Source: Candidatus Pseudoscillospira faecavium (GTDB taxonomy: Bacteria; Bacillota; Clostridia; Oscillospirales; Oscillospiraceae). Taken from it: 64,000 bases of DNA. This document shows positions 1-64,000 of the stretch, one piece after another. Under the pieces are notes generated by a model. The model saw only the letters and a list, made by a program, of their open reading frames with translations, did not search any database and had not been told where the DNA came from. The translations under genes were made by a program, and so were the position numbers. Each line of letters starts with the position of its first letter. Within the stretch, counting starts at the first letter, position 1. The stretch is from assembly GCA_904420565.1 (NCBI GenBank), contig CAJFVV010000016.1:1-64000 (forward strand). The letters run 5' to 3'.

Positions 1-39
1 ATTCACCACAACAAACAGGTTCTTCATCAGCAGATCCAT
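1..39 (-). CDS. 5' end of a CDS running off the window (MDLLMKNLFVVVN...)
   Basis: ATG at 39 on the minus strand with GGAGAG upstream; only 13 codons visible. Confidence 0.4.
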   Translation of the reverse strand, partial: MDLLMKNLFVVVN

Positions 40-42
40 GCT

Positions 43-291
43 TTACTCTCCTCTCCGCTGCCGCCGGTAGCTTTCCGCCCGCGCCATACGTTCTTTCTGG
101 ATATCCGCGTCGATCTGACGCTGGGCCTCCGGGTCATACTCCCGCAGACGCAGCATGTGGCGGAATTCCCCGGGGTAGGGGAACTCCAGGTCGTAATCCG
201 CGCCGAAGCGCACGGTGATGCGGCCGTTCTCCACCGCCATCACCGTGCCCCGGCCCCGGTATTCATGAATCACTTCTTTTCCGACGAGCAT
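43..291 (-). CDS. small hypothetical protein (MLVGKEVIHEYRGRGTVMAVENGRITVRF...)
   Basis: ORF track; internal Met start preferred because the longer ORF overlaps the neighbouring gene. Confidence 0.6.
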   Translation of the reverse strand: MLVGKEVIHEYRGRGTVMAVENGRITVRFGADYDLEFPYPGEFRHMLRLREYDPEAQRQIDADIQKERMARAESYRRQRRGE

Positions 292-302
292 ATCCGTCCT
301 CC

Positions 303-569
303 TCATTCTGCCGGAGCATCCGGAAAATACTTGTAATACTGCGCATTCAGCCACTCTTTCAGCGCACTCAAATCGCCGTTTTCAATGGTAAAGGTAGCGC
401 TCTCTACATCTGTTGCCTTCTCGTAGCACCATTTGGTGTAGGTGGCAACCTCCACTTCATCGGAATCAAATTCCATATGGAAACGATAGCGAAAATCGCC
501 GATAGACCCAGTGTAAACAGACGTCACCCGCAGCTCATGCATGGAAAGGGCCGCAATTTCCCGCTTCAT
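303..569 (-). CDS. hypothetical protein
   Basis: ORF in tight same-strand cluster. Confidence 0.6.
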   Translation of the reverse strand: MKREIAALSMHELRVTSVYTGSIGDFRYRFHMEFDSDEVEVATYTKWCYEKATDVESATFTIENGDLSALKEWLNAQYYKYFPDAPAE

Positions 570-826
570 CCTTTGGTTTCTTCCAAAAGATTTTTCACAC
601 CGATCACAATGCTGCCGTCATCTTTCAAAAAGCAGGGAATGCCGATGCCGCCGTTTTTCTTCACTGCATCAAATTCCTTGCGCGTATCCCGCAGATGCAG
701 AAATTCCCGCATTTTTGCGATGTCCACGGTGATGTCGGCATATTCAAATTGAATGCCGGCAGCGGGCAGCCATTCCCGGGCCTCCACACATTCCTTGCAG
801 ATCATGGTTCCATAAAATTTCATCAT
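566..826 (-). CDS. glutaredoxin-related protein
   Basis: MMKFYGTMICKECVEAREWL... thioredoxin-fold start with CxxC and GIGIPCFL cis-Pro region. Confidence 0.75.
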   Translation of the reverse strand: MMKFYGTMICKECVEAREWLPAAGIQFEYADITVDIAKMREFLHLRDTRKEFDAVKKNGGIGIPCFLKDDGSIVIGVKNLLEETKG

Positions 827-830
827 AGCT

Positions 831-1388
831 TTATTCCTCCATTGTATCTAAATTTTCTAAATGGACGATGATTGGTTCGTGATGCACCGCGGGCAGATAA
901 ATCTCCAAAAGATCCCGGGTAGCCAGCTTTAAACTGCTGGTGTTGATGCAGGGATGGCAGCCGATAAAAGGATCCTTGAGCACATCCTCATCGATGAGAA
1001 GCTGCACATGGCAATCCGGATCGTTCATCAGCCCCATCACACTCACGCTGCCGGGGGTAAGATCCAGCAGACGCTCCATCGCTTCTGCTTTTCCAAAGGA
1101 CAGCCGGGCCACGCCCAGCTGCGCAGAAAGCTGCTTGGTTTTGAAAGGCTTATCTCCCGGCATCATCAAAAGGTAAAACTGCGTTTCCTGCCGGTTGCAC
1201 AAAAATAAATTTTTGCAGATTACAACGTCTAAAACCGCATCAATATCATTGCACTGGGCAATGGTCTGCGCCGGCTCATGGTCGGTGCGCCAATAGGCAA
1301 TGCCCAGGCTGTCCAAAAGGTCATAGGTGCGCCGCTCTTTTTCCAGGCGCTGTGCCGCATCCTCCGGGCGGCCGCGATATAATTCCAT
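831..1388 (-). CDS. prolyl-tRNA deacylase / YbaK-ProX family editing protein
   Basis: YbaK/ProX-like sequence (CKNLFLCNRQETQFYLLMMPGDKPFKTKQLSAQLG...SVSVMGLMND). Confidence 0.8.
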   Translation of the reverse strand: MELYRGRPEDAAQRLEKERRTYDLLDSLGIAYWRTDHEPAQTIAQCNDIDAVLDVVICKNLFLCNRQETQFYLLMMPGDKPFKTKQLSAQLGVARLSFGKAEAMERLLDLTPGSVSVMGLMNDPDCHVQLLIDEDVLKDPFIGCHPCINTSSLKLATRDLLEIYLPAVHHEPIIVHLENLDTMEE

Positions 1389-1409
1389 GCTGCTGCCTCT
1401 TTCTTTTCT

Positions 1410-3035
1410 TTATGCTGGTGTGGGCCGGTAATCATTGCGGTAAGTCACCGATGAAACCTTGTAGGGAACTGCCCGGTAGGAGCTGCCCTCCACCGCGCGG
1501 CTCTCCAGCCCGACGGTAAAGGTCTGCTGGAAAATCAGGCAATTTTTGTCAGCAGGATTCCGATTCCCGCCAAAGGAAAGATTTCCCAAAGAATAGGCAA
1601 TCTGTTTGCCCTTGTAGGTCTCCACCTCCTGCACCACATGGGGATGATGGCCGATGACCAAATCCGCCCCGCTGTCGATGCAATAATGGGCAATGGCGCG
1701 CTGGGTGGCGTTGCTGCGATACTGCCGCTCCTCGCCCCAGTGGAAATTGAATACGATGATCTCCGCGCCTTTTGCGCGCAGATTCGCAATGGCATTGGTA
1801 ATAAACCGCTTCTGGCTGGCATCAAAGCTCCAGCCCAGGTTGGAAGCAAAGCCCACCTTCACGCCCTTCACTGTCAGCACCGGCTGATAATCGTAACCGG
1901 ATACCGCCACATAGGGCGAAAGATAACGGATGGTATCCGCAAGGCCCTGATCGCCGTAATCCCGGGCATGGTTGTTGGCGATGCACGCCACATCCACACT
2001 GCCCGCTTCCAATATTTTCGCGTATTCCGGCCGGCCTTTGAAAATAAATTCTTTCTGTTCCCGGGGCTGATCAGAAGTTGTCAGCGCTCCCTCAAAATTG
2101 ACCATCGTCAAATCATCGCTGTGAAATTCCTTCACATTGCTGAAGAAATAGGCCGCTCCCTGTTTGTCGTACATCTCATCGAACGAACCTGCATAAGCAC
2201 CGCCGCGCATGCGGCCGAAAGTACAGTCTCCGCCAAAGGACAGGGTAACCTGCACCGTGTCATACCCCGGCGCATCTCTCCAGCCGTCGTAAACCGTATC
2301 CACACCCAGAGATTCATAGCAGCGCAGCAGTGTGATAATCGCCTGCTCCACAGAATAGGTGTTCTGGGGCAGAAATTCCCCCCAAATGCCGCCCATCAGG
2401 GCCTTTCCATCCGCTGTGGTGCGGCCGGAACTGTATTTGACGCCCTCCACGGCCCAGCGCGGAATCATATAGGCATCGGAAAACCGCTTTGGCACAGCAT
2501 TGGCCTCACCGCGTCCCAAAAACGCCATGCAGCGCTGCAGCATAACAGCAGCCTCTGCCCGTGTCAAAAGTCCCTCCGGCCGAAAAGTGCCGATGTTGCT
2601 GCCCTTTGCAATGCCCAGTTTTGCCGCCAAAAGCACATAGGGATCGTCGGTGTCGCTGAATATCGGTGCAGTGCCTGCGTCTTCCGCCGGCTGCGTCTCT
2701 TCTTCCGAAACGGCAGCAATCCCATATTCCTCCAGCATGGCCTCCGTATCGGTTCCCTGGCAAAAAGCAACCAGCTCCACCGCCAGCCTTGCGAAATCTC
2801 CGCGGCGAATGCCGGCGCTGTAATCCATATCCCAATCCATATCCGATGGGACAAACCCATATGCATAGGCACTGCACACCTCCTGCAGCGCCCAGTCGCT
2901 GATCACCGCTCCAGCGGGCACAGTTTTTTCCGGAACCGTTTCCGTTTCCTCCGCCAGCGCTGCAGGACACAGGCAAAAAATCAACACCGCACACAGAAGC
3001 AGTGCTGCAATTCGTCTGCCCAGAATATGTATCAT
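1410..3035 (-). CDS. CapA-family protein with N-terminal SLH-like domains, secreted
   Basis: signal peptide MIHILGRRIAALLLCAVLIFCLCPAALA; SLH-like repeats (TFRPEGLLTRAEAAVMLQR); CapA core (SFGGDCTFGRM, NFEGALT, NNHARDYG, GHHPHVVQ); GGGGAG RBS before ATG at 3035. Confidence 0.85.
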   Translation of the reverse strand: MIHILGRRIAALLLCAVLIFCLCPAALAEETETVPEKTVPAGAVISDWALQEVCSAYAYGFVPSDMDWDMDYSAGIRRGDFARLAVELVAFCQGTDTEAMLEEYGIAAVSEEETQPAEDAGTAPIFSDTDDPYVLLAAKLGIAKGSNIGTFRPEGLLTRAEAAVMLQRCMAFLGRGEANAVPKRFSDAYMIPRWAVEGVKYSSGRTTADGKALMGGIWGEFLPQNTYSVEQAIITLLRCYESLGVDTVYDGWRDAPGYDTVQVTLSFGGDCTFGRMRGGAYAGSFDEMYDKQGAAYFFSNVKEFHSDDLTMVNFEGALTTSDQPREQKEFIFKGRPEYAKILEAGSVDVACIANNHARDYGDQGLADTIRYLSPYVAVSGYDYQPVLTVKGVKVGFASNLGWSFDASQKRFITNAIANLRAKGAEIIVFNFHWGEERQYRSNATQRAIAHYCIDSGADLVIGHHPHVVQEVETYKGKQIAYSLGNLSFGGNRNPADKNCLIFQQTFTVGLESRAVEGSSYRAVPYKVSSVTYRNDYRPTPA

Positions 3036-3146
3036 ATTCCAAACGCTCCCCTCACCGTACCACAAAGGGCCGGTGCAAATTTTTTCCTCTCTCTGTGAAC
3101 GTATTATAGCAAATCGCAGCCGCACATGCAATGGCACAAATGCGAC

Positions 3147-3179
3147 AAAAAAGCCCCCTTCCTTTTTATGGAAGGGGGC
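3147..3179 (-). terminator. intrinsic terminator of the hydrogenase operon
   Basis: minus strand GCCCCCTTCC-ATAAAAA-GGAAGGGGGC-TTTTTT. Confidence 0.85.
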
Positions 3180-3187
3180 CCCGGCTG

Positions 3188-4945
3188 TTAAACCGCCTGA
3201 TTAATCGTTCTTTTAATATAGGTTGTATGCAGCAGATGATGGGCCCGCTCGCTGCCCGGCTCTCCCAAATAATTTTGATACAGCTCCTGAATATCCGGAT
3301 TCTCGTGGGACTTGCGCAGGGGATTTTTCGCATCCAAATCGTAAAGCACTTTGGCCCGCTCGGCTCGAATATCCACAAAATTGCGGACGCTGTAAGGCAC
3401 CTGCGGCTGGCCGCCGCCGTTGACGCAGCCGCCGGGGCAGCCCATAATTTCGATAAACTGATACTCTGCCTCTCCGTTTCTGACGCGATCCAGCAGCGTG
3501 CGGGCATTGACCAGGCCGGAGGCAACCGCCACCCTGACCACACCGACGCCGGCAATCTCATAGGACGCCTCCTTGATGCCTTCCACACCGCGCACTTCCT
3601 GAAACTCCACGCTGGGCGCGCTTTCGCCGGTGAGTTTCTCCACTGCAGTACGCAATGCCGCTTCCATTACACCTCCGGTGGTGCCGAAAATTACCGCCGC
3701 ACCGGTGCCGCTGCCCAGCGGCGCATCAAAATCTTCATCGGGCAGCTGGTCGAACTCAATGCCGGCACATTCAATCATACGGCCCAATTCCCGCGTGGTC
3801 AAAACAATGTCCACATCCGGCACACCGTTGGCATTTTCATCCGGTCGGGTAATTTCAAACTTTTTCGCCGTGCAGGGCATAACGGAAACCATCACAATCC
3901 GCTTGGGATCCACGCCCATCTTTTCCGCCCAGTAACTCTTTGCCACCGCACCAAACATCTGCTGGGGCGATTTACAGGAGGAGAGGTTGTCCGTCATCTC
4001 CGGGTAATAATGCTCACAGTATTTGACCCATCCCGGGGAGCAGGAAGTGATAAGCGGCAGATTTTTCCGCTGCTTCATGCGCTCAATGAATTCATTGCTT
4101 TCTTCCATAATGGTCAGATCTGCACCGAAATTGGTATCAAACACTTTGTCAAAGCCCAGGCGGCGCAGTGCAGCAGCCAGTTTACCCTGCACATCTGTAC
4201 CGATAGGATAGCCGAAACACTCACCCAAAGCGGCACGCACAGCAGGCGCCGCCTGTACCAAAACGATTTTGTCCGGATCGTTGAGCGCCTCAAACACTTC
4301 ATTAATATAATGTTTTTCCTGCAGCGCGCCGGTGGGACACACAGCAATGCATTGCCCGCAGGAAACACAAGACGTTTCTCCCAGCCCCATTTTGAAGGGG
4401 GAGCCGATATGGGTCTTGAATCCGCGCATATTGGCACCGATTACGCCGATCCCCTGCACTTCTTTGCACACAGCCACACAGCGGCGGCACAAAATACATT
4501 TGCTGTTGTCACGAATCATGTGCACGGCGCTGCTGTCAATTTTGCTGGGCGTTTTATCCCCCGCATAGCGTTCTGTTGTCTCAATGGCATATTTCCTGGC
4601 CAGATTCTGCAGCTCGCAGCGACCGCTGCGCAGGCAGCTGAGACAGTTACAGTTGTGGTTGGACAGCATCAGCTGCAGTGTCTTTTTGCGCGCTTCAATC
4701 ACACGCTTATTGTTGGTGCGGATCTCCATGCCATCCCGGTCACAGGGATAAACACATGCTGTAACCAGCGTTTTCACCCCGGCAACCTCCACCACGCACA
4801 TGCGGCAGGCACCGATTTCATTGATATCCTTCATATAGCATAGTGTGGGAATATCAATTCCCGCTTTGCGGGCAGCTTCCAAAATCGTGATGCCCCGGGG
4901 TACGGCAAGTGCTCTTCCATCAATTTTAATGGTAATTTCTTCCAT
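3188..4945 (-). CDS. hydA: [FeFe] hydrogenase catalytic subunit (HydA/HndD-like)
   Basis: H-cluster motifs TSCSPGW, MPCTAKKFE, GCPGGCVNGGGQP; N-terminal 2Fe-2S and 4Fe-4S motifs; ATG at 4945. Confidence 0.95.
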   Translation of the reverse strand: MEEITIKIDGRALAVPRGITILEAARKAGIDIPTLCYMKDINEIGACRMCVVEVAGVKTLVTACVYPCDRDGMEIRTNNKRVIEARKKTLQLMLSNHNCNCLSCLRSGRCELQNLARKYAIETTERYAGDKTPSKIDSSAVHMIRDNSKCILCRRCVAVCKEVQGIGVIGANMRGFKTHIGSPFKMGLGETSCVSCGQCIAVCPTGALQEKHYINEVFEALNDPDKIVLVQAAPAVRAALGECFGYPIGTDVQGKLAAALRRLGFDKVFDTNFGADLTIMEESNEFIERMKQRKNLPLITSCSPGWVKYCEHYYPEMTDNLSSCKSPQQMFGAVAKSYWAEKMGVDPKRIVMVSVMPCTAKKFEITRPDENANGVPDVDIVLTTRELGRMIECAGIEFDQLPDEDFDAPLGSGTGAAVIFGTTGGVMEAALRTAVEKLTGESAPSVEFQEVRGVEGIKEASYEIAGVGVVRVAVASGLVNARTLLDRVRNGEAEYQFIEIMGCPGGCVNGGGQPQVPYSVRNFVDIRAERAKVLYDLDAKNPLRKSHENPDIQELYQNYLGEPGSERAHHLLHTTYIKRTINQAV

Positions 4946-4956
4946 AGTAATCCCCC

Positions 4957-6846
4957 TTATTCCTTGGAAATTGCACCAAAGTGGCACAGTGTCAGGCAGG
5001 AACCGCACTTGACACATTTGTTGACATCAATGGAATGCGGCTTTTTGACCAGGCCGGAAATAGCGCCCGAGGGGCAGGTGCGGGCACACAAAGTGCAGCC
5101 GCGGCATTTGGAGGGGTTGATAACAAACACCAGCAGATCCTCGCAGACCCGGGCAGGGCATTTCTTGTCCACAATATGGGCCACATATTCATCACGGAAG
5201 CATTTGATGGTGGAAAGAACGGGATTCGGCGCTGTCTGCCCCAAGCCGCACAGGGCGTTGTCCTTGATATACTCGCACAGCTCTTCCAGTTCATTCAAAT
5301 CCTTCATCGTTGCCTCGCCGCGGGTGATCTTGCTGAGCATCTCATACATACGCTTGGTGCCGATGCGGCAGGGTGTGCACTTCCCGCAGGATTCATCCAC
5401 CGTAAAGCCCAGGAAGAATTTTGCAATATCCACCATGCAGGAATCCTCGTCCATCACGATCAGGCCGCCGCTGCCCATCATAGAGCCAATGGCGATCAAG
5501 TTGTCGTAATCGATGGGCACATCCATTTTTTCCGCCGGAATACATCCACCGGAGGGGCCGCCGGTTTGCGCCGCCTTGAACCTTTTCCCGTTGGGAATGC
5601 CGCCGCCGATTTCCTCAACAATTTCCCGCAGCGTCGTGCCCATGGGAATTTCCACCAAACCAGTATGGTTGATTTTTCCGCCCAGGGCAAATACTTTTGT
5701 CCCCTTGGACTTTTCCGTTCCCATGGCACTGAACCATGCGGCACCCTTCACAATAATCTGGGGAATATTGGCATATGTTTCCACATTATTTAAAATCGTG
5801 GGCTGTCCAAACAGGCCCTTCACTGCCGGGAACGGCGGGCGGGGCCGGGGCTCGCCGCGCTTGCCTTCAATCGAGGTCATCAGCGCCGTCTCCTCACCGC
5901 AGACAAAAGCGCCGGCACCCAAACGCAGTCCAATGTCAAAGCTGAAATCCGTTCCAAAAATATGCTCACCCAAAAGGCCGTATTCATGCGCCTGTTCGAT
6001 CGCCGTTTTCAAATGGGCCACCGCCAGCGGATACTCCGCACGCACATAGATATAACCCTGGCTGGCACCGATGGCATAACCTGCAATGGCCATAGCTTCC
6101 AAAACTGCATGGGGATCACCTTCCAGAACCGAGCGGTCCATAAAAGCGCCAGGGTCGCCTTCATCGGCGTTGCAGCAGACATATTTCTGCACATGCCCCC
6201 GGTTGCCGGAGGCAAATTTCCATTTCATGCCCGTGGGAAAACCTGCGCCACCGCGGCCGCGTAGGCCTGCGTCCAGCACCGTCTGGATCACCTCGTCAGG
6301 CGTCATTTCCGTCAGCGCCTTGCCGAGACCCTGATACCCGCCCCGGGCAATGTATTCATCGATATTTTCCGGATCGATCACACCGCAGTTGTGCAGGGCA
6401 ATGCGCACCTGCTTTTTATAGAATGACGTATCCTCCAGCGCAGTGATCGGCGCATCATCCACATTGGGTGCCTCTTCATCGGCATACGTCATGGTATATT
6501 TACCCAGAGGATGGCCGTCGCGCAGATGTTTTTTGACCACCTCTTCAGCTTTCTCCGGATTCATCTTGATGTATGTAATCTTCGGCTGGCCAGGTGCCAG
6601 AACCTCCACAATGGGTTCATACTGGCACAGGCCGATGCAGCCTGTGGAAATAAGCTCCACATGCTCCAGGTTCAATGCCTGACAGCTGTTTTTCAGCGCT
6701 TCCATCACCTTTCCCGCACCGGAAGCCAGACCGCATGTAGCCATGCCCACCAGCACACGGACTGTGGAGGCTTCTGCCGGGCGCAGGCCCACCGTATCTT
6801 TCAGCTGAGCCTGCATCTCTTTCACTTTATTCAATGTCATTTTCAT
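4957..6846 (-). CDS. hydB: NuoF-like flavoprotein subunit of bifurcating hydrogenase (HydB/HndC-like)
   Basis: NuoF core (GLRGRGGAGFPTGMKW, CNADEGDPGAFMDR) plus C-terminal 2x4Fe-4S ferredoxin domain. Confidence 0.92.
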   Translation of the reverse strand: MKMTLNKVKEMQAQLKDTVGLRPAEASTVRVLVGMATCGLASGAGKVMEALKNSCQALNLEHVELISTGCIGLCQYEPIVEVLAPGQPKITYIKMNPEKAEEVVKKHLRDGHPLGKYTMTYADEEAPNVDDAPITALEDTSFYKKQVRIALHNCGVIDPENIDEYIARGGYQGLGKALTEMTPDEVIQTVLDAGLRGRGGAGFPTGMKWKFASGNRGHVQKYVCCNADEGDPGAFMDRSVLEGDPHAVLEAMAIAGYAIGASQGYIYVRAEYPLAVAHLKTAIEQAHEYGLLGEHIFGTDFSFDIGLRLGAGAFVCGEETALMTSIEGKRGEPRPRPPFPAVKGLFGQPTILNNVETYANIPQIIVKGAAWFSAMGTEKSKGTKVFALGGKINHTGLVEIPMGTTLREIVEEIGGGIPNGKRFKAAQTGGPSGGCIPAEKMDVPIDYDNLIAIGSMMGSGGLIVMDEDSCMVDIAKFFLGFTVDESCGKCTPCRIGTKRMYEMLSKITRGEATMKDLNELEELCEYIKDNALCGLGQTAPNPVLSTIKCFRDEYVAHIVDKKCPARVCEDLLVFVINPSKCRGCTLCARTCPSGAISGLVKKPHSIDVNKCVKCGSCLTLCHFGAISKE

Positions 6847-6866
6847 GCCAATTCTCCCCCTGCCCT

Positions 6867-7367
6867 TTACTGGTTGCGATATTTCTGCAGAATATCATGC
6901 AGATGGTCGATCTCCACACGGCCGTAGACCTCATCGTCTACCAGCATCACAGGCGCCAGGCCGCATGCTCCCACGCATCGGCAGTCATCCAGCGAAAACA
7001 AGCCGTCCGGCGTACATTCGCCGCCTTCAATTTCCAGCAGCTCCTGCAGCTTGTCAAACACTTCACCTGATCCTTTGACATAGCATGCCGTGCCCAAACA
7101 TACGGAAATTTTATGTTTTCCCTTGGGATTGAGATTGAACATAGAATAAAATGTTGCAATGCCGTAAATCTCCTCCAGAGGATGCCCCGTCTGGTCAGAA
7201 ATCATAGTTTGCACCTGGATAGGTAAATACCCGTAAATCTCCTGTGCTTTTTGCATAATCGGCATCAAAGAACCCTTTTCATCTTTGATGGATGCAATCA
7301 CCGCACGCAGTGCCTCAGCCTGTTCCGGTGTGCCCTCAAAGGGCACCGTTGCTTTTTGCTCTGTCAT
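6867..7367 (-). CDS. hydC: NuoE-like 2Fe-2S subunit (HydC/HndA-like)
   Basis: VCLGTACYVKGSGEV and CRCVGACGLAPVMLVDDEVYG motifs; RBS upstream of ATG at 7367. Confidence 0.92.
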   Translation of the reverse strand: MTEQKATVPFEGTPEQAEALRAVIASIKDEKGSLMPIMQKAQEIYGYLPIQVQTMISDQTGHPLEEIYGIATFYSMFNLNPKGKHKISVCLGTACYVKGSGEVFDKLQELLEIEGGECTPDGLFSLDDCRCVGACGLAPVMLVDDEVYGRVEIDHLHDILQKYRNQ

Positions 7368-7427
7368 TTCACAACCTCCTGTTTTCTTCTGTGTCTTTTC
7401 TCCCCAAAACCTATACACTTTTTTTAT

Positions 7428-7456
7428 ATTATAAAAGTATCCGCTCCATTCGTCCA
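7428..7456 (-). promoter_or_regulatory. candidate hydCBA promoter
   Basis: minus-strand TATAAT at 7433-7428; weak -35 (TGGACG) about 17 nt upstream. Confidence 0.5.
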
Positions 7457-7567
7457 TACGCGTTGCGTTAAAAATCTGTTTCTCTTTTTTGTTTTTTTAT
7501 ACATACTTCCATCAGCATCCCAGCTGATTGTATCATTCTTTCACAAAGAAGCCCCGTTTTCGCCGGA

Positions 7568-7596
7568 TTGACGCAGTGGAAAACTTTCGTTATACT
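7568..7596 (+). promoter_or_regulatory. sigma-A-type promoter of the Crp/Fnr gene
   Basis: TTGACG - 17 nt - TATACT. Confidence 0.75.
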
Positions 7597-7626
7597 TGGT
7601 AGAAAACCAGGCGGAGGCGATGTAGC

Positions 7627-8295
7627 ATGCAAAAATCGGAACTGGACACTCTGCGCGCTACTCTTTTATTCTCCGGCATTTCCACAGAAGAAATCGGCCG
7701 GCTGTGCCGGCTTCTGCACGCTGGGGAGCGGCATTATGCGAAAGGTTCTTTCCTCATCACCGCCGGAGATCCGATCAGTGCTTTTGCCCTGCTGCTGTCC
7801 GGTGCTGTTCAGGTATTTATGAATGATATGGACGGTAACCGCATTGTGATGGCCAATGTGACACCTGGCACCCTGTTTGCCGAGGCTCTGGCCTGTTCTG
7901 ACGTTTCCGAATCGCCCATTTATGCTGTATCCACGCAGGAGAGCACCGTTTTATGGCTGCAAAGCGCCTTTCTCTCCAATCCGGCTTTTTTTGCCGATCC
8001 CCTGTGCGCCCGTTTCGGCGCCAATTTTATCCGTTCCATGGCCGACCGCAGCCTGCGTTTTAACGATCGTGTCCAAATTTTATCCAAAAAATCTATCCGT
8101 GACAAACTCATCACATTTTTCTCCCAGCAGATTCATCAACAAAAATCCCGGCAAATTGTCATTGATATGGATCGCAGCGCCCTGGCCGACTATCTCGGTG
8201 TGGAACGAAGTGCTCTGTCCCGGGAACTCTCACGTATGCAGCATGCCGGTATCCTGCAATTCCACAAAAATCATTTTACAATCTTTCACACATGA
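7627..8295 (+). CDS. Crp/Fnr-family transcriptional regulator
   Basis: cNMP-binding-like N-terminus, HTH (DRSALADYLGVERSALSRELSRMQ). Confidence 0.88.
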   Translation: MQKSELDTLRATLLFSGISTEEIGRLCRLLHAGERHYAKGSFLITAGDPISAFALLLSGAVQVFMNDMDGNRIVMANVTPGTLFAEALACSDVSESPIYAVSTQESTVLWLQSAFLSNPAFFADPLCARFGANFIRSMADRSLRFNDRVQILSKKSIRDKLITFFSQQIHQQKSRQIVIDMDRSALADYLGVERSALSRELSRMQHAGILQFHKNHFTIFHT

Positions 8296-8338
8296 ACACG
8301 CGCTGCACAGGAAAAATAATTCCTATTGCGCCATATTG

Positions 8339-8360
8339 TTTCGTTGCGTCTGCAACGAAA
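8339..8360. promoter_or_regulatory. candidate Crp/Fnr-family operator upstream of hydE
   Basis: perfect inverted repeat TTTCGTTGC-GTCT-GCAACGAAA centred about 41 nt before the TSS predicted from TATACT (8378-8383). Confidence 0.55.
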
Positions 8361-8421
8361 TTCCATCAAAAGTGCAGTATACTAAATTATATTTTTTATG
8401 CAAAGGACACGGGAATCTGAT

Positions 8422-9489
8422 ATGTCCACACAACAGCTCATTCATCAGCTTGCGCGCACGCAGTTTCTTTCCGCCGCACAGTGGCAAACCCTCTTCGCGC
8501 AGCATACGCAGGAAGATGCAGCCACCCTGACCGCCCTGGCACAAAACACCGCAAAAACATATTTCGGAAACCGCATTTACACGCGGGGACTGATCGAATT
8601 CAGCAACTATTGCAGAAACGACTGCTATTACTGCGGCATCCGCCGCGGCAATCGGCTGGCCAGACGCTACCGCCTTACCCCGGAAGATATTCTCGCTTGC
8701 TGCCGCGAGGGGGATCGTCTGGGCTTTCGCACCTTTGTACTGCAAGGCGGAGAAGATCCCGGTTTTTCTGATGACCTGCTCTGCCAAACCATAGAGCAGA
8801 TAAAGGCCCGCTTCGTCAGCTGCGCCGTCACGCTTTCTGTGGGAGAACGACCGCGCAGCGTTTATCAGTCTTTTTTCGACGCCGGTGCGGACCGCTATCT
8901 TTTGCGCCACGAAACAGCCAATGCGCAGCACTACCGCCGGCTGCATCCTCCCGGCCTGTCTCTGGAACACCGCAAGGAATGTCTTTGGACTTTAAAGGAT
9001 ATCGGTTTTCAGGTGGGTGCAGGCTTTATGGTCGGCTCCCCCGGGCAGACTGATGCAGATCTCGCAGAGGACATGCTGTTTCTAAAAGAACTGGAACCCC
9101 ACATGGTGGGCATCGGTCCCTTTCTCCCCCACAGCGCCACCCCCTTTGCCGCCTGCCCGCCGGGGAGCACGGAAAAAACATTGTTCCTGCTCTCCTGTAT
9201 CCGTCTCATGCTCCCACAGGTGCTGCTGCCCGCCACCACGGCCCTCGGCACCGCCGCGGCCGACGGCCGGGAACGCGGCATTCTGGCTGGTGCCAATGTG
9301 GTGATGCCGAATCTGTCCCCCCTGTCCGTGCGCAAGAACTATATGCTCTATGACAATAAAATCTGTACCGGCGAGGAATCTGCTCAAAGCGTTGCCCAGC
9401 TGCAAAAGCATCTGTCCGCCATTGGTTATGCTCTCGCTGTGGACCGGGGCGACAGCCCCCTCGTCAAATTGAAGAAAAAGGAGTCTTAA
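8422..9489 (+). CDS. hydE: [FeFe] hydrogenase H-cluster maturase HydE (radical SAM)
   Basis: radical SAM CxxxCxxC (CRNDCYYC), FVLQGGEDPG, co-located with hydG and hydrogenase. Confidence 0.9.
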   Translation: MSTQQLIHQLARTQFLSAAQWQTLFAQHTQEDAATLTALAQNTAKTYFGNRIYTRGLIEFSNYCRNDCYYCGIRRGNRLARRYRLTPEDILACCREGDRLGFRTFVLQGGEDPGFSDDLLCQTIEQIKARFVSCAVTLSVGERPRSVYQSFFDAGADRYLLRHETANAQHYRRLHPPGLSLEHRKECLWTLKDIGFQVGAGFMVGSPGQTDADLAEDMLFLKELEPHMVGIGPFLPHSATPFAACPPGSTEKTLFLLSCIRLMLPQVLLPATTALGTAAADGRERGILAGANVVMPNLSPLSVRKNYMLYDNKICTGEESAQSVAQLQKHLSAIGYALAVDRGDSPLVKLKKKES

Positions 9490-9492
9490 AAG

Positions 9493-10908
9493 ATGTACGA
9501 TGCAAAATCCCTCCGTGCCGCAGAATTCATCGACGACGCCGAGATTCGTGCCAGCCTGGAATGGGCAGAGCAAAACAAGCACAACAAAGCCCTTGTGGAA
9601 GAATTGCTCGAAAAAGCCCGGCAGTATCGCGGATTGACCCACCGGGAAGCCTCGGTGCTGCTAAGCTGTGATTTGCCTGAAGAAAATGAAAAAATTTTTG
9701 CGCTGGCCGAGCAAATCAAAGAAGATTTTTACGGCAACCGCATTGTGCTTTTCGCCCCCTTGTATCTCTCCAATTACTGTGTCAACGGCTGCGTATACTG
9801 TCCCTATCACGGCCAGAATCAGCATATTCCCAGGAAAAAGCTGACCCAGGAGGACATTGTCAAAGAAGTTGTCGCTCTGCAGGATATGGGCCATAAACGC
9901 CTTGCCATCGAAGCCGGTGAGGATCCGGTCAATAACCCCATCGAATACATTTTGGAGTGCATCAACACCATATATTCCATTAAACATAAAAATGGTGCCA
10001 TCCGGCGCGTCAATGTCAATATTGCCGCCACAACCGTGGAAAATTACCGTAAGCTCAGAGACGCCGGCATCGGTACTTACATTCTTTTCCAGGAAACCTA
10101 CAACCGTGAAAACTACGAAAAGCTCCATCCCACCGGCCCAAAACATGATTATGCTTACCATACCGAAGCGATGGACCGGGCCATGGAAGGCGGCATTGAC
10201 GATGTGGGCCTGGGGGTTTTGTTCGGGTTGGAGCAGTACCGCTATGAATTCTGCGGGCTGCTGATGCATGCCGAGCATCTGGAAGCCGTACACGGCGTTG
10301 GCCCCCACACCATCAGCGTACCCCGCATCTGCCCGGCCGATGACATCGACCCCGGCACATTCACCAACGCTGTCAGCGACGATATTTTTGCCAAACTGGT
10401 GGCGTGCATCCGCATCGCCGTTCCCTACACCGGTATGATCGTCTCCACCCGGGAGAGCCAAACATCCCGGGAGCGGGTGCTGCATCTGGGCATTTCCCAA
10501 ATTTCCGGCGGATCCCGCACAACCGTGGGCGGTTATCAGGAAAAAATTCGCCCTCAGGACACCGCGCAATTTGATATCTCCGATCAGCGCAGTCTGGACG
10601 AGGTAGTGCGCTGGCTGATGGAACTGGGCTATATTCCCTCCTTCTGTACCGCCTGCTACCGCGCCGGCCGCACAGGTGATCGCTTTATGTCTCTGTGCAA
10701 AAACGGCGAAATTCAAAACTGCTGCCACCCCAATGCTCTGATGACCCTGAAGGAGTATCTGGTGGACTATGCCTCTGAAGAAACCCGCAAAATCGGTCTT
10801 GAAATGATTGATCGGGAAGTGCAGCGCATTCCCCGAAAACTGGTGCATGATCGTGTGATCCAATACTTGGGCGAAATCGAACAGGGTGCCCGGGATTTTC
10901 GATTCTGA
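9493..10908 (+). CDS. hydG: [FeFe] hydrogenase H-cluster maturase HydG (radical SAM)
   Basis: CVNGCVYCPYHGQN, AIEAGEDP, C-terminal CTACYRAGRTGDRFM cluster motif. Confidence 0.95.
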   Translation: MYDAKSLRAAEFIDDAEIRASLEWAEQNKHNKALVEELLEKARQYRGLTHREASVLLSCDLPEENEKIFALAEQIKEDFYGNRIVLFAPLYLSNYCVNGCVYCPYHGQNQHIPRKKLTQEDIVKEVVALQDMGHKRLAIEAGEDPVNNPIEYILECINTIYSIKHKNGAIRRVNVNIAATTVENYRKLRDAGIGTYILFQETYNRENYEKLHPTGPKHDYAYHTEAMDRAMEGGIDDVGLGVLFGLEQYRYEFCGLLMHAEHLEAVHGVGPHTISVPRICPADDIDPGTFTNAVSDDIFAKLVACIRIAVPYTGMIVSTRESQTSRERVLHLGISQISGGSRTTVGGYQEKIRPQDTAQFDISDQRSLDEVVRWLMELGYIPSFCTACYRAGRTGDRFMSLCKNGEIQNCCHPNALMTLKEYLVDYASEETRKIGLEMIDREVQRIPRKLVHDRVIQYLGEIEQGARDFRF

Positions 10909-10921
10909 TCTCATCTGCTGC

Positions 10922-10955
10922 AAAGCCCCGCCGTCTTATTGGACGGCGGGGCTTT
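10922..10955 (+). terminator. hydEG terminator
   Basis: AAAGCCCCGCCGTC-loop-GACGGCGGGGCTTT. Confidence 0.8.
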
Positions 10956-11075
10956 CTGGTAAAGCTGCCGTGCCTTTCTTCTCTGTCACAAAATATGTTT
11001 TCTTGTCACAGCAAGCAGATATTTCTAATTTTTCTTCTATTTTTTATGCAAAACAGAAAAAATACAGAATAGATA

Positions 11076-11103
11076 TTGACATTTCCGTGCAAATATATAT
11101 TAT
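11076..11103 (+). promoter_or_regulatory. strong orphan promoter
   Basis: TTGACA - 16 nt - TATTAT (TATATA also available at 11101). Confidence 0.65.
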
Positions 11104-11115
11104 ATAGAATATAGA

Positions 11116-11133
11116 TTGTTAATTTGTTAACAA
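11116..11133. promoter_or_regulatory. Rex-type redox operator
   Basis: TTGTTAATTTGTTAACAA, a perfect match to the clostridial Rex consensus TTGTTAANNNNTTAACAA, placed at the predicted TSS. Confidence 0.7.
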
Positions 11134-11193
11134 CTTTGCTGTATCAGGTTTTCTTCGCTCTTCCAACCAGAAAATCCAAGTTTTTATGAAAAG

Positions 11194-11231
11194 CGGAGAT
11201 AGCGGAACAACGCTGTTCCCTCTCCGTTTTT
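11194..11231 (+). terminator. intrinsic terminator
   Basis: CGGAGA(TAGC)GGAACA-ACGC-TGTTCC(C)TCTCCG-TTTTT. Confidence 0.7.
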
Positions 11232-11301
11232 CGGTACAGCAACACTGATATTTTGCTCTCAACACCTTTCATTTTACTCTCTCATTTTCTATCTGTCACA
11301 C

Positions 11302-11338
11302 GGAAAAGCGGCCAATGAAATTCATTGGCCGCTTTTCC
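11302..11338. repeat. 37-bp perfect palindrome (18-bp arms, 1-nt centre)
   Basis: GGAAAAGCGGCCAATGAA-A-TTCATTGGCCGCTTTTCC. Confidence 0.9.
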
Positions 11339-11435
11339 ATGCTCATGCTGGTGGCAGGTCCGCTCTTTTAGATACCCCCGCTTCTCCGGCAGAAATCACA
11401 TCTTCTCCCCGCGCAAATTTTATGAATTTATTCTA

Positions 11436-11464
11436 TTGCAGCCAACACAAAATCTTTTTATAAT
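11436..11464 (+). promoter_or_regulatory. promoter of AEC transporter
   Basis: TTGCAG - 17 nt - TATAAT. Confidence 0.7.
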
Positions 11465-11506
11465 AGATACATTGCAAATTTTTCCGGAAGGGCGCGCATC
11501 AATGTT

Positions 11507-12436
11507 ATGTTGACAAATTTTTTAACAGTTGGCCAACAGGTCATCATTTTGTTTTTTCTGATTGGCGTCGGTTTTATCTGCGGACGAACTAAGTTTCTAG
11601 CGGACAGCGCCGTCACCGGCATCACCGATTTTGTATTGTATGTGGTTACACCCTGCGTGATGATTCAAAGCTTTCAGCGCACTTTTGAGGTCTCCCTGGC
11701 AGGCGCCTTTCTTCAATCCCTGATCTTCGCCACCGTGGTCACTGTCATTTCCTATTTTATTGCGCGTTTCACCCTGCGGGATAACGACAAGCGCCGTGAA
11801 AGCGTTTACCGATTTGCCGCAATTTTCTCCAACTGCGGTTTTATGGCCCTTCCTTTGGAAAGCGCCCTTCTGGGAGCAGACGGCATGTTTTTCGGCGCAG
11901 CTTTTCTCGCAGTGTTCAATATCTTCGGCTGGACCCTCGGTCTGCAAATGATGACACACAACCGACAGCTGCTCTCGATCAAAAAACTGATTACAAATCC
12001 TGGCATTCTCGGTGTATTCTGTGGCCTTCTGCTGTTCTTTACCTCAACCACACTGCCGGAACTGATCGCAGCACCTGTAGATTATCTGGCCGCACTGAAT
12101 ACGCCGCTCCCCATGGTCGTTATCGGCTATCACCTGTCCCACGCCAACCTGCGCGCCATTCTCTGTGATGCCCGTGCATGGCTGTCCATGGCAGAGCGGC
12201 TGATTATCATTCCCCTGGTGGGGCTGGCCTTCGGTTTGTTGATCGGCATGAACACCACAGCCCTCTGCGCCTGCATGATTGCGCTGTGTACTCCCACCGC
12301 CGCCATGTGTACCATGTTTTCCGTCATCTACGGCCAGGATTCCGAGTTGTCCGTCGGTCTGGTATCCTTCAGCACCGTGCTTTCTATCCTGACCATGCCG
12401 CTGATTATCGTTTTAACGCAAACGCTTTCCGGATAA
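11507..12436 (+). CDS. AEC-family (auxin efflux carrier/malate permease-like) transporter
   Basis: hydrophobic multi-TM protein, LYVVTPCVMIQSF and central GVFCGLLLFF-type motif. Confidence 0.85.
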   Translation: MLTNFLTVGQQVIILFFLIGVGFICGRTKFLADSAVTGITDFVLYVVTPCVMIQSFQRTFEVSLAGAFLQSLIFATVVTVISYFIARFTLRDNDKRRESVYRFAAIFSNCGFMALPLESALLGADGMFFGAAFLAVFNIFGWTLGLQMMTHNRQLLSIKKLITNPGILGVFCGLLLFFTSTTLPELIAAPVDYLAALNTPLPMVVIGYHLSHANLRAILCDARAWLSMAERLIIIPLVGLAFGLLIGMNTTALCACMIALCTPTAAMCTMFSVIYGQDSELSVGLVSFSTVLSILTMPLIIVLTQTLSG

Positions 12437-12442
12437 TGCAAC

Positions 12443-12480
12443 GCTCTGCGCCGGCAGATTGCCGGCGCAGAGCGCTTTTT
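12443..12480 (+). terminator. terminator after AEC transporter
   Basis: GCTCTGCGCCGGCA-GAT-TGCCGGCGCAGAGC followed by T-run. Confidence 0.85.
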
Positions 12481-12549
12481 TACCTGTTTCCCTCTGCTCG
12501 CCCAGTCGGGAGCACGTATCCCTGCAAAAGCACACTGCAATGCTCTCAC

Positions 12550-13002
12550 TCAGCCCCGCACGCGGCGCAAGAGTGCCTCACACCCCAGGCAGATATCCCG
12601 ATAGGTAGTTTCAAAATCGCCGGTATACCAAGGGTCTGCCACATCTCTGTCGATCCCCGCCAATTCCAGCAGCTTGTAAATCTTCCCATCCGGGTCGCCG
12701 CCGCAGATGCGCCGCATGCTGCGGAGATTGCCCGTGTCCATCCCTATGAGATAATCCCATTGGTCATAATCTGCCCGTGTCATCTGCCGGGCAGTTTTTC
12801 CCGCACAGGAAATACCCAGGCGGCTCAGGATTTTCCGGGTCCCGGAATGCACCCCGTTCCCGATTTCCTCCGCGCTGGTGGCGGCAGATGCAATGATAAA
12901 CTGATCTGCAAGGCCCTCTTTCTGCACCATATCCCGCAAAAGGAACTCCGCCATCGGACTCCTGCAAATATTGCCATAGCACACGAAAAGCACTCGTATC
13001 AT
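12550..13002 (-). CDS. low-molecular-weight protein tyrosine phosphatase family
   Basis: VLFVCYGNICRSPMAEFLLRDM P-loop variant; C-terminal DPWYTGDFE. Confidence 0.92.
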   Translation of the reverse strand: MIRVLFVCYGNICRSPMAEFLLRDMVQKEGLADQFIIASAATSAEEIGNGVHSGTRKILSRLGISCAGKTARQMTRADYDQWDYLIGMDTGNLRSMRRICGGDPDGKIYKLLELAGIDRDVADPWYTGDFETTYRDICLGCEALLRRVRG

Positions 13003-13081
13003 ATTTTAAGATCCCCCTAATTTGCTAAGATTTGTCCTGTTTTGCCGCAGCTTGCCGGGCAGGCAGCTGCCGCTGAAATCG

Positions 13082-13264
13082 TTAAAACAATCTCAGAATA
13101 AGCAAAACACAGCAAAATGGTGGCATACCCCGCTCATCAAAAGCAGTAAAAGCCCAGTAAGAACGGGGATGCTGTTGTCTTATTTTATCATAATTCTGCA
13201 GAACTGGATAGGCACTCATCAATTTATGAAAAAACGCCCTGCCAAAAAAGCAGAGTGCCTTCAT
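13082..13264 (-). CDS. candidate 60-aa small protein (MKALCFFGRAFFHKLMSAYPVLQ...)
   Basis: ATG with GAGG-type RBS in otherwise unassigned AT-rich region; no recognised family. Confidence 0.25.
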   Translation of the reverse strand: MKALCFFGRAFFHKLMSAYPVLQNYDKIRQQHPRSYWAFTAFDERGMPPFCCVLLILRLF

Positions 13265-13707
13265 TTCCATTCCTCATATGTTTCACTTCTGTCTGAAACT
13301 GCTGCAGTGCTTTTCATTTGTAAACTATTTTTTGTATCTTTTACAAGTCACGAAAATTCCACCTTCCCCCTTGCTTTCATTTTATCCATTTTAGATTTTT
13401 CATATTTCGCGAATTTAAAATTCTTTAGAAAAGTTGCATCCTATGGCTCTAATGCAAGGATCCATTGATGGATTTTATCTGTCTCCAAGCTAATTCTCCC
13501 TTCTTATTGATTTTAACTATATTAAATAAATATACCATAAATAAAATTAAATCCAATGAGAAAATAAACATAATTTTTCAGGAATAGCCGTATCGTTTAT
13601 AAAACTCATCATATCAAGACGCTTTCAAAATGGTGTACCAAGCGCCTTTCCGTTTCCAGCCGTGCTTTTGTCGCCGCTGTTGGTAGCCTCGACCGCATTT
13701 TTGCCCC

Positions 13708-13995
13708 TTATTCCTCCTGATCGATCCGTTCGATTCGGAAAATAACAGGGCGCGTGCCATCGTTGCAGCAGGCAATCATGATTTTCTCATCGTTGGCCCA
13801 ATCCCTCATAATGCTGCCACCCTGCAGCGCTGCATAGACATATCGGTTGATTGCATCCCACGCTTCCATGCAGAACTTTCCGCAGTTTATGCTCTCGTAT
13901 CCGGCGCTGTCGAACAGGAATTCCTGCTCGACCTCGAACATCGGGCACGGACCGGATTTCGGGGCCGCCAAATACCGCACGGTAATTTCCGCCAA
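13708..13995 (-). CDS. TIGR04076-like small protein
   Basis: compact Cys-containing ORF; family call from memory of sequence style. Confidence 0.55.
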   Translation of the reverse strand: MAEITVRYLAAPKSGPCPMFEVEQEFLFDSAGYESINCGKFCMEAWDAINRYVYAALQGGSIMRDWANDEKIMIACCNDGTRPVIFRIERIDQEE

Positions 13996-14073
13996 ATACT
14001 GCTTCGGACTTGCGCAGCGCTTCGGCCTCCGCTACACTATACACAAAGATTGCATTGAAAGGGGCGTTTTCCA

Positions 14074-15132
14074 ATGAGAAAAAAAGTATGTTCTTTTTGC
14101 CTGGTTCTGCTTTTGTCGTTCGGCCTGGCCGCGCCGGCTTCCGCCCAGTCTTTTTCGGATGTGCCCGCCTCCCACTGGGCCAACGCCGCCATTGAAGATA
14201 TGGCTGCACGCGGCATTGTGCAGGGCATAGGCGGCGGACAGTTTCACCCTTCCGGCCAAGTGTCCATGGCGGAGTTCTGCACCATGCTGACACGCCTGTT
14301 TTTTCCCCAGGAGCTGAGCGCTTATGCGGACCCCTACACTTACTGGTGGGAACCCTATGCAGTAACTGCTCTGCACAGCGGCCTGCTCTCCGGCACTCAG
14401 AGCGGCAGCGCTTATGAAAACGGCCAGTGGAACCGCACCACCATGGAGCGTCCCGCCGCCCGCTATGACATGGCACAGATCATGTACAACCTTTTGCAGG
14501 CAAAGGGCATCTCCATGCCGTCAGCAGAAGCACTTGCGGCAAGCCGCGCCGAAATCCCGGATTATGCAGCTATCCCTGTGCAGTATCGTCCTGCGGTGGA
14601 AACCATGTATGCTCTGGGCTGTCTGAAAGGCACCGGCGCTGACGGCTCCTTTTCCGGCCAAGCGCAAATGGATCGCGCTTCGGCCTGCGAGGTGCTTGTG
14701 CGCTTGTTGTCCCAGGCGGAAAACAATGCACCGAGCAGCGAAGACAGCATTCTGCAGGAAAAACGCCTGGAAATACTGCAGCTGATCAATGCTGAGCGGA
14801 CAAAAGCAGGGCTGAACACGCTGCGGCTGGATCCGCAGGTCTGTGACTACGCCCAAACCCGCGCGGAGGAAATTACAGAAAACTTTTCTCACACCCGCCC
14901 CAATGGTCAAAACTACTGGACCGCTCTGGGCGAAGCGGGCATCCCCTATTATCCCGGCGGTGAAAATATCAGCGCCGGCAGGGAAAGCGCCGCGGCCACC
15001 ATGGAAGGCTGGATGAATTCCACCGGCCACCGCGCCAATATCCTGCGGGAAGGCATTGGCGGCGTCGGTATCGGCTATGTGCAAAGCAGCAGCGGTTACG
15101 GCCACTACTGGGTACAGATTTTTGTCCCCTAA
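14074..15132 (+). CDS. secreted SLH-domain protein with C-terminal CAP/SCP (YkwD-like) domain
   Basis: signal peptide, SLH-like repeats (FSDVPASHWANAAIEDMAARGIVQG), CAP motifs (LINAERTKAGL, WMNSTGHRANIL, GYGHYWVQIF). Confidence 0.9.
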   Translation: MRKKVCSFCLVLLLSFGLAAPASAQSFSDVPASHWANAAIEDMAARGIVQGIGGGQFHPSGQVSMAEFCTMLTRLFFPQELSAYADPYTYWWEPYAVTALHSGLLSGTQSGSAYENGQWNRTTMERPAARYDMAQIMYNLLQAKGISMPSAEALAASRAEIPDYAAIPVQYRPAVETMYALGCLKGTGADGSFSGQAQMDRASACEVLVRLLSQAENNAPSSEDSILQEKRLEILQLINAERTKAGLNTLRLDPQVCDYAQTRAEEITENFSHTRPNGQNYWTALGEAGIPYYPGGENISAGRESAAATMEGWMNSTGHRANILREGIGGVGIGYVQSSSGYGHYWVQIFVP

Positions 15133-15140
15133 CTGCAAAG

Positions 15141-15176
15141 ACAAGGCTCCAAAGCAATGCTTTGGAGCCTTGTTTT
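15141..15176. terminator. terminator between convergent genes
   Basis: ACAAGGCTCCAAAGC-AAT-GCTTTGGAGCCTTGT-TTT. Confidence 0.8.
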
Positions 15177-16368
15177 ATGATTCATCGCACGGTGTTTCCC
15201 GACACAGTGCATTGTCCCCGTTCAAATACGCTTCAATCTCTCTGCGAGCTGCCGGAACACTGCCCTGGACAAACGTTGCTTCCCGGCCGCCGCCGCGGCC
15301 GCCCAACGCTTCATGGAAACGCTTCATATAGGCGCGCACATCTCCATCCCGCACAGCGGCGGCATATTGGTATCCATCGCGATCCGTCCCGGAAAACACC
15401 AGCGCCATGCCGTCGCAGGTTTCCTTGATGGCATCTGCCAGGCGGCGCACACCGTCCGCCCCCAGCGTCTCTTCAAATACCACGGCATCCCCCCGGCCGC
15501 GCCACTGCTCCGCCAGGGCCGCCGTATAATTCCGCTCCATACAGGCAGCGCGTTCTTTTTGCGCATCCCGCTCTTCCAGCAGGCGGCGTACCGCCGCCGC
15601 CGTGCGCAGCGGCTTTGCAGACAGCGAAACTGAAATCAGATGATTCTGCAGCTGCACCGCATCAAAATACCTGTAGGCCCGGCGGCCCGCCACATATTCA
15701 ATCCGCACGCCGCCGCGCAGTCTGGTGCAGGACAGGATTTTAATCATGCCCACTTCACCGGTGCGGCGCACATGAACACCGCAGCAGGCACACACGTCAA
15801 CCCCCGGTATGGTGACCAGGCGCACGCTGCCCTCCAGCGTCCCTTTGCTGCGGTATTCCATTTGGGCAAGGGCCTGCTCTTCGGGCCAGGAGGCTTCCAC
15901 CGCCAAATCCATCCAGACTGCCTCATTGGCTACGCGCTCCATCTCCGCCAGGTCGCTTTCCTCCAGCGGCCCGTTGAGGTCAATCATGGTGCTCTCCTGC
16001 CCCATATGAAATCCCACATTGTCATAGCCATAACGCTTGTGAATCACACCGGTCAAAATGTGATCCGCGGTATGCTGCTGCATATAGTCAAACCGGTGCG
16101 CGCCGTCCACATGGCCGCGCACCTCTTCCCCCGGCAGCAGCGGCCGCGCCAGGCGATGCAAAATCTCTCCGCCGCACTCCTGCACATCCAGCACATCCAG
16201 GCCATTCAGCGTGCCCCGGTCGCTGGGCTGACCGCCGCCCTCCGGATAAAACGCCGTGCGGTCCAGCACAATATCCCAGCCGTCTTTTGCTTCCCGGCAG
16301 TCCCGTACAACGGCTGTAAAGGTCCACAGTTTGGCATCTTCATAATAAAGCTTTTCAGTTCCCATCAA
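15175..16368 (-). CDS. alanyl-tRNA editing protein (AlaX-L type, C-terminal DHHA1-like)
   Basis: FYPEGGGQPSDRGTL, QQHTADHILTGV, CCGVHVRRTGEVG motifs; C-terminal GGRGGGRE. Confidence 0.9.
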   Translation of the reverse strand: MMGTEKLYYEDAKLWTFTAVVRDCREAKDGWDIVLDRTAFYPEGGGQPSDRGTLNGLDVLDVQECGGEILHRLARPLLPGEEVRGHVDGAHRFDYMQQHTADHILTGVIHKRYGYDNVGFHMGQESTMIDLNGPLEESDLAEMERVANEAVWMDLAVEASWPEEQALAQMEYRSKGTLEGSVRLVTIPGVDVCACCGVHVRRTGEVGMIKILSCTRLRGGVRIEYVAGRRAYRYFDAVQLQNHLISVSLSAKPLRTAAAVRRLLEERDAQKERAACMERNYTAALAEQWRGRGDAVVFEETLGADGVRRLADAIKETCDGMALVFSGTDRDGYQYAAAVRDGDVRAYMKRFHEALGGRGGGREATFVQGSVPAARREIEAYLNGDNALCRETPCDES

Positions 16369-16374
16369 AATCCC

Positions 16375-16734
16375 TCACATCTTTTGGCGAAATTCCACAG
16401 AAACGCCGTTCGGGTCATAAACATAAAAATACAAACTCTGCGGGTCTGGGTTGCGCAGGTCCGACGGATGCAGGCCCATGGCCATGGCCCTGGCCAAAAC
16501 AGCGGAAACATCGTCGCAGAGAAAGCACACTGTCATTCCCTTTCCTTCAAAGTGGGTTCCGCCCGGCATGCAAACCAGCTCAATCATCGTTTCCCCCTCG
16601 CCATTGGCCAGAAAGGCAATCTCGCCGTCTCCCGCGCGAAAACGGCGCACCACATGCAGCTCTGCCAACTCCTGATAAAAAGCCATGGATTTTTCCAAAT
16701 CCCGCACCATAAACGTCAAATGGTAAAATTGCAT
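16375..16734 (-). CDS. VOC/glyoxalase-family protein
   Basis: HLTFMVRDLEKSMAFYQEL ... YDPNGVSVEF. Confidence 0.88.
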   Translation of the reverse strand: MQFYHLTFMVRDLEKSMAFYQELAELHVVRRFRAGDGEIAFLANGEGETMIELVCMPGGTHFEGKGMTVCFLCDDVSAVLARAMAMGLHPSDLRNPDPQSLYFYVYDPNGVSVEFRQKM

Positions 16735-16756
16735 TGCTGTTTCCTCCTTGGCAAAA

Positions 16757-16791
16757 AGCTCCGCCGAAGGTCGGTTTTTTCGGCGGAGCTT
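16757..16791 (-). terminator. intrinsic terminator downstream of the gene ending at 16822
   Basis: minus strand AAGCTCCGCCGAA...TTCGGCGGAGCTTTTT. Confidence 0.75.
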
Positions 16792-16821
16792 GAATCCATT
16801 TTGTATATTATCAGCTAAATA

Positions 16822-18093
16822 TTACGCTTTGCACAATTTTTCACGGGCCACTGCCAGCATCAGCTTGATGCGGTTCTCCTGATTGACCCGCGTAGCGCCG
16901 GAGTCGTAGTCCACCGGCACAATGTTGGCGTCGGGATAGAGGTCTTTAATCTTATGCACCATACCCTTGCCGCAGATATGCGTCGGCAGACAGCCGAAGG
17001 GCTGAGTGCAGATGATATTCTCATAACCATGAACGATCAGTTCCACCATTTCTGCCGGCAGAAACCACCCTTCACCCATGCGGTTGCCCAAACCAATCAG
17101 CCCCTTCATAGGCTCTTTGGTTTCCTGATAGGCAGACAGCTGCAGGAAATCGGAAAACTTGTCCACGGATTCCATAAAGACCTGCTCAATCTTTTCCAAA
17201 TAATTGAGCAGCTTTTTTGCCAGAGTATATTTGACCCGGCTGCCGCCGTAAATCAAAAAGTCCTGGATGCGGGCGTCCACCTTAAACATTAAAAAGCCCA
17301 AAAGCCCCGGCACCATGACTTCGCACCCCTGGTCTGCCAAAAATTTCTCCAGCCCGTTGTTGGCAAAGGAGGCGTATTTGACATAAATCTCACCTACAAC
17401 GCCCACGCGCACCTTTTTCTCCCTGCTGCGGGGCACACTGGCAAAACTGCGGATAATATTTTTGAAATTCTCCCGCATCTCCGCCAAGGAGTACCCCTTG
17501 GACTGGCCAAACTGCTTTGAGATATTGTCAATCCACAGCCGTACCAGCTGATCGGTCTTTCCCGGCTCCAATTCATAGGGACGGGTCTGATTGCTCAGCA
17601 GCATAATCATATCGCCATAGATGACACCAGCCAGCATGCGGCGGATAATGGGCATGGTCAGATGGAAGCCGGGGTTGGTCTCCGTAAACGAGAGGTTGAA
17701 GGAAATCACCGGCACATAGTCAAAACCCGCCCGGGCCAGCGCTTTGCGGATGATATGAATATAGTTGGAAGCCCGGCATCCGCCGCCGGTCTGCATAATA
17801 ATCAGCGCCACTTTGTGGGGATCCCACTGTCCGGATGTCAGCGCATCCAAAAATTGGCCCGTAACCAGCAGCGCCGGATAGCAGATATCATTGTGGGTAT
17901 ATTTCAGCCCCAGCTGCTTCACCCGTTCGCCGGCATTGTCCAGCAGCGCCACTTTATACCCCTCATTCACAAAAATATTGCGCATGATATTGAAATGGAT
18001 GGGCAGCATGTCCGGCACCAAAACGGTATATTCCTTTTTCATCTCCTTGGTAAAAAGAAGTCTGCCATTTTTATCGTATTTTAATTCTGCCAT
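16822..18093 (-). CDS. 2-hydroxyacyl-CoA dehydratase-fold protein
   Basis: conserved Cys/Gly motifs NDICYPALLVTGQ, GGGCRASNY, QPFGCLPTHICGKG; adjacent to activase. Confidence 0.75.
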   Translation of the reverse strand: MAELKYDKNGRLLFTKEMKKEYTVLVPDMLPIHFNIMRNIFVNEGYKVALLDNAGERVKQLGLKYTHNDICYPALLVTGQFLDALTSGQWDPHKVALIIMQTGGGCRASNYIHIIRKALARAGFDYVPVISFNLSFTETNPGFHLTMPIIRRMLAGVIYGDMIMLLSNQTRPYELEPGKTDQLVRLWIDNISKQFGQSKGYSLAEMRENFKNIIRSFASVPRSREKKVRVGVVGEIYVKYASFANNGLEKFLADQGCEVMVPGLLGFLMFKVDARIQDFLIYGGSRVKYTLAKKLLNYLEKIEQVFMESVDKFSDFLQLSAYQETKEPMKGLIGLGNRMGEGWFLPAEMVELIVHGYENIICTQPFGCLPTHICGKGMVHKIKDLYPDANIVPVDYDSGATRVNQENRIKLMLAVAREKLCKA

Positions 18094-18152
18094 AGCAAGC
18101 TGTTCCTTTCAAAAGCACTGCCGCGCAGCGCACATAGATTCCATAAACTTGT

Positions 18153-21092
18153 TCATGCATCCCCGGCCGCACGGCCAAGCTGCCGCTCCTGCTGCTCCAG
18201 CGCCGTCAGGAGGCTCCGCAGCCGCACTTTGACCGTGCCAAGGTTTGTGATCTCATCAATTTTAATTTGTGTATAAATTTTGCCGGCCCGCTCCACAATG
18301 GCGCGGCACTCATCGGAGGTAATCGCATCCAGACCACAGCCGAAGGAAATGAGCTGTACCAGTTCCATATCCTTCTGCGTTCCCACATATTTGGCCGCCG
18401 CATACAGGCGCGCATGGTAAGTCCACTGGTTGAGCACATGCACCGGGAATTTTTCCACCTTGGCACTCAGGCAATCCTCAGAGATCACCGCAAGCCCCAG
18501 GGAGGTCATCAGCAAATCGATGCCGTGGTTGATTTCCGGATCGGCATGGTAGGGCCGGCCCGCCAGGCAGACAATGCGCTTTCCTGCGCTGCGGGCATGC
18601 TGTATAATCTCGTCGCCCTTCTGCCGCACCGCCGCCAGATATGCATCCCGGGCTTCATAGGCCTTCTCCGCCGCACGCTTTACCGCACCGCGGGTGATGC
18701 CGCTAAAATAATTCTGCAGAATCTGCGTCATTTTCTCCGGGAAATCATGGCGTTTGTGCGGCCCCGCATAATCGTTGATCAGCGTCACGCCGTTGCGCAT
18801 GGCCACGTTGGCGGCAATCGTTTCGGGATAGTAAGCCACCACCGGGCAGTTATAATGGTTGTCGCCCAAATGCTCGTCAAAATTGAAGCTCATGCAGGGA
18901 TAATAGATGGCATCCACGCCCGCATCCATCAGCTCTTCCACATGGCCGTGGAGCAGTTTGGCAGGGAAACAGACCGTATCGCTGGGAATGGTCGCCTGCC
19001 CCTTGATGAAGGTGGCGCGGGTGGACATGGAAGACAACACGACTTCAAAGCCCAATTCAGTGAAAAACGCATACCAAAAAGGCGCCATTTCCCACATATT
19101 GAGACCCAGGGGGATACCAATACGCTCTTTCCGCATTCCCGGCACCGGACGCAGGGAGCGCATATAATCCTGCTTAAAGCGGTAAATATTCAGCTCGTCC
19201 GACACTTCTTTTTTCGTAACCGGCCGTTCGCAGCGGTTGCCGCCGATGTATTTTGCGCCGTCGCCAAAGGTGTTGACCGTCAGACGGCACCGGTTTTCAC
19301 ACAGGCCGCAGGTCACGGAGCGCACCGTATGGGTAAACTGCTCCAAGTCCGCACAGCTGAGCAGCGTACTCTTTTGCCCGGGCGCCGCCATGCTTTGGGC
19401 ATACAGCGCACAGCCATAGGCCCCCATCAGGCCAGCAATCGCGGGGCGCACCACCTCGACGCCCAGTTCCCGCTCAAAAGCGCGGAGCACCGCGTCGTTC
19501 AAAAACGTGCCGCCCTGCACCACAATTTTTTTACCCAGATCTTCCAGACTGGAAGGACGGATTACCTTGTAAATTGCATTTTTCACAATGCTGACCGAAA
19601 GGCCTGCAGAGATATCTCCCGTGGTGGCGCCGTCCTTCTGCGCCTGCTTAACGGAGGAGTTCATAAATACCGTGCAGCGCGACCCCAGGTCCACCGCACC
19701 AGTGGCATACAGGCCCAATTTGGAGAATTCCTCTACATCGTAATTGAGCGCGTTGGCAAAGGTCTGCAAAAAGGAGCCGCAGCCGGAGGAACATGCTTCA
19801 TTCAAATAAATATTGTCGATAACGCCGCCGCGCACATGGAAGCATTTCATATCCTGGCCGCCGATGTCCACGATGAATTCCACATCCGGCATAAAGCGTT
19901 TGGCCGCTGTAAAATGGGCGGCGGTTTCCACCAGGCCATAATCCACATGGAAGGCATTTTTGATGATATCTTCCCCGTAACCCGTCACACAGGCCGCGGC
20001 AATGGGAATATCCGGTCTTTTTTGATAGAGTGCAAGGAGAAATTCCCGGATCACCGGCACAGGATTGCCTGCGTTGGACAAGTATGCCGAATCCAGGATG
20101 GCTCCATCCTGGTCCATCACCACCGCCTTGAGGGTGGTGGATCCTGCATCAATACCGAGATAAACGGGCCCCATCAGCTCCTCCAGGGGGCGGCGGGGCA
20201 CATCCGCTGTGGCATGGCGCTCACAAAAAGCCTGGTACTCCGCTTCATTTTGAAACAGCGGCGGCAGCGTTTCCCACTCGCCATGGGACACATAACCGAT
20301 CAGTTTTTCAACAGCCGCCGGCAGGTCGCAAACCTGTTTTGCCGAGTAGGCTGCCCCCAAAGAGACATAATAAAGAGAGTTTTCCGGGCAGATACCTTTC
20401 ACACCCAGTACCTCGTCAAAGCATTTGCGCAGCATGGGCATGAAGGTCAGCGGCCCGCCGAGATAAAGGATTTTCCCTTTCATGGGCCGCCCCTGGGCCA
20501 GGCCGCCGATGGTCTGGTTGACCACGGCATAAAAAATGCTAGCCGCAATGTCGCTCTTTTTCGCGCCCTGGTTGAGCAAGGGCTGAATATCGCTCTTGGC
20601 AAACACGCCGCAGCGGGAAGCGATCGTATAAACCCGCTCGTGCTGCTCGGCCAGCGCATTCATATCCGCCGTGTCCACATCCAGCAGCGTGGCCATTTGG
20701 TCGATGAACGCGCCGGTTCCACCGGCACAAGTGCCGTTCATGCGCGCCTCCATTCCGCCGCCGAGGAAAATAATCTTGGCGTCCTCCCCGCCCAATTCGA
20801 TGATACAGTCCGTGCCGGGCACATTGTGCTCCGCCGCCACTTTCGCGGCATATACCTCCTGCACAAATTGAATGTCTGCATATTCCGCCATGCCCATGCC
20901 GGCACTGCCGGAAATGGCCAAACGCCACTCCCGCTGATCGGGAAATTTTTTCAAAATCGTTTGCAGCATCTCCACCGTTTTGGCAGTGATCTGCGAAAAA
21001 TGGCGCTCATAAGTCTGATATACAATTTGGTCTTTCTCATCCAGCACAACGCATTTGATCGTTGTGGAACCCACATCCAAACCGATTACCAA
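18153..21092 (-). CDS. acyl-CoA dehydratase activase-type ATPase (two BcrAD/BadFG domains plus DUF2229-like region)
   Basis: two ASKHA P-loops (GLDVGSTTIKCVVLD; GIDAGSTTLKAVVMD), NEACSSGCGSFLQTFA and NGTCAGGTGAFIDQM cluster motifs. Confidence 0.9.
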   Translation of the reverse strand: MVIGLDVGSTTIKCVVLDEKDQIVYQTYERHFSQITAKTVEMLQTILKKFPDQREWRLAISGSAGMGMAEYADIQFVQEVYAAKVAAEHNVPGTDCIIELGGEDAKIIFLGGGMEARMNGTCAGGTGAFIDQMATLLDVDTADMNALAEQHERVYTIASRCGVFAKSDIQPLLNQGAKKSDIAASIFYAVVNQTIGGLAQGRPMKGKILYLGGPLTFMPMLRKCFDEVLGVKGICPENSLYYVSLGAAYSAKQVCDLPAAVEKLIGYVSHGEWETLPPLFQNEAEYQAFCERHATADVPRRPLEELMGPVYLGIDAGSTTLKAVVMDQDGAILDSAYLSNAGNPVPVIREFLLALYQKRPDIPIAAACVTGYGEDIIKNAFHVDYGLVETAAHFTAAKRFMPDVEFIVDIGGQDMKCFHVRGGVIDNIYLNEACSSGCGSFLQTFANALNYDVEEFSKLGLYATGAVDLGSRCTVFMNSSVKQAQKDGATTGDISAGLSVSIVKNAIYKVIRPSSLEDLGKKIVVQGGTFLNDAVLRAFERELGVEVVRPAIAGLMGAYGCALYAQSMAAPGQKSTLLSCADLEQFTHTVRSVTCGLCENRCRLTVNTFGDGAKYIGGNRCERPVTKKEVSDELNIYRFKQDYMRSLRPVPGMRKERIGIPLGLNMWEMAPFWYAFFTELGFEVVLSSMSTRATFIKGQATIPSDTVCFPAKLLHGHVEELMDAGVDAIYYPCMSFNFDEHLGDNHYNCPVVAYYPETIAANVAMRNGVTLINDYAGPHKRHDFPEKMTQILQNYFSGITRGAVKRAAEKAYEARDAYLAAVRQKGDEIIQHARSAGKRIVCLAGRPYHADPEINHGIDLLMTSLGLAVISEDCLSAKVEKFPVHVLNQWTYHARLYAAAKYVGTQKDMELVQLISFGCGLDAITSDECRAIVERAGKIYTQIKIDEITNLGTVKVRLRSLLTALEQQERQLGRAAGDA

Positions 21093-21214
21093 TCAAGGTG
21101 CTCCTTTCTTTCTGCAGCGGCATCTCTCTGCTTGGCCGCCGAAGACAGGATGTTTTTATCTTTTTTATTTTAGCATCCCGAACCCGGAATATCAACTGTT
21201 TCCTATGCGCCGCA

Positions 21215-22054
21215 CTATGCTGTACCGCCTGTGCCGAACGCACGCTTTTTCTCCGCCTGGCGTGCGGCCCGGATGAATCGGGGCAGATTGGGCCGGTCCA
21301 CCAAAAGCACCTGAAGCTGCTCTGCCCGCCGGGCGGCCCTGCGGGTAAACGTACCGGCGGTCACCAGTCCCGCATGGGCAGCGCTGCCGCGAAACTGCGC
21401 GGCCCATTCCACCGCCTCCGGCCCCAGCACTTCCCGGCGGCTGATCGCTACAAAAGCGATGGTTTCCCCACCTTTATCCAAAAGCATCCGCAGCGGGCCA
21501 TCCTCCCCCGCGCGTTCCAAAACCGGCCTATAGCCCCGCCGCTCATAAAGGCTGGCAAAAAAGATGCACAAAGCATCATCCGACTCCGATGCGCGGCAGA
21601 TTTCCGCTTCTATTTCACGCTTGCGCTGTTCCTGCTTCTCTTTCGCCTGCTGCACTGCCCGCGTCTGCTGCGCCAGCGCGTCATCGGCCTCGGAAAGCCG
21701 GCGTCTAAACAGCCTGAGCACCGCTGTGCCAATCAGCCAGACAGGCACAGCCAAAAAACAAAAAGCCAGACATCCGAGCAGCGCAGCGGTTTTCTTCACA
21801 GCACCGCCGCGCCAGAGCCACTGCTCCAGCAAAACCAGCCAGTAGGCCGCCGCTCCGCAAATCACGCTGGCCGCCCCCGCGCTCAGAACAGTCTCCATAC
21901 CGGCGCCCTCATTGTACCCGATTACTGCCATAAATACCAAAAACGTGCCCACTGCACCGATGGAGGCATAGATACGGCTGGATCCCCGGCCCCGGTTCAG
22001 ATAAATCAGGCCCAGGGCAGCACAACTCAGTGTAAACAAACTATACCATATCAT
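21215..22054 (-). CDS. membrane-anchored Mrr-like restriction endonuclease-fold protein, probably catalytically degenerate
   Basis: N-terminal TM segments, coiled coil, then LYERRGYRPVLE...AHAGLVTAGTFTRRAARRAEQL...LLVDRPNL; active-site residues not conserved. Confidence 0.6.
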   Translation of the reverse strand: MIWYSLFTLSCAALGLIYLNRGRGSSRIYASIGAVGTFLVFMAVIGYNEGAGMETVLSAGAASVICGAAAYWLVLLEQWLWRGGAVKKTAALLGCLAFCFLAVPVWLIGTAVLRLFRRRLSEADDALAQQTRAVQQAKEKQEQRKREIEAEICRASESDDALCIFFASLYERRGYRPVLERAGEDGPLRMLLDKGGETIAFVAISRREVLGPEAVEWAAQFRGSAAHAGLVTAGTFTRRAARRAEQLQVLLVDRPNLPRFIRAARQAEKKRAFGTGGTA

Positions 22055-22221
22055 GCCGCTTCCTGTTCCCCTTCCGCATATCGTTACTGATTATTTTAAG
22101 TATAGCATAAAAAAAGGCCGTTTTCCATGACAAATGCACCACTCTTTCTTGCTTTGCACCAAAGCGTGATGTATAATAATAAAGACAGTCTATTTGCGGC
22201 CTGCAAGCCGGTAAAGGAGCA

Positions 22222-23022
22222 ATGACCATGGAATCCATCAAAAAAATCCGAAATGATGAACTCGTTCATGCCTACGAGGCCATGCACGAAAACAATACCA
22301 AAGAAACGCAGAACGCCGTCACCCGTCAGATGGTGCGCGCCACCTTTCTTCTGCCTGTGGTCCCCGTCAAGGGCAAGCTGCCGGAAGATTTTCCGCCCAG
22401 GGTATTGAAAAATGACAAGGGGCAGCTATATCTTCCTCTGTTTACCGATGCGGAGCATGCTCAAGCCAACCCGGGGCTTTCCGGCGCTATGATCCCTGTG
22501 GATATCTCCGATGCCTACAGCTATCTGGTAGACAACAAAGAACTGCAGGGCCTGATTGTCAACGCTTTCTCCAAGCCCAACCTGATCTGTGCCCGCCCCA
22601 TGGTGGAAAGTCTGGCAAAGCTTTGGAGCCGCATCAAAACCGCCGAGCTGAACGGCGAAGATCCCGAGGAAGCGCTGCGCCCCAAACCGCAAAGCGTCAA
22701 GCTCCTGGTTCCCAAAGAATATCCAGACGGCGTTACCTTCACGCTGAGCGCAGGATTGAAAGAGCAGAGCGATATTGAGAAAGCCTGGATGTGCATGGTT
22801 CAGAAGTCCCCTGACGACAAGCCGGAAAGCCGGGACTGGATGGTGATCCTCCAGGCCGAATCCCCGCTCAAGGGCCGGGAAGCCGCTTTCCAGGAAATCG
22901 GCAAGTCTTTGGTGCCGTATATCGGCAAGCACAATGTGATTTTTACTGAGAATAACCCCAATCTAAAAGGCCTGACCGATCATGCCGCCCCGATTTATGT
23001 CCGGGATACCGGCGATTTATAA
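22222..23022 (+). CDS. SseB-family protein
   Basis: FLLPVV...LPLFTDAEHA...LQGLIVNAFS pattern plus C-terminal enhanced-serine-sensitivity-like domain. Confidence 0.8.
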   Translation: MTMESIKKIRNDELVHAYEAMHENNTKETQNAVTRQMVRATFLLPVVPVKGKLPEDFPPRVLKNDKGQLYLPLFTDAEHAQANPGLSGAMIPVDISDAYSYLVDNKELQGLIVNAFSKPNLICARPMVESLAKLWSRIKTAELNGEDPEEALRPKPQSVKLLVPKEYPDGVTFTLSAGLKEQSDIEKAWMCMVQKSPDDKPESRDWMVILQAESPLKGREAAFQEIGKSLVPYIGKHNVIFTENNPNLKGLTDHAAPIYVRDTGDL

Positions 23023-23045
23023 AACTTCTTACATTTATAAAACGA

Positions 23046-23078
23046 GAAAAAACGATGGTGTCAAACACCATCGTTTTT
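23046..23078 (+). terminator. terminator after SseB-like gene
   Basis: ACGATGGTGT-CAA-ACACCATCGT-TTTT. Confidence 0.8.
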
Positions 23079-23093
23079 CTTTTCCCCGCTGCA

Positions 23094-24020
23094 TCAATGC
23101 TCCGCGTCTGCCGCACCTGCCGTGCCGGAAATAATCCAGGGCACAGGCTTGGTTTCAAACATGCCGTTCCTGCGCAGCTTGGATACCGAAATCTGCAGGG
23201 CTTCCATATCGCGGATCTGATATTTTTCAAACAACGCCGGAATTTTTGCCAGGATATTCAGTTCCAGCGTGTAAATCATAAAGCGAATATTGGGGTTGCG
23301 TTCCAGCAGGGCCCGCATCTCCCGCTCCAGATTTTCCGTGGCCACAATAAAAGCTGTGGTGGGGACCGGCAGTTTTTTCAGCGTCTCCTCCCGGGCATCC
23401 GGTACAATGGCCACGTTGTTCAACCCAAACTTACTGACATTCTCCTCCATGGATGCACGGTCGCTCTCATCATACTCCACAGCAATGATGGTGCCTTCCC
23501 CAGCACTCATGGCCGCCTCCACCGCGATGCTCTCACCGCTGATGATGCAAATGGTATCGTGGGAGCGCACCTCCAGCATGCTCATGATTACCGCACGGAT
23601 CTCATGGGCAACATAGCGCACAGATCCCTTGGAAAAGCGCTTGTTCTGCAGCCCGATCTTATAGGCGCTGTCAGCCTGGGCATTGTAAATCAAAAGCACG
23701 GTGGGTCCTTCGATCCCCCGGTCAATATAGCTGCTGACCTTGCGGCACTCAGCCTCCCCCGCAGGATCAAGCCCTTCCTTCAGCCACACATCGCATTCGC
23801 CAAGGCCGGCATTCCACATATCATAAAACAATGTGGGCCGGGCCGCATCGGCAAATGCCAGCACATAGCGGTTGGACTCCACTGCGGGAATCAGATTTTT
23901 ATTCTTGATGCTGACGTCCATCAGCTTAACCGTCTCCACATCCAGCGCCGTTCTGTCCGCAAAATAGTGCAGCCAGGCAATCATGCGTTCTTTATCAAAC
24001 AGCGATGCTCTTTCACTCAT
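23094..24020 (-). CDS. CbiE/CbiT-like protein (precorrin methyltransferase fold) with altered SAM motif
   Basis: KRFSKGSVRYVAHEIRAVIMSMLEVRSHDTICIISGESIAVEAAMSAGEGTIIAVEYDESDRASMEENVSKFGLNNVAIVPD resembles the CbiE-CbiT junction and CbiT N-terminus. Confidence 0.5.
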   Translation of the reverse strand: MSERASLFDKERMIAWLHYFADRTALDVETVKLMDVSIKNKNLIPAVESNRYVLAFADAARPTLFYDMWNAGLGECDVWLKEGLDPAGEAECRKVSSYIDRGIEGPTVLLIYNAQADSAYKIGLQNKRFSKGSVRYVAHEIRAVIMSMLEVRSHDTICIISGESIAVEAAMSAGEGTIIAVEYDESDRASMEENVSKFGLNNVAIVPDAREETLKKLPVPTTAFIVATENLEREMRALLERNPNIRFMIYTLELNILAKIPALFEKYQIRDMEALQISVSKLRRNGMFETKPVPWIISGTAGAADAEH

Positions 24021-24115
24021 GGCAAATCCCTCCATTGCAGCTTTTGATAGTGCTATCATAGCACAAAAAAGAAGCGATTTGAACCATAATTTTTCCAAAT
24101 TGTGCAAAAACAAAG

Positions 24116-24144
24116 TGTGCGGCAGAGCTATGCTCTGCCGCACA
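24116..24144 (-). terminator. probable terminator of the ABC/envelope-protein operon
   Basis: TGTGCGGCAGAGC-TAT-GCTCTGCCGCACA, minus strand followed by CTTTGTTTTT. Confidence 0.65.
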
Positions 24145-24163
24145 TCTTACCGGATTCATTGCT

Positions 24164-24652
24164 CTATTGCAGTTCATTTACCGAGCATCCAATGATTTCC
24201 GTATTTTCCGCCCGGGCCACAATCGGGAAAAAGCCAAACACATCAATTTTGGCATCCACCAGGACAAGATCCCGGATCACCGCATCCCGGCTCGCACCGA
24301 AAAAACCTTTTGCATCCGCTGCCTTGGTCACGGTCAACTGTCTGATCTGATACCCATTTCCATCAAAAATACCCGTAAAAGGTTCTTCTGTATTTCCGAT
24401 GGGCGACCACTCTTCCGACAGGGTGATATCGTTGGCCAGCATGTAGTTCCCTGAAAGGGGATAAGTGCTGCCAATCGTCTGCAAATCTGCTTCGCTTGTC
24501 AGCAGATAATATGTTTCACCATCCGTCTCCGCCGTTTCCAAAATCACATCCTGCTCCATCTCCCCGCCAGAGGGCGCCGGGGCCTGTGCGCCGCAGCCGG
24601 CACAGATCAGAACGGCCCCGCAGCACACTGCCGCCACAAATGGTTTGAACAT
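24164..24652 (-). CDS. lipoprotein with GLUG-like repeat (paralogue of 27646-28215)
   Basis: lipobox LICAGC; EPFTGIFDGNGYQIRQLTV...KGFFGASRDAVIRDLVL. Confidence 0.75.
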   Translation of the reverse strand: MFKPFVAAVCCGAVLICAGCGAQAPAPSGGEMEQDVILETAETDGETYYLLTSEADLQTIGSTYPLSGNYMLANDITLSEEWSPIGNTEEPFTGIFDGNGYQIRQLTVTKAADAKGFFGASRDAVIRDLVLVDAKIDVFGFFPIVARAENTEIIGCSVNELQ

Positions 24653-24686
24653 TTTATATCCCTCCAAATCTCAATCGTACAGCTGC

Positions 24687-24938
24687 TCAGGCAGCCGCGC
24701 GACAGCTGCTTCGGCCGAGCTGCCAAAGGCTCCACAGAACTGTACCCAAAGCTGCAAAAAGGAGCACACAATATACCTGGGGTGCCAGCACTCCCAATGC
24801 AACCAGCAGAGCACCGCCGGAAAGCACCAGCGCCGGCACAACGCCGCTGCACAGCGCATTTCGGAATGCTCCAGCCACAACCTGCTCCGCAAGCAACAGT
24901 CCCAGCACGACGGCAAGGGCAATCAGCATTTTTTTCAT
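24687..24938 (-). CDS. small membrane protein (two TM segments)
   Basis: MKKMLIALAVVLGLLLAEQVVAG...; RBS GGGGAG. Confidence 0.65.
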   Translation of the reverse strand: MKKMLIALAVVLGLLLAEQVVAGAFRNALCSGVVPALVLSGGALLVALGVLAPQVYCVLLFAALGTVLWSLWQLGRSSCRAAA

Positions 24939-24964
24939 CGTGTTCTCCCCTTTCTGTTTCAGGA

Positions 24965-25096
24965 TCATTTTTCCACTGTATGTTCATCGGCAGCGCTCTG
25001 TGCGCTATTCTCCTTCCGCGGCACAGATTCACCGCGGCGCAGTACCCACAACCCCAGCCAGGCCGCCAGGGGCAGGCTTTGCCGCTCTTCTTCCAT
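24965..25096 (-). CDS. 43-aa small protein (MEEERQSLPLAAWLGLWVLRRGESVPRKENSAQSAADEHTVEK)
   Basis: read directly from sequence, below ORF-track cutoff; GGAG RBS 8 nt upstream; fills gap between permease and membrane protein. Confidence 0.5.
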   Translation of the reverse strand: MEEERQSLPLAAWLGLWVLRRGESVPRKENSAQSAADEHTVEK

Positions 25097-25102
25097 GAGA
25101 CA

Positions 25103-25945
25103 TCACTCCAGATTCAAATGTCTGCGCATCAGGTACTCTGTCATGAAATAGAAAACTGCAGCTAACACCAGATTGCTTACCAGCATAAACAGCATTGCCA
25201 GCTGCATCGCCGGCACCGGCCCCAGCCCGGCCATCCAGGCCACCAATCCATCCCACACACCGCTGGGCACGAAGAATGCCCCCATCAGCAGGAAGACGCT
25301 GGCAGTGCTCAGAATCATCTGAATGGCAAAATAAGCAACTACCGCCAGGAGAATACGGTGCTTGGGCGCCTGATGTCCCAGCATAATCGCAGCGTAGATC
25401 TGCAGGATACTGGCTGCAACCGCCACCACCAGCACTACAAAAAATTCAAGGCACAGCACCAGGAAGGAGAAATGTGCCTCCTGCTGGAAGCGCTGCAAAA
25501 AGTCACCGAATGCAAACAGGAAATCGAACATGCTGCCAGGGGTCGCCACCAGCAATACAATCGACAGCATGACAACCACAGTGCTCGCTACCGTCCACAC
25601 CACTGCGGCGGTCAGCTTGCTGCAAATCAGCTGGTGGGCGTTGACGGGCAAAGTGTGCATCAGATAGCCTTCCCCGCACAGCAGATTTTTATAAAACCGC
25701 TGCAAAATCAGAATAAGGGTAACCACAATCACCGCCACAATCATGCCGAAATAGAGGAATGCGCTCAATGCGGCAAAGATATCGGCCATGGGCAGGGGCA
25801 GCAGTTCCCGCATCGTCTCGCTCTGGTTATAAGCAAATTCCGACAGAATGCGCACCAGCACTGCCGCCAGCAGCACGCCGATGTAGCACAGGCCGAAAAT
25901 GCGGCCTGTGGACAAAAATTCATATTTCATCAGTCTTCTCAGCAT
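25103..25945 (-). CDS. ABC transporter permease
   Basis: six predicted TM segments, follows ATPase gene. Confidence 0.85.
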   Translation of the reverse strand: MLRRLMKYEFLSTGRIFGLCYIGVLLAAVLVRILSEFAYNQSETMRELLPLPMADIFAALSAFLYFGMIVAVIVVTLILILQRFYKNLLCGEGYLMHTLPVNAHQLICSKLTAAVVWTVASTVVVMLSIVLLVATPGSMFDFLFAFGDFLQRFQQEAHFSFLVLCLEFFVVLVVAVAASILQIYAAIMLGHQAPKHRILLAVVAYFAIQMILSTASVFLLMGAFFVPSGVWDGLVAWMAGLGPVPAMQLAMLFMLVSNLVLAAVFYFMTEYLMRRHLNLE

Positions 25946-26637
25946 CTGAATACCTCCCGGAACAAATCGTCCACGCTCTTGCCGTCATTCTGGCGAATCT
26001 CATCCACACTCTTGTGCAGCATCACCTGGCCGTCCCGCAGGAATACGGCCTCATCCAACACCTGTTCAATATCGCTGATCAGATGAGTTGTGATTACCAC
26101 AGCTGCATCTTCGCTGTAGTTGCCAATGATGGTATTAAGGATGTAATCCCGCGCCGCGGGATCCACGCCGCCGATGGGCTCGTCGAGCATATAAAGCCGT
26201 GCTTTGCGGCTCATGGCCAGAATCAGCTGCACCTTTTCCTTCGTGCCTTTGGACAGGGTCTTCAGCCGCTCCATACCGGAAATTTTCAGCGCATTGAGCA
26301 TTTCCTGCGCTTTGACCGGGTCAAAATTGTCATAAAAATCTGCAAACATCGCCACCAGGCGGCTCACCGTCATCCAGTCCGGCAGATATTCCGCATCGGG
26401 CAGATAGGAAACAATTTTCTTGCTTTCCACCCCGGGTGCATATCCGTCAATAAAAATAGTGCCGCTGTTGGGTACCAAAAGGCCGTTGACCAGCTTCATT
26501 AAAGTGGTTTTTCCGCTGCCGTTGGGTCCCAGCAGCCCCACAATCCGACCGCCCTGCACATGCAGGTTCAAATCGGTCAGTACCATTCTGCCGCCATAGC
26601 TTTTCCAAAGGTGTTCGCAGCTCAGCACATCAGCCAT
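25939..26637 (-). CDS. ABC transporter ATP-binding protein
   Basis: Walker A GPNGSGKTT, signature-like LSKGTKEKVQL, Walker B LYMLDEP. Confidence 0.92.
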   Translation of the reverse strand: MADVLSCEHLWKSYGGRMVLTDLNLHVQGGRIVGLLGPNGSGKTTLMKLVNGLLVPNSGTIFIDGYAPGVESKKIVSYLPDAEYLPDWMTVSRLVAMFADFYDNFDPVKAQEMLNALKISGMERLKTLSKGTKEKVQLILAMSRKARLYMLDEPIGGVDPAARDYILNTIIGNYSEDAAVVITTHLISDIEQVLDEAVFLRDGQVMLHKSVDEIRQNDGKSVDDLFREVFRC

Positions 26638-27007
26638 AATTGTCCTCTCCCTCCAATGTTTCTTTCACCAAAATGATCATATCCTGCTTTCGATAGCCCA
26701 GCACAGACATATCACGCACAAAGGCTTCGATTTTTTCCTTTGCCAGGGACTTGCGCACTGCAGCGATCAGTTCTTCATCTTCTGTTACAAAGCGTCCGCT
26801 GGTGCGCTCAGCGCGCAGAAGCCCGCTCTGTTCCAGTTCTGCCAGAGCACGCTGCATTGTATTTGGATTCACCGCCGCTTCAGCCGCCAAATCCCGCACA
26901 GAATCGACTTTTGCGCCGGGCGGATACGCCCCGGACACAATGCGGCTTTGCAGTTCTTCCACCAACTGAATATAAATTGGCCGGTTTTTATCTAACTGCC
27001 ATCCCAT
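26630..27007 (-). CDS. GntR-family regulator, YtrA type
   Basis: PIYIQLVEELQSRIVSGAYPPGAKVDSVRDLAAEAAVNPNTMQRALAELE. Confidence 0.92.
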   Translation of the reverse strand: MGWQLDKNRPIYIQLVEELQSRIVSGAYPPGAKVDSVRDLAAEAAVNPNTMQRALAELEQSGLLRAERTSGRFVTEDEELIAAVRKSLAKEKIEAFVRDMSVLGYRKQDMIILVKETLEGEDNYG

Positions 27008-27025
27008 ATTACCGCCTCCCATTGC

Positions 27026-27547
27026 TCATGTAAGCTCCTCCATTGTACAAGTTTTCAAATAGGCAACTTTATCAGCGTCGCCTTCATAATTCCATGTCAG
27101 CATGTCACCCAGCCAGTTAAATCCCAGTTCTTCAGTGACCCCGGGTGCTACCTCCATGGTTATGACATCAGAATCTTCATAAAGGGTATAGCGCAGAATT
27201 TCCTGATAGCCTCTGCTTTCTGTTTCTCCTGCCTGAACCGTCATTTCCTGATAAACAATGTACTCCCACTGCGGCGTAAGCCCTTCGGTTTTCACAGAGA
27301 CATCCACCGGTTCAAAAGGATCCTCCGCATCAAAATAAGCTTCATAAAACTGTTCTGCCGCCGTTGTGTCCTGCAGCAGGAATACTGTATCACCCGTCTG
27401 ACAGCTGCGCTTTTCAATCTGCAGCGCCTTGGTGTCGTTTTCACCCTCGGCAGACGGCGTTTGGGTGGGCGTGCCGCAGCCAGTCAAAGCACCTGCCAGC
27501 AGGAGTGCACCCACACCCGCAGCCATAAACCATTTCCGTTTTTTCAT
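27026..27547 (-). CDS. lipoprotein of unknown function
   Basis: signal peptide and lipobox LTGC. Confidence 0.75.
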   Translation of the reverse strand: MKKRKWFMAAGVGALLLAGALTGCGTPTQTPSAEGENDTKALQIEKRSCQTGDTVFLLQDTTAAEQFYEAYFDAEDPFEPVDVSVKTEGLTPQWEYIVYQEMTVQAGETESRGYQEILRYTLYEDSDVITMEVAPGVTEELGFNWLGDMLTWNYEGDADKVAYLKTCTMEELT

Positions 27548-27645
27548 CAAAATTCCCCCATTCCGCCGCTGCGCGCGGCCTCCCATGCTTATGAAATTCT
27601 TGTCTGAACAGCCGCATTTTTCGGCACCTGTACTATCTGTTATGC

Positions 27646-28215
27646 TCAAACTCTGTAAAGATTTTCTGCCGGCAGGCTTCTTTCTCCCCGGAGCAAAATT
27701 GCCTCCTGATATGCGGTTGACGGAAAAGCCTCTGTCTTTCTGCCTGCATTGATAGAACACGCTGTTACTGTGGTATTGCGGCCCCGCGCCACAATCGGCA
27801 GGAAGCAGTTTCCCTTAATGGTCGCCTCCTCCAAGGCTACACGGGTGATCTGTGCGTTCCGCGCAAATCCAAACATCCCGGTGTCAGCGCCGCCGCCGGA
27901 AATTGTCAGTCCATAAATCACATGGCCGTTTCCATCAAAACTGCCGGTGAACGGTGACAAGCGGGTGCCGATGGGCTCCCATGTGCCAGTGAGCACAATA
28001 TCCGCCCCCAGCACATAATTGCCAGCCAGTGCATCCCGGCTGCTGCCGACAGCCCGCAGCTGCTCTTCCGTGTAAATCACCTGGTAAGACTCTGTGCTGC
28101 TTTCCAGCGTCTGTGCCCAAACAACCTGCCGGGTTGCCTCCCGGCTGAGCATCCAGCCGCCGGTCAGCAGCATCGCCAGCACCAGGACAAGCCCTATAGC
28201 AACGCCCTGTTTCAT
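27646..28215 (-). CDS. membrane-anchored GLUG-like repeat protein (paralogue of 24164-24652)
   Basis: N-terminal TM; SPFTGSFDGNGHVIYGLTI...TGMFGFARNAQITRVAL. Confidence 0.75.
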   Translation of the reverse strand: MKQGVAIGLVLVLAMLLTGGWMLSREATRQVVWAQTLESSTESYQVIYTEEQLRAVGSSRDALAGNYVLGADIVLTGTWEPIGTRLSPFTGSFDGNGHVIYGLTISGGGADTGMFGFARNAQITRVALEEATIKGNCFLPIVARGRNTTVTACSINAGRKTEAFPSTAYQEAILLRGERSLPAENLYRV

Positions 28216-28263
28216 TTCCCGCGCACCCCTTTCCAACGTTTCTGCAACTGTATTATTGTGTTG

Positions 28264-28285
28264 TTGTATTAGGTAATTAATACAA
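28264..28285. promoter_or_regulatory. candidate GntR (YtrA-type) operator
   Basis: perfect inverted repeat TTGTATTA-GGTAAT-TAATACAA overlapping the -10 element. Confidence 0.65.
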
Positions 28286-28310
28286 TAATACATCCTTACC
28301 CGTTTGTCAA
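28282..28310 (-). promoter_or_regulatory. promoter of GntR/ABC operon
   Basis: minus strand TTGACA - 17 nt - TATTGT. Confidence 0.75.
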
Positions 28311-28596
28311 TAGTTTCCCGAAAAATTTTTATGGCTCAAAACATGCGACCAATCTGTTACCCTACACCTATATGTATGACAACCCTTTCGTTGTGTAAAC
28401 ATCTATAAAAAAGCACGTCATTTCCCGCTTTGATCAAGCAGCCGGAGAAGACGCACAGCCGGGGTATCCCAATTTGTTCACAGACCAAAAACAGTAAAAT
28501 CACACTGCGCGGGGCAAAAATAGAAATACAAAAAGGAAAATATAAAATAAATTATACGAATAATTATCAATTAAGTCAGTGCAAAGCTGCTGACTG

Positions 28597-28770
28597 TGTC
28601 CTGCGGAGGGCTTCAACAGCGCCAATGCCAAAATGGATGCGGCGCTGAACACCGTTCCCCATGCGCTCATCGGCACCTATACCGGCAGCGGCATCCCTGC
28701 AAAAATTCCACTTTCCCAACCCTTTTTCAGATCTTCAGAGAAACATTCAGAAAGACACACTGGGCAGATG
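28597..28770 (+). pseudogene. phage tail-fibre/tail-collar-like gene remnant
   Basis: open frame after stop: ...AEGFNSANAKMDAALNTVPHALIGTYTGSGIPAKIPL..., tail-fibre-like wording, truncated, beside an integrase. Confidence 0.4.
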
Positions 28771-28827
28771 ATGGACGATTCCAGTCAACAGAACAATGGG
28801 GCGCCCCCTTTCGGGAGCGCCCTGCGC

Positions 28828-29994
28828 TTAAAACAAACTCATTTGACCATTGCGGCCTGCACATTCGATTGCACTGGCTACCTGGCTGAGCACCTCACTT
28901 TGTGTATCATCAAACAAATGGGTATACACCTGGCTCGTTACGCTGGTATTGCTGTGCCCCAGCGCTTTGCTGATTTTGAACATGGGAATATGCAGCTCAT
29001 TGGCTGCACTGGCAAAAGAATGCCGCAAACCATGAAGCGTTAAATACGGCAGCCCATGCGCCTGAACAAATTTTGTAAACCAGCCCGATACATAATCCGG
29101 GGAATACGGCTGTCCATTGGAGTGAATCAACACATAACCCTCTGCATTAAAAGAAGGCTTTGTTCTCCTGCGCTCTTCCTGGTCGCGCTTCATTCCCCGC
29201 AGCATATCTTCCAAATCTGCCATGCCTGCGATACCCAAAGTGCGAATGGAAGAATTGGTTTTGGGTCCTTTGCTGATGGTCAGACCGCCTACTGTGGTCC
29301 GGGCTGCACAGATGGAAATCGTCCCATTTTCCAAATCCACATTTTCCCATTTCAGGCCGCAGATTTCACTGCGGCGCAGCCCTAAATATCCCGCAAGCTT
29401 CACCGCCGGCTCCAAAGGTTCACCCCGGACGACCCGGAACAGAATCCGCAGCTGTTCGGTATTGTAAAAGCTGTGCTTGGGCTGCTGCTTGGCCGGCGCC
29501 TCCACCCGGCGGACAGGATTGCGGTTGAGCACCTCCTGGCGCACGGCAAAATCCAGCGCTGTAAACAACAGCTGATGGTGTTTATGCACCGTGTTGGTAT
29601 TCAGCCCCGCTTCCCGCATGGCCAGGTAATACGCCTGTATTTGCTGGGGTGTCAATTCCTGGAGAATAATTTTCCCCAGCGCGGGCTTGATGTGGTTTTT
29701 GATCATATTGCTGTAACCATAAGTTGTTGATCTGGCGCGGTTGGGCCGGATCACTTCCTCCAGCCAGCGGTCCAGCCACATGCCCACAGTCAGCTCTGTG
29801 GGCATTACGATTTCCTGGCGCTGCTTCTTCATTTCAAAAATACGCAGCGCCTGTGCCGCAGCGATATGGGTGTCATAGGTCTTTGTTTTTTTCACCCGCT
29901 TGCCTGAGGCATCCATACCGTAGTGGAACGTGACATAATACAGCCGGTTCCTCTCGTCATAGGAAATGTTGTTCTCAATTCTTTTTCTGCTCAT
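28828..29994 (-). CDS. tyrosine-type site-specific recombinase/phage integrase
   Basis: catalytic R (GLRRSEICGLKW), HGLRHSFAS, LGHSNTSVTSQVYTH. Confidence 0.93.
   Translation of the reverse strand: MSRKRIENNISYDERNRLYYVTFHYGMDASGKRVKKTKTYDTHIAAAQALRIFEMKKQRQEIVMPTELTVGMWLDRWLEEVIRPNRARSTTYGYSNMIKNHIKPALGKIILQELTPQQIQAYYLAMREAGLNTNTVHKHHQLLFTALDFAVRQEVLNRNPVRRVEAPAKQQPKHSFYNTEQLRILFRVVRGEPLEPAVKLAGYLGLRRSEICGLKWENVDLENGTISICAARTTVGGLTISKGPKTNSSIRTLGIAGMADLEDMLRGMKRDQEERRRTKPSFNAEGYVLIHSNGQPYSPDYVSGWFTKFVQAHGLPYLTLHGLRHSFASAANELHIPMFKISKALGHSNTSVTSQVYTHLFDDTQSEVLSQVASAIECAGRNGQMSLF
28828..29994 (-). mobile_element. remnant of an integrated element (integrase plus tail-fibre fragment upstream in coordinates)
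   Basis: integrase with adjacent truncated phage-like ORF; boundaries not determined. Confidence 0.4.
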
Positions 29995-30264
29995 AAAATG
30001 ATCCTTCCTTTCTTTATATTGAGGATAGCTTCACTTTACGGCATATCCGGTAATTTTTTCCAGAGGTAAGCTTTAAATTCCGCCCTTCTTCTGCAAATTC
30101 CGGTCGTTTTCTTTTCATTAGCAGTTTTGGGGGGTGTGCCGTCTGTTTTCAAGGCAATGTCTGAAATTCTTAAAAGTTTTTGAAAAGTTTAAAAAAAAGC
30201 ACTGACAGCGCTGCTTTTTATGATATACTGGATGCAACTTTTTCATAGGAAACGGAGTGTTTTT

Positions 30265-31434
30265 ATGCACTATGACAGCATCATTGTAGGTGCGGGCTTT
30301 GCCGGCGCCGTCACAGCGCGCTGCCTGGCCGAAGCCGGCCGGCATGTGCTGATTTTGGAAAAGCACAATCACATCGGCGGCAATGCTTATGACCGGCTGG
30401 ACGAAGCCGGCATCCTGATTCATCAATATGGCCCACACATTTTTCACACAAACGACAAAGCAGTTTATGATTTTCTGTCCCGCTTTACCCAGTGGCGGAC
30501 ATATCAACATGAGGTGGTGGCCAACATTCCCGCAGAAGAAGGCCGCGCCGAAATGCCCGTGCCCTTCAACCTTCTGTCCCTGCGCCAGGCTTATGCCCCG
30601 GAAAAAGCCGCGCGCCTGGAAAAAAAGCTGATGGAAACCTACGGACCGGAACAAAAGGTTACGATTCTTCAGCTGCGCGAAAACACCGATCCGGAGCTGA
30701 GCGAACTGGCCCAGTATGTCTATGACCACGTTTTCGTGCGCTACACCATGAAGCAGTGGGGGCAGAAACCCGAAGAAATTGACCCCGCGGTCACCGCCCG
30801 GGTTCCCGTGTTTATTTCTGAGGACTGCCGCTATTTTCAGGATGTGTATCAGGGTATGCCTCTGCACGGCTATACGCCGTTGTTTGAAGCAATGCTCGCC
30901 CATGATGGCATTGAGGTCCGCACCGAAACCGATGCCCGGGATATGCTGACGCTGAAAGACGGCAAAATTTTCTTTGACGGGGCAGAGTTTTCCGGCGATG
31001 TCATCTATTCCGGCCCGGTGGACGAGCTGTTTTCCTGCTGCTTTGGCCGCCTGCCCTACCGCACGTTGGACTTCCGCTTTGAAACCCATGCCCAGGATAC
31101 ATACCAGAGCCATGGCACCGTGAACTACACCATGGACGAGGACTACACCCGCATTACAGAATTCAAATATCTCACCGGCCAGGAAAAGTCTGGGGTAACC
31201 ACCATTGTAAAAGAATACTCCCGCGCCTATACCGGGACAGCGGATGAAATTCCCTATTATGCAATTGCCAACGAAGCGACTGCAGCCTTGTACGCCCAAT
31301 ATGCCGCAAAAGCCTCTGCTTTCCCCCGCCTGCATCTTCTGGGCCGCCTGGCGGAATACCGCTATTACAATATGGACGCCATTGTGGCCGGCGCCCTCAA
31401 GCTGAGCCGCGCGCTGGTAAACGGAACATGCTGA
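30265..31434 (+). CDS. glf: UDP-galactopyranose mutase
   Basis: IIVGAGFAGAVTARCLAEAG, HNHIGGNAYD, YGPHIFHTND; C-terminal GRLAEYRYYNMD. Confidence 0.95.
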   Translation: MHYDSIIVGAGFAGAVTARCLAEAGRHVLILEKHNHIGGNAYDRLDEAGILIHQYGPHIFHTNDKAVYDFLSRFTQWRTYQHEVVANIPAEEGRAEMPVPFNLLSLRQAYAPEKAARLEKKLMETYGPEQKVTILQLRENTDPELSELAQYVYDHVFVRYTMKQWGQKPEEIDPAVTARVPVFISEDCRYFQDVYQGMPLHGYTPLFEAMLAHDGIEVRTETDARDMLTLKDGKIFFDGAEFSGDVIYSGPVDELFSCCFGRLPYRTLDFRFETHAQDTYQSHGTVNYTMDEDYTRITEFKYLTGQEKSGVTTIVKEYSRAYTGTADEIPYYAIANEATAALYAQYAAKASAFPRLHLLGRLAEYRYYNMDAIVAGALKLSRALVNGTC

Positions 31435-32117
31435 AGCTGGCAGTTTTTGATTTGGACGGCACGCTGTGCGCCGTGGGCCGGGCCATTTTGCCTGAAACGC
31501 TTCAGGCTTTGGTCTCTCTGCAGGCCCGGGGCATACAACTTGCCATTTCTTCCGGCAAACCAGTCTATTACCTTTGCGGCACAGTGCGGCAGGCGGGCCT
31601 GCGAAACGTGATTCTGATGGGGGAAAACGGCGCTGACGTTCAGCGGGGAGTAGATCTTCCTCCGGCAGAATATTACCGCATGCCCGTGGCACCCCATACC
31701 CGCGCCGCCCTGTCCATGCTTTCCTCAAAATTGGAAGAAACATTTGGCCGCCGCATCTGGCTGCAACCGAACCGCACAGAGGTAACCCCTTTTTTCGCCG
31801 ATGAAGCCACCCATGAGGAGCTGCGCGCTTTCTGCGCCCGGGAGATCACCCCTGATATGGGCATCACAATTTACGACCAGCGCGACTGCATTGATCTCTG
31901 CCCCACAGGACTGGACAAAGGCAGCGGCCTTGTCTTTCTGTGCAATCAGCTGGGGCTGTCGCCCGCTGATGCCGCCGCTGTGGGCAACGGGGTCAACGAT
32001 GCGCCCATGCTCCGCATCGCGGGCTGCTCTATCGGTATCGGTTCCACTCCCGTCGCCGGTGCCCACTGCACAGTTCCGACAATCAGCGAAGCGCTTGCGC
32101 TGCTGCGCAATTTCTGA
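31428..32117 (+). CDS. HAD-superfamily hydrolase (Cof-like)
   Basis: LAVFDLDGTL; DKGSGLVFL; VGNGVNDAPML. Confidence 0.9.
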   Translation: MLKLAVFDLDGTLCAVGRAILPETLQALVSLQARGIQLAISSGKPVYYLCGTVRQAGLRNVILMGENGADVQRGVDLPPAEYYRMPVAPHTRAALSMLSSKLEETFGRRIWLQPNRTEVTPFFADEATHEELRAFCAREITPDMGITIYDQRDCIDLCPTGLDKGSGLVFLCNQLGLSPADAAAVGNGVNDAPMLRIAGCSIGIGSTPVAGAHCTVPTISEALALLRNF

Positions 32118-32125
32118 CAAGCTCT

Positions 32126-32159
32126 GATTCTCCCGGCCTCAGCCGGGAGAATCTTTTTT
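32126..32159 (+). terminator. terminator after HAD hydrolase
   Basis: GATTCTCCCGGC-CTCA-GCCGGGAGAATC-TTTTTT. Confidence 0.88.
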
Positions 32160-32255
32160 ATACCGTTTGCAGCAACGGCCTTCGGCCATATGCCGCTCGT
32201 TCACCGCTATGCCGCAGACAGTTACAATGGCGCAAAATTGGATTCCAGCCCAAAA

Positions 32256-32291
32256 AAATCCCCGGAAACAGCAAACTGTTTCCGGGGATTT
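32256..32291 (-). terminator. PFOR terminator
   Basis: minus strand AAATCCCCGGAAACA-loop-TGTTTCCGGGGATTTTTTT. Confidence 0.85.
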
Positions 32292-32310
32292 GCATGGCTA
32301 TCCTGGATTC

Positions 32311-35300
32311 TCAATTTTCTCTTGCACGCTTTTTCAATTTCAGATAGCGGTTCTTTGCCTGCTTTTCTGCCACAGACATCAATTCCTTGGCCCGTTCGGG
32401 GAAGGTGATGGTCAGAGAAGAATAGCGGTGCTCACCCATAATGAACTGGCGATAGCTCTCATTGGGTTCCTTGCTGTCCAGCTGGAAGGGGTTGTTGTCG
32501 CGGCGCGGGTCATAGCGGTACAGATGCCAATAACCGGCCTTCACCGCATGTTCCATCTCCGTCATGGATTTGCTCATACCAGCCTTAATACCATGGTTGA
32601 TGCAGGGCGCATAAGCGATAATCAGGGAGGGGCCGTCATAAGCCTCTGCCTCCAAAAATGCTTTCATGCACTGCTCATAATCCGCACCCATGGCCACCTG
32701 AGCAACATAAACATAGCCATAAGACATGGCAATCGCGCCCAAATCCTTTTTCTTAACCACTTTGCCCGCAGCGGCAAACTGTGCTGTGGCTGCAGTGGGC
32801 GTTGCCTTGGATGCCTGTCCGCCGGTGTTGGAATACACCTCTGTATCAAACACCAGTACATTGACATTCAGTCCGGACGCCAGCACATGATCCAATCCGC
32901 CGTAGCCGATATCATAGGCCCAGCCGTCGCCGCCGAAAATCCAAACAGACTTATAAGAGAGCATATCCCGGTTATCCAGAATATATTTGCACTGCTCAGC
33001 ATAGGCAGGATCTGTGTTCTTTTCGCATTTGGCAATCAACTTGTCGCCAAGCTCTCTGGACGCCTCATAATCATCGCGCTCGGCCAGCCACCGGTTCGCA
33101 ATTTCTGCAAAAGCCATATTGCGGGCAAGCTCGGTGATGACACTGTGCAGCTTGGCTCTGCGCTGACGGACTGCCAGTTTCATGCCATAGCCGAATTCCG
33201 CATTGTCCTCGAACAGAGAATTTTCCCAAGCCGGGCCGCGGCCCTGGTCGTTGACAGTGTAAGGTGTGGAGGGTGCGCTGCCGCCCCAAATGGAAGAGCA
33301 GCCTGTGGCGTTTGCAATATACATATGATCGCCAAACAACTGGGTGACCAGCTTTGCATAGGGCGTTTCACCGCAGCCGCCGCAGGCACCGGAGAATTCC
33401 AGCAGCGGACGATGGAACTGCGCTTCCTTGGTCAGGTTGTCCGGGAAACGCAGATGCTTATCGCTGAACTTCTTCAGCGCATAATCATAAACTTCCTGCT
33501 GATCCATCTGCTCATCGATAGGCTTCATATCGATGGCCTTGTTCTTCGCCGGGCAGACATTGGAGCAGGAACCGCAGCCCGTGCAGTCCACTGGGGAAAC
33601 AGCGATAGAGAATTTATAATTATCCAGCCCGCGGCCAATCATGGGCGCCGTGCGGATCTGAGCCGGTGCGCCCGCCAATTCGTCGGCGCTGACCGCATAG
33701 GAACGCAGCACACCGTGAGGGCAAACCATCACACAGCGGTTGCACTGGATGCAGTGACGGGGCACCCATTCAGGAACGTCCACTGCAATGCCGCGGCGCT
33801 CAAACTGGGAGGTGCCCTGAGGCAGAGTGCCGCCGGGGCAAACTTCCTTGATGACAGAAACAGGAATTGCATCGCCGCGCATGGCATTGGCCGGGAGCAT
33901 CACTTTCTCCACAAAAGCTGCCAATTCCGGACGGTCAGTGTCAATTTTAGCCTTGGGTTTTTTATCCTTCGCCGTCTTCCAGGCAGCCGGCACTTCAATT
34001 TTGCGCAAAGACGTCAGTCCGGCATCGATGGCTTCGCAGTTCATATTGACAATCGATTCGCCCTTGTGACCATAGCTTTGAACCACAGCCTGCTTCATAT
34101 ATTCCACTGCAGCATCAATGGGAATTACATTGGCCAGCTTAAAGAACGCCGCCTGCAGCACCATGTTGGTGCGTTCGCCCAAGCCGATGTCGCGCGCCAG
34201 CTTAATGGCATCACAGGTGTAAAACTGAATTCTGTTCTTGGCCAGATACCGCTTCACTTCTGCCGGCAGGTGGTTTTCCATATCCTCAGGCAGCCAGTCA
34301 CAGTTGAGCAGGAATGTACCGCCGGGCTTGATGTCCTGCACAATATCGTATTTCTCGATATAGGCCGGGCAATGGCAGGCCACGAAATCCGCCTTTGTAA
34401 CATAATAAGTGGACTTAATCGGCTTATGTCCGAAACGCAGATGCGAAATCGTAACACCGCCGGACTTTTTGGAGTCATACTGGAAATACGCCTGGACATT
34501 CATATCTGTGTGGTCGCCGATAATTTTAATCGAGTTCTTGTTGGCGCCCACAGTGCCGTCGCTGCCCAACCCCCAGAATTTGCAGGCAATGGTGCCCTTG
34601 GCCGCCACATCCGGCTCTTCTTCAATGGGCAGGGAAAGATGTGTCACATCATCATTGATATTAATGGTGAAGCTGTTGATCGGCTCCGGCGCCATTGCAT
34701 TCTTAAATGCTGCCAGAATGCCGCCGGGCGTCGTATCCTTGGAACCCAGGCCATAACGACCGCCGAGAACGCGCACATCAGCAAATGCACTGCCGTTGAG
34801 GGCACGCACCACATCCAGATACAAAGGCTCACCGGGAGCGCCGGGCTCCTTGCAGCGATCCAGCACCACCACATTTTTGCAGGAAGCAGGCAGCTGCGCC
34901 AGGAAATGCTGCACAGCAAAGGGACGATACAGCCGCACCTTGATCAGGCCCACCTGGTTCTCTTCCGTCTTATCAGCCTTATTGATATAATCAATGACTT
35001 CTTCCGCTGCATCGCACACGGAACCCATGGCAACCATCACAGTTTTTGCTTTGGGTGAACCATAATAATCAAACAGGTGATAATTGCTGCCGATCTTCTC
35101 GTTAATCTGATCCATGGTCTCCTGCACTACGGCCGGCAGCGCATCATAGTAACTGTTGGCCGCCTCACGGGCCTGGAAGAAAATATCAGGATTCTGTGCG
35201 CTGCCGCGCAGGGCCGGATGATCCGGATTCAGGGACTTATCCCGGAAGCGCTTGATGAGCGCCGGATCCAGCATGTCGTTCAAGTCGTTGTAATCCCATG

Positions 35301-35865
35301 TGGCCACCTTGCGGATTTCATGAGACGTACGGAAACCATCAAAGAAATGCAAAAACGGAACTTCGCCCTTCAGCGTTGCCAAATGGGCCACTGCCGCCAG
35401 ATCCATAACTTCCTGCGGATTGTTGGAGCACAGCAGGGCATAGCCCGTCTGCCGGCAGGCCATAACATCGCTGTGGTCGCCGAAAATGGACAGGGCATGG
35501 GTCGCCAGGGCACGCGCAGATACATGGATGACGCTGGGAAGCTGGCTGCCCGCGATTTTATACATATTGGGAATCATCAGCAGCAGGCCCTGGGAGGCCG
35601 TAAAGGTGGTGGTCAGCGCACCTGCAGTCAGGGAACCATGCACCGCACCGGCTGCACCGCCTTCGGACTGCATCTCGGCAATACGCACGGTTTGGCCGAA
35701 TAAATTCAGCCGGCCATTGGCAGACCATTTGTCCACACATTCCGCCATTACAGACGAGGGGGTGATGGGATAAATAGCCGCAACCTCGGTAAACGCATAT
35801 GCCACATGGGCTGCAGCTGTATTGCCGTCCATTGTTTTCATAGCACGTTCAATCAAGCTCTTCAC
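32311..35865 (-). CDS. nifJ: pyruvate:ferredoxin (flavodoxin) oxidoreductase
   Basis: full-length 1184 aa; YPITPSSVMAE, 2x4Fe-4S (CIQCNRCVMVCPHG; CTGCGSCSNVCPAK), TPP-binding C-terminus (GDGWAYDIGYGGLDH). Confidence 0.96.
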   Translation of the reverse strand: MKSLIERAMKTMDGNTAAAHVAYAFTEVAAIYPITPSSVMAECVDKWSANGRLNLFGQTVRIAEMQSEGGAAGAVHGSLTAGALTTTFTASQGLLLMIPNMYKIAGSQLPSVIHVSARALATHALSIFGDHSDVMACRQTGYALLCSNNPQEVMDLAAVAHLATLKGEVPFLHFFDGFRTSHEIRKVATWDYNDLNDMLDPALIKRFRDKSLNPDHPALRGSAQNPDIFFQAREAANSYYDALPAVVQETMDQINEKIGSNYHLFDYYGSPKAKTVMVAMGSVCDAAEEVIDYINKADKTEENQVGLIKVRLYRPFAVQHFLAQLPASCKNVVVLDRCKEPGAPGEPLYLDVVRALNGSAFADVRVLGGRYGLGSKDTTPGGILAAFKNAMAPEPINSFTININDDVTHLSLPIEEEPDVAAKGTIACKFWGLGSDGTVGANKNSIKIIGDHTDMNVQAYFQYDSKKSGGVTISHLRFGHKPIKSTYYVTKADFVACHCPAYIEKYDIVQDIKPGGTFLLNCDWLPEDMENHLPAEVKRYLAKNRIQFYTCDAIKLARDIGLGERTNMVLQAAFFKLANVIPIDAAVEYMKQAVVQSYGHKGESIVNMNCEAIDAGLTSLRKIEVPAAWKTAKDKKPKAKIDTDRPELAAFVEKVMLPANAMRGDAIPVSVIKEVCPGGTLPQGTSQFERRGIAVDVPEWVPRHCIQCNRCVMVCPHGVLRSYAVSADELAGAPAQIRTAPMIGRGLDNYKFSIAVSPVDCTGCGSCSNVCPAKNKAIDMKPIDEQMDQQEVYDYALKKFSDKHLRFPDNLTKEAQFHRPLLEFSGACGGCGETPYAKLVTQLFGDHMYIANATGCSSIWGGSAPSTPYTVNDQGRGPAWENSLFEDNAEFGYGMKLAVRQRRAKLHSVITELARNMAFAEIANRWLAERDDYEASRELGDKLIAKCEKNTDPAYAEQCKYILDNRDMLSYKSVWIFGGDGWAYDIGYGGLDHVLASGLNVNVLVFDTEVYSNTGGQASKATPTAATAQFAAAGKVVKKKDLGAIAMSYGYVYVAQVAMGADYEQCMKAFLEAEAYDGPSLIIAYAPCINHGIKAGMSKSMTEMEHAVKAGYWHLYRYDPRRDNNPFQLDSKEPNESYRQFIMGEHRYSSLTITFPERAKELMSVAEKQAKNRYLKLKKRAREN

Positions 35866-36128
35866 TCTCCTTATAAAAATAGTTGCTACTTCCGCATTTT
35901 AAATTGTTAGTTTATTAAGATACACAATAGCATAAAATCCCAGCGGTGTCCATGATTTTTTTCCTTCATTTTTCCGCTGTGCCGCAGCTTCCCAAAATTT
36001 TATGAAACCCGTTGGTCTTTCCGGGCCGTAAAAGTCTCCTTGCAGCAAGTCTGAGATTGTTGTAAAATATTTTATATTTGTGTAGTATATCCTCCCTGCG
36101 AAAAACTTTGCAAAAGGAGCTGTCAACT

Positions 36129-37646
36129 ATGGTTGTTTCCATCCGCTCTCTGGGCCTGACGGGGATTTCCGGTTATGAGGTTGCCGCAGAGTGCTTCCTT
36201 TCCGGCGGCCTGCCCGCTTTTGATGTAGTGGGGCTTCCGGATGCCGCCGTGCGGGAATCCCGGGAGCGCGTGCGGGCAGCGGTGAAAAACTGCGGCGCTA
36301 AATTTCCGGTCAGCCGCATCACCATCAATCTGGCTCCGGCGGACCAGAAAAAAGAGGGAACCCTCTATGACCTTCCCATTTTCCTGGGTATTATGACAGC
36401 GATGGAAGCGTTGGAACAGCCGCCGGCAGATGCTGCTTTTCTGGGCGAACTCTCTTTAACCGGCGCACTGCGTCCGGTGCGCGGCGTGCTGCCCATGGCC
36501 ATGGCCGCGGTGCGCAGCGGCATCAAATCTCTGTATGTTCCCGCAGAAAACGCCGCCGAGGCCACGCTGGCTGAGGGACTGACAGTCTATGGCGTGCCGG
36601 ATGTAATGGCTTTGGTAGCCCACCTGCGCGGGGAAACGCCTTTATCTCCCGTGCCGCCCTGGAGCGGCGATACAGAAAACAATATTCTGCCGGATCTGCA
36701 GGACGTCATGGGGCAGGAAAACTGCCGCCGTGCTCTGGAAATTGCTGCCGCGGGCAATCACAACCTGCTGCTGATCGGCAGTCCCGGCGCAGGCAAGTCC
36801 ATGCTGGCCCGCCGGCTGCCCTCCATTCTGCCCGATCTCACGCCTCAAGAGGCTTTGGAAACCACAGAAATCTACTCCGTGGCAGGTATGACGGACAGCC
36901 GCCATCCTCTTTTGCGTCACCGTCCCTTCCGCGCGCCGCATCACACGGTGTCTGCGGTGGCCCTGGCCGGCGGCGGCGCCACACCCCACCCCGGAGAAAT
37001 TTCCCTCGCGCACAATGGCGTACTGTTTCTGGACGAACTGCCGGAATTTCACAAAGACGCCCTGGAGGCCCTGCGCCAGCCCCTCGAGGATGGGGAGGTA
37101 ACCATTACCCGCACCGCGGGCACACTGCGCCTGCCCAGCCGCTTCATGCTGGTGTGCGCCATGAATCCCTGCCGCTGCGGCTGGTATGGCCATCCTTCCG
37201 GCCGCTGTACCTGCTCGGAGGCTGCCGTGCAAAAATACGTATCCCGCATCTCCGGCCCCCTGCTGGACCGCATCGACCTGCATGTGCGGGTTCCTTCTGT
37301 GGAATATGAAGCCATGCGCCGCAAAACACAGCCGGAGAACAGCGCCACAGTCCGCGCCCGGGTCAACGCCGCCCGCGCTGTGCAGCAGACGCGCTATGCC
37401 GGCACAGAGATTTCCTGCAACGCCTATATGACGCCCGCCATGCTGGCGCAATATTGCACTCTGGATAACGCCGGCGAGCGTTTGATGAAAAATGCTTTCT
37501 CCAAAATGGGGCTCACAGCCCGTTCCCACGACCGCATTCTGCGGGTGGCCCGCACCATCGCCGATTTGGACGGCTCCGAATCCATCGAGTCGTTTCATCT
37601 GGCCGAGGCCATCCAATACCGCAATACCGATATCCTGAAAGGTTGA
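36129..37646 (+). CDS. YifB/ComM-like Mg-chelatase family ATPase
   Basis: GLPDAAVRESRERVRAA, GSPGAGKSMLARRLPSILP, AMNPCRCGWYG. Confidence 0.95.
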   Translation: MVVSIRSLGLTGISGYEVAAECFLSGGLPAFDVVGLPDAAVRESRERVRAAVKNCGAKFPVSRITINLAPADQKKEGTLYDLPIFLGIMTAMEALEQPPADAAFLGELSLTGALRPVRGVLPMAMAAVRSGIKSLYVPAENAAEATLAEGLTVYGVPDVMALVAHLRGETPLSPVPPWSGDTENNILPDLQDVMGQENCRRALEIAAAGNHNLLLIGSPGAGKSMLARRLPSILPDLTPQEALETTEIYSVAGMTDSRHPLLRHRPFRAPHHTVSAVALAGGGATPHPGEISLAHNGVLFLDELPEFHKDALEALRQPLEDGEVTITRTAGTLRLPSRFMLVCAMNPCRCGWYGHPSGRCTCSEAAVQKYVSRISGPLLDRIDLHVRVPSVEYEAMRRKTQPENSATVRARVNAARAVQQTRYAGTEISCNAYMTPAMLAQYCTLDNAGERLMKNAFSKMGLTARSHDRILRVARTIADLDGSESIESFHLAEAIQYRNTDILKG

Positions 37647-37651
37647 ATGCT

Positions 37652-38701
37652 ATGGCCGACAAAATAAAAGAAACCACGTCTGACAGCGCTGTGCTGTCGC
37701 CTCTGTATCAAACAATCTGCGGCGCCATGCAAAGCGACGGCACCTTGCCGCCGGACTTTTCCCTGCCCCGGCCAGAGCCGGAGGGAGCTTCCCGGAGCAT
37801 CCGGTTTGCCGACGGCGCCTTCGACGGCATCGCCCTGTATCACATGGCGCCGGACAAGCGGGACATCAAATCCCTCACCGAAGTGGTAGGGCTGCTGTGT
37901 GCCGGGGCCTGCGACAAGGCTGCGGAGTGTCTGCATTTGTACTTTTCCATGGATGAATACATCTCCATGCTGCCGCTGTGCGACGACCTGCAGCAGTGGA
38001 TCCTTGACCACAAGGACCGGATCGATGCCACACTCTTATATAACGGATGCCTGTATCTGCTCCGGCACAGCGGCGACATTGAAAGCATCAAATTTGCCCT
38101 GTGCTGTCTGGAACTGCTCAACACCGGCGGTGATACGCAGGTGCGCAATCTGGTGCAGGTGCTGGCCCTGAGCGACGAATTCACCCTGTTTTGCCTGTTT
38201 CTCATGCGCCATTGGCCGGACAGCAGCGCCGCTATATTTGACGCAGCCCGCCATGTGCATGGCTGGGGGCGCATTCACGCCGTGGAACTTTTGGAGCCGG
38301 AAAACGACGAAATGCGCCGCTGGCTGCTGCTGGAGGGCTGGCAGAATACCGTGATGCCCGAATATTCCGCCCTGACCTGCGCGGAAAAATCCGGCCTGGC
38401 GGAAAAACTCCGCCGGGCTGCACTGGATGCGGAAGAATTGAGCGCTCTCGGAAAGCTGCTGCCCCACTTGCTGGAGGAAGGCCCCGTGGCAGGCATCAGC
38501 GCCCTCAAAAACGCAGACGCTTTCCTGCAGGACTACCTGGCCCTGGCGGAGCAGCATGCCGCCTCTTTTTTTGACGACGCTGCGGTGCGCGCGCTGCGCA
38601 GCTATGCCGCAAAACAGGAACCGGCCAACAAAGCACTGCTGCAGCGCTGCGATGCATTGCTGCGCCGCGCACCCACGCAGAAAAACGACACAAAGCAGTG
38701 A
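37652..38701 (+). CDS. alpha-helical hypothetical protein
   Basis: ORF directly following yifB-like gene. Confidence 0.7.
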   Translation: MADKIKETTSDSAVLSPLYQTICGAMQSDGTLPPDFSLPRPEPEGASRSIRFADGAFDGIALYHMAPDKRDIKSLTEVVGLLCAGACDKAAECLHLYFSMDEYISMLPLCDDLQQWILDHKDRIDATLLYNGCLYLLRHSGDIESIKFALCCLELLNTGGDTQVRNLVQVLALSDEFTLFCLFLMRHWPDSSAAIFDAARHVHGWGRIHAVELLEPENDEMRRWLLLEGWQNTVMPEYSALTCAEKSGLAEKLRRAALDAEELSALGKLLPHLLEEGPVAGISALKNADAFLQDYLALAEQHAASFFDDAAVRALRSYAAKQEPANKALLQRCDALLRRAPTQKNDTKQ

Positions 38702-38904
38702 TTTTGCGGTTATGCAAAAGCACGGCTGGCTCCGCAGCGCGGCGGCTTGTCCCTTTTTTGTCCGCCGCTGAAAAAACAAAAGGCGTTCATATTACCAACT
38801 GCCGGGCTTATGCGGCAGTATAACAGTTTTCGACGCCATTTCTTGGCTGCAGCATGCCATTTTCATAAAACACAAAACCATTTGAAAGAAAGGATATTTC
38901 ATCC

Positions 38905-40077
38905 ATGCAGGAACTGATTTTATTAAAGCTCGGCGAGCTGGTGCTCAAAGGCCTCAACCGCCACACTTTTGAGGAGCGGCTGTGCAGCAATATCCGCCGC
39001 CGCATCCATCCCTACGGGAAATTTCAGGTGACCTCCAAACAAAGCACCATCTATGTGGAGCCCCTCAACGAGGATGCCGATTTGGACGGCGCCTTTGACG
39101 CCTGCCGGCGCATTTTCGGCATTGTCGCCCTGTCCAAGGCGCACCCCTGCGAAAAAACAAAGGAAGCCATTCTGGAGGCTGCAAAAACCTATCTGAAAGA
39201 ACAGCTGGAAAGCGCCAAAACATTCAAAGTGGAGTCCAAACGGGCGGACAAAAACTTCCCCATGACCTCCATCCAGCTCTCCCAGTATGTGGGCGGCGAG
39301 CTGGACGACCTGTTCCCCAACCTGACAGCGGACATGCATCACCCGGAGCTGGTGGTCAACGTGGAGGTGCGGGAAAAGGCCGCCTATGTCCACGGCAATC
39401 CCGAGCAGGGTGCCGGCGGCCTGCCCGTCAGCATCAACGGTGTGGGCGTCTCCCTGCTCTCCGGCGGCATCGACTCACCGGTGTCCACCTATATGATGGC
39501 CAAGCGGGGCCTGGCGCTGGATTTCGTCCACTTCTTCTCCCCGCCCTACACTTCCGATCAGGCCAAGGAAAAAGTGGTTGAGCTGGCCCAGCTGCTCACC
39601 CCCTACACCGGCCGCACCATTCTGCACATCGTTCCTTTCACGGAGATTCAGGAAGAGATTCGCAAAAACTGCCCGGAAGAGTACTTCACACTGATCATGC
39701 GCCGCTTTATGATGCGCATTGCCCAGCGTGTCGGCGAGCGCATCGGCGCGGGCTGCATCGTCACCGGCGAATGTCTGGGCCAGGTGGCCAGCCAGACCCT
39801 GGAGGCCATGCGCTCCACCGAGGACGCCTGCGATCTGCCGGTGTTTCGGCCTCTGGTGGGCATGGATAAGGAAGAAATCGTATCCGTCTCCCGCAAAATC
39901 GGCACCTTCGGCACCTCCATCCTGCCCTATGAAGACTGCTGCACCGTGTTCACCCCCCGCCATCCCAAAACTCACCCCCAGCTGGATGAAGTGCGCGCAG
40001 CAGAGGCCGCCCTGCCCATCCGGGAACTGGTGGAGCGCGCCCTGGCCGGGGAAGAAAAACTGAAACTCAAATGGTAA
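38905..40077 (+). CDS. thiI: tRNA 4-thiouridine sulfurtransferase ThiI
   Basis: THUMP plus PP-loop SLLSGGIDSPVSTYMM, full length. Confidence 0.95.
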   Translation: MQELILLKLGELVLKGLNRHTFEERLCSNIRRRIHPYGKFQVTSKQSTIYVEPLNEDADLDGAFDACRRIFGIVALSKAHPCEKTKEAILEAAKTYLKEQLESAKTFKVESKRADKNFPMTSIQLSQYVGGELDDLFPNLTADMHHPELVVNVEVREKAAYVHGNPEQGAGGLPVSINGVGVSLLSGGIDSPVSTYMMAKRGLALDFVHFFSPPYTSDQAKEKVVELAQLLTPYTGRTILHIVPFTEIQEEIRKNCPEEYFTLIMRRFMMRIAQRVGERIGAGCIVTGECLGQVASQTLEAMRSTEDACDLPVFRPLVGMDKEEIVSVSRKIGTFGTSILPYEDCCTVFTPRHPKTHPQLDEVRAAEAALPIRELVERALAGEEKLKLKW

Positions 40078-40096
40078 CAACAGGAGGCTGATTTCC

Positions 40097-40600
40097 ATGG
40101 CAAAGCAAAGCCCTGCCGCACGGGCCGTGGCCGCGGCCTGCGCGGCAGGAAAAAAACTGTCCTGCGCAGAATCCTGCACCGGCGGCCTGATTGCAAAAAA
40201 ACTGACCGATGTGTCCGGCGCCTCCGCCGTGTTTCACGGCGGCGTGGTGTCCTACGTCAACGCCGTCAAGCATGTGGTGCTGGGCGTTTCCGGTGCAGAT
40301 CTGGAAAAATACGGCGCCGTATCCGAGCCCGTGGCACGGCAGATGGCCGCAGGGGCGCGGATGCTGCTGCACACGGACCTGGCCGTCTCCACCACAGGCG
40401 TGGCCGGGCCGGACAAAGATGACCGGGGCAACGCCGTGGGCACCGTATATATCGCTTTGGCAGATGCGGAGCACACCTGGTGCTACCCGTGCCATTTTGA
40501 CGGCACCCGCGCCCAAATCCGCACCGCCGCCGCTGAGTTTGCCCTCAACCTGATTGTGCGCTATCTCGCCGGAGAAGATCTCCAGGAGGGGGCGCTATGA
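40097..40600 (+). CDS. CinA C-terminal-type nicotinamide-nucleotide amidohydrolase family
   Basis: SCAESCTGGLIAKKLTDVSGAS, GVAGPD. Confidence 0.92.
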   Translation: MAKQSPAARAVAAACAAGKKLSCAESCTGGLIAKKLTDVSGASAVFHGGVVSYVNAVKHVVLGVSGADLEKYGAVSEPVARQMAAGARMLLHTDLAVSTTGVAGPDKDDRGNAVGTVYIALADAEHTWCYPCHFDGTRAQIRTAAAEFALNLIVRYLAGEDLQEGAL

Positions 40601-41295
40601 GCTACACAGCACAGGAGTACCAGGCGCTGCTGGCACGTCTGCGCCAGAACAGCGAGGAAAAATTCCGCCGCTTCAACGAAAGTCTGATGCCCGGCACAGC
40701 GCAGACTTTCGGCGTGCGCACTCCTGTTTTGCGCACCATAGCCCGGGAGCTGCTGCGCGGCGACTGGCGCGGCTACCTGGATACCGCCCGGGAGGACAGC
40801 CACGAGGAAATCCTGCTGCAGGGGCTGGTCACCGCCGGGGCAAAATGTTCCCTGGAAGAAAAACTGCAGCGCATGCGTCTCCTGATTCCAAAACTCAGCA
40901 ACTGGGCCCAGTGCGACATGACCGCCGGGGACTGCAAGTGGAAGGAACGGGATTTGGATGCCGTGTGGGCCTTTTTTGAGCCGGACCTGCACAGCCCGCA
41001 GGAATTTGAGGTGCGCTTTGCTGTGGTGCAGCTGATGGACTATTTTGCCGGCGACGCATGGATCGACCGGGCCCTGGCCGCCTACCGCTCCGTCACCCAT
41101 GAAGGCTATTATGTCACCATGGCCCTGGCCTGGGGGCTGAGCGTCTTTTTCGTCAAACAGCGGGAGAAAACCCTGCCTTTGCTGGAGGAAAAGGTCTTTT
41201 CCCCCGCCGTGCACAACAAGGCCATCCAAAAATGCCGGGAAAGCTTCCGCGTGTCTGCTGAGGATAAAGCCTATCTGAAAACACTGAAGCAGTGA
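40597..41295 (+). CDS. DNA alkylation repair (AlkD-like HEAT repeat) protein
   Basis: GVRTPVLRTIARELLRGDW...LSNWAQCDMTAGDCKW. Confidence 0.85.
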   Translation: MSYTAQEYQALLARLRQNSEEKFRRFNESLMPGTAQTFGVRTPVLRTIARELLRGDWRGYLDTAREDSHEEILLQGLVTAGAKCSLEEKLQRMRLLIPKLSNWAQCDMTAGDCKWKERDLDAVWAFFEPDLHSPQEFEVRFAVVQLMDYFAGDAWIDRALAAYRSVTHEGYYVTMALAWGLSVFFVKQREKTLPLLEEKVFSPAVHNKAIQKCRESFRVSAEDKAYLKTLKQ

Positions 41296-41359
41296 ACAAG
41301 TCTCGCAGAGAGCGCACTCAACGGCAGAATCCATTTTCATCTGCGGTATGGATATTAGG

Positions 41360-41396
41360 CCAAGGCCGCGCAGCCAGTTAGGCTGCGCGGCCTTGG
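41360..41396. terminator. bidirectional hairpin between convergent genes
   Basis: CCAAGGCCGCGCAGCC-AGTTA-GGCTGCGCGGCCTTGG. Confidence 0.7.
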
Positions 41397-41416
41397 TTGT
41401 TGCCCGGCGCAAAATC

Positions 41417-42124
41417 TTACATCACATCGCGCGTTTCGCTTCCCACCAGCGTCAGTACGGCGCAGGCAATGCCCGCAGCCGTCAGCACCAGCGGAATCAG
41501 CGCATTGTCTGCCAGGGAAAATTCCCCCACGGTGCCGTTCATCACAAACAAAAGCAGCAGCGAGGTAATCATCGTGGCTTTGGCCGATTTGAACAGGTGC
41601 CCCATCAGCATGGCGATGAAGCTCACGGTCACTGTGACCACAGTCTTGCATACAATCTGCAGATAAATCGCCGGGGCGAGCATGGTGTAATCCATGGGAA
41701 AATCCGGTTCCAGAAACTGCCCCGCAGCAAACAGCAGCCCATAGAGCAGCACCTTTGCCGCCGCCATGGCCAAAAAAGCAAACAGCCACACCGCCAGCAT
41801 CTGCGCAGCAAGCAATTTTACCCGCCGCACGGGATAGGTGAACATCAGCTGCATGGTTTTCTTTTTGTGGGCAGAGGTGACGCAGCCCGCCAGCATGGTG
41901 CAGGTGAAGATCAAAAAGCACACATTACTCACCAATTCCACCTGGGAGGTGATGTTAAAGGTACCCGGCGCGGCGTCCGGCACACCGGTGACCGGGTCGT
42001 TGGCAATGCCCAGATAGCACTGGGCAAAAAGGAACAACGCCAGAACCGCCGTCAGCACCACAGCGCCCAGAGCATACCGCCCAACGCGGTTTTTCTTCCA
42101 TTCCAATGCAATCAGCTTTCCCAT
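41417..42124 (-). CDS. ABC-2-type permease
   Basis: multi-TM protein following ATPase. Confidence 0.8.
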   Translation of the reverse strand: MGKLIALEWKKNRVGRYALGAVVLTAVLALFLFAQCYLGIANDPVTGVPDAAPGTFNITSQVELVSNVCFLIFTCTMLAGCVTSAHKKKTMQLMFTYPVRRVKLLAAQMLAVWLFAFLAMAAAKVLLYGLLFAAGQFLEPDFPMDYTMLAPAIYLQIVCKTVVTVTVSFIAMLMGHLFKSAKATMITSLLLLFVMNGTVGEFSLADNALIPLVLTAAGIACAVLTLVGSETRDVM

Positions 42125-42125
42125 C

Positions 42126-43037
42126 TCACTGTCCCTCCCCCGTCATTTTCAAATAATAATCCTCCAAGGTCTGGGCGTGTTTCTGGAAAGAGGCCACAGC
42201 CACATTGCGCAGCGCCAGGGCGTGAAACAATTCCTCCGGCGCCATGGGCGCTTCATAAATGCGGATCACATTGCCGTCCATCACCTTGAAATTGCGTGCC
42301 TGCAGCTCCTCCAGGGCGCAGGCCGCCTGGCGGACGTTGGGAGACACCAGCTCGATATAGGAAAGATTGTGCTGCGCAATCTCTCCCATGGAAATTTCCC
42401 TGAGCAGCTGCCCTTTGTGGATGACACCGATGACATCGGCGACCTGCTCCACTTCGGACAAAAGATGACTGGAAAAGAGCACCGTGGTGCCCCAGTCCCG
42501 GCAGAGCATCTGCAGAAGCTCCCGGATCTGCTTCATGCCTACCACATCCAGCCCGTTGGCCGGTTCATCCAAAATCAAAAGTTCCGGTTTGGTCAGCACA
42601 GCCCGGGCCAAGCCCAGGCGCTGGCGCATCCCCAGTGAAAAGCCCCGCACCCGCCGGTCCGCATCCGCGCTCAGGTGCAGCAGGCCCAGCGCTTCCTCCA
42701 CCGCGCCGGGACTGTAATAGCCCATGTAATCGCAGTGCAGGCGCAGATTTTCCCGGGCGGTGAGCCGGTCAAAAAAGGCGGGAAATTCGATAATGCTCCC
42801 CATGCGCCGGAACACCTCGCAGGAATCGCTTTTCAGCGGCGCGCCGAACAGCTCAATCTCCCCCGAGGTCGGTTTCCACAGATTGGTCAAAAGCTTCATC
42901 ACCGTGGTTTTACCCGCGCCATTGGGCCCCAGGAAACCATAAATGCGGCCCTGGGGCACATGGAGCTCCACATCGGTGAGCAGCGCGCGGCCGCCCAGGC
43001 GCTTGCACAGGCGATAGGTCTGTATCACATTGGACAT
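42126..43037 (-). CDS. ABC transporter ATP-binding protein (lantibiotic/bacitracin export-like)
   Basis: GPNGAGKTTVMKLL, FSLGMRQRLGLARA, LLILDEPANGLD. Confidence 0.92.
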   Translation of the reverse strand: MSNVIQTYRLCKRLGGRALLTDVELHVPQGRIYGFLGPNGAGKTTVMKLLTNLWKPTSGEIELFGAPLKSDSCEVFRRMGSIIEFPAFFDRLTARENLRLHCDYMGYYSPGAVEEALGLLHLSADADRRVRGFSLGMRQRLGLARAVLTKPELLILDEPANGLDVVGMKQIRELLQMLCRDWGTTVLFSSHLLSEVEQVADVIGVIHKGQLLREISMGEIAQHNLSYIELVSPNVRQAACALEELQARNFKVMDGNVIRIYEAPMAPEELFHALALRNVAVASFQKHAQTLEDYYLKMTGEGQ

Positions 43038-43104
43038 CGTTCTCGTCCTCCCTTCTTCACCGCCTATCCTACGCCTCCCCCTTTGCAAAGCTCTTTCGCA
43101 AATC

Positions 43105-44058
43105 TTACGATTTTCTTTCTTTTTGCGCCGGCGCCCGGACAGGAAGCGCCAGGGTGAACGCCGTGCCCTCGTCCGGAGCGCTGTCTGCTAAAAGGGTTCC
43201 GCCCATGTGCTCAGCCAGACTTTTGGCGATGGCCAGCCCCAGGCCGCTGCCCCCCAGGGCACTGGAGCGGGAGTCCTCCTGGGTGTAAAGACGGTCAAAA
43301 ATATGGCGCAGCTTTTCCGGTGCAATCCCGGCTCCCCGGTCGCGCACGCACACCAGCGCCTGCTCCTGCTGCGTTTTCAGAGAAATGCCCAGATACCGCC
43401 CCGCGCCGCCATAGCGCAGGGCATTGGAAATCAAATTGCTCAAAATACGCCGGATGGATTCCTCGTGGCCGCAAACAAACACGTCCTTCGATGGAATGTC
43501 AATGTCCACGGTAAACTGCTGCCTGGTGAGCAGCTCATAAAATTCCACCGCTGTCTCCCGGCACAGCTCGCTCAGATTCACCGGCTCCAGGGGCAGCGCC
43601 GTATCTCCCGACTCCAGCTTGGAGAGCGTAAAAAATTTGTCTGTCAAGGTCATTACCTGCCGGGCCTTGGTCTCCACCTTTTCCAGTGCCGGCGACTCCT
43701 CCCCCCGCAGCCGGGCAATCTCCAGATAGCCCAGCATCACGGTCAGGGGCGTGCGGATGTCGTGGGAAATATTGGAGAGCATCCGCCGCTGGGACTGCTG
43801 GGCACGGCGGTAATCCACGCTCAGCCGCTGCCGGTCCGTCAAAAGCCGGTTGATCTGTTCCAAAAGAGCGATCAGCTCCCGCTCACCGGTCAGCAGCATC
43901 ACCTTTTCTCCGCTGCAGCTGTCCAAAATCCGGCGCAGCTGCTGCGCCGCGTCGCGCAATGCCCGGCGCTGAGCCCTTCGCTGCCAGGCAAGCCAAACCG
44001 CCGCGCAGCCAAAAGCCGCTGCCAGCGCCAGCACCAGCCAAAAGCGCAGCTCATTCAT
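43105..44058 (-). CDS. sensor histidine kinase
   Basis: LSNISHDIRTPLTVMLGY H-box, N and G boxes (NLISNALRYG, GSGLGLAIAKSL). Confidence 0.93.
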   Translation of the reverse strand: MNELRFWLVLALAAAFGCAAVWLAWQRRAQRRALRDAAQQLRRILDSCSGEKVMLLTGERELIALLEQINRLLTDRQRLSVDYRRAQQSQRRMLSNISHDIRTPLTVMLGYLEIARLRGEESPALEKVETKARQVMTLTDKFFTLSKLESGDTALPLEPVNLSELCRETAVEFYELLTRQQFTVDIDIPSKDVFVCGHEESIRRILSNLISNALRYGGAGRYLGISLKTQQEQALVCVRDRGAGIAPEKLRHIFDRLYTQEDSRSSALGGSGLGLAIAKSLAEHMGGTLLADSAPDEGTAFTLALPVRAPAQKERKS

Positions 44059-44758
44059 GGCCGTCCCCCAATTTATAGCCGATGCCCCACACTGTGCACA
44101 CATAGCGCGGCTGCCTGGGGTCGTCCTCCACCTTGGCACGCAGGCGGCTGATATGCACATTCACCGCATTCTCGTCGCCCAGATAGGCATCTTCCCACAC
44201 CGCGCTGTACAGCTGCGCCTTGGTATACACCCGGTTTGGATGGGCAAGCAGCAGCTGTAAAATCGCATATTCCTTGGCCGTCAGGTCGATGGGTATACCT
44301 TTTTTGCGCACACTGTGGGCAGCGCAGTCCATTTCCAGGTCGCCTGCGCGCAGCACCGGCGGTGCGGCTTCCTCCTGCCGTCCCTCGGCGCTCCAAAGGG
44401 TTGCCCTGCGCAGGTTCGCCTTGATACGCGCCAGCACCTGGGTGACGGAAAAGGGTTTTGTTACATAGTCGTCGGCCCCCAGTCCCAAGCCCAGGGTAAT
44501 ATCTGAATCGCTGTCCTTTGCAGACAGGATGATCACCGGCACGGTGCTGCCGCTCCTGCGGATGGCGCGCAGCACCTCCATGCCGCTGCGCCCGGGCAGC
44601 ATCAAATCCAGCAAAATCAAGTCAAAGGATGCCTTTTCAAAGTGAGCAAGGGCCGTTTCCCCATCGGGGGCAATCTCCACCAGAAAGCCCTCGCTGCGCA
44701 GAAAGTCCTGCAGCATCGTGCTGATCTCTCTGTCATCTTCCACCAGCAGCAATCTCAT
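44051..44758 (-). CDS. OmpR-family response regulator
   Basis: MRLLLVEDDREIS receiver plus winged helix. Confidence 0.94.
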   Translation of the reverse strand: MRLLLVEDDREISTMLQDFLRSEGFLVEIAPDGETALAHFEKASFDLILLDLMLPGRSGMEVLRAIRRSGSTVPVIILSAKDSDSDITLGLGLGADDYVTKPFSVTQVLARIKANLRRATLWSAEGRQEEAAPPVLRAGDLEMDCAAHSVRKKGIPIDLTAKEYAILQLLLAHPNRVYTKAQLYSAVWEDAYLGDENAVNVHISRLRAKVEDDPRQPRYVCTVWGIGYKLGDGHE

Positions 44759-45042
44759 GGCACAGCCTCCTTTCTCCCGTTTTTGATTCGGATGTATTCG
44801 CTTCATTGTAGCACGCGGCACCGCAAAAGAAAACCTTTCCGTTTTTCAATAACTGCCGCTTCAGCTGCAAAAGTTTCTGATCCGTTGTATAAAACCATGC
44901 AGTGGGTTTGCTGGAAGGAATGATACAATCGAGCATTTACAAAAAATTTGTACTTTTTTGAACAATCTCCGCGAGAATGTGTTATACTGAATGTGAATAC
45001 GCAAAAAAACGCCGTCCCTTCAGGGAAAGGAATTTTCGATTT

Positions 45043-47514
45043 ATGGCAAATTTATTCGACAAGATACAAAAAAAAGCAACCACATCATCCCCCGCACCAC
45101 GTCCTGAGGTGCGGGAGGTTCCTCGTCTTCATCCGGATCCCCAACAGGGGTTGAGCGATGAACAGGTGCAGGAGCGCATTGCGGCCGGGCAGCAGAATTT
45201 TGATTCCACTCCCGCCACCCGCACGGAAAAGCAAATCATACTGCGCAACATTTGCACGCTGTTCAACCTGGTCAACATCATCTTTTTTGTGGCAATTATC
45301 GCGGTGGGGTCTTTTAAGGACACGCTGTTCATGGCCATTGTCGCGGCAAATACCGCCATCGGCATTATTCAGGAGATCCGCGCCAAGCGTTCGATTGACT
45401 CTCTGAGTTTTCTCACTGCAGCCAAAGCCAAAGTAATCCGCAGCGGTCAAACCATCGAACTGCCCATTGAAGAGATTGTTCTGGATGATATCCTGATTCT
45501 CTCCGCCGGCGACCAGGTGCCCACAGACTGCATTGCTGTCACCGGCTTTTGTGAGACGGATGAAAGCTTCCTGACCGGCGAAAGCGACGCCATCTCCAAA
45601 AATGCCGGCGATACACTGCTGGCCGGCAGTTTCATCGTCAGCGGCAGCGTACATGCCCGGGCAGAGCATGTCAGCGCTGGAAATTACATCTCCAAAATTT
45701 CCACTTCTGCCAAAACAACGAAAAAAAAGGTCAATTCCGAAATCATGCGCACCATGCAGACCATTGTCGCTGTGATTTCCGTGGCGCTGATTCCCATCTC
45801 CATCATTCTTTTCCGCAATCAGCTGTCCCTGCCCGACGCTACAATTCACAGCGCCGTGCTGAACACCACCGCCGCTTTGATTGCCATGGTGCCTGAGGGC
45901 CTGATGCTTCTGACTTCCACGGTTCTGGCCGCCTCTGTGGTGCGCCTGACCCGGCAGCACGTAATGGTGCAGGAATTGTATTGTATCGAAACTCTTGCCC
46001 GGGTCGATGTGCTCTGTCTGGATAAAACCGGCACCATCACCGAGGGGACGATGGAATGCACGGAAACGGTCCTGCTGGACGATGCTTATACCCAGGACGT
46101 GCCCAAGGCTTTGGCCTCTCTGGTTTCAGCGCTGGAGGATCACAATGCCACTTTCACCGCCATCGCCGCCAAATATACAGATCCCGCCCCCTGGCGCGCT
46201 GTCAAGGCAGCGCCCTTTTCCAGCCGCACAAAGTGGTCCGGCGCCACTTTTGACGGCCACGGCACTTATATTCTGGGTGCCGCCGAATTTGTGATGCCCA
46301 ACCGGGAAAAATGGCTTCAGGAAGCTCTGTTTGAATACAGCCAGGACAACCGTGTGCTGCTGCTGGCCCACAGCGATGCGCCGCTGAGCGCCGAAGGGCT
46401 GCCGGCGCGTCTGCGCCCCGTTGCCCTGATTTTACTGCAGGATAACATCCGCAAAGCTGCCCCCGCCACACTGCGCTATTTCAAGGAGCAAGGCGTGATC
46501 TGCAAAGTGATTTCCGGCGACAGCGTAGAAACCGTCTCCGGCATTGCCCGCCGCGCCGGTGTGGAAAACTGGGACAAGGCAATCGATATGTCCAAGGTTT
46601 CTAAAAAAGAAATCCCGGAAGCTGCCGAGCGCTACACTGTTTTCGGCCGCGTGACGCCAGAGCAGAAAAAACTGCTGGTGAAAGCCCTGCAGAAAAAAGG
46701 CCATACCGTGGCTATGACGGGTGACGGCGTCAACGATGTCATGGCTTTGAAAGAAGCGGACTGCGGCATTGCCATCGCCGGCGGTGCCGATGCCGCCCGC
46801 AATGTGGCACAGCTAGTGCTGCTCAAGTCAAACTTTGAGGCCCTGCCCAAGGTGGTGGCCGAAGGGCGCCGCGCCATCAACAACATTCAGCGCTCCGCTT
46901 CACTGTTTTTGGTAAAGACAGTATACGCCTCCATTTTGTCCGTAGCCTTTATCTTCATCGCCGCTCCGTATCCCTTTGAACCCATCCATTTAACACTGAT
47001 CGGCCTCACCACCACCGGTATTCCTTCGGTGATCCTCGGCTTACAGCCCAACCACGAGCGAGTGCGGGGGCACTTCCTGAAAAATGTTCTCACCACAGCA
47101 GCCCCCTGCGGTATCACCATTGCCCTGGCCGTGCTGATGGCCGTGGTGTTCGGCCAATCCTTCGACCTGGCTCAGGATCAGGTGGAGGCCATGTGCGTGT
47201 TGTTCACAGGCAGTGCCATTCTGCTTTTGCTGTATTATATCTGCCACCCCTGGACACCGGTGCGCGTGGTGCTCTTTGGCTCCATGACATTTTTGTTCTT
47301 CCTCGGTTACTTTGGTTTCAACGAATTTTTCTCCATTGTGCGATTTGCTCCGTCCAGTTTCCTGCTGCTTCTGCTTATCGGCGTGGGCAGCTGGGAAGTA
47401 TTCCGCATCCTGTGGCAGCTTTTCCATGGCCAGCGCATCACTCTGGTGCCTCAGCCTGCTGCAGATTATGAGCGTTCCAATCAGGTTCACGGCAAGCGCG
47501 AGCGCCGCCGCTGA
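45043..47514 (+). CDS. P-type (HAD-IC) cation-transporting ATPase
   Basis: TGESD, CLDKTGTITEG, TGDGVNDVMALKEADCGIA. Confidence 0.93.
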   Translation: MANLFDKIQKKATTSSPAPRPEVREVPRLHPDPQQGLSDEQVQERIAAGQQNFDSTPATRTEKQIILRNICTLFNLVNIIFFVAIIAVGSFKDTLFMAIVAANTAIGIIQEIRAKRSIDSLSFLTAAKAKVIRSGQTIELPIEEIVLDDILILSAGDQVPTDCIAVTGFCETDESFLTGESDAISKNAGDTLLAGSFIVSGSVHARAEHVSAGNYISKISTSAKTTKKKVNSEIMRTMQTIVAVISVALIPISIILFRNQLSLPDATIHSAVLNTTAALIAMVPEGLMLLTSTVLAASVVRLTRQHVMVQELYCIETLARVDVLCLDKTGTITEGTMECTETVLLDDAYTQDVPKALASLVSALEDHNATFTAIAAKYTDPAPWRAVKAAPFSSRTKWSGATFDGHGTYILGAAEFVMPNREKWLQEALFEYSQDNRVLLLAHSDAPLSAEGLPARLRPVALILLQDNIRKAAPATLRYFKEQGVICKVISGDSVETVSGIARRAGVENWDKAIDMSKVSKKEIPEAAERYTVFGRVTPEQKKLLVKALQKKGHTVAMTGDGVNDVMALKEADCGIAIAGGADAARNVAQLVLLKSNFEALPKVVAEGRRAINNIQRSASLFLVKTVYASILSVAFIFIAAPYPFEPIHLTLIGLTTTGIPSVILGLQPNHERVRGHFLKNVLTTAAPCGITIALAVLMAVVFGQSFDLAQDQVEAMCVLFTGSAILLLLYYICHPWTPVRVVLFGSMTFLFFLGYFGFNEFFSIVRFAPSSFLLLLLIGVGSWEVFRILWQLFHGQRITLVPQPAADYERSNQVHGKRERRR

Positions 47515-47612
47515 TTCCGGTCCCTCAGCCAAACATTTTTGCATCTGGATTTTTAGGCCGGATGGGGACTGCATGTCCTCATCCGGCGCTTAATTGGAAA
47601 GGAGCCTGTATC

Positions 47613-48494
47613 ATGGGTAAATTTTCTGCTCTGCTGCTCGCCAGCGATTTTGACGACACACTGCTGCCCACTTCCCACCTGGCAGCGCAGGGAGCTGCCG
47701 CCCGGGAAATCTCCCGCGAGAACCGTGAAGCCCTGTCCTATTTCATTGCCCAGGGCGGTCATTTCACCGTGTCCACGGGGCGCAGCGCCGCCACTTTCGC
47801 GCCTTATGCGCAAAGCATTCCCATGAATGCACCTGCCATCGTCTCCGGCGGCGGGGCGCTGTATGATTACCATTCCCAGCGTTATCAGTATTTTACTTAT
47901 CTCTGCCCCGAAAGCTGCAGCGACCTTGCCATCCTGTCCGCCCGGTTTCCCGAGGCTGCCCTGGAACTTTATCACAAAGGTGAAGAAGTCTGCATTCTCC
48001 ATCCCAATGCATTTTCCGAAGCACACTGCCGGGTTACAGGCACACTTCTGCGCCAGGTATCCTCGGTGGATGCCGCCGCCCCCCCCTTTCACAAAGCCTT
48101 GTTTGAAGGTGACGCCAGCTGCTTGCAGAATCTGGCCGATTTCATGAAAAACAAAGGTATGACAGCACGTTACGAGTTAATTTTCGCCTCTCCCAATATG
48201 TTGGAGCTGACTGCCCGCGGTGCCGACAAAGGCACCATGCTGCTGCGTCTGGCCGCCATGCTGGGCATCGCCCGCTGCGGCGTCTGTGCCGTGGGGGATC
48301 ATTGCAATGACCTTCCCATGCTGCGCACCGCCTCTTTTGCTTTTGCTCCGAAAAATGCCGTACAAGAGGTGCGCGCCTTGGCAGGAATCTGCATTGTGCG
48401 CTCGGCCCATGAGCATGCTCTGCAGGATGTTGTCGCCCGCTTGGAGCAGCGTTTTTCTCCTGCAATGCCCGATGCACCGGCTGTTTCCGAGTAA
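47613..48494 (+). CDS. HAD-superfamily Cof-like hydrolase
   Basis: LASDFDDTLL ... VGDHCNDLPML. Confidence 0.88.
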   Translation: MGKFSALLLASDFDDTLLPTSHLAAQGAAAREISRENREALSYFIAQGGHFTVSTGRSAATFAPYAQSIPMNAPAIVSGGGALYDYHSQRYQYFTYLCPESCSDLAILSARFPEAALELYHKGEEVCILHPNAFSEAHCRVTGTLLRQVSSVDAAAPPFHKALFEGDASCLQNLADFMKNKGMTARYELIFASPNMLELTARGADKGTMLLRLAAMLGIARCGVCAVGDHCNDLPMLRTASFAFAPKNAVQEVRALAGICIVRSAHEHALQDVVARLEQRFSPAMPDAPAVSE

Positions 48495-48633
48495 GCACAG
48501 TCTGTAAAGCCCGTTTTCCCGGCATTTTTTCAAATTTTTTCTAAAAAATGTCGAAAAGCGCTGGAAATATGCGGATTTTATGCTATAATGCAGATAGCTT
48601 ATCTCGAATAAATTGTAAAGGAGATACTTCGTT

Positions 48634-48921
48634 ATGAACAAGACCGAACTGATCGAAGCCATTGCGAAAGAAGCCAGCCTGAGCAAAAAGGATGCAGAAG
48701 CTGCTCTCAATGCCTATACCAGCGTGGTTACCAAAACCCTCAAGAAGGGCGACAAGATCACCCTCGTCGGCTTCGGTACCTTCGAAGTCCGCAAGCGTGC
48801 TGCCCGCAAGGGTAAAAATCCCCAGACCGGCGAAGCCATCAAAATCAAGGCTGCCAAGGTGCCTGCATTCAAGCCCGGCAAGGGTCTGAAGGACACCATC
48901 AACGGCATCAAGAAAAAATAA
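48634..48921 (+). CDS. hup: HU-family DNA-binding protein
   Basis: [28 protein letters not shown]...[28 protein letters not shown]. Confidence 0.97.
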
Positions 48922-48943
48922 GTCATCTCTTTGTAAGCTGCAG

Positions 48944-48979
48944 GCGGCTTGCCCTTTCTCAGGGTAAGCCGCTCTTTTT
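48944..48979 (+). terminator. HU terminator
   Basis: GCGGCTTGCCCT-TTCTC-AGGGTAAGCCGC then TTTTTT. Confidence 0.8.
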
Positions 48980-49019
48980 TCCGCCCGGTGCAAGGGCGCA
49001 AACACGCTTCCTTCTGCAC

Positions 49020-49157
49020 ATCATGCAGCATTGCCGAAAATAAGTTGCCGTGTTGCAGATCTCCATGCAGCAAATCCATCGTCCTCCACATAGGCGCAGG
49101 GCAAACTTTTTTGCGCTCGTTTTCATCAAAGGCCGGCCCTGGGCGCCAGAAAACATC
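49020..49157 (-). pseudogene. possible decayed aminoglycoside-phosphotransferase-like fragment
   Basis: short open segment DVFWRPGPAFDENERKKVCPAPMWRTMDLLHGDLQHGNLFSAM containing the HGDLxxGN kinase motif. Confidence 0.3.
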
Positions 49158-49229
49158 TTAGCCCAGCAAAAATCGAATTTGTTCTCCGCGATGTGGCAAA
49201 TTCAATTTCCAAACCCGGAAACAAAAAAG

Positions 49230-49259
49230 TTCCCGCTCCGATGGAGCGGGAATTTTTTT
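49230..49259. terminator. bidirectional terminator
   Basis: AAAAAAG-TTCCCGCTCC-GAT-GGAGCGGGAA-TTTTTTT. Confidence 0.8.
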
Positions 49260-49420
49260 GTAGAATCAGCAGTATACCGTGCAGCAACAGACACATACAC
49301 TGTCTTTGCAAAAATCGGCCCGAATTTCCCTGAAAAATATTTGCAAAATATAACAAGAAACCAGTTCTGCATACCATTTTTGAGATGCAGCAAAAGCTCT
49401 GTCGTTTTAAGCAGCGCCTT

Positions 49421-51433
49421 TCAATATCTTGATTGCTGATGATTGGCCAGCGCACCCAAAGTTGTTTCCGCCCAACTGTAATTGGTCAGATAGCTTCCCC
49501 GAAAAAGCTGCGCATATTCTTCCTTGCCGGTCAAATAATCATACAAATCGCACTGCACCTTTTCACATACAATACGCCGTTTGCCGTCCACTGCTTCAAT
49601 AATATCCGAGATTCCATACTCTTCCAAAGTATTTTTCAATCGGAGCGCCACTTTGCGGTATCTGGACAATGTAACCGTATTAACCGGTTCGTCTTCCCAC
49701 AAAAAACTGATTGCCTCCTCAGAGGCCACATAACCACCCCTGCGGTCCACAAGCAGCGCCAGCAATTCCTTTGCCTTTTTGTTCCTGAACGCAATCGGCT
49801 TATCCCCGACAAAGACATCAAAATATCCAAATGTACGGATGGAAACCGTACGGGTCTCCGGCAGGCTGTTCGTTTCGCCCGCCCCGGCATTTTCAATGGA
49901 ATACAGCATAACGTATCTTGGAGAATTGCTGTCCGGTTCTTTTTGGGAACAAATGGCTTTGATCCGCCGCTCCGTTTCGGTTTCGTAATCAAAATATGTA
50001 AACTCTGCCTCGCCCTTGCGCAGCAGCTCCACAAAATCTTCATATTCTGCTTCGCTGTATGCCACAAAGTTTTCCAGCGGTGTCGTTTTCTGCATCAGCG
50101 GCATCCATTCCTCTTTGCTATAGCCAAAAAACGCACACACATTTTCGCTGGCATACAGAGGTTTCACCATGCCGTCGGCCGAAACCTCAAAGGCAGCCCG
50201 GCCATCGGCAAAGCGCATGACAAGCTCTTTCATATTTTCTTTCAGCCGCGTGTTTTCCGTCCGCAAAACTGCAGCCTCTTCCGCATCCGGAACTCTGCGG
50301 CAGCAGTAAAAACTGGTGGATGCATCCACCTTGATGAAAATACCGCTGTACTGCCGGTTGATACCATCTGATGATCTTGCCCAATATGTGATCTGCGGCG
50401 GTTTTGCTCCCGGCTCATGCAGCTTTTTCCCGCAAAAATCCTGAAAGAAATCACAAACGCGATCACGATCCTCAGGGGTAACCGTGTTGATAATCCATTT
50501 CTCAAATGCATCGCCAATCCGCACTGCAAGGTTTTCAAAACATTTGAAGGTTGAAGCATCGTTGCAGTGCAGGCATTTTACTGTATCCGTATCCAGATTA
50601 AATTCAAAAATTTTGTCATATACGTCGGCAAGCGCTTTTAAATACCGCTTCGTCTCTCTTTCCTGTTTCGCCCGGTGCCGCTCTGTAACGTCCAGGCAAA
50701 CACTTTGAAACTCCGCCATCCCGCGTTCATTGACGCACTTTGTCACCCAGCCGAAAATCTGGGCACGCGTGCCATCACAGCGGAGCAGCGGCATCTCGCC
50801 GGCAACAGGGGCATCCGCAGAATAAACCCGGTTCAGGTAGAGAGAAAAGCGGCGGCGCTCTTCTATGGGAATCATCAGGAAAATGTTGTTTTTATAAAAT
50901 TCCAGTTCATCCAGCGCCCCATCCTCGGCTTCCGGAAAACGGAGAATTTCCATCATCTTTTGATTGATATAAGTAATCCGCGGCTGCTTTTCGCAGGTAT
51001 ATTTCAAAAAACCGCAGGGAATCGTTTCATTCAAAAAACGCAGATTGTGATTCTCCTGTTTCAGATCCGTGATATCTGTCAGCACAGAACAGCCCACAAG
51101 GACGTCGTTGTCCAGCCTTTTAGAGGTGAACACATCCCTTACATAGCGTACAGCCCCATCTTTTGTGATCAGACGATATTCACTGGTAAGCGTCTGCTCT
51201 TCCTGCGTCAATCTGCGCAAAAAGCCGCAATACTGCCCGCGGTCAGCCGGGTGCACCAAAGAAACATACAGATCTTTGTCCTCGCAGAGCAGCTCCTCCG
51301 GACGAACACCCACCATTTTACAGAGGTTTTCACTTACATAACTCAAATGCACCGGATCATCCAAAATATATTGGTGGAACCCACTGACCTGCTCATTCAG
51401 TATATCTTCCATATGGTTCAGCATGCGATTCAT
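49421..51433 (-). CDS. PAS-domain regulator with C-terminal SARP/Trans_reg_C-type winged helix
   Basis: PAS-like repeats (YVSENLCKMVGVRPEELL; YVRDVFTSKRL); C-terminus TFGYFDVFVGDKPIAFRNKKAKELLALLVDRRGGYVASEEAISFLWEDEPVNTVTLSRYRKVALRLKNTLEEY; AAGGAG RBS. Confidence 0.8.
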   Translation of the reverse strand: MNRMLNHMEDILNEQVSGFHQYILDDPVHLSYVSENLCKMVGVRPEELLCEDKDLYVSLVHPADRGQYCGFLRRLTQEEQTLTSEYRLITKDGAVRYVRDVFTSKRLDNDVLVGCSVLTDITDLKQENHNLRFLNETIPCGFLKYTCEKQPRITYINQKMMEILRFPEAEDGALDELEFYKNNIFLMIPIEERRRFSLYLNRVYSADAPVAGEMPLLRCDGTRAQIFGWVTKCVNERGMAEFQSVCLDVTERHRAKQERETKRYLKALADVYDKIFEFNLDTDTVKCLHCNDASTFKCFENLAVRIGDAFEKWIINTVTPEDRDRVCDFFQDFCGKKLHEPGAKPPQITYWARSSDGINRQYSGIFIKVDASTSFYCCRRVPDAEEAAVLRTENTRLKENMKELVMRFADGRAAFEVSADGMVKPLYASENVCAFFGYSKEEWMPLMQKTTPLENFVAYSEAEYEDFVELLRKGEAEFTYFDYETETERRIKAICSQKEPDSNSPRYVMLYSIENAGAGETNSLPETRTVSIRTFGYFDVFVGDKPIAFRNKKAKELLALLVDRRGGYVASEEAISFLWEDEPVNTVTLSRYRKVALRLKNTLEEYGISDIIEAVDGKRRIVCEKVQCDLYDYLTGKEEYAQLFRGSYLTNYSWAETTLGALANHQQSRY

Positions 51434-51513
51434 AGCAACTCCTTTTGCAGAGACAACATCCATTTCTGAACAAATCCCCTGTGATTGCTCACAAAGGCTC
51501 CGAACGATTTGTA

Positions 51514-51542
51514 ATTATACCAAACTTCCGTCTGCTTTACAA
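51514..51542 (-). promoter_or_regulatory. promoter of PAS/SARP-type regulator
   Basis: minus strand TTGTAA - 17 nt - TATAAT. Confidence 0.7.
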
Positions 51543-51552
51543 ATCCCCGCTC

Positions 51553-51978
51553 CTACTCTGCCACAGCAAAAGCCATGGCCCGGTCGGTCTCGTGAGAAAT
51601 ACTGACATGCAGGCATTCTATCCGCCGCAGCGCCGCCGCTGCTTTCGCCCCATTGTGCAGAACAACCTGCGGCTGGCCGGCTGGATCATGGTATAATTCG
51701 ATATCCAGCACCGTAAAGCCGGAAAATCCTGTCCCCAGCGCCTTGCTCACCGCCTCTTTTGCCGCCCAAATGCCGGCGGCAGTGCAGGCAGAGTGCTCCC
51801 TGCAATAGGCCTGTTCGCAGGAGGTGTACACTTTTTCAAGAAACCGCGGTTTTTCCATCAGCCTTTTCACACGACAAACGCTGACAATATCGCAGCCGAT
51901 CCCTTTGATTCCATTGCTCATAAATCGTTTTCCTTCCATGCCTTTGCCAACAAGCTGTCCCTGTTTGTGCCCTTGCAC
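51553..51978 (-). CDS. acpS: holo-ACP synthase
   Basis: GIGCDIVSVCRVKRLM, AAGIWAAKEAVSKALGTGF. Confidence 0.92.
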   Translation of the reverse strand: MQGHKQGQLVGKGMEGKRFMSNGIKGIGCDIVSVCRVKRLMEKPRFLEKVYTSCEQAYCREHSACTAAGIWAAKEAVSKALGTGFSGFTVLDIELYHDPAGQPQVVLHNGAKAAAALRRIECLHVSISHETDRAMAFAVAE

Positions 51979-52042
51979 TTCAATTCATGCGCAGCGCTCT
52001 GCAGACTCTTTCAGCTTCCGGGCAGAGACGGAGCAGGAGCCA

Positions 52043-53701
52043 TTATGTCCCCTGCTCCGCCAGCGGCTTGCGTTGGTTGCGCAAAGCGGCTCTTTTAATT
52101 TTTCCGCTGATGGTCTTCGGCAGTTCCGCCACAAATTCGATGGTGCGAATCCACTTGTATTCGGCAAGCTTTTGATTGCAGAACACCCGGATTTCCCGCT
52201 CAAGCTCTTTTGTCGGCATATGCTCCCGCTCCAGCACAACAACCGCCTTGATCGCCTGGCCCCGGAACACATCCGGCACCCCCACAACGCTGCATTCCGC
52301 AACTGCCGGATGCTCCATCAGAACATGCTCCACCTCATAGGGGCCCACACGGAAGCCGCCGGTTTTAATAATATCGTCAAAGCGCCCGCAGAACCAGTAT
52401 CGCCCGTTCTCATCCATATATGCCGCGTCACCGGTGTGATATACGCCGCCGCGCCACACATGGCGATACTGCTCTTCGTTGTCGAGATAGGCAGTGAAAA
52501 TACCGCTCTGCCGGCCATCCTCCCCCGGAATGACAACCACTTCCCCGGTTTCTCCCACAGGAACCTCTTCTCCATTTTTTCCCCGCAGCGCAATTGTGTA
52601 AAGCGGGGAAGGCGTTCCCATGGAACCTGCAACCGGTTCCTCCCCTCGAAAATTGGCCATCAGAAGCGTCGTTTCGGTTTGCCCGTATCCCTCACAAAGG
52701 GGGATCCCCGTGCGCGCCGTAAATGCGCGGAACACTTCCGGCGCCAGCATTTCTCCTGCAGTGGAGGCATGCTTCAACGTGGGCATAGCGGGAATACCTT
52801 TGCGCACAAGATAGCGGTAAACCGTAGGCGGCGCACAAAAGGAAGTCACCCCGTAGCGGTTGATGATGCGGGGAAGCTGCTTTGGTTCAAAATTGTCAAA
52901 ATCATAGACCATCACCGCGCTCCCCACAAGCCACTGGCCATACAGCTTTCCCCAGGAGGCCTTGGCCCAGCCGGTTTCCGCCACTGTAAAATGCAGCCCG
53001 TTGTCCTCAGCCTGCTGCCAGTATCTGGCAGTTACAATATGGGCCAGGGGATACGTGTGATCGTGAATCACACCTTTTGGCTGGCCGGTGGTGCCAGAGG
53101 TGAAATACAGCATCATCGGGTCCTTCGCCAGCGTCGGAACGCGCTCCAGCTCCCCATTTTTTCCTTCCATAGCAGCCGTAAGATTTTCAAAACCTTCCGC
53201 TTCTCCCTGCACACACCAGAGCTTTACCGGTAATTTTGTCTCTTTCAGCGCGGCCCGTATTTTTTCCGGCACTTCATTGCGCGCCGTGCAGACAATCGCC
53301 TGCACCTTGGACACTTTGATGCGGTAAGCCAGGTCGCTTTCCGTCAGCATGTGTGTCGCCGGTATCATCAAAGCACCGAGCTTGTGCAGCGCCACCGCCG
53401 CAAACCAGTACTCGTAGCGGCGTTTCAAAATCAACATCACGGGGCTGCCGCGGCCAATGCCGGCAGCGCGGAACACCTGCGCCATCTGATTGCTGCAGTG
53501 TTTGATTTGAGAAAAGGTAAAGGTATGTTCCTCTCCTTCCGCATTGCACCACACCAGCGCTCTTTTTTCCGGCGTTTCTTCCGCGATTTGATCGACAACA
53601 TCATATCCAAAGTTAAAGTTGTCGGGGTAATCCAGGCTCAGCTGTTTCAAATTTCCGTGCGCATCGGTGCGTTCACGACAAAATTTTCGGTATACGCTCA
53701 T
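52043..53701 (-). CDS. AMP-forming acyl-CoA synthetase (medium-chain/MACS-like)
   Basis: YFTSGTTGQPKGVIH, GYGQTETT, YWFCGRFDDIIKTGGFRVGPYEVE. Confidence 0.92.
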   Translation of the reverse strand: MSVYRKFCRERTDAHGNLKQLSLDYPDNFNFGYDVVDQIAEETPEKRALVWCNAEGEEHTFTFSQIKHCSNQMAQVFRAAGIGRGSPVMLILKRRYEYWFAAVALHKLGALMIPATHMLTESDLAYRIKVSKVQAIVCTARNEVPEKIRAALKETKLPVKLWCVQGEAEGFENLTAAMEGKNGELERVPTLAKDPMMLYFTSGTTGQPKGVIHDHTYPLAHIVTARYWQQAEDNGLHFTVAETGWAKASWGKLYGQWLVGSAVMVYDFDNFEPKQLPRIINRYGVTSFCAPPTVYRYLVRKGIPAMPTLKHASTAGEMLAPEVFRAFTARTGIPLCEGYGQTETTLLMANFRGEEPVAGSMGTPSPLYTIALRGKNGEEVPVGETGEVVVIPGEDGRQSGIFTAYLDNEEQYRHVWRGGVYHTGDAAYMDENGRYWFCGRFDDIIKTGGFRVGPYEVEHVLMEHPAVAECSVVGVPDVFRGQAIKAVVVLEREHMPTKELEREIRVFCNQKLAEYKWIRTIEFVAELPKTISGKIKRAALRNQRKPLAEQGT

Positions 53702-53713
53702 AGCATCTCCTTT

Positions 53714-54499
53714 TTATAAAATCGCGCCAGCACCGATCTTCCTGAATCGGTCATAGCGCTTTCCCACCAGATCCATATCATTGGACAGCACTTCGATTTC
53801 TTTCGCCAACAGCGCGCGAATCCGATCGTAAAACTCTTTTTTGCCGATTTCTTTTTCAGAGAGAATGCGCTCAACCACACCGAGGCTTTTGGCATCCTCT
53901 GCCGTAAGCCTAAGGCTCTGCGCTGCCGCTTCGGCTTTTGCCGCGTCTTTCCAAAGGATGCTTGCACAGCCCTCAGGGGAAATAACAGAATACACCGCGT
54001 TCTGAAGCATCCACACCCGATCTGCCACCGCAAGGGCCAATGCGCCGCCGCTGCCGCCTTCTCCCACAAGAATCGAAATCACAGGCACGCAGAGCGTGGA
54101 CAATTCCATCAGGTTTTCGGCGATCGCCTGCCCCTGTCCGCGCTCTTCCGCGCCGATGCCGCAATAGGCCCCGGAGGTGTCCACAAAACAAACGACGGGT
54201 CTGCCGAATTTTTCCGCCTGTTTCATCAGGCGCAGGGCCTTGCGGTAGCCTTCCGGGTGGGGCGCGCCGAAATTGCGCTGCACCCGCTCTTTTGCCGTGT
54301 GGCCCTTTTCCATCGCAATCACCGTCACAGGATTCCCATTCAGTCTGGCAATGCCGCCCACAATCGCCGGGTCATCCCCATAGCAGCGATCGCCGTGGCA
54401 TTCCATGAACCCTTCAAAGATGTTGCTGATATAATCCAGCCCGGTCGGCCGATGGTGGTCGCGGGCAAGCTTCACCCGTTCATACGTCGAACCCTTCAT
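53714..54499 (-). CDS. accA: acetyl-CoA carboxylase carboxyltransferase alpha
   Basis: DRCYGDDPAIVGGIARLNG, FVDTSGAYCGIGAEERGQGQAIA. Confidence 0.95.
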   Translation of the reverse strand: MKGSTYERVKLARDHHRPTGLDYISNIFEGFMECHGDRCYGDDPAIVGGIARLNGNPVTVIAMEKGHTAKERVQRNFGAPHPEGYRKALRLMKQAEKFGRPVVCFVDTSGAYCGIGAEERGQGQAIAENLMELSTLCVPVISILVGEGGSGGALALAVADRVWMLQNAVYSVISPEGCASILWKDAAKAEAAAQSLRLTAEDAKSLGVVERILSEKEIGKKEFYDRIRALLAKEIEVLSNDMDLVGKRYDRFRKIGAGAIL

Positions 54500-55356
54500 A
54501 AAATGGTCCTCCTATCGTGCATCTTCAAAAGCTCAGACAGAGCATGTCTCTGGTCTGCACGGGCAACAATGCTGTCGATAAATCCATGCTCCAACACAAA
54601 TTCCGATTTTTGAAAGCCCTTGGGAAGCGCTTTTTTGGTTGTCTGCTCAACAACCCGCGCCCCTGCAAAGCCCACTGTCGCACCGGGTTCTGCCAGAATA
54701 ATGTCTGCTTCCATTGCAAAACTGGCGGTCACGCCGCCGGTGGTGGGATCCGTCAGCACACAGACATACAGCAGCCCGGCGTCGCTGTGACGCTTGACCG
54801 CCGCGCTCGTTTTTGCCATCTGCATCAAAGACAGGAGCCCTTCCTGCATCCGGGCGCCGCCGGACACTGTGAAGCCGACCACAGGCAGACGGTGCTGCAG
54901 CGCATGCTCAAACAACAGCGTGATTTTTTCGCCCACAGCGCTGCCCATGCTGCCCATCATAAAATAGGGCTCCATAACAAACAGGCCGCACTCCTGTCCG
55001 CCGATTTTGGCCGTGCCGCACAGCACAGCTTCTTCTTCCCCGCTGGCTGCGCGCACCGTTTCCACTTTCGCCTCATATCCCGGGAAATCCAGCGGATTGC
55101 CGGATTTTACCCCCGCATACAGCTCATGGAAGCTGCCTTTATCCGCTAACATCTGAATGCGCTGACGCGCTTTCATGCGGAAGTGATACCCGCAGGGGCA
55201 AACCAGGCCGGCGGCCCAAAGCCGGCTGAGCGGGATGCTCTTGTGGCAATTGGGGCACTTCTTTTCAGGCTCGCCGTCGTCACTCTGTACCGGGGCCGCA
55301 GTGCGGCCGCCTTCTTCCAGCTTGTTTTTCGGTTTCAAAAAATTGATCAGCGCCAT
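54496..55356 (-). CDS. accD: acetyl-CoA carboxylase carboxyltransferase beta
   Basis: Zn ribbon CPNCHKSIPLSRLWAAGLVCPCGYHFRM, GGARMQEGLLSLMQMAKTS. Confidence 0.95.
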   Translation of the reverse strand: MALINFLKPKNKLEEGGRTAAPVQSDDGEPEKKCPNCHKSIPLSRLWAAGLVCPCGYHFRMKARQRIQMLADKGSFHELYAGVKSGNPLDFPGYEAKVETVRAASGEEEAVLCGTAKIGGQECGLFVMEPYFMMGSMGSAVGEKITLLFEHALQHRLPVVGFTVSGGARMQEGLLSLMQMAKTSAAVKRHSDAGLLYVCVLTDPTTGGVTASFAMEADIILAEPGATVGFAGARVVEQTTKKALPKGFQKSEFVLEHGFIDSIVARADQRHALSELLKMHDRRTIL

Positions 55357-55360
55357 TTTG

Positions 55361-56668
55361 TCACCCGTTTCCCATAAATGTCAAATCATAATTTCCGGAC
55401 GCGAAGCGCTCGTCCTCCACAATGCGCAGCTGCTCGGCAATATTGGTGGGAATGCCTTCAATCACCAATTCACACAGGGACGCGCGCATTTTTCGCAGCA
55501 TCTCCTCCCGTGTCCCGGCAAACACGACCAGTTTTCCCAGCAGCGCATCATAATACGGCGAAACCGTTGTTCCCTCAATCAGGCAGGTGTCAAAGCGCAC
55601 GGAAGGGCCTCCGGGAATATGCAGCATTTTCAGCGTTCCGCAGCTTTGCGCATTGATGCGGCACTCAAGTGCAGACCCGCTCATGCGGATCTCTTCCTGT
55701 GTGAACTGCAGAGGCACGCCCGCTGCAATGCGGATCTGCCATTTTACAAGATCGATTCCCGTCAGCATTTCCGTCACACAGTGCTCCACCTGCAGGCGGA
55801 CATTCATTTCCATAAACCAGAAATTCCCTTCCGGGTCCAGGAGGAATTCCAAGGTTCCCGCGCCCACATAGCCGATTTTTTTCACAGCCTCTGTCGCAAG
55901 GGCAATCATCCGCTTCCTCTGCGCGTCATGAACCGCCGGAGAAGGCGTTTCTTCCAGCAGCTTTTGATGCCGGCGCTGCAAGGAACAGTCACGGTCGCCA
56001 AGGCATACAACATGGCCGGATTCGTCAGCAAGCATCTGCAGCTCCACATGCCTTGCCGGGAAAATATATTTTTCAAGATAGACTCTCCCATCGCCGAAAG
56101 CGCTGGCAGCCTCAGCCGTCGCCTGCAAATAGGCTTCCTCCAGCTCCTCTTCCGCGTGAATCAGCCGGATGCCCCGGCCGCCGCCGCCAGCACAGGCCTT
56201 GAGCATCACAGGATAGCCCAACCCTGCAGCCGCACTTTTTGCCTCTTCCACAGAAGCCACGGCTTTCGTCCCCGGAATGACGGACAGCCCGGTGCCGCGG
56301 ATCAGCTCTTTGAGCGTCGCCTTGTCGCTGAGGCGCTCCATACTCTCCGGATCAGGGCCGATGAACACCAGGCCGTTTTTTCTGCACAGGCGGGCAAAAT
56401 GCGCATTTTCTGAAAGGAACCCATAGCCCGGATGGATCGCCTGTGCTCCCGCCAGCAGCGCAGCGCTGATAATCTGCTCTTCATTGAGATAACTCTCCGA
56501 GGCCTCGGGCCCGCCAATGCAATAGCTTTGATCACTGAGGGCCACATGCAGGGCGTCCTTATCTGCCTCGGAATAAACCGCCACTGTCGCAACGCCCATC
56601 TCCTTGCAGGCCCGGATAATCCGGACGGCAATTTCGCCGCGGTTGGCAATCAGTATTTTTGAAAACAT
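55361..56668 (-). CDS. accC: biotin carboxylase
   Basis: FSKILIANRGEIAVRIIRACKEMG; ATP-grasp GGGRGIRL. Confidence 0.97.
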   Translation of the reverse strand: MFSKILIANRGEIAVRIIRACKEMGVATVAVYSEADKDALHVALSDQSYCIGGPEASESYLNEEQIISAALLAGAQAIHPGYGFLSENAHFARLCRKNGLVFIGPDPESMERLSDKATLKELIRGTGLSVIPGTKAVASVEEAKSAAAGLGYPVMLKACAGGGGRGIRLIHAEEELEEAYLQATAEAASAFGDGRVYLEKYIFPARHVELQMLADESGHVVCLGDRDCSLQRRHQKLLEETPSPAVHDAQRKRMIALATEAVKKIGYVGAGTLEFLLDPEGNFWFMEMNVRLQVEHCVTEMLTGIDLVKWQIRIAAGVPLQFTQEEIRMSGSALECRINAQSCGTLKMLHIPGGPSVRFDTCLIEGTTVSPYYDALLGKLVVFAGTREEMLRKMRASLCELVIEGIPTNIAEQLRIVEDERFASGNYDLTFMGNG

Positions 56669-56671
56669 ACC

Positions 56672-57088
56672 TTACGCTCCTGTTATTGCGAAAGAAAATT
56701 CGGCCGATACACAGCATTTCCCATCTACAGTCACAGTCCCCTCGGCAAAATAAAACGGGTGCTTTGACCGCTTGATGCGGCACTGCGTTTCAACCGTATC
56801 GCCGGGGTGCACCGGCGCACGGAATTTCACCTGGTTCAAGCCCGTATAGACCGGAAGCTTCCCCGCTTCCATCGCATCCTGCATCAGCACGCAGGCAGTC
56901 TGTGCCAGAATTTCGCAGAGAATCACACCCGGCACAATGGGGTGGCCCGGAAAATGTCCCTGCAGGAAAAACTCATCTCCCCGCACAGTATAGTGGCCGA
57001 TAGCCATGCCATCGGTTTCCTCCACATCGTCCAGCAGCAGCATCTGCTCTCTGTGGGGCAGAATTTTCATAATGTCTTCCCGCTGCAT
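56672..57088 (-). CDS. fabZ: 3-hydroxyacyl-ACP dehydratase
   Basis: MKILPHREQMLLLDDV, GHFPGHPIVPGVILCEILAQTA. Confidence 0.96.
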   Translation of the reverse strand: MQREDIMKILPHREQMLLLDDVEETDGMAIGHYTVRGDEFFLQGHFPGHPIVPGVILCEILAQTACVLMQDAMEAGKLPVYTGLNQVKFRAPVHPGDTVETQCRIKRSKHPFYFAEGTVTVDGKCCVSAEFSFAITGA

Positions 57089-57092
57089 ATGC

Positions 57093-57527
57093 TCACCTCC
57101 CCATACGAAACAGCTCTGTGCCGTATTCCACCACCTGGCCGTTGGCGGCGCAAATCTCACGGATCACGCCGTCCTCTTCGGCCGTAATCTCATTCATCAG
57201 CTTCATGGCCTCAATGATGCAGAGAATCTGCCCTTTTTTCACGTGATCTCCAACAGCCACAAAGGGCGCTGCGTTTTCAGCAGGCGCAGCATAAAATACA
57301 CCCACAATCGGCGATTTTACACTGATATAATCCGCACTTTCTCCGCTGGCCGCAGCCTGCGCCCCAGGTGCGGGCGCAGGCGAGGGTGCAAAAGCGGCCG
57401 TTTCGCTTGCCGCCGCAGTACGCTCCCGCTCCAGCCGGACGGATTTGCCCTCCTCTTTGATTTCAAGCGCTGTGAGGTCAAGCTCTTTCATCAGCGTCGC
57501 GTATTTTCGGATATCAATTTCCCCCAT
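57093..57527 (-). CDS. accB: biotin carboxyl carrier protein
   Basis: Ala/Pro linker; IIEAMKLMNEI biotinylation motif. Confidence 0.96.
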   Translation of the reverse strand: MGEIDIRKYATLMKELDLTALEIKEEGKSVRLERERTAAASETAAFAPSPAPAPGAQAAASGESADYISVKSPIVGVFYAAPAENAAPFVAVGDHVKKGQILCIIEAMKLMNEITAEEDGVIREICAANGQVVEYGTELFRMGR

Positions 57528-57531
57528 AAGA

Positions 57532-58770
57532 TTACACCTTTCTAAAAGCAAGGCAGGCGTTGTGTCCTCCAAATCCCAAAGAATTGGAAAGGGCCAGCGT
57601 CAGCGCAGCCTGCGCCGCCACATTGGGCACACAATTCAAGTCGCAGGCCTCATCCTGTTCATCGAGATGGATGGTAGGCGGTGCAATGCCCTCTTCCAGT
57701 GCCAGCAAACAGGCCAGCGCTTCCACAGCCCCCGCCGCGCCGAGCATATGCCCGGTCATGGATTTCGTGGAGCTGACATAAGCCTTCTTTGCCTGCTCCT
57801 CGCCCAGCGCTTTCTTGATGGCCTTTGTTTCAATCACGTCGTTCATCGGTGTGCCGGTACCGTGGGCGTTGATGTACACAACATCCTCCTCGGTGTAGCC
57901 TGCTTCCCGCATGGCATCCATCATGGCCTGTGCGCCGCCCCGCGCCTCCGGATGGGGCGCGGTGATATGGTGCGCATCACAGGTGGCACCGTAGCCGCAG
58001 ACTTCCCCGTAAATTTTTGCTCCGCGGGCACGGGCGTGTTCATATTCTTCCAAAACCAGAGCCGCCGCACCCTCGCCGATCACAAAGCCTCTTCTGCGCC
58101 GGTCAAAGGGCATGGACGCCTCATCCGGGTTTTCTGCGGTGGACAGCGCCTTCATATTGGCAAAACCGGCCACAGCGGAGGGGGTAATCGCAGCCTCTGC
58201 CCCGCCGGTAATCACAGCATCGGCGTAGCCGTGGCGAATCAGGCGCATGGCCTCGCCGATGGCATTGGCGCCGGAGGCACAGGCGGTCACCGCAGGCATG
58301 GCCACGCCGCGGCAGTCGTGGCGAATGGCAATCATGCCCGATGCCATATTGCTGATCATCATGGGCACCAGCAGCGGAGAAACCCGGCGGGGCCCTTTTT
58401 CCATCAGCTTGGTGTGCTCCGCCTCAAAGGTGCCGATGCCGCCGATGCCCGTGCCGAACACCACGGCAAAGCGCTCCGGCGCCACAGTCCCCTGCACGCC
58501 GCTTTCCTCCACCGCCTGCTGGGCAGCCGCCACGGCAAACTGGGCATAGCGGTCCGTGCGCAGGATTTCATTTGCCTCCAGATAGTCCTTCGGGTCAAAA
58601 TTTTTGACCTGTGCTCCCAGCTTTGCCTTAAACTCCTCCGTATCAAACAGCGTAATGGGGCCGATGCCGTTTTTACCGCTTTTCAGTCCATTCCAGGTTT
58701 CGCTGACCGTATTCCCCAGGGGCGTGATCGCGCCCAGCCCGGTGACCACAACTCTTCTATTTTCACTCAT
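57532..58770 (-). CDS. fabF: beta-ketoacyl-ACP synthase II
   Basis: VVVTGLGAITPLGNT; VTACASGANAIGEA; NAHGTGTPMND; SLGFGGHNACL. Confidence 0.97.
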   Translation of the reverse strand: MSENRRVVVTGLGAITPLGNTVSETWNGLKSGKNGIGPITLFDTEEFKAKLGAQVKNFDPKDYLEANEILRTDRYAQFAVAAAQQAVEESGVQGTVAPERFAVVFGTGIGGIGTFEAEHTKLMEKGPRRVSPLLVPMMISNMASGMIAIRHDCRGVAMPAVTACASGANAIGEAMRLIRHGYADAVITGGAEAAITPSAVAGFANMKALSTAENPDEASMPFDRRRRGFVIGEGAAALVLEEYEHARARGAKIYGEVCGYGATCDAHHITAPHPEARGGAQAMMDAMREAGYTEEDVVYINAHGTGTPMNDVIETKAIKKALGEEQAKKAYVSSTKSMTGHMLGAAGAVEALACLLALEEGIAPPTIHLDEQDEACDLNCVPNVAAQAALTLALSNSLGFGGHNACLAFRKV

Positions 58771-58784
58771 TGTTTCATCTCTCC

Positions 58785-59513
58785 TCACATGGCGAGGCCG
58801 CCGTCCACGCGGAGCACTTCGCCTGTCACATAATTTGCAGCCGCAAGATATGCGACCGCCGCCGCCACATCTTCCGCCTTTCCCATGGCACCCAGGGGAA
58901 TACTTTTAAGCAGCGGATTGTCCGTCTGATCGCCGGTCATATCGGTGGCGATAAATCCGGGAGCCACTGCATTGCAGCGGATCCCTTTGGGCGCCAGTTC
59001 CTTCGCCACAGACTTGGTCAGACCGATCAGTCCCGCTTTGGAAGCAGCGTAGTTGCACTGGCCCGCATTTCCTGCCAGCCCCACAACGGAAGTGATATTG
59101 ATGATGCAGCCTTCCCGGTTGCGGATAAACAAGCCCGTGCAGTGGCGAATCATGTTGAAAGCACCTTTGAGATTGGTATCCAGCACTGCGTCATAATCCT
59201 CTTCCTTCATCATGGCCAGCAGGCCGTCACGGGTGATGCCCGCATTGTTCACCAAAAGATGCACCGTGCCAAAATCCGCCCTGATCTGCGCCACCGTCTC
59301 CTTAACGGCTGCAAAATCCGCCACATTGCACTGATAAGCCTTTGCCTCCACGCCGTATTCCTGCGTGCAGGCTGCGCACACCTGTTCTGCAGCCGCCGTA
59401 TTGCCGGCATAGATCACAGCCACCTGAGCGCCCAGGGAAGCCAGCTTTTTTGCAATGGCTGCACCGATTCCCCGGGATCCCCCCGTTACAATTGCTGTTT
59501 TTCCGTTTAACAT
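58785..59513 (-). CDS. fabG: 3-oxoacyl-ACP reductase
   Basis: TGGSRGIGAAIA; NNAGITRDGLL; NYAASKAGLIGLTKS. Confidence 0.96.
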   Translation of the reverse strand: MLNGKTAIVTGGSRGIGAAIAKKLASLGAQVAVIYAGNTAAAEQVCAACTQEYGVEAKAYQCNVADFAAVKETVAQIRADFGTVHLLVNNAGITRDGLLAMMKEEDYDAVLDTNLKGAFNMIRHCTGLFIRNREGCIINITSVVGLAGNAGQCNYAASKAGLIGLTKSVAKELAPKGIRCNAVAPGFIATDMTGDQTDNPLLKSIPLGAMGKAEDVAAAVAYLAAANYVTGEVLRVDGGLAM

Positions 59514-60406
59514 ACTCCCACCTCAGTCAAATAGTCCGAATAACTCCGCGCGCTGACCGCTGCGTCAATTTTTCTGACCATATTGGTCAGCGTTTTTCCG
59601 GGGCCGATCTCAACAAAGGTGTCCACACCGCCGGCAATCATATTGCGAATGGTCTGTTCCCACTGCACCGGGCTGCAGATCTGCCGGGAAAGCAGCGCCC
59701 GGGCATCTTCCGTATAAGGCTGTGCTGTCACATTGGAATAGAGCACCGCCGTTGTCTCCCGCAATTCCGCGCTTTCAAGCTCCCGGGCAAAGGCATCTGC
59801 CGCTTCCTGCATAAACGGCGAGTGGAACGCCGCCTTGACTTTCAATGGAAGCGCCCTGCCTCCCGCCGCCTTCACATCGGCGGAAAATTCCTGCATCTGT
59901 GCGCTCAGGCCGGAAACCGTAATCTGCCCGGGGCAGTTGTAATTCACAGGATAGACCTGGGGATACTTGCTGCAAAGCTGCTGCACCTGCTCGGGCGACA
60001 GCTTGACCACTGCCGCCATGGCGGTGTCAAACTGCTCTGCCGCCTGCTGCATCAGCGCGCCGCGCCGGCACACCAGGCGAAAGCCCGTTTCCCGGTCAAA
60101 CAGGCCGCCAACCGTGGCGGCCACCACTTCCCCCAGGGAAAAACCCGCAACAGCATCCGGCACAATTCCCTTTTCCAGCAGCACCGATGCCGCTGCCAGC
60201 TCCATGGCAAACAGGCATGGCTGTGTGTTTTTTGTTTCTTTTAATTCCGCTTCCGTGCCCGCAAAGCATTGTTCCGATGTGCCGGGCCGCAGTGTGTCGC
60301 ACAGCGCAAACGCCTGCGCCGCCGCAGGATAATTTTCGGCCAGTTCCTTTCCCATGCCGGGATACTGATCGCCCTGGCCGGAAAAAATAAATGCTATTTT
60401 ACCCAT
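59507..60406 (-). CDS. fabD: malonyl-CoA:ACP transacylase
   Basis: FSGQGDQYPGMGKEL; GFSLGEVVA. Confidence 0.95.
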   Translation of the reverse strand: MGKIAFIFSGQGDQYPGMGKELAENYPAAAQAFALCDTLRPGTSEQCFAGTEAELKETKNTQPCLFAMELAAASVLLEKGIVPDAVAGFSLGEVVAATVGGLFDRETGFRLVCRRGALMQQAAEQFDTAMAAVVKLSPEQVQQLCSKYPQVYPVNYNCPGQITVSGLSAQMQEFSADVKAAGGRALPLKVKAAFHSPFMQEAADAFARELESAELRETTAVLYSNVTAQPYTEDARALLSRQICSPVQWEQTIRNMIAGGVDTFVEIGPGKTLTNMVRKIDAAVSARSYSDYLTEVGVC

Positions 60407-61338
60407 TGTGACGCCCCTTTCAGGATGGGCTCCGCCTCATCCATCAGTTCTTTGACAATTTCTGCGGCGTGCTGCTCCTTTTTCACCATGGCCGCCGCCT
60501 GACCCGCGAGGAAACATCCCTTTTCATTGTCGCCTTCCTGCACGGCACGCTGCAGCGCGCCGGTGGCCAGCGATTCCAGTTCCTCATCTTCCATGCCGCC
60601 GTATTCCGCTTTGGCGTAGTCCCTGGCAAAGGGGGTGCGCAGGCTGCGCACAGGGTGGCCCAACCGTTTGCCCGTCACCATAGTGCACAAATCCGTCGCC
60701 TTCAGAATTTTTTCTTTATAAACCGGGTGGATCGTGCATTCCACGGCACTGAGAAAGCGCGTGCCCAGCTGCACGCCGCAGGCGCCCAGCATAAATGCGG
60801 CCGCAACGCCTCTTCCGTCTGCAATGCCGCCGGCGGCAATAACCGGCAGCGATGTGGCATCACAAATCTGCGGCACCAGAACCATGGTCGTCAGCTCGCC
60901 CACATGGCCGCCGCTTTCGCCGCCCTCTGCAATCAGGGCAGAAGCCCCCAGGCGCGTCATTTTTTTGGCCAGCGCCACCGACGCCACCACCGGAATCACC
61001 CGGATGCCGGCGGCAATCCAGTCCTTCATATATTTAGCGGGATTACCGGCCCCCGTGGTAACCACTTCCACTCTTTCTTCTGTGACAACAGCCGCCACTT
61101 CGTCGGCAAAGGGGCTGAGCAGCATGATATTGACGCCGATGGGCTCCCGGGTAATGCTCCTGGCAATCCGAATCTGCTCTCTTACATAAGCTCCCGGAGC
61201 ATTGCCCGCCGCAATGATGCCAAGGCCGCCGCCATTGGATACGGCAGCGGCCAGTTTTCCATCAGCGATCCAGGCCATGCCGCCCTGAAACACCGGATAG
61301 CGAATACCCAGCATTTCACAAATTGCTGAGCGAATCAT
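60394..61338 (-). CDS. fabK: enoyl-ACP reductase II
   Basis: YPVFQGGMAWIADGKLAAAVSNGGGLGIIAAGN; EGGESGGHVGELTT. Confidence 0.95.
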   Translation of the reverse strand: MIRSAICEMLGIRYPVFQGGMAWIADGKLAAAVSNGGGLGIIAAGNAPGAYVREQIRIARSITREPIGVNIMLLSPFADEVAAVVTEERVEVVTTGAGNPAKYMKDWIAAGIRVIPVVASVALAKKMTRLGASALIAEGGESGGHVGELTTMVLVPQICDATSLPVIAAGGIADGRGVAAAFMLGACGVQLGTRFLSAVECTIHPVYKEKILKATDLCTMVTGKRLGHPVRSLRTPFARDYAKAEYGGMEDEELESLATGALQRAVQEGDNEKGCFLAGQAAAMVKKEQHAAEIVKELMDEAEPILKGASQWVK

Positions 61339-61342
61339 GGCA

Positions 61343-61585
61343 TTACCCCTGCTTGCTCTGGATAAACTTATCCAAATCGTCGATGGTTTCCACCTTCTGA
61401 TCCAATTCAATCTCGATGCCGATCTCGTCCTCGAGATTCATCAGCAGCTCCACGGTATCCAAAGAGTCAATGCCCAGCTCAGAGAATTTGCTTTCAGGTT
61501 TAATGGTGGAAACATCACAGCCTGTGCGCTCCGCAACAATTTTCGCAATCGCATTAAAATACATTTTTTCTGCCTCCAAATTCAT
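61343..61585 (-). CDS. acpP: acyl carrier protein
   Basis: FSELGIDSLDTVELLMNLEDE. Confidence 0.97.
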   Translation of the reverse strand: MNLEAEKMYFNAIAKIVAERTGCDVSTIKPESKFSELGIDSLDTVELLMNLEDEIGIEIELDQKVETIDDLDKFIQSKQG

Positions 61586-61620
61586 TTTTCAGCGGTTTTA
61601 ATCCGCTCATATCGGCCTTT

Positions 61621-61626
61621 ATTATA
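61621..61626 (-). promoter_or_regulatory. -10 element of the fatty-acid operon
   Basis: minus-strand TATAAT 36 nt upstream of the acpP ATG; no good -35. Confidence 0.6.
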
Positions 61627-61635
61627 GCGGCGCGC

Positions 61636-61665
61636 TGTTCCCGAAATAGTCCCGCAGTGTTCCCG
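61636..61665 (-). promoter_or_regulatory. three direct repeats with 11-bp period (candidate SARP-type operator)
   Basis: minus strand CGGGAACA-CTG-CGGGACTA-TTT-CGGGAACA, starts at 61665, 61654, 61643; 9 nt before TATAAT. Confidence 0.6.
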
Positions 61666-61828
61666 CTGCGTTCCTTATTTTGTTAAATAATTATGAACTT
61701 CCCGTCTTTCTCCGTTCGTCCAAGCTGCGCATTCAGCAAAAATAACAGTTTTTATTTTATATTTTTCTGAATAGTTGTGCAAAGCGCCGTCTTCTGAACC
61801 ATGCCGTTTATTTTCATGCGTCGCAGAA

Positions 61829-61875
61829 AAAAAGCGCTCGATCTCTCAAAAGAATCGAGCGCTTTTTCTGATTTA
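61829..61875 (-). terminator. hairpin downstream of permease gene
   Basis: AAAGCGCTCGAT...ATCGAGCGCTTTTT flanked by A/T runs on both sides. Confidence 0.75.
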
Positions 61876-61913
61876 GCCGTCTTGCCGCATCCGGCATGAG
61901 CATCCTTCTTTTT

Positions 61914-62627
61914 TTACAGGCGTCCCTGTTTCCCCCAGCGGAACAGCAGCAGCCCCACACCCACAGCAAACAGCAGAACCTGTACCAAAAGCACCGCCGT
62001 CGGCAGCGCAAAGGCCGGATCCAGCGAATCTGCCGCCAGCGGATACCGGGAAAAAAAGCTCCCGTTCCAAAGGCTCAGGGACTCCGGCAGGGGCAGAGCC
62101 AGGCACACAAAGGGCACCAGCATCCAGAGATAGAGCAGCCAGGAGCGCAAGCGCCCCAGCAGAAAACCGCTGCCCAGGGCAAACACCAGGGGTGGAACCA
62201 GCGTGATCAGAGCGGGAACCAGCAGCTCTCCCCAGCCGTACCAGCCGAAATAGCAGCCATAGAACACCGCGGCTTCTGCCAGGCAGGCCAGCGCCAGCAA
62301 AGCCGTTCCCGCCAGCGCGGCGGTGCAGCGGGCCAGGGCATACCGCCGGGGCGACATGGGCGCGGCACCGGTAAGCGCCGCTGTGCGCCGCGCTTTGCCC
62401 GAGGTAAAAAATGTCATGAAAAACAGCGCTCCAATCCACAGCAGCGGGAGCGCGCGGCTGAGATAGTCTCCAAAGCTCCAGGGGGAAAACGGCGCGGTGT
62501 GGGCCACTCCCAGGATGGTTGCGCCGGTCAGGATCTGCCAGCCATAAAACAGGAGCACCAGCACAAGCCCCACAAAAAATTTGTTCCACAGCAGACGTTT
62601 GCATTCATATCGAACAATTTTAGCCAA
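61914..62627 (-). CDS. ABC-2-like membrane permease
   Basis: multi-TM ORF overlapping upstream peptidase gene. Confidence 0.7.
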   Translation of the reverse strand: MAKIVRYECKRLLWNKFFVGLVLVLLFYGWQILTGATILGVAHTAPFSPWSFGDYLSRALPLLWIGALFFMTFFTSGKARRTAALTGAAPMSPRRYALARCTAALAGTALLALACLAEAAVFYGCYFGWYGWGELLVPALITLVPPLVFALGSGFLLGRLRSWLLYLWMLVPFVCLALPLPESLSLWNGSFFSRYPLAADSLDPAFALPTAVLLVQVLLFAVGVGLLLFRWGKQGRL

Positions 62628-64000
62628 GTTCCAAATCCTCCTCCGTCAGATGGCATGCCTCCAGAAAGTCCTGATAGGTCAAAAAAGGGTAGGCAGGGTC
62701 GATTTCCCGGTTGAATAAACCGCGGAGAATCTGATCCATAGCCGCCTCGCCGCCCACCAGCTGCTCGGCTTTCAGAATCTTCAGGGGCATTTCGCTGTAT
62801 TGACGCACCCCGGACAGGCTATTTGAAATGTTCAGGCGCTCCTCCTCGGGCAGTCTTTCCAGATATTCCGGATTGCGGACATAAAAGTTCAGATAATAAT
62901 CGTCCACCGCCTGCTGCCACTGGTCCACATAGTGCTCCCGGGCATATGCCTCCCCATACAGCTCTTTGACAATCCGATAGGTGGTATAGACCGTCAGCCC
63001 CTCGGCCGACCACGGGCTGTCCTCTGCCGGCGTATCAAACATGTTGCCCAGGCCCCACCACTGGTGAACCAGCTCGTGGATAAACGTCTCTCCGGGGGCG
63101 GCTCCCTTTCCGGTGTCTCCCAGGTTGGCAGTGGTAAAGTCTGCCTCGTCCAGCAAACTGGCGCCGTCTGCAGCGTAGCCGCCGCCGGCCACCCGGCTCT
63201 GGATCAGCTTCAGGGTCTCCCCGGTTCCGAAAGACAGCGTTCCATAGTGCTCGGTGCAGTAGTCCACCACCGTCTTCACAGCGTCTGCCGCCCCGGCGGC
63301 CTCCATGACAGCCTGGTGTTTGCGGCCGTAATAGAACTCCACGTTGATGCCGCCGGCCTCGATGTCCTCCCGGACGTAGTCCCCGGCATAGAGAATGCCG
63401 CCGGCGCGGTTGTGCGTATAGCGCCAGGTTCTGGTGCCGTCTTCATGCTCCGCAACCACCTCCGCCTCGCTGTCCCCAAAGGGAATGGCAAGCATGGAAT
63501 CGGGCAGGGTAATCTCCACGGTGGTGGGATAGCCCTCCTCCCCGGGCAGCACGTTCAGCAGATAAGGGGCCAGATTCTGATTTTCCAGGCACAGGTATTT
63601 CCCGCTGATCTCCGGGTCGCCCTGAACGGTGGACGAGAGATTCCAGTCCTTGGGAAAACCTTCGTATTCCAAAACCAGCTCCACCTGCGCGTTCCCGGGA
63701 ACAGCGATTTCCCAGAGCGCCATGTTGCTCTCCTCATAACCGGTGCGGACGGCGGAGACTGCCGCACCGTTGACCGATGCTGTCAGGTCATAGCCCGGGT
63801 TCACGCCGAAGCAGGCCGTCCACCCCTGACCCGAGGTGTTCTGAAAGCGATAGACGGCCCGCCCCGCCACCGTACCAGATCGGGTATCCGGGGTGAGCTG
63901 GATGGTGCGGTCTAAAAAGGCAACACCCTGCGCATAATCCAGCTCGTAGAGCTGCGCTGCATTCAAATCCGGGTTGCTGTGATCGTAGAAAGGCTGTGCG
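62620..64000 (-). CDS. M1-family metallopeptidase-like protein, truncated by window end
   Basis: HELVHQWWGLGN zinc motif; reading frame remains open to base 64000 (FYDHSNPDLNAAQLYELDYAQG...), so TTG at 63966 is probably not the real start. Confidence 0.85.
   Translation of the reverse strand, partial: AQPFYDHSNPDLNAAQLYELDYAQGVAFLDRTIQLTPDTRSGTVAGRAVYRFQNTSGQGWTACFGVNPGYDLTASVNGAAVSAVRTGYEESNMALWEIAVPGNAQVELVLEYEGFPKDWNLSSTVQGDPEISGKYLCLENQNLAPYLLNVLPGEEGYPTTVEITLPDSMLAIPFGDSEAEVVAEHEDGTRTWRYTHNRAGGILYAGDYVREDIEAGGINVEFYYGRKHQAVMEAAGAADAVKTVVDYCTEHYGTLSFGTGETLKLIQSRVAGGGYAADGASLLDEADFTTANLGDTGKGAAPGETFIHELVHQWWGLGNMFDTPAEDSPWSAEGLTVYTTYRIVKELYGEAYAREHYVDQWQQAVDDYYLNFYVRNPEYLERLPEEERLNISNSLSGVRQYSEMPLKILKAEQLVGGEAAMDQILRGLFNREIDPAYPFLTYQDFLEACHLTEEDLELG

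Follow-up and report, generated by a model that had tools for sequence, protein, structure and literature searches.

An 11-bp GGAAC array upstream of acpP as the predicted operator of a SARP-like PAS regulator of clostridial fatty-acid synthesis

The window, a stretch of 64,000 nt from Candidatus Pseudoscillospira faecavium, carries on its minus strand a fatty-acid-synthesis operon, an array of direct repeats ahead of the first gene, and the gene for a PAS-domain regulator, P0001 (Table 1). Nearly all carriers of this regulator share the gene order acpP-fabK-fabD-fabG-fabF-accB-fabZ-accC-accD-accA-acyl-CoA synthetase-regulator; in L071-L073 and L111 the regulator gene is divergent from acpP. 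A Lachnospiraceae subgroup (L095-L099, L103) has both regulator and array, with a cluster that is without fabD and all acc genes.

Table 1. Features of the operon, the upstream array and the regulator gene. Promoter positions are numbered by setting TATAAT at -12 to -7.
Feature	Position	Strand	Basis or remark
acpP, acyl carrier protein, first operon gene	61343..61564	-	sequence
fabK	60394..61338	-	sequence
fabD	59507..60406	-	sequence
fabG	58785..59513	-	sequence
fabF	57532..58770	-	genome's only FabF above the family cut-off
accB, fabZ, accC, accD, accA	53714..57572	-	sequence
MbcS/AcsM-like acyl-CoA synthetase	52043..53701	-	conserved operon member
acpS-like holo-ACP synthase	51553..51978	-	named from sequence; so placed in few relatives only
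Array unit 1, GGAAC	61670..61674	-	about -60 to -56; invariant in 37/37 distinct promoters
Array unit 2, GGAAC	61659..61663	-	about -49 to -45; exact in 36/37
Array unit 3, GGACT	61648..61652	-	about -38 to -34, the place of a -35 box
Array unit 4, GGAAC	61637..61641	-	about -27 to -23; invariant in 37/37
-10 element TATAAT	61621..61626	-	10 nt past the unit 4 core; 10 or 11 nt in all relatives
Regulator gene promoter, sigma-70-type TTGTAA-17-TATAAT	51514..51542	-	sequence
Regulator P0001, 670 aa	49421..51433	-	N-terminal PAS domain (Pfam), C-terminal DNA-binding domain
C-terminal SARP-type DNA-binding domain	49448..49855	-	OmpR-type winged helix and first helices of a BTA-like domain

The FabF of this operon is the only one above the family cut-off in 20 of 21 regulator-positive genomes; G106, where the operon is split between contigs, has no FabF above the cut-off. 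FabH falls below its family cut-off in all regulator-carrying genomes of the set. Because the operon carries an MbcS/AcsM-like acyl-CoA synthetase, we speculate that synthesis is primed by activated short-chain acids or by malonyl-ACP decarboxylation. In two assemblies of the window's genus, G001 and G002 (86% and 78% complete), no FabK and no true FabF were found, and these organisms may lack FAS-II altogether.

Upstream of acpP, the minus strand reads AAGGAACGCAG CGGGAACACTG CGGGACTATTT CGGGAACAGCGCGCCGC TATAAT. Divided by unit (61674-61621), it consists of GGAACGCAGCG, GGAACACTGCG, GGACTATTTCG and GGAAC-agcgcgccgc-TATAAT, that is, of four 11-bp units whose natural phase begins with GGAAC, GGAAC, GGACT and GGAAC at 61674, 61663, 61652 and 61641. 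The preliminary description, whose minus-strand sequence matches the DNA exactly, had seen three repeats spaced by 11 bp; the spacing is right, but a fourth unit farther upstream, GGAACGCAGCG at 61674-61664, had been missed. Its repeat consensus, CGGGAACA, needs narrowing as well, the conserved core being GGAAC and the leading CG varying among genomes. It had also placed the start of acpP about 36 nt downstream, at an in-frame ATG (61585) that lies before the ribosome-binding site. The likely start is at 61564 (ATGTATTTT), 56 nt after TATAAT and with GGAGG just upstream.

Full-length relatives of P0001 occur in 20 of the 396 genomes of the order, its own genome included, and named GTDB genomes contribute 40 loci. 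These named carriers are nearly all Lachnospiraceae, Oscillospiraceae and other Clostridia, together with one MAG labelled Actinomycetes. MAG carriers belong to Lachnospiraceae, Oscillospiraceae, Ruminococcus and Christensenellaceae, the isolates include Mediterraneibacter agrestimuris DSM 111629, 'Sarcina' sp. DSM 11001 and Lachnospiraceae bacterium G41, and most of the genomes compared are MAGs. The carriers come from the gut and rumen and are scattered among the clostridia. It had been argued beforehand that the repeats should persist wherever relatives keep both regulator and operon, and they do: the array precedes acpP in 39 of 39 distinct, long-enough upstream sequences from genomes with the PAS regulator, the only other one retrieved (L102, outside the 39) ending at a contig end. 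Two further intact arrays precede acpP on separate contigs in G106 and G158. The pattern GGAAC-N6-GGAAC-N17-GGAAC is present in 37 distinct acpP promoters, one of them with AGAAC as unit 2; L067 and L078 have an array with one base less between units 2 and 4. Unit 4 is followed by the -10 element after 10 nt in 27 promoters and after 11 nt in 10. Unit 3 is degenerate in most genomes, with an exact GGAAC in L070-L073, so that a SARP box of two adjacent units beside the -10 element is not the conserved feature.

Among the 37 promoters, pairwise identity is 39% between the cores and 34% in a 44-nt flank, as against 99.6% in the three cores, a value that is partly given by construction because the promoters were chosen by the core pattern. 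The informative measures are the presence of the array in all 39 upstream sequences and the divergence around its cores. Because the three-core pattern arose in 0 of 74,000 shuffles of the acpP upstream sequences, is unique in its own genome, and keeps its cores invariant in relatives while the flanks vary, we do not regard the array as a product of chance. As regulator and operon are linked, their co-occurrence with the array does not amount to 39 independent events, and conservation alone cannot separate an operator from repeats that were co-inherited with the regulator yet kept for another cause, such as DNA curvature, an UP-like element or shared descent. We consider such a cause highly improbable: the flanks have diverged to background and the cores have not, and the array recurs at unrelated loci beside paralogous regulators, as described below. 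It is also retained in the clade L071-L073, where the regulator is divergent from acpP.

A search of 43 genomes, with one mismatch allowed, points to a single target. Of 21 regulator-positive genomes, 19 have a single exact copy of the array, located at acpP; the 22 regulator-negative genomes have none. The two exceptions are G285, which has the one-base-shorter spacing, and G295, whose operon start lies off the retrieved stretch. In the window's own genome, GGAACN6GGAAC alone turns up, outside acpP, about as often as chance predicts, and for this reason we claim no wider regulon; in the fab clade, no array accompanies the promoter of the regulator gene. The uniqueness of the array in the genome suggests that the regulator is dedicated to the one FAS-II operon. 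When the array is combined with a 10-nt gap and TAWAAT, it matches 10 of the 396 genomes, of which nine are regulator-positive and the tenth is G358. There (L154, 9700-10170), six consecutive 11-bp units and TATAAT stand directly before a decayed fabK fragment, which runs into what appear to be the last regulator residues, YSWGEVTLSGL. No FabF was found in the G358 genome, and from its sequence the locus looks like the fossil of a deleted FAS-II operon.

The array lies where a -35 element would be expected. The absence of a usable -35, noted previously for the window, extends to its relatives, as none of the 37 promoters agrees with TTGACA, at 16-18 nt, in more than 3 of its 6 positions. Their mean TTGACA match is below that of shuffles, the fixed cores filling part of that region. 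Units 3 and 4 start at about -38 and -27 and cover the missing -35 region, the position expected for SARPs, as had been proposed; units 1 and 2 start at about -60 and -49. Just past the presumed transcription start, the 5'-UTR holds an inverted repeat, AGCGG-ATTAAAA-CCGCT (61591..61607, minus strand). Most relatives have similar stem-loops of different sequence (mean z about -1.9 over 37), and it is possible that this structure is a 5'-end stabiliser or a further control element.

GGAAC is also a common -35 core of ECF sigma factors, with a spacing of about 16-17 nt to an ECF-type -10 element, and the array could be read as such a -35. We reject this candidate, which has scarcely any likelihood: GGAAC is separated by 10-11 nt instead of 16-17 from a TATAAT of sigma-A-like form, and its three or four copies keep a strict 11-bp register.

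The missing -35 also bears on the direction of control. The classical fab regulators of Firmicutes, FapR and FabT, likewise govern FAS-II operons, and they are repressors with palindromic boxes. With this precedent, and with an array that overlaps the whole -35/spacer region, the regulator could bind the units between -60 and -23 and block RNA polymerase. We consider repression of this kind unlikely, because 11-bp direct repeats and a SARP-type fold are features of activators, and because the -35 is absent in all relatives with the array, whereas four acpP promoters of regulator-less relatives have TTGAC[AGT] at 16-17 nt, as fits dependence on an activator. The regulator gene, too, has an ordinary sigma-70-type promoter of its own in the window and in many relatives. 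It is this difference between -35-less array promoters on one side and, on the other, the -35-bearing promoters of acpP without the regulator and of the regulator itself that favours activation. FapR, which our search detected in control genomes including Bacillus subtilis, was above cut-off in 0 of 24 genomes, and no palindromic box of the FapR or FabT type is conserved at the array, in keeping with the preliminary description, which had noticed no FabT- or FapR-like box.

P0001 has no N-terminal receiver domain, and Pfam and NCBIfam recognise PAS domains only. A full-length model (pLDDT 77, pTM 0.35), adequate for counting PAS-like folds and inadequate for naming a ligand, contains about four of them, and in the PDB it resembles generic PAS sensors, DosP and FixL among them. 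The AF2 model of the DNA-binding domain (pLDDT 95.8) aligns along its full length with EmbR and AfsR (TM 0.72-0.75, E about 5e-6), and these two proteins account for all six PDB hits at E below 0.001. Plain PhoB-type domains align over about 85 columns with TM about 0.49. A profile built from 44 sequences of the domain likewise finds EmbR (E=0.002) and AfsR (E=0.004), and Pfam gives the domain a Trans_reg_C match only, below threshold. Behind the winged helix, the model has only three short helices and not a complete bacterial transcriptional activation domain; there was no BTAD Pfam match in the 44 domain members.

SARP operators are direct repeats 11 or 22 bp apart that cover the -35, with the 3' repeat about 8 bp from the -10 (PMC10936776), and the array has this geometry. 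Model and profile also agree in giving P0001 the OmpR-type winged helix of the SARP fold. SARPs carry this domain N-terminally, whereas in P0001 it is C-terminal, behind the PAS domains; they are also described as exclusive to actinobacteria, where they activate antibiotic clusters (PMC10972967), and the host here is not actinobacterial. Going by the model, P0001 is SARP-like and not a canonical SARP by the family definition. The earlier idea of a SARP-like activator thus holds for the fold, with EmbR and AfsR closest, and for the position of the array, but membership in the SARP family itself does not hold, given the C-terminal domain and truncated BTA.

Comparison with known systems sharpens this picture. 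On the afsS promoter of Streptomyces coelicolor, two AfsR protomers occupy repeats at -40 to -30 and -29 to -19 and give sigma region 4 a dock that replaces the -35 (PMC10936776). AfsR shares with P0001 an OmpR-type DNA-binding domain followed by a BTA-like start, and its afs box shares with our array the 11-bp direct repeats over the -35, a similar distance to the -10 and a poor -35. It differs in having two repeats, CGTT(T/C)ATCGNN (core from PMC10972967), rather than four GGAAC units, and in its N-terminal SARP domain, full seven-helix BTA and NOD/TPR, where P0001 has a C-terminal domain, a BTA stub and multiple PAS domains. AfsR is a Streptomyces protein, whereas P0001 belongs to Clostridia and to primary metabolism. 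PimR, which cooperatively binds three heptameric direct repeats in 11-bp register as monomers, shares the single target promoter (pimM), but its operator lies off the -35, its core is CGGCAAG, its architecture is SARP-LAL and its target is an antibiotic cluster (PMC5930380). EmbR of Mycobacterium tuberculosis (PDB 2FF4/2FEZ), the best structural match of the DNA-binding domain, is actinobacterial and, unlike P0001, has an FHA sensor, a full BTA domain and other target genes.

The domain is also found with a different sensor. A search with the C-terminal domain returned, besides the fab regulators, four PAS-GGDEF-sensor proteins with 56-59% identical domains (L158 364-11109, L187, L188 and L200, in G058, G126, G359 and G145). 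In G058 and G126, GGTAC/GGCAC-GGAAC-GGAAC-GGAAT, 10 nt and TATACT follow just downstream of the PAS-GGDEF regulator gene, and in G058 this array precedes a gene cluster that encodes a signal peptidase and a surface protein of 2011 aa. G359 has GGAAC at 0 and +33, two weak middle units, 10 nt and TATAAT downstream of the gene, ahead of a SipW-like signal-peptidase gene. In G145, a GGAAC array (0, 11, 33), 11 nt and TATAAT lie upstream of the PAS-GGDEF regulator gene itself. Three lineages (G058/G126, G359 and G145) therefore pair the domain with the array at unrelated genes, which ties the array to this DNA-binding-domain subfamily. In the loci examined, distant domain relatives with other recognition helices have no GGAAC array. 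These observations speak against a further reading, in which a PhoB/OmpR-type response regulator binds the array. Direct repeats at 11-bp spacing are also targets of winged-helix response regulators, and the window encodes such a protein at 44051-44821. From genome to genome, however, the array accompanies the PAS regulator; it is found again next to PAS-GGDEF paralogs that share the DNA-binding domain, and it does not adjoin the domain's distant relatives in the loci examined. We give this reading very little probability.

We propose, with good confidence, that the four-unit array is the operator of the PAS regulator, which would activate a sigma-A acpP promoter that has a good -10 and no -35. 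Binding of the array by the regulator's domain is, from sequence, very likely, and activation of the acpP promoter likely; these steps, as well as the contact with sigma and gating by the PAS domains, are what we infer. The C-terminal SARP-like domains would occupy neighbouring GGAAC units along one face of the DNA. Units 3 and 4 would occupy the places of AfsR's two repeats on the afsS promoter, and units 1 and 2, which lengthen the array by 22 bp upstream, would probably take up two more protomers. The bound domains probably replace the -35 contact and dock sigma region 4 in the manner of AfsR, although the full BTA domain through which AfsR contacts RNAP is only partly present in P0001. The regulator, expressed from its own ordinary promoter, would be gated by its PAS domains.

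More tentatively, and a little short of what we would call probable, these proteins may form a clostridial family of SARP-type activators, each with one target and a shortened activation domain, whose sensors are exchangeable: multi-PAS where the sole FAS-II operon is controlled and PAS-GGDEF at SipW/surface-protein operons. By sigma adaptation, they would drive sigma-A promoters that have no -35 from an array of four GGAAC units. A FabH-independent FAS-II, and with it the synthesis of membrane lipids in these gut bacteria, would then be switched on by a PAS-sensed signal and not repressed by FapR or FabT. In the open-access papers searched, we found nothing relevant on the control of Firmicutes fatty-acid genes by SARP or PAS regulators. 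The sole fatty-acid-synthesis operon of various gut and rumen clostridia appears to be run by a SARP-like domain, and this is a predicted means by which Clostridia that lack FapR regulate the synthesis of their membrane lipids. The DNA code, GGAAC every 11 bp and 10-11 nt before a -10, finds further regulator-target pairs, and it makes for an operator that is recognisable and testable in cultured strains.
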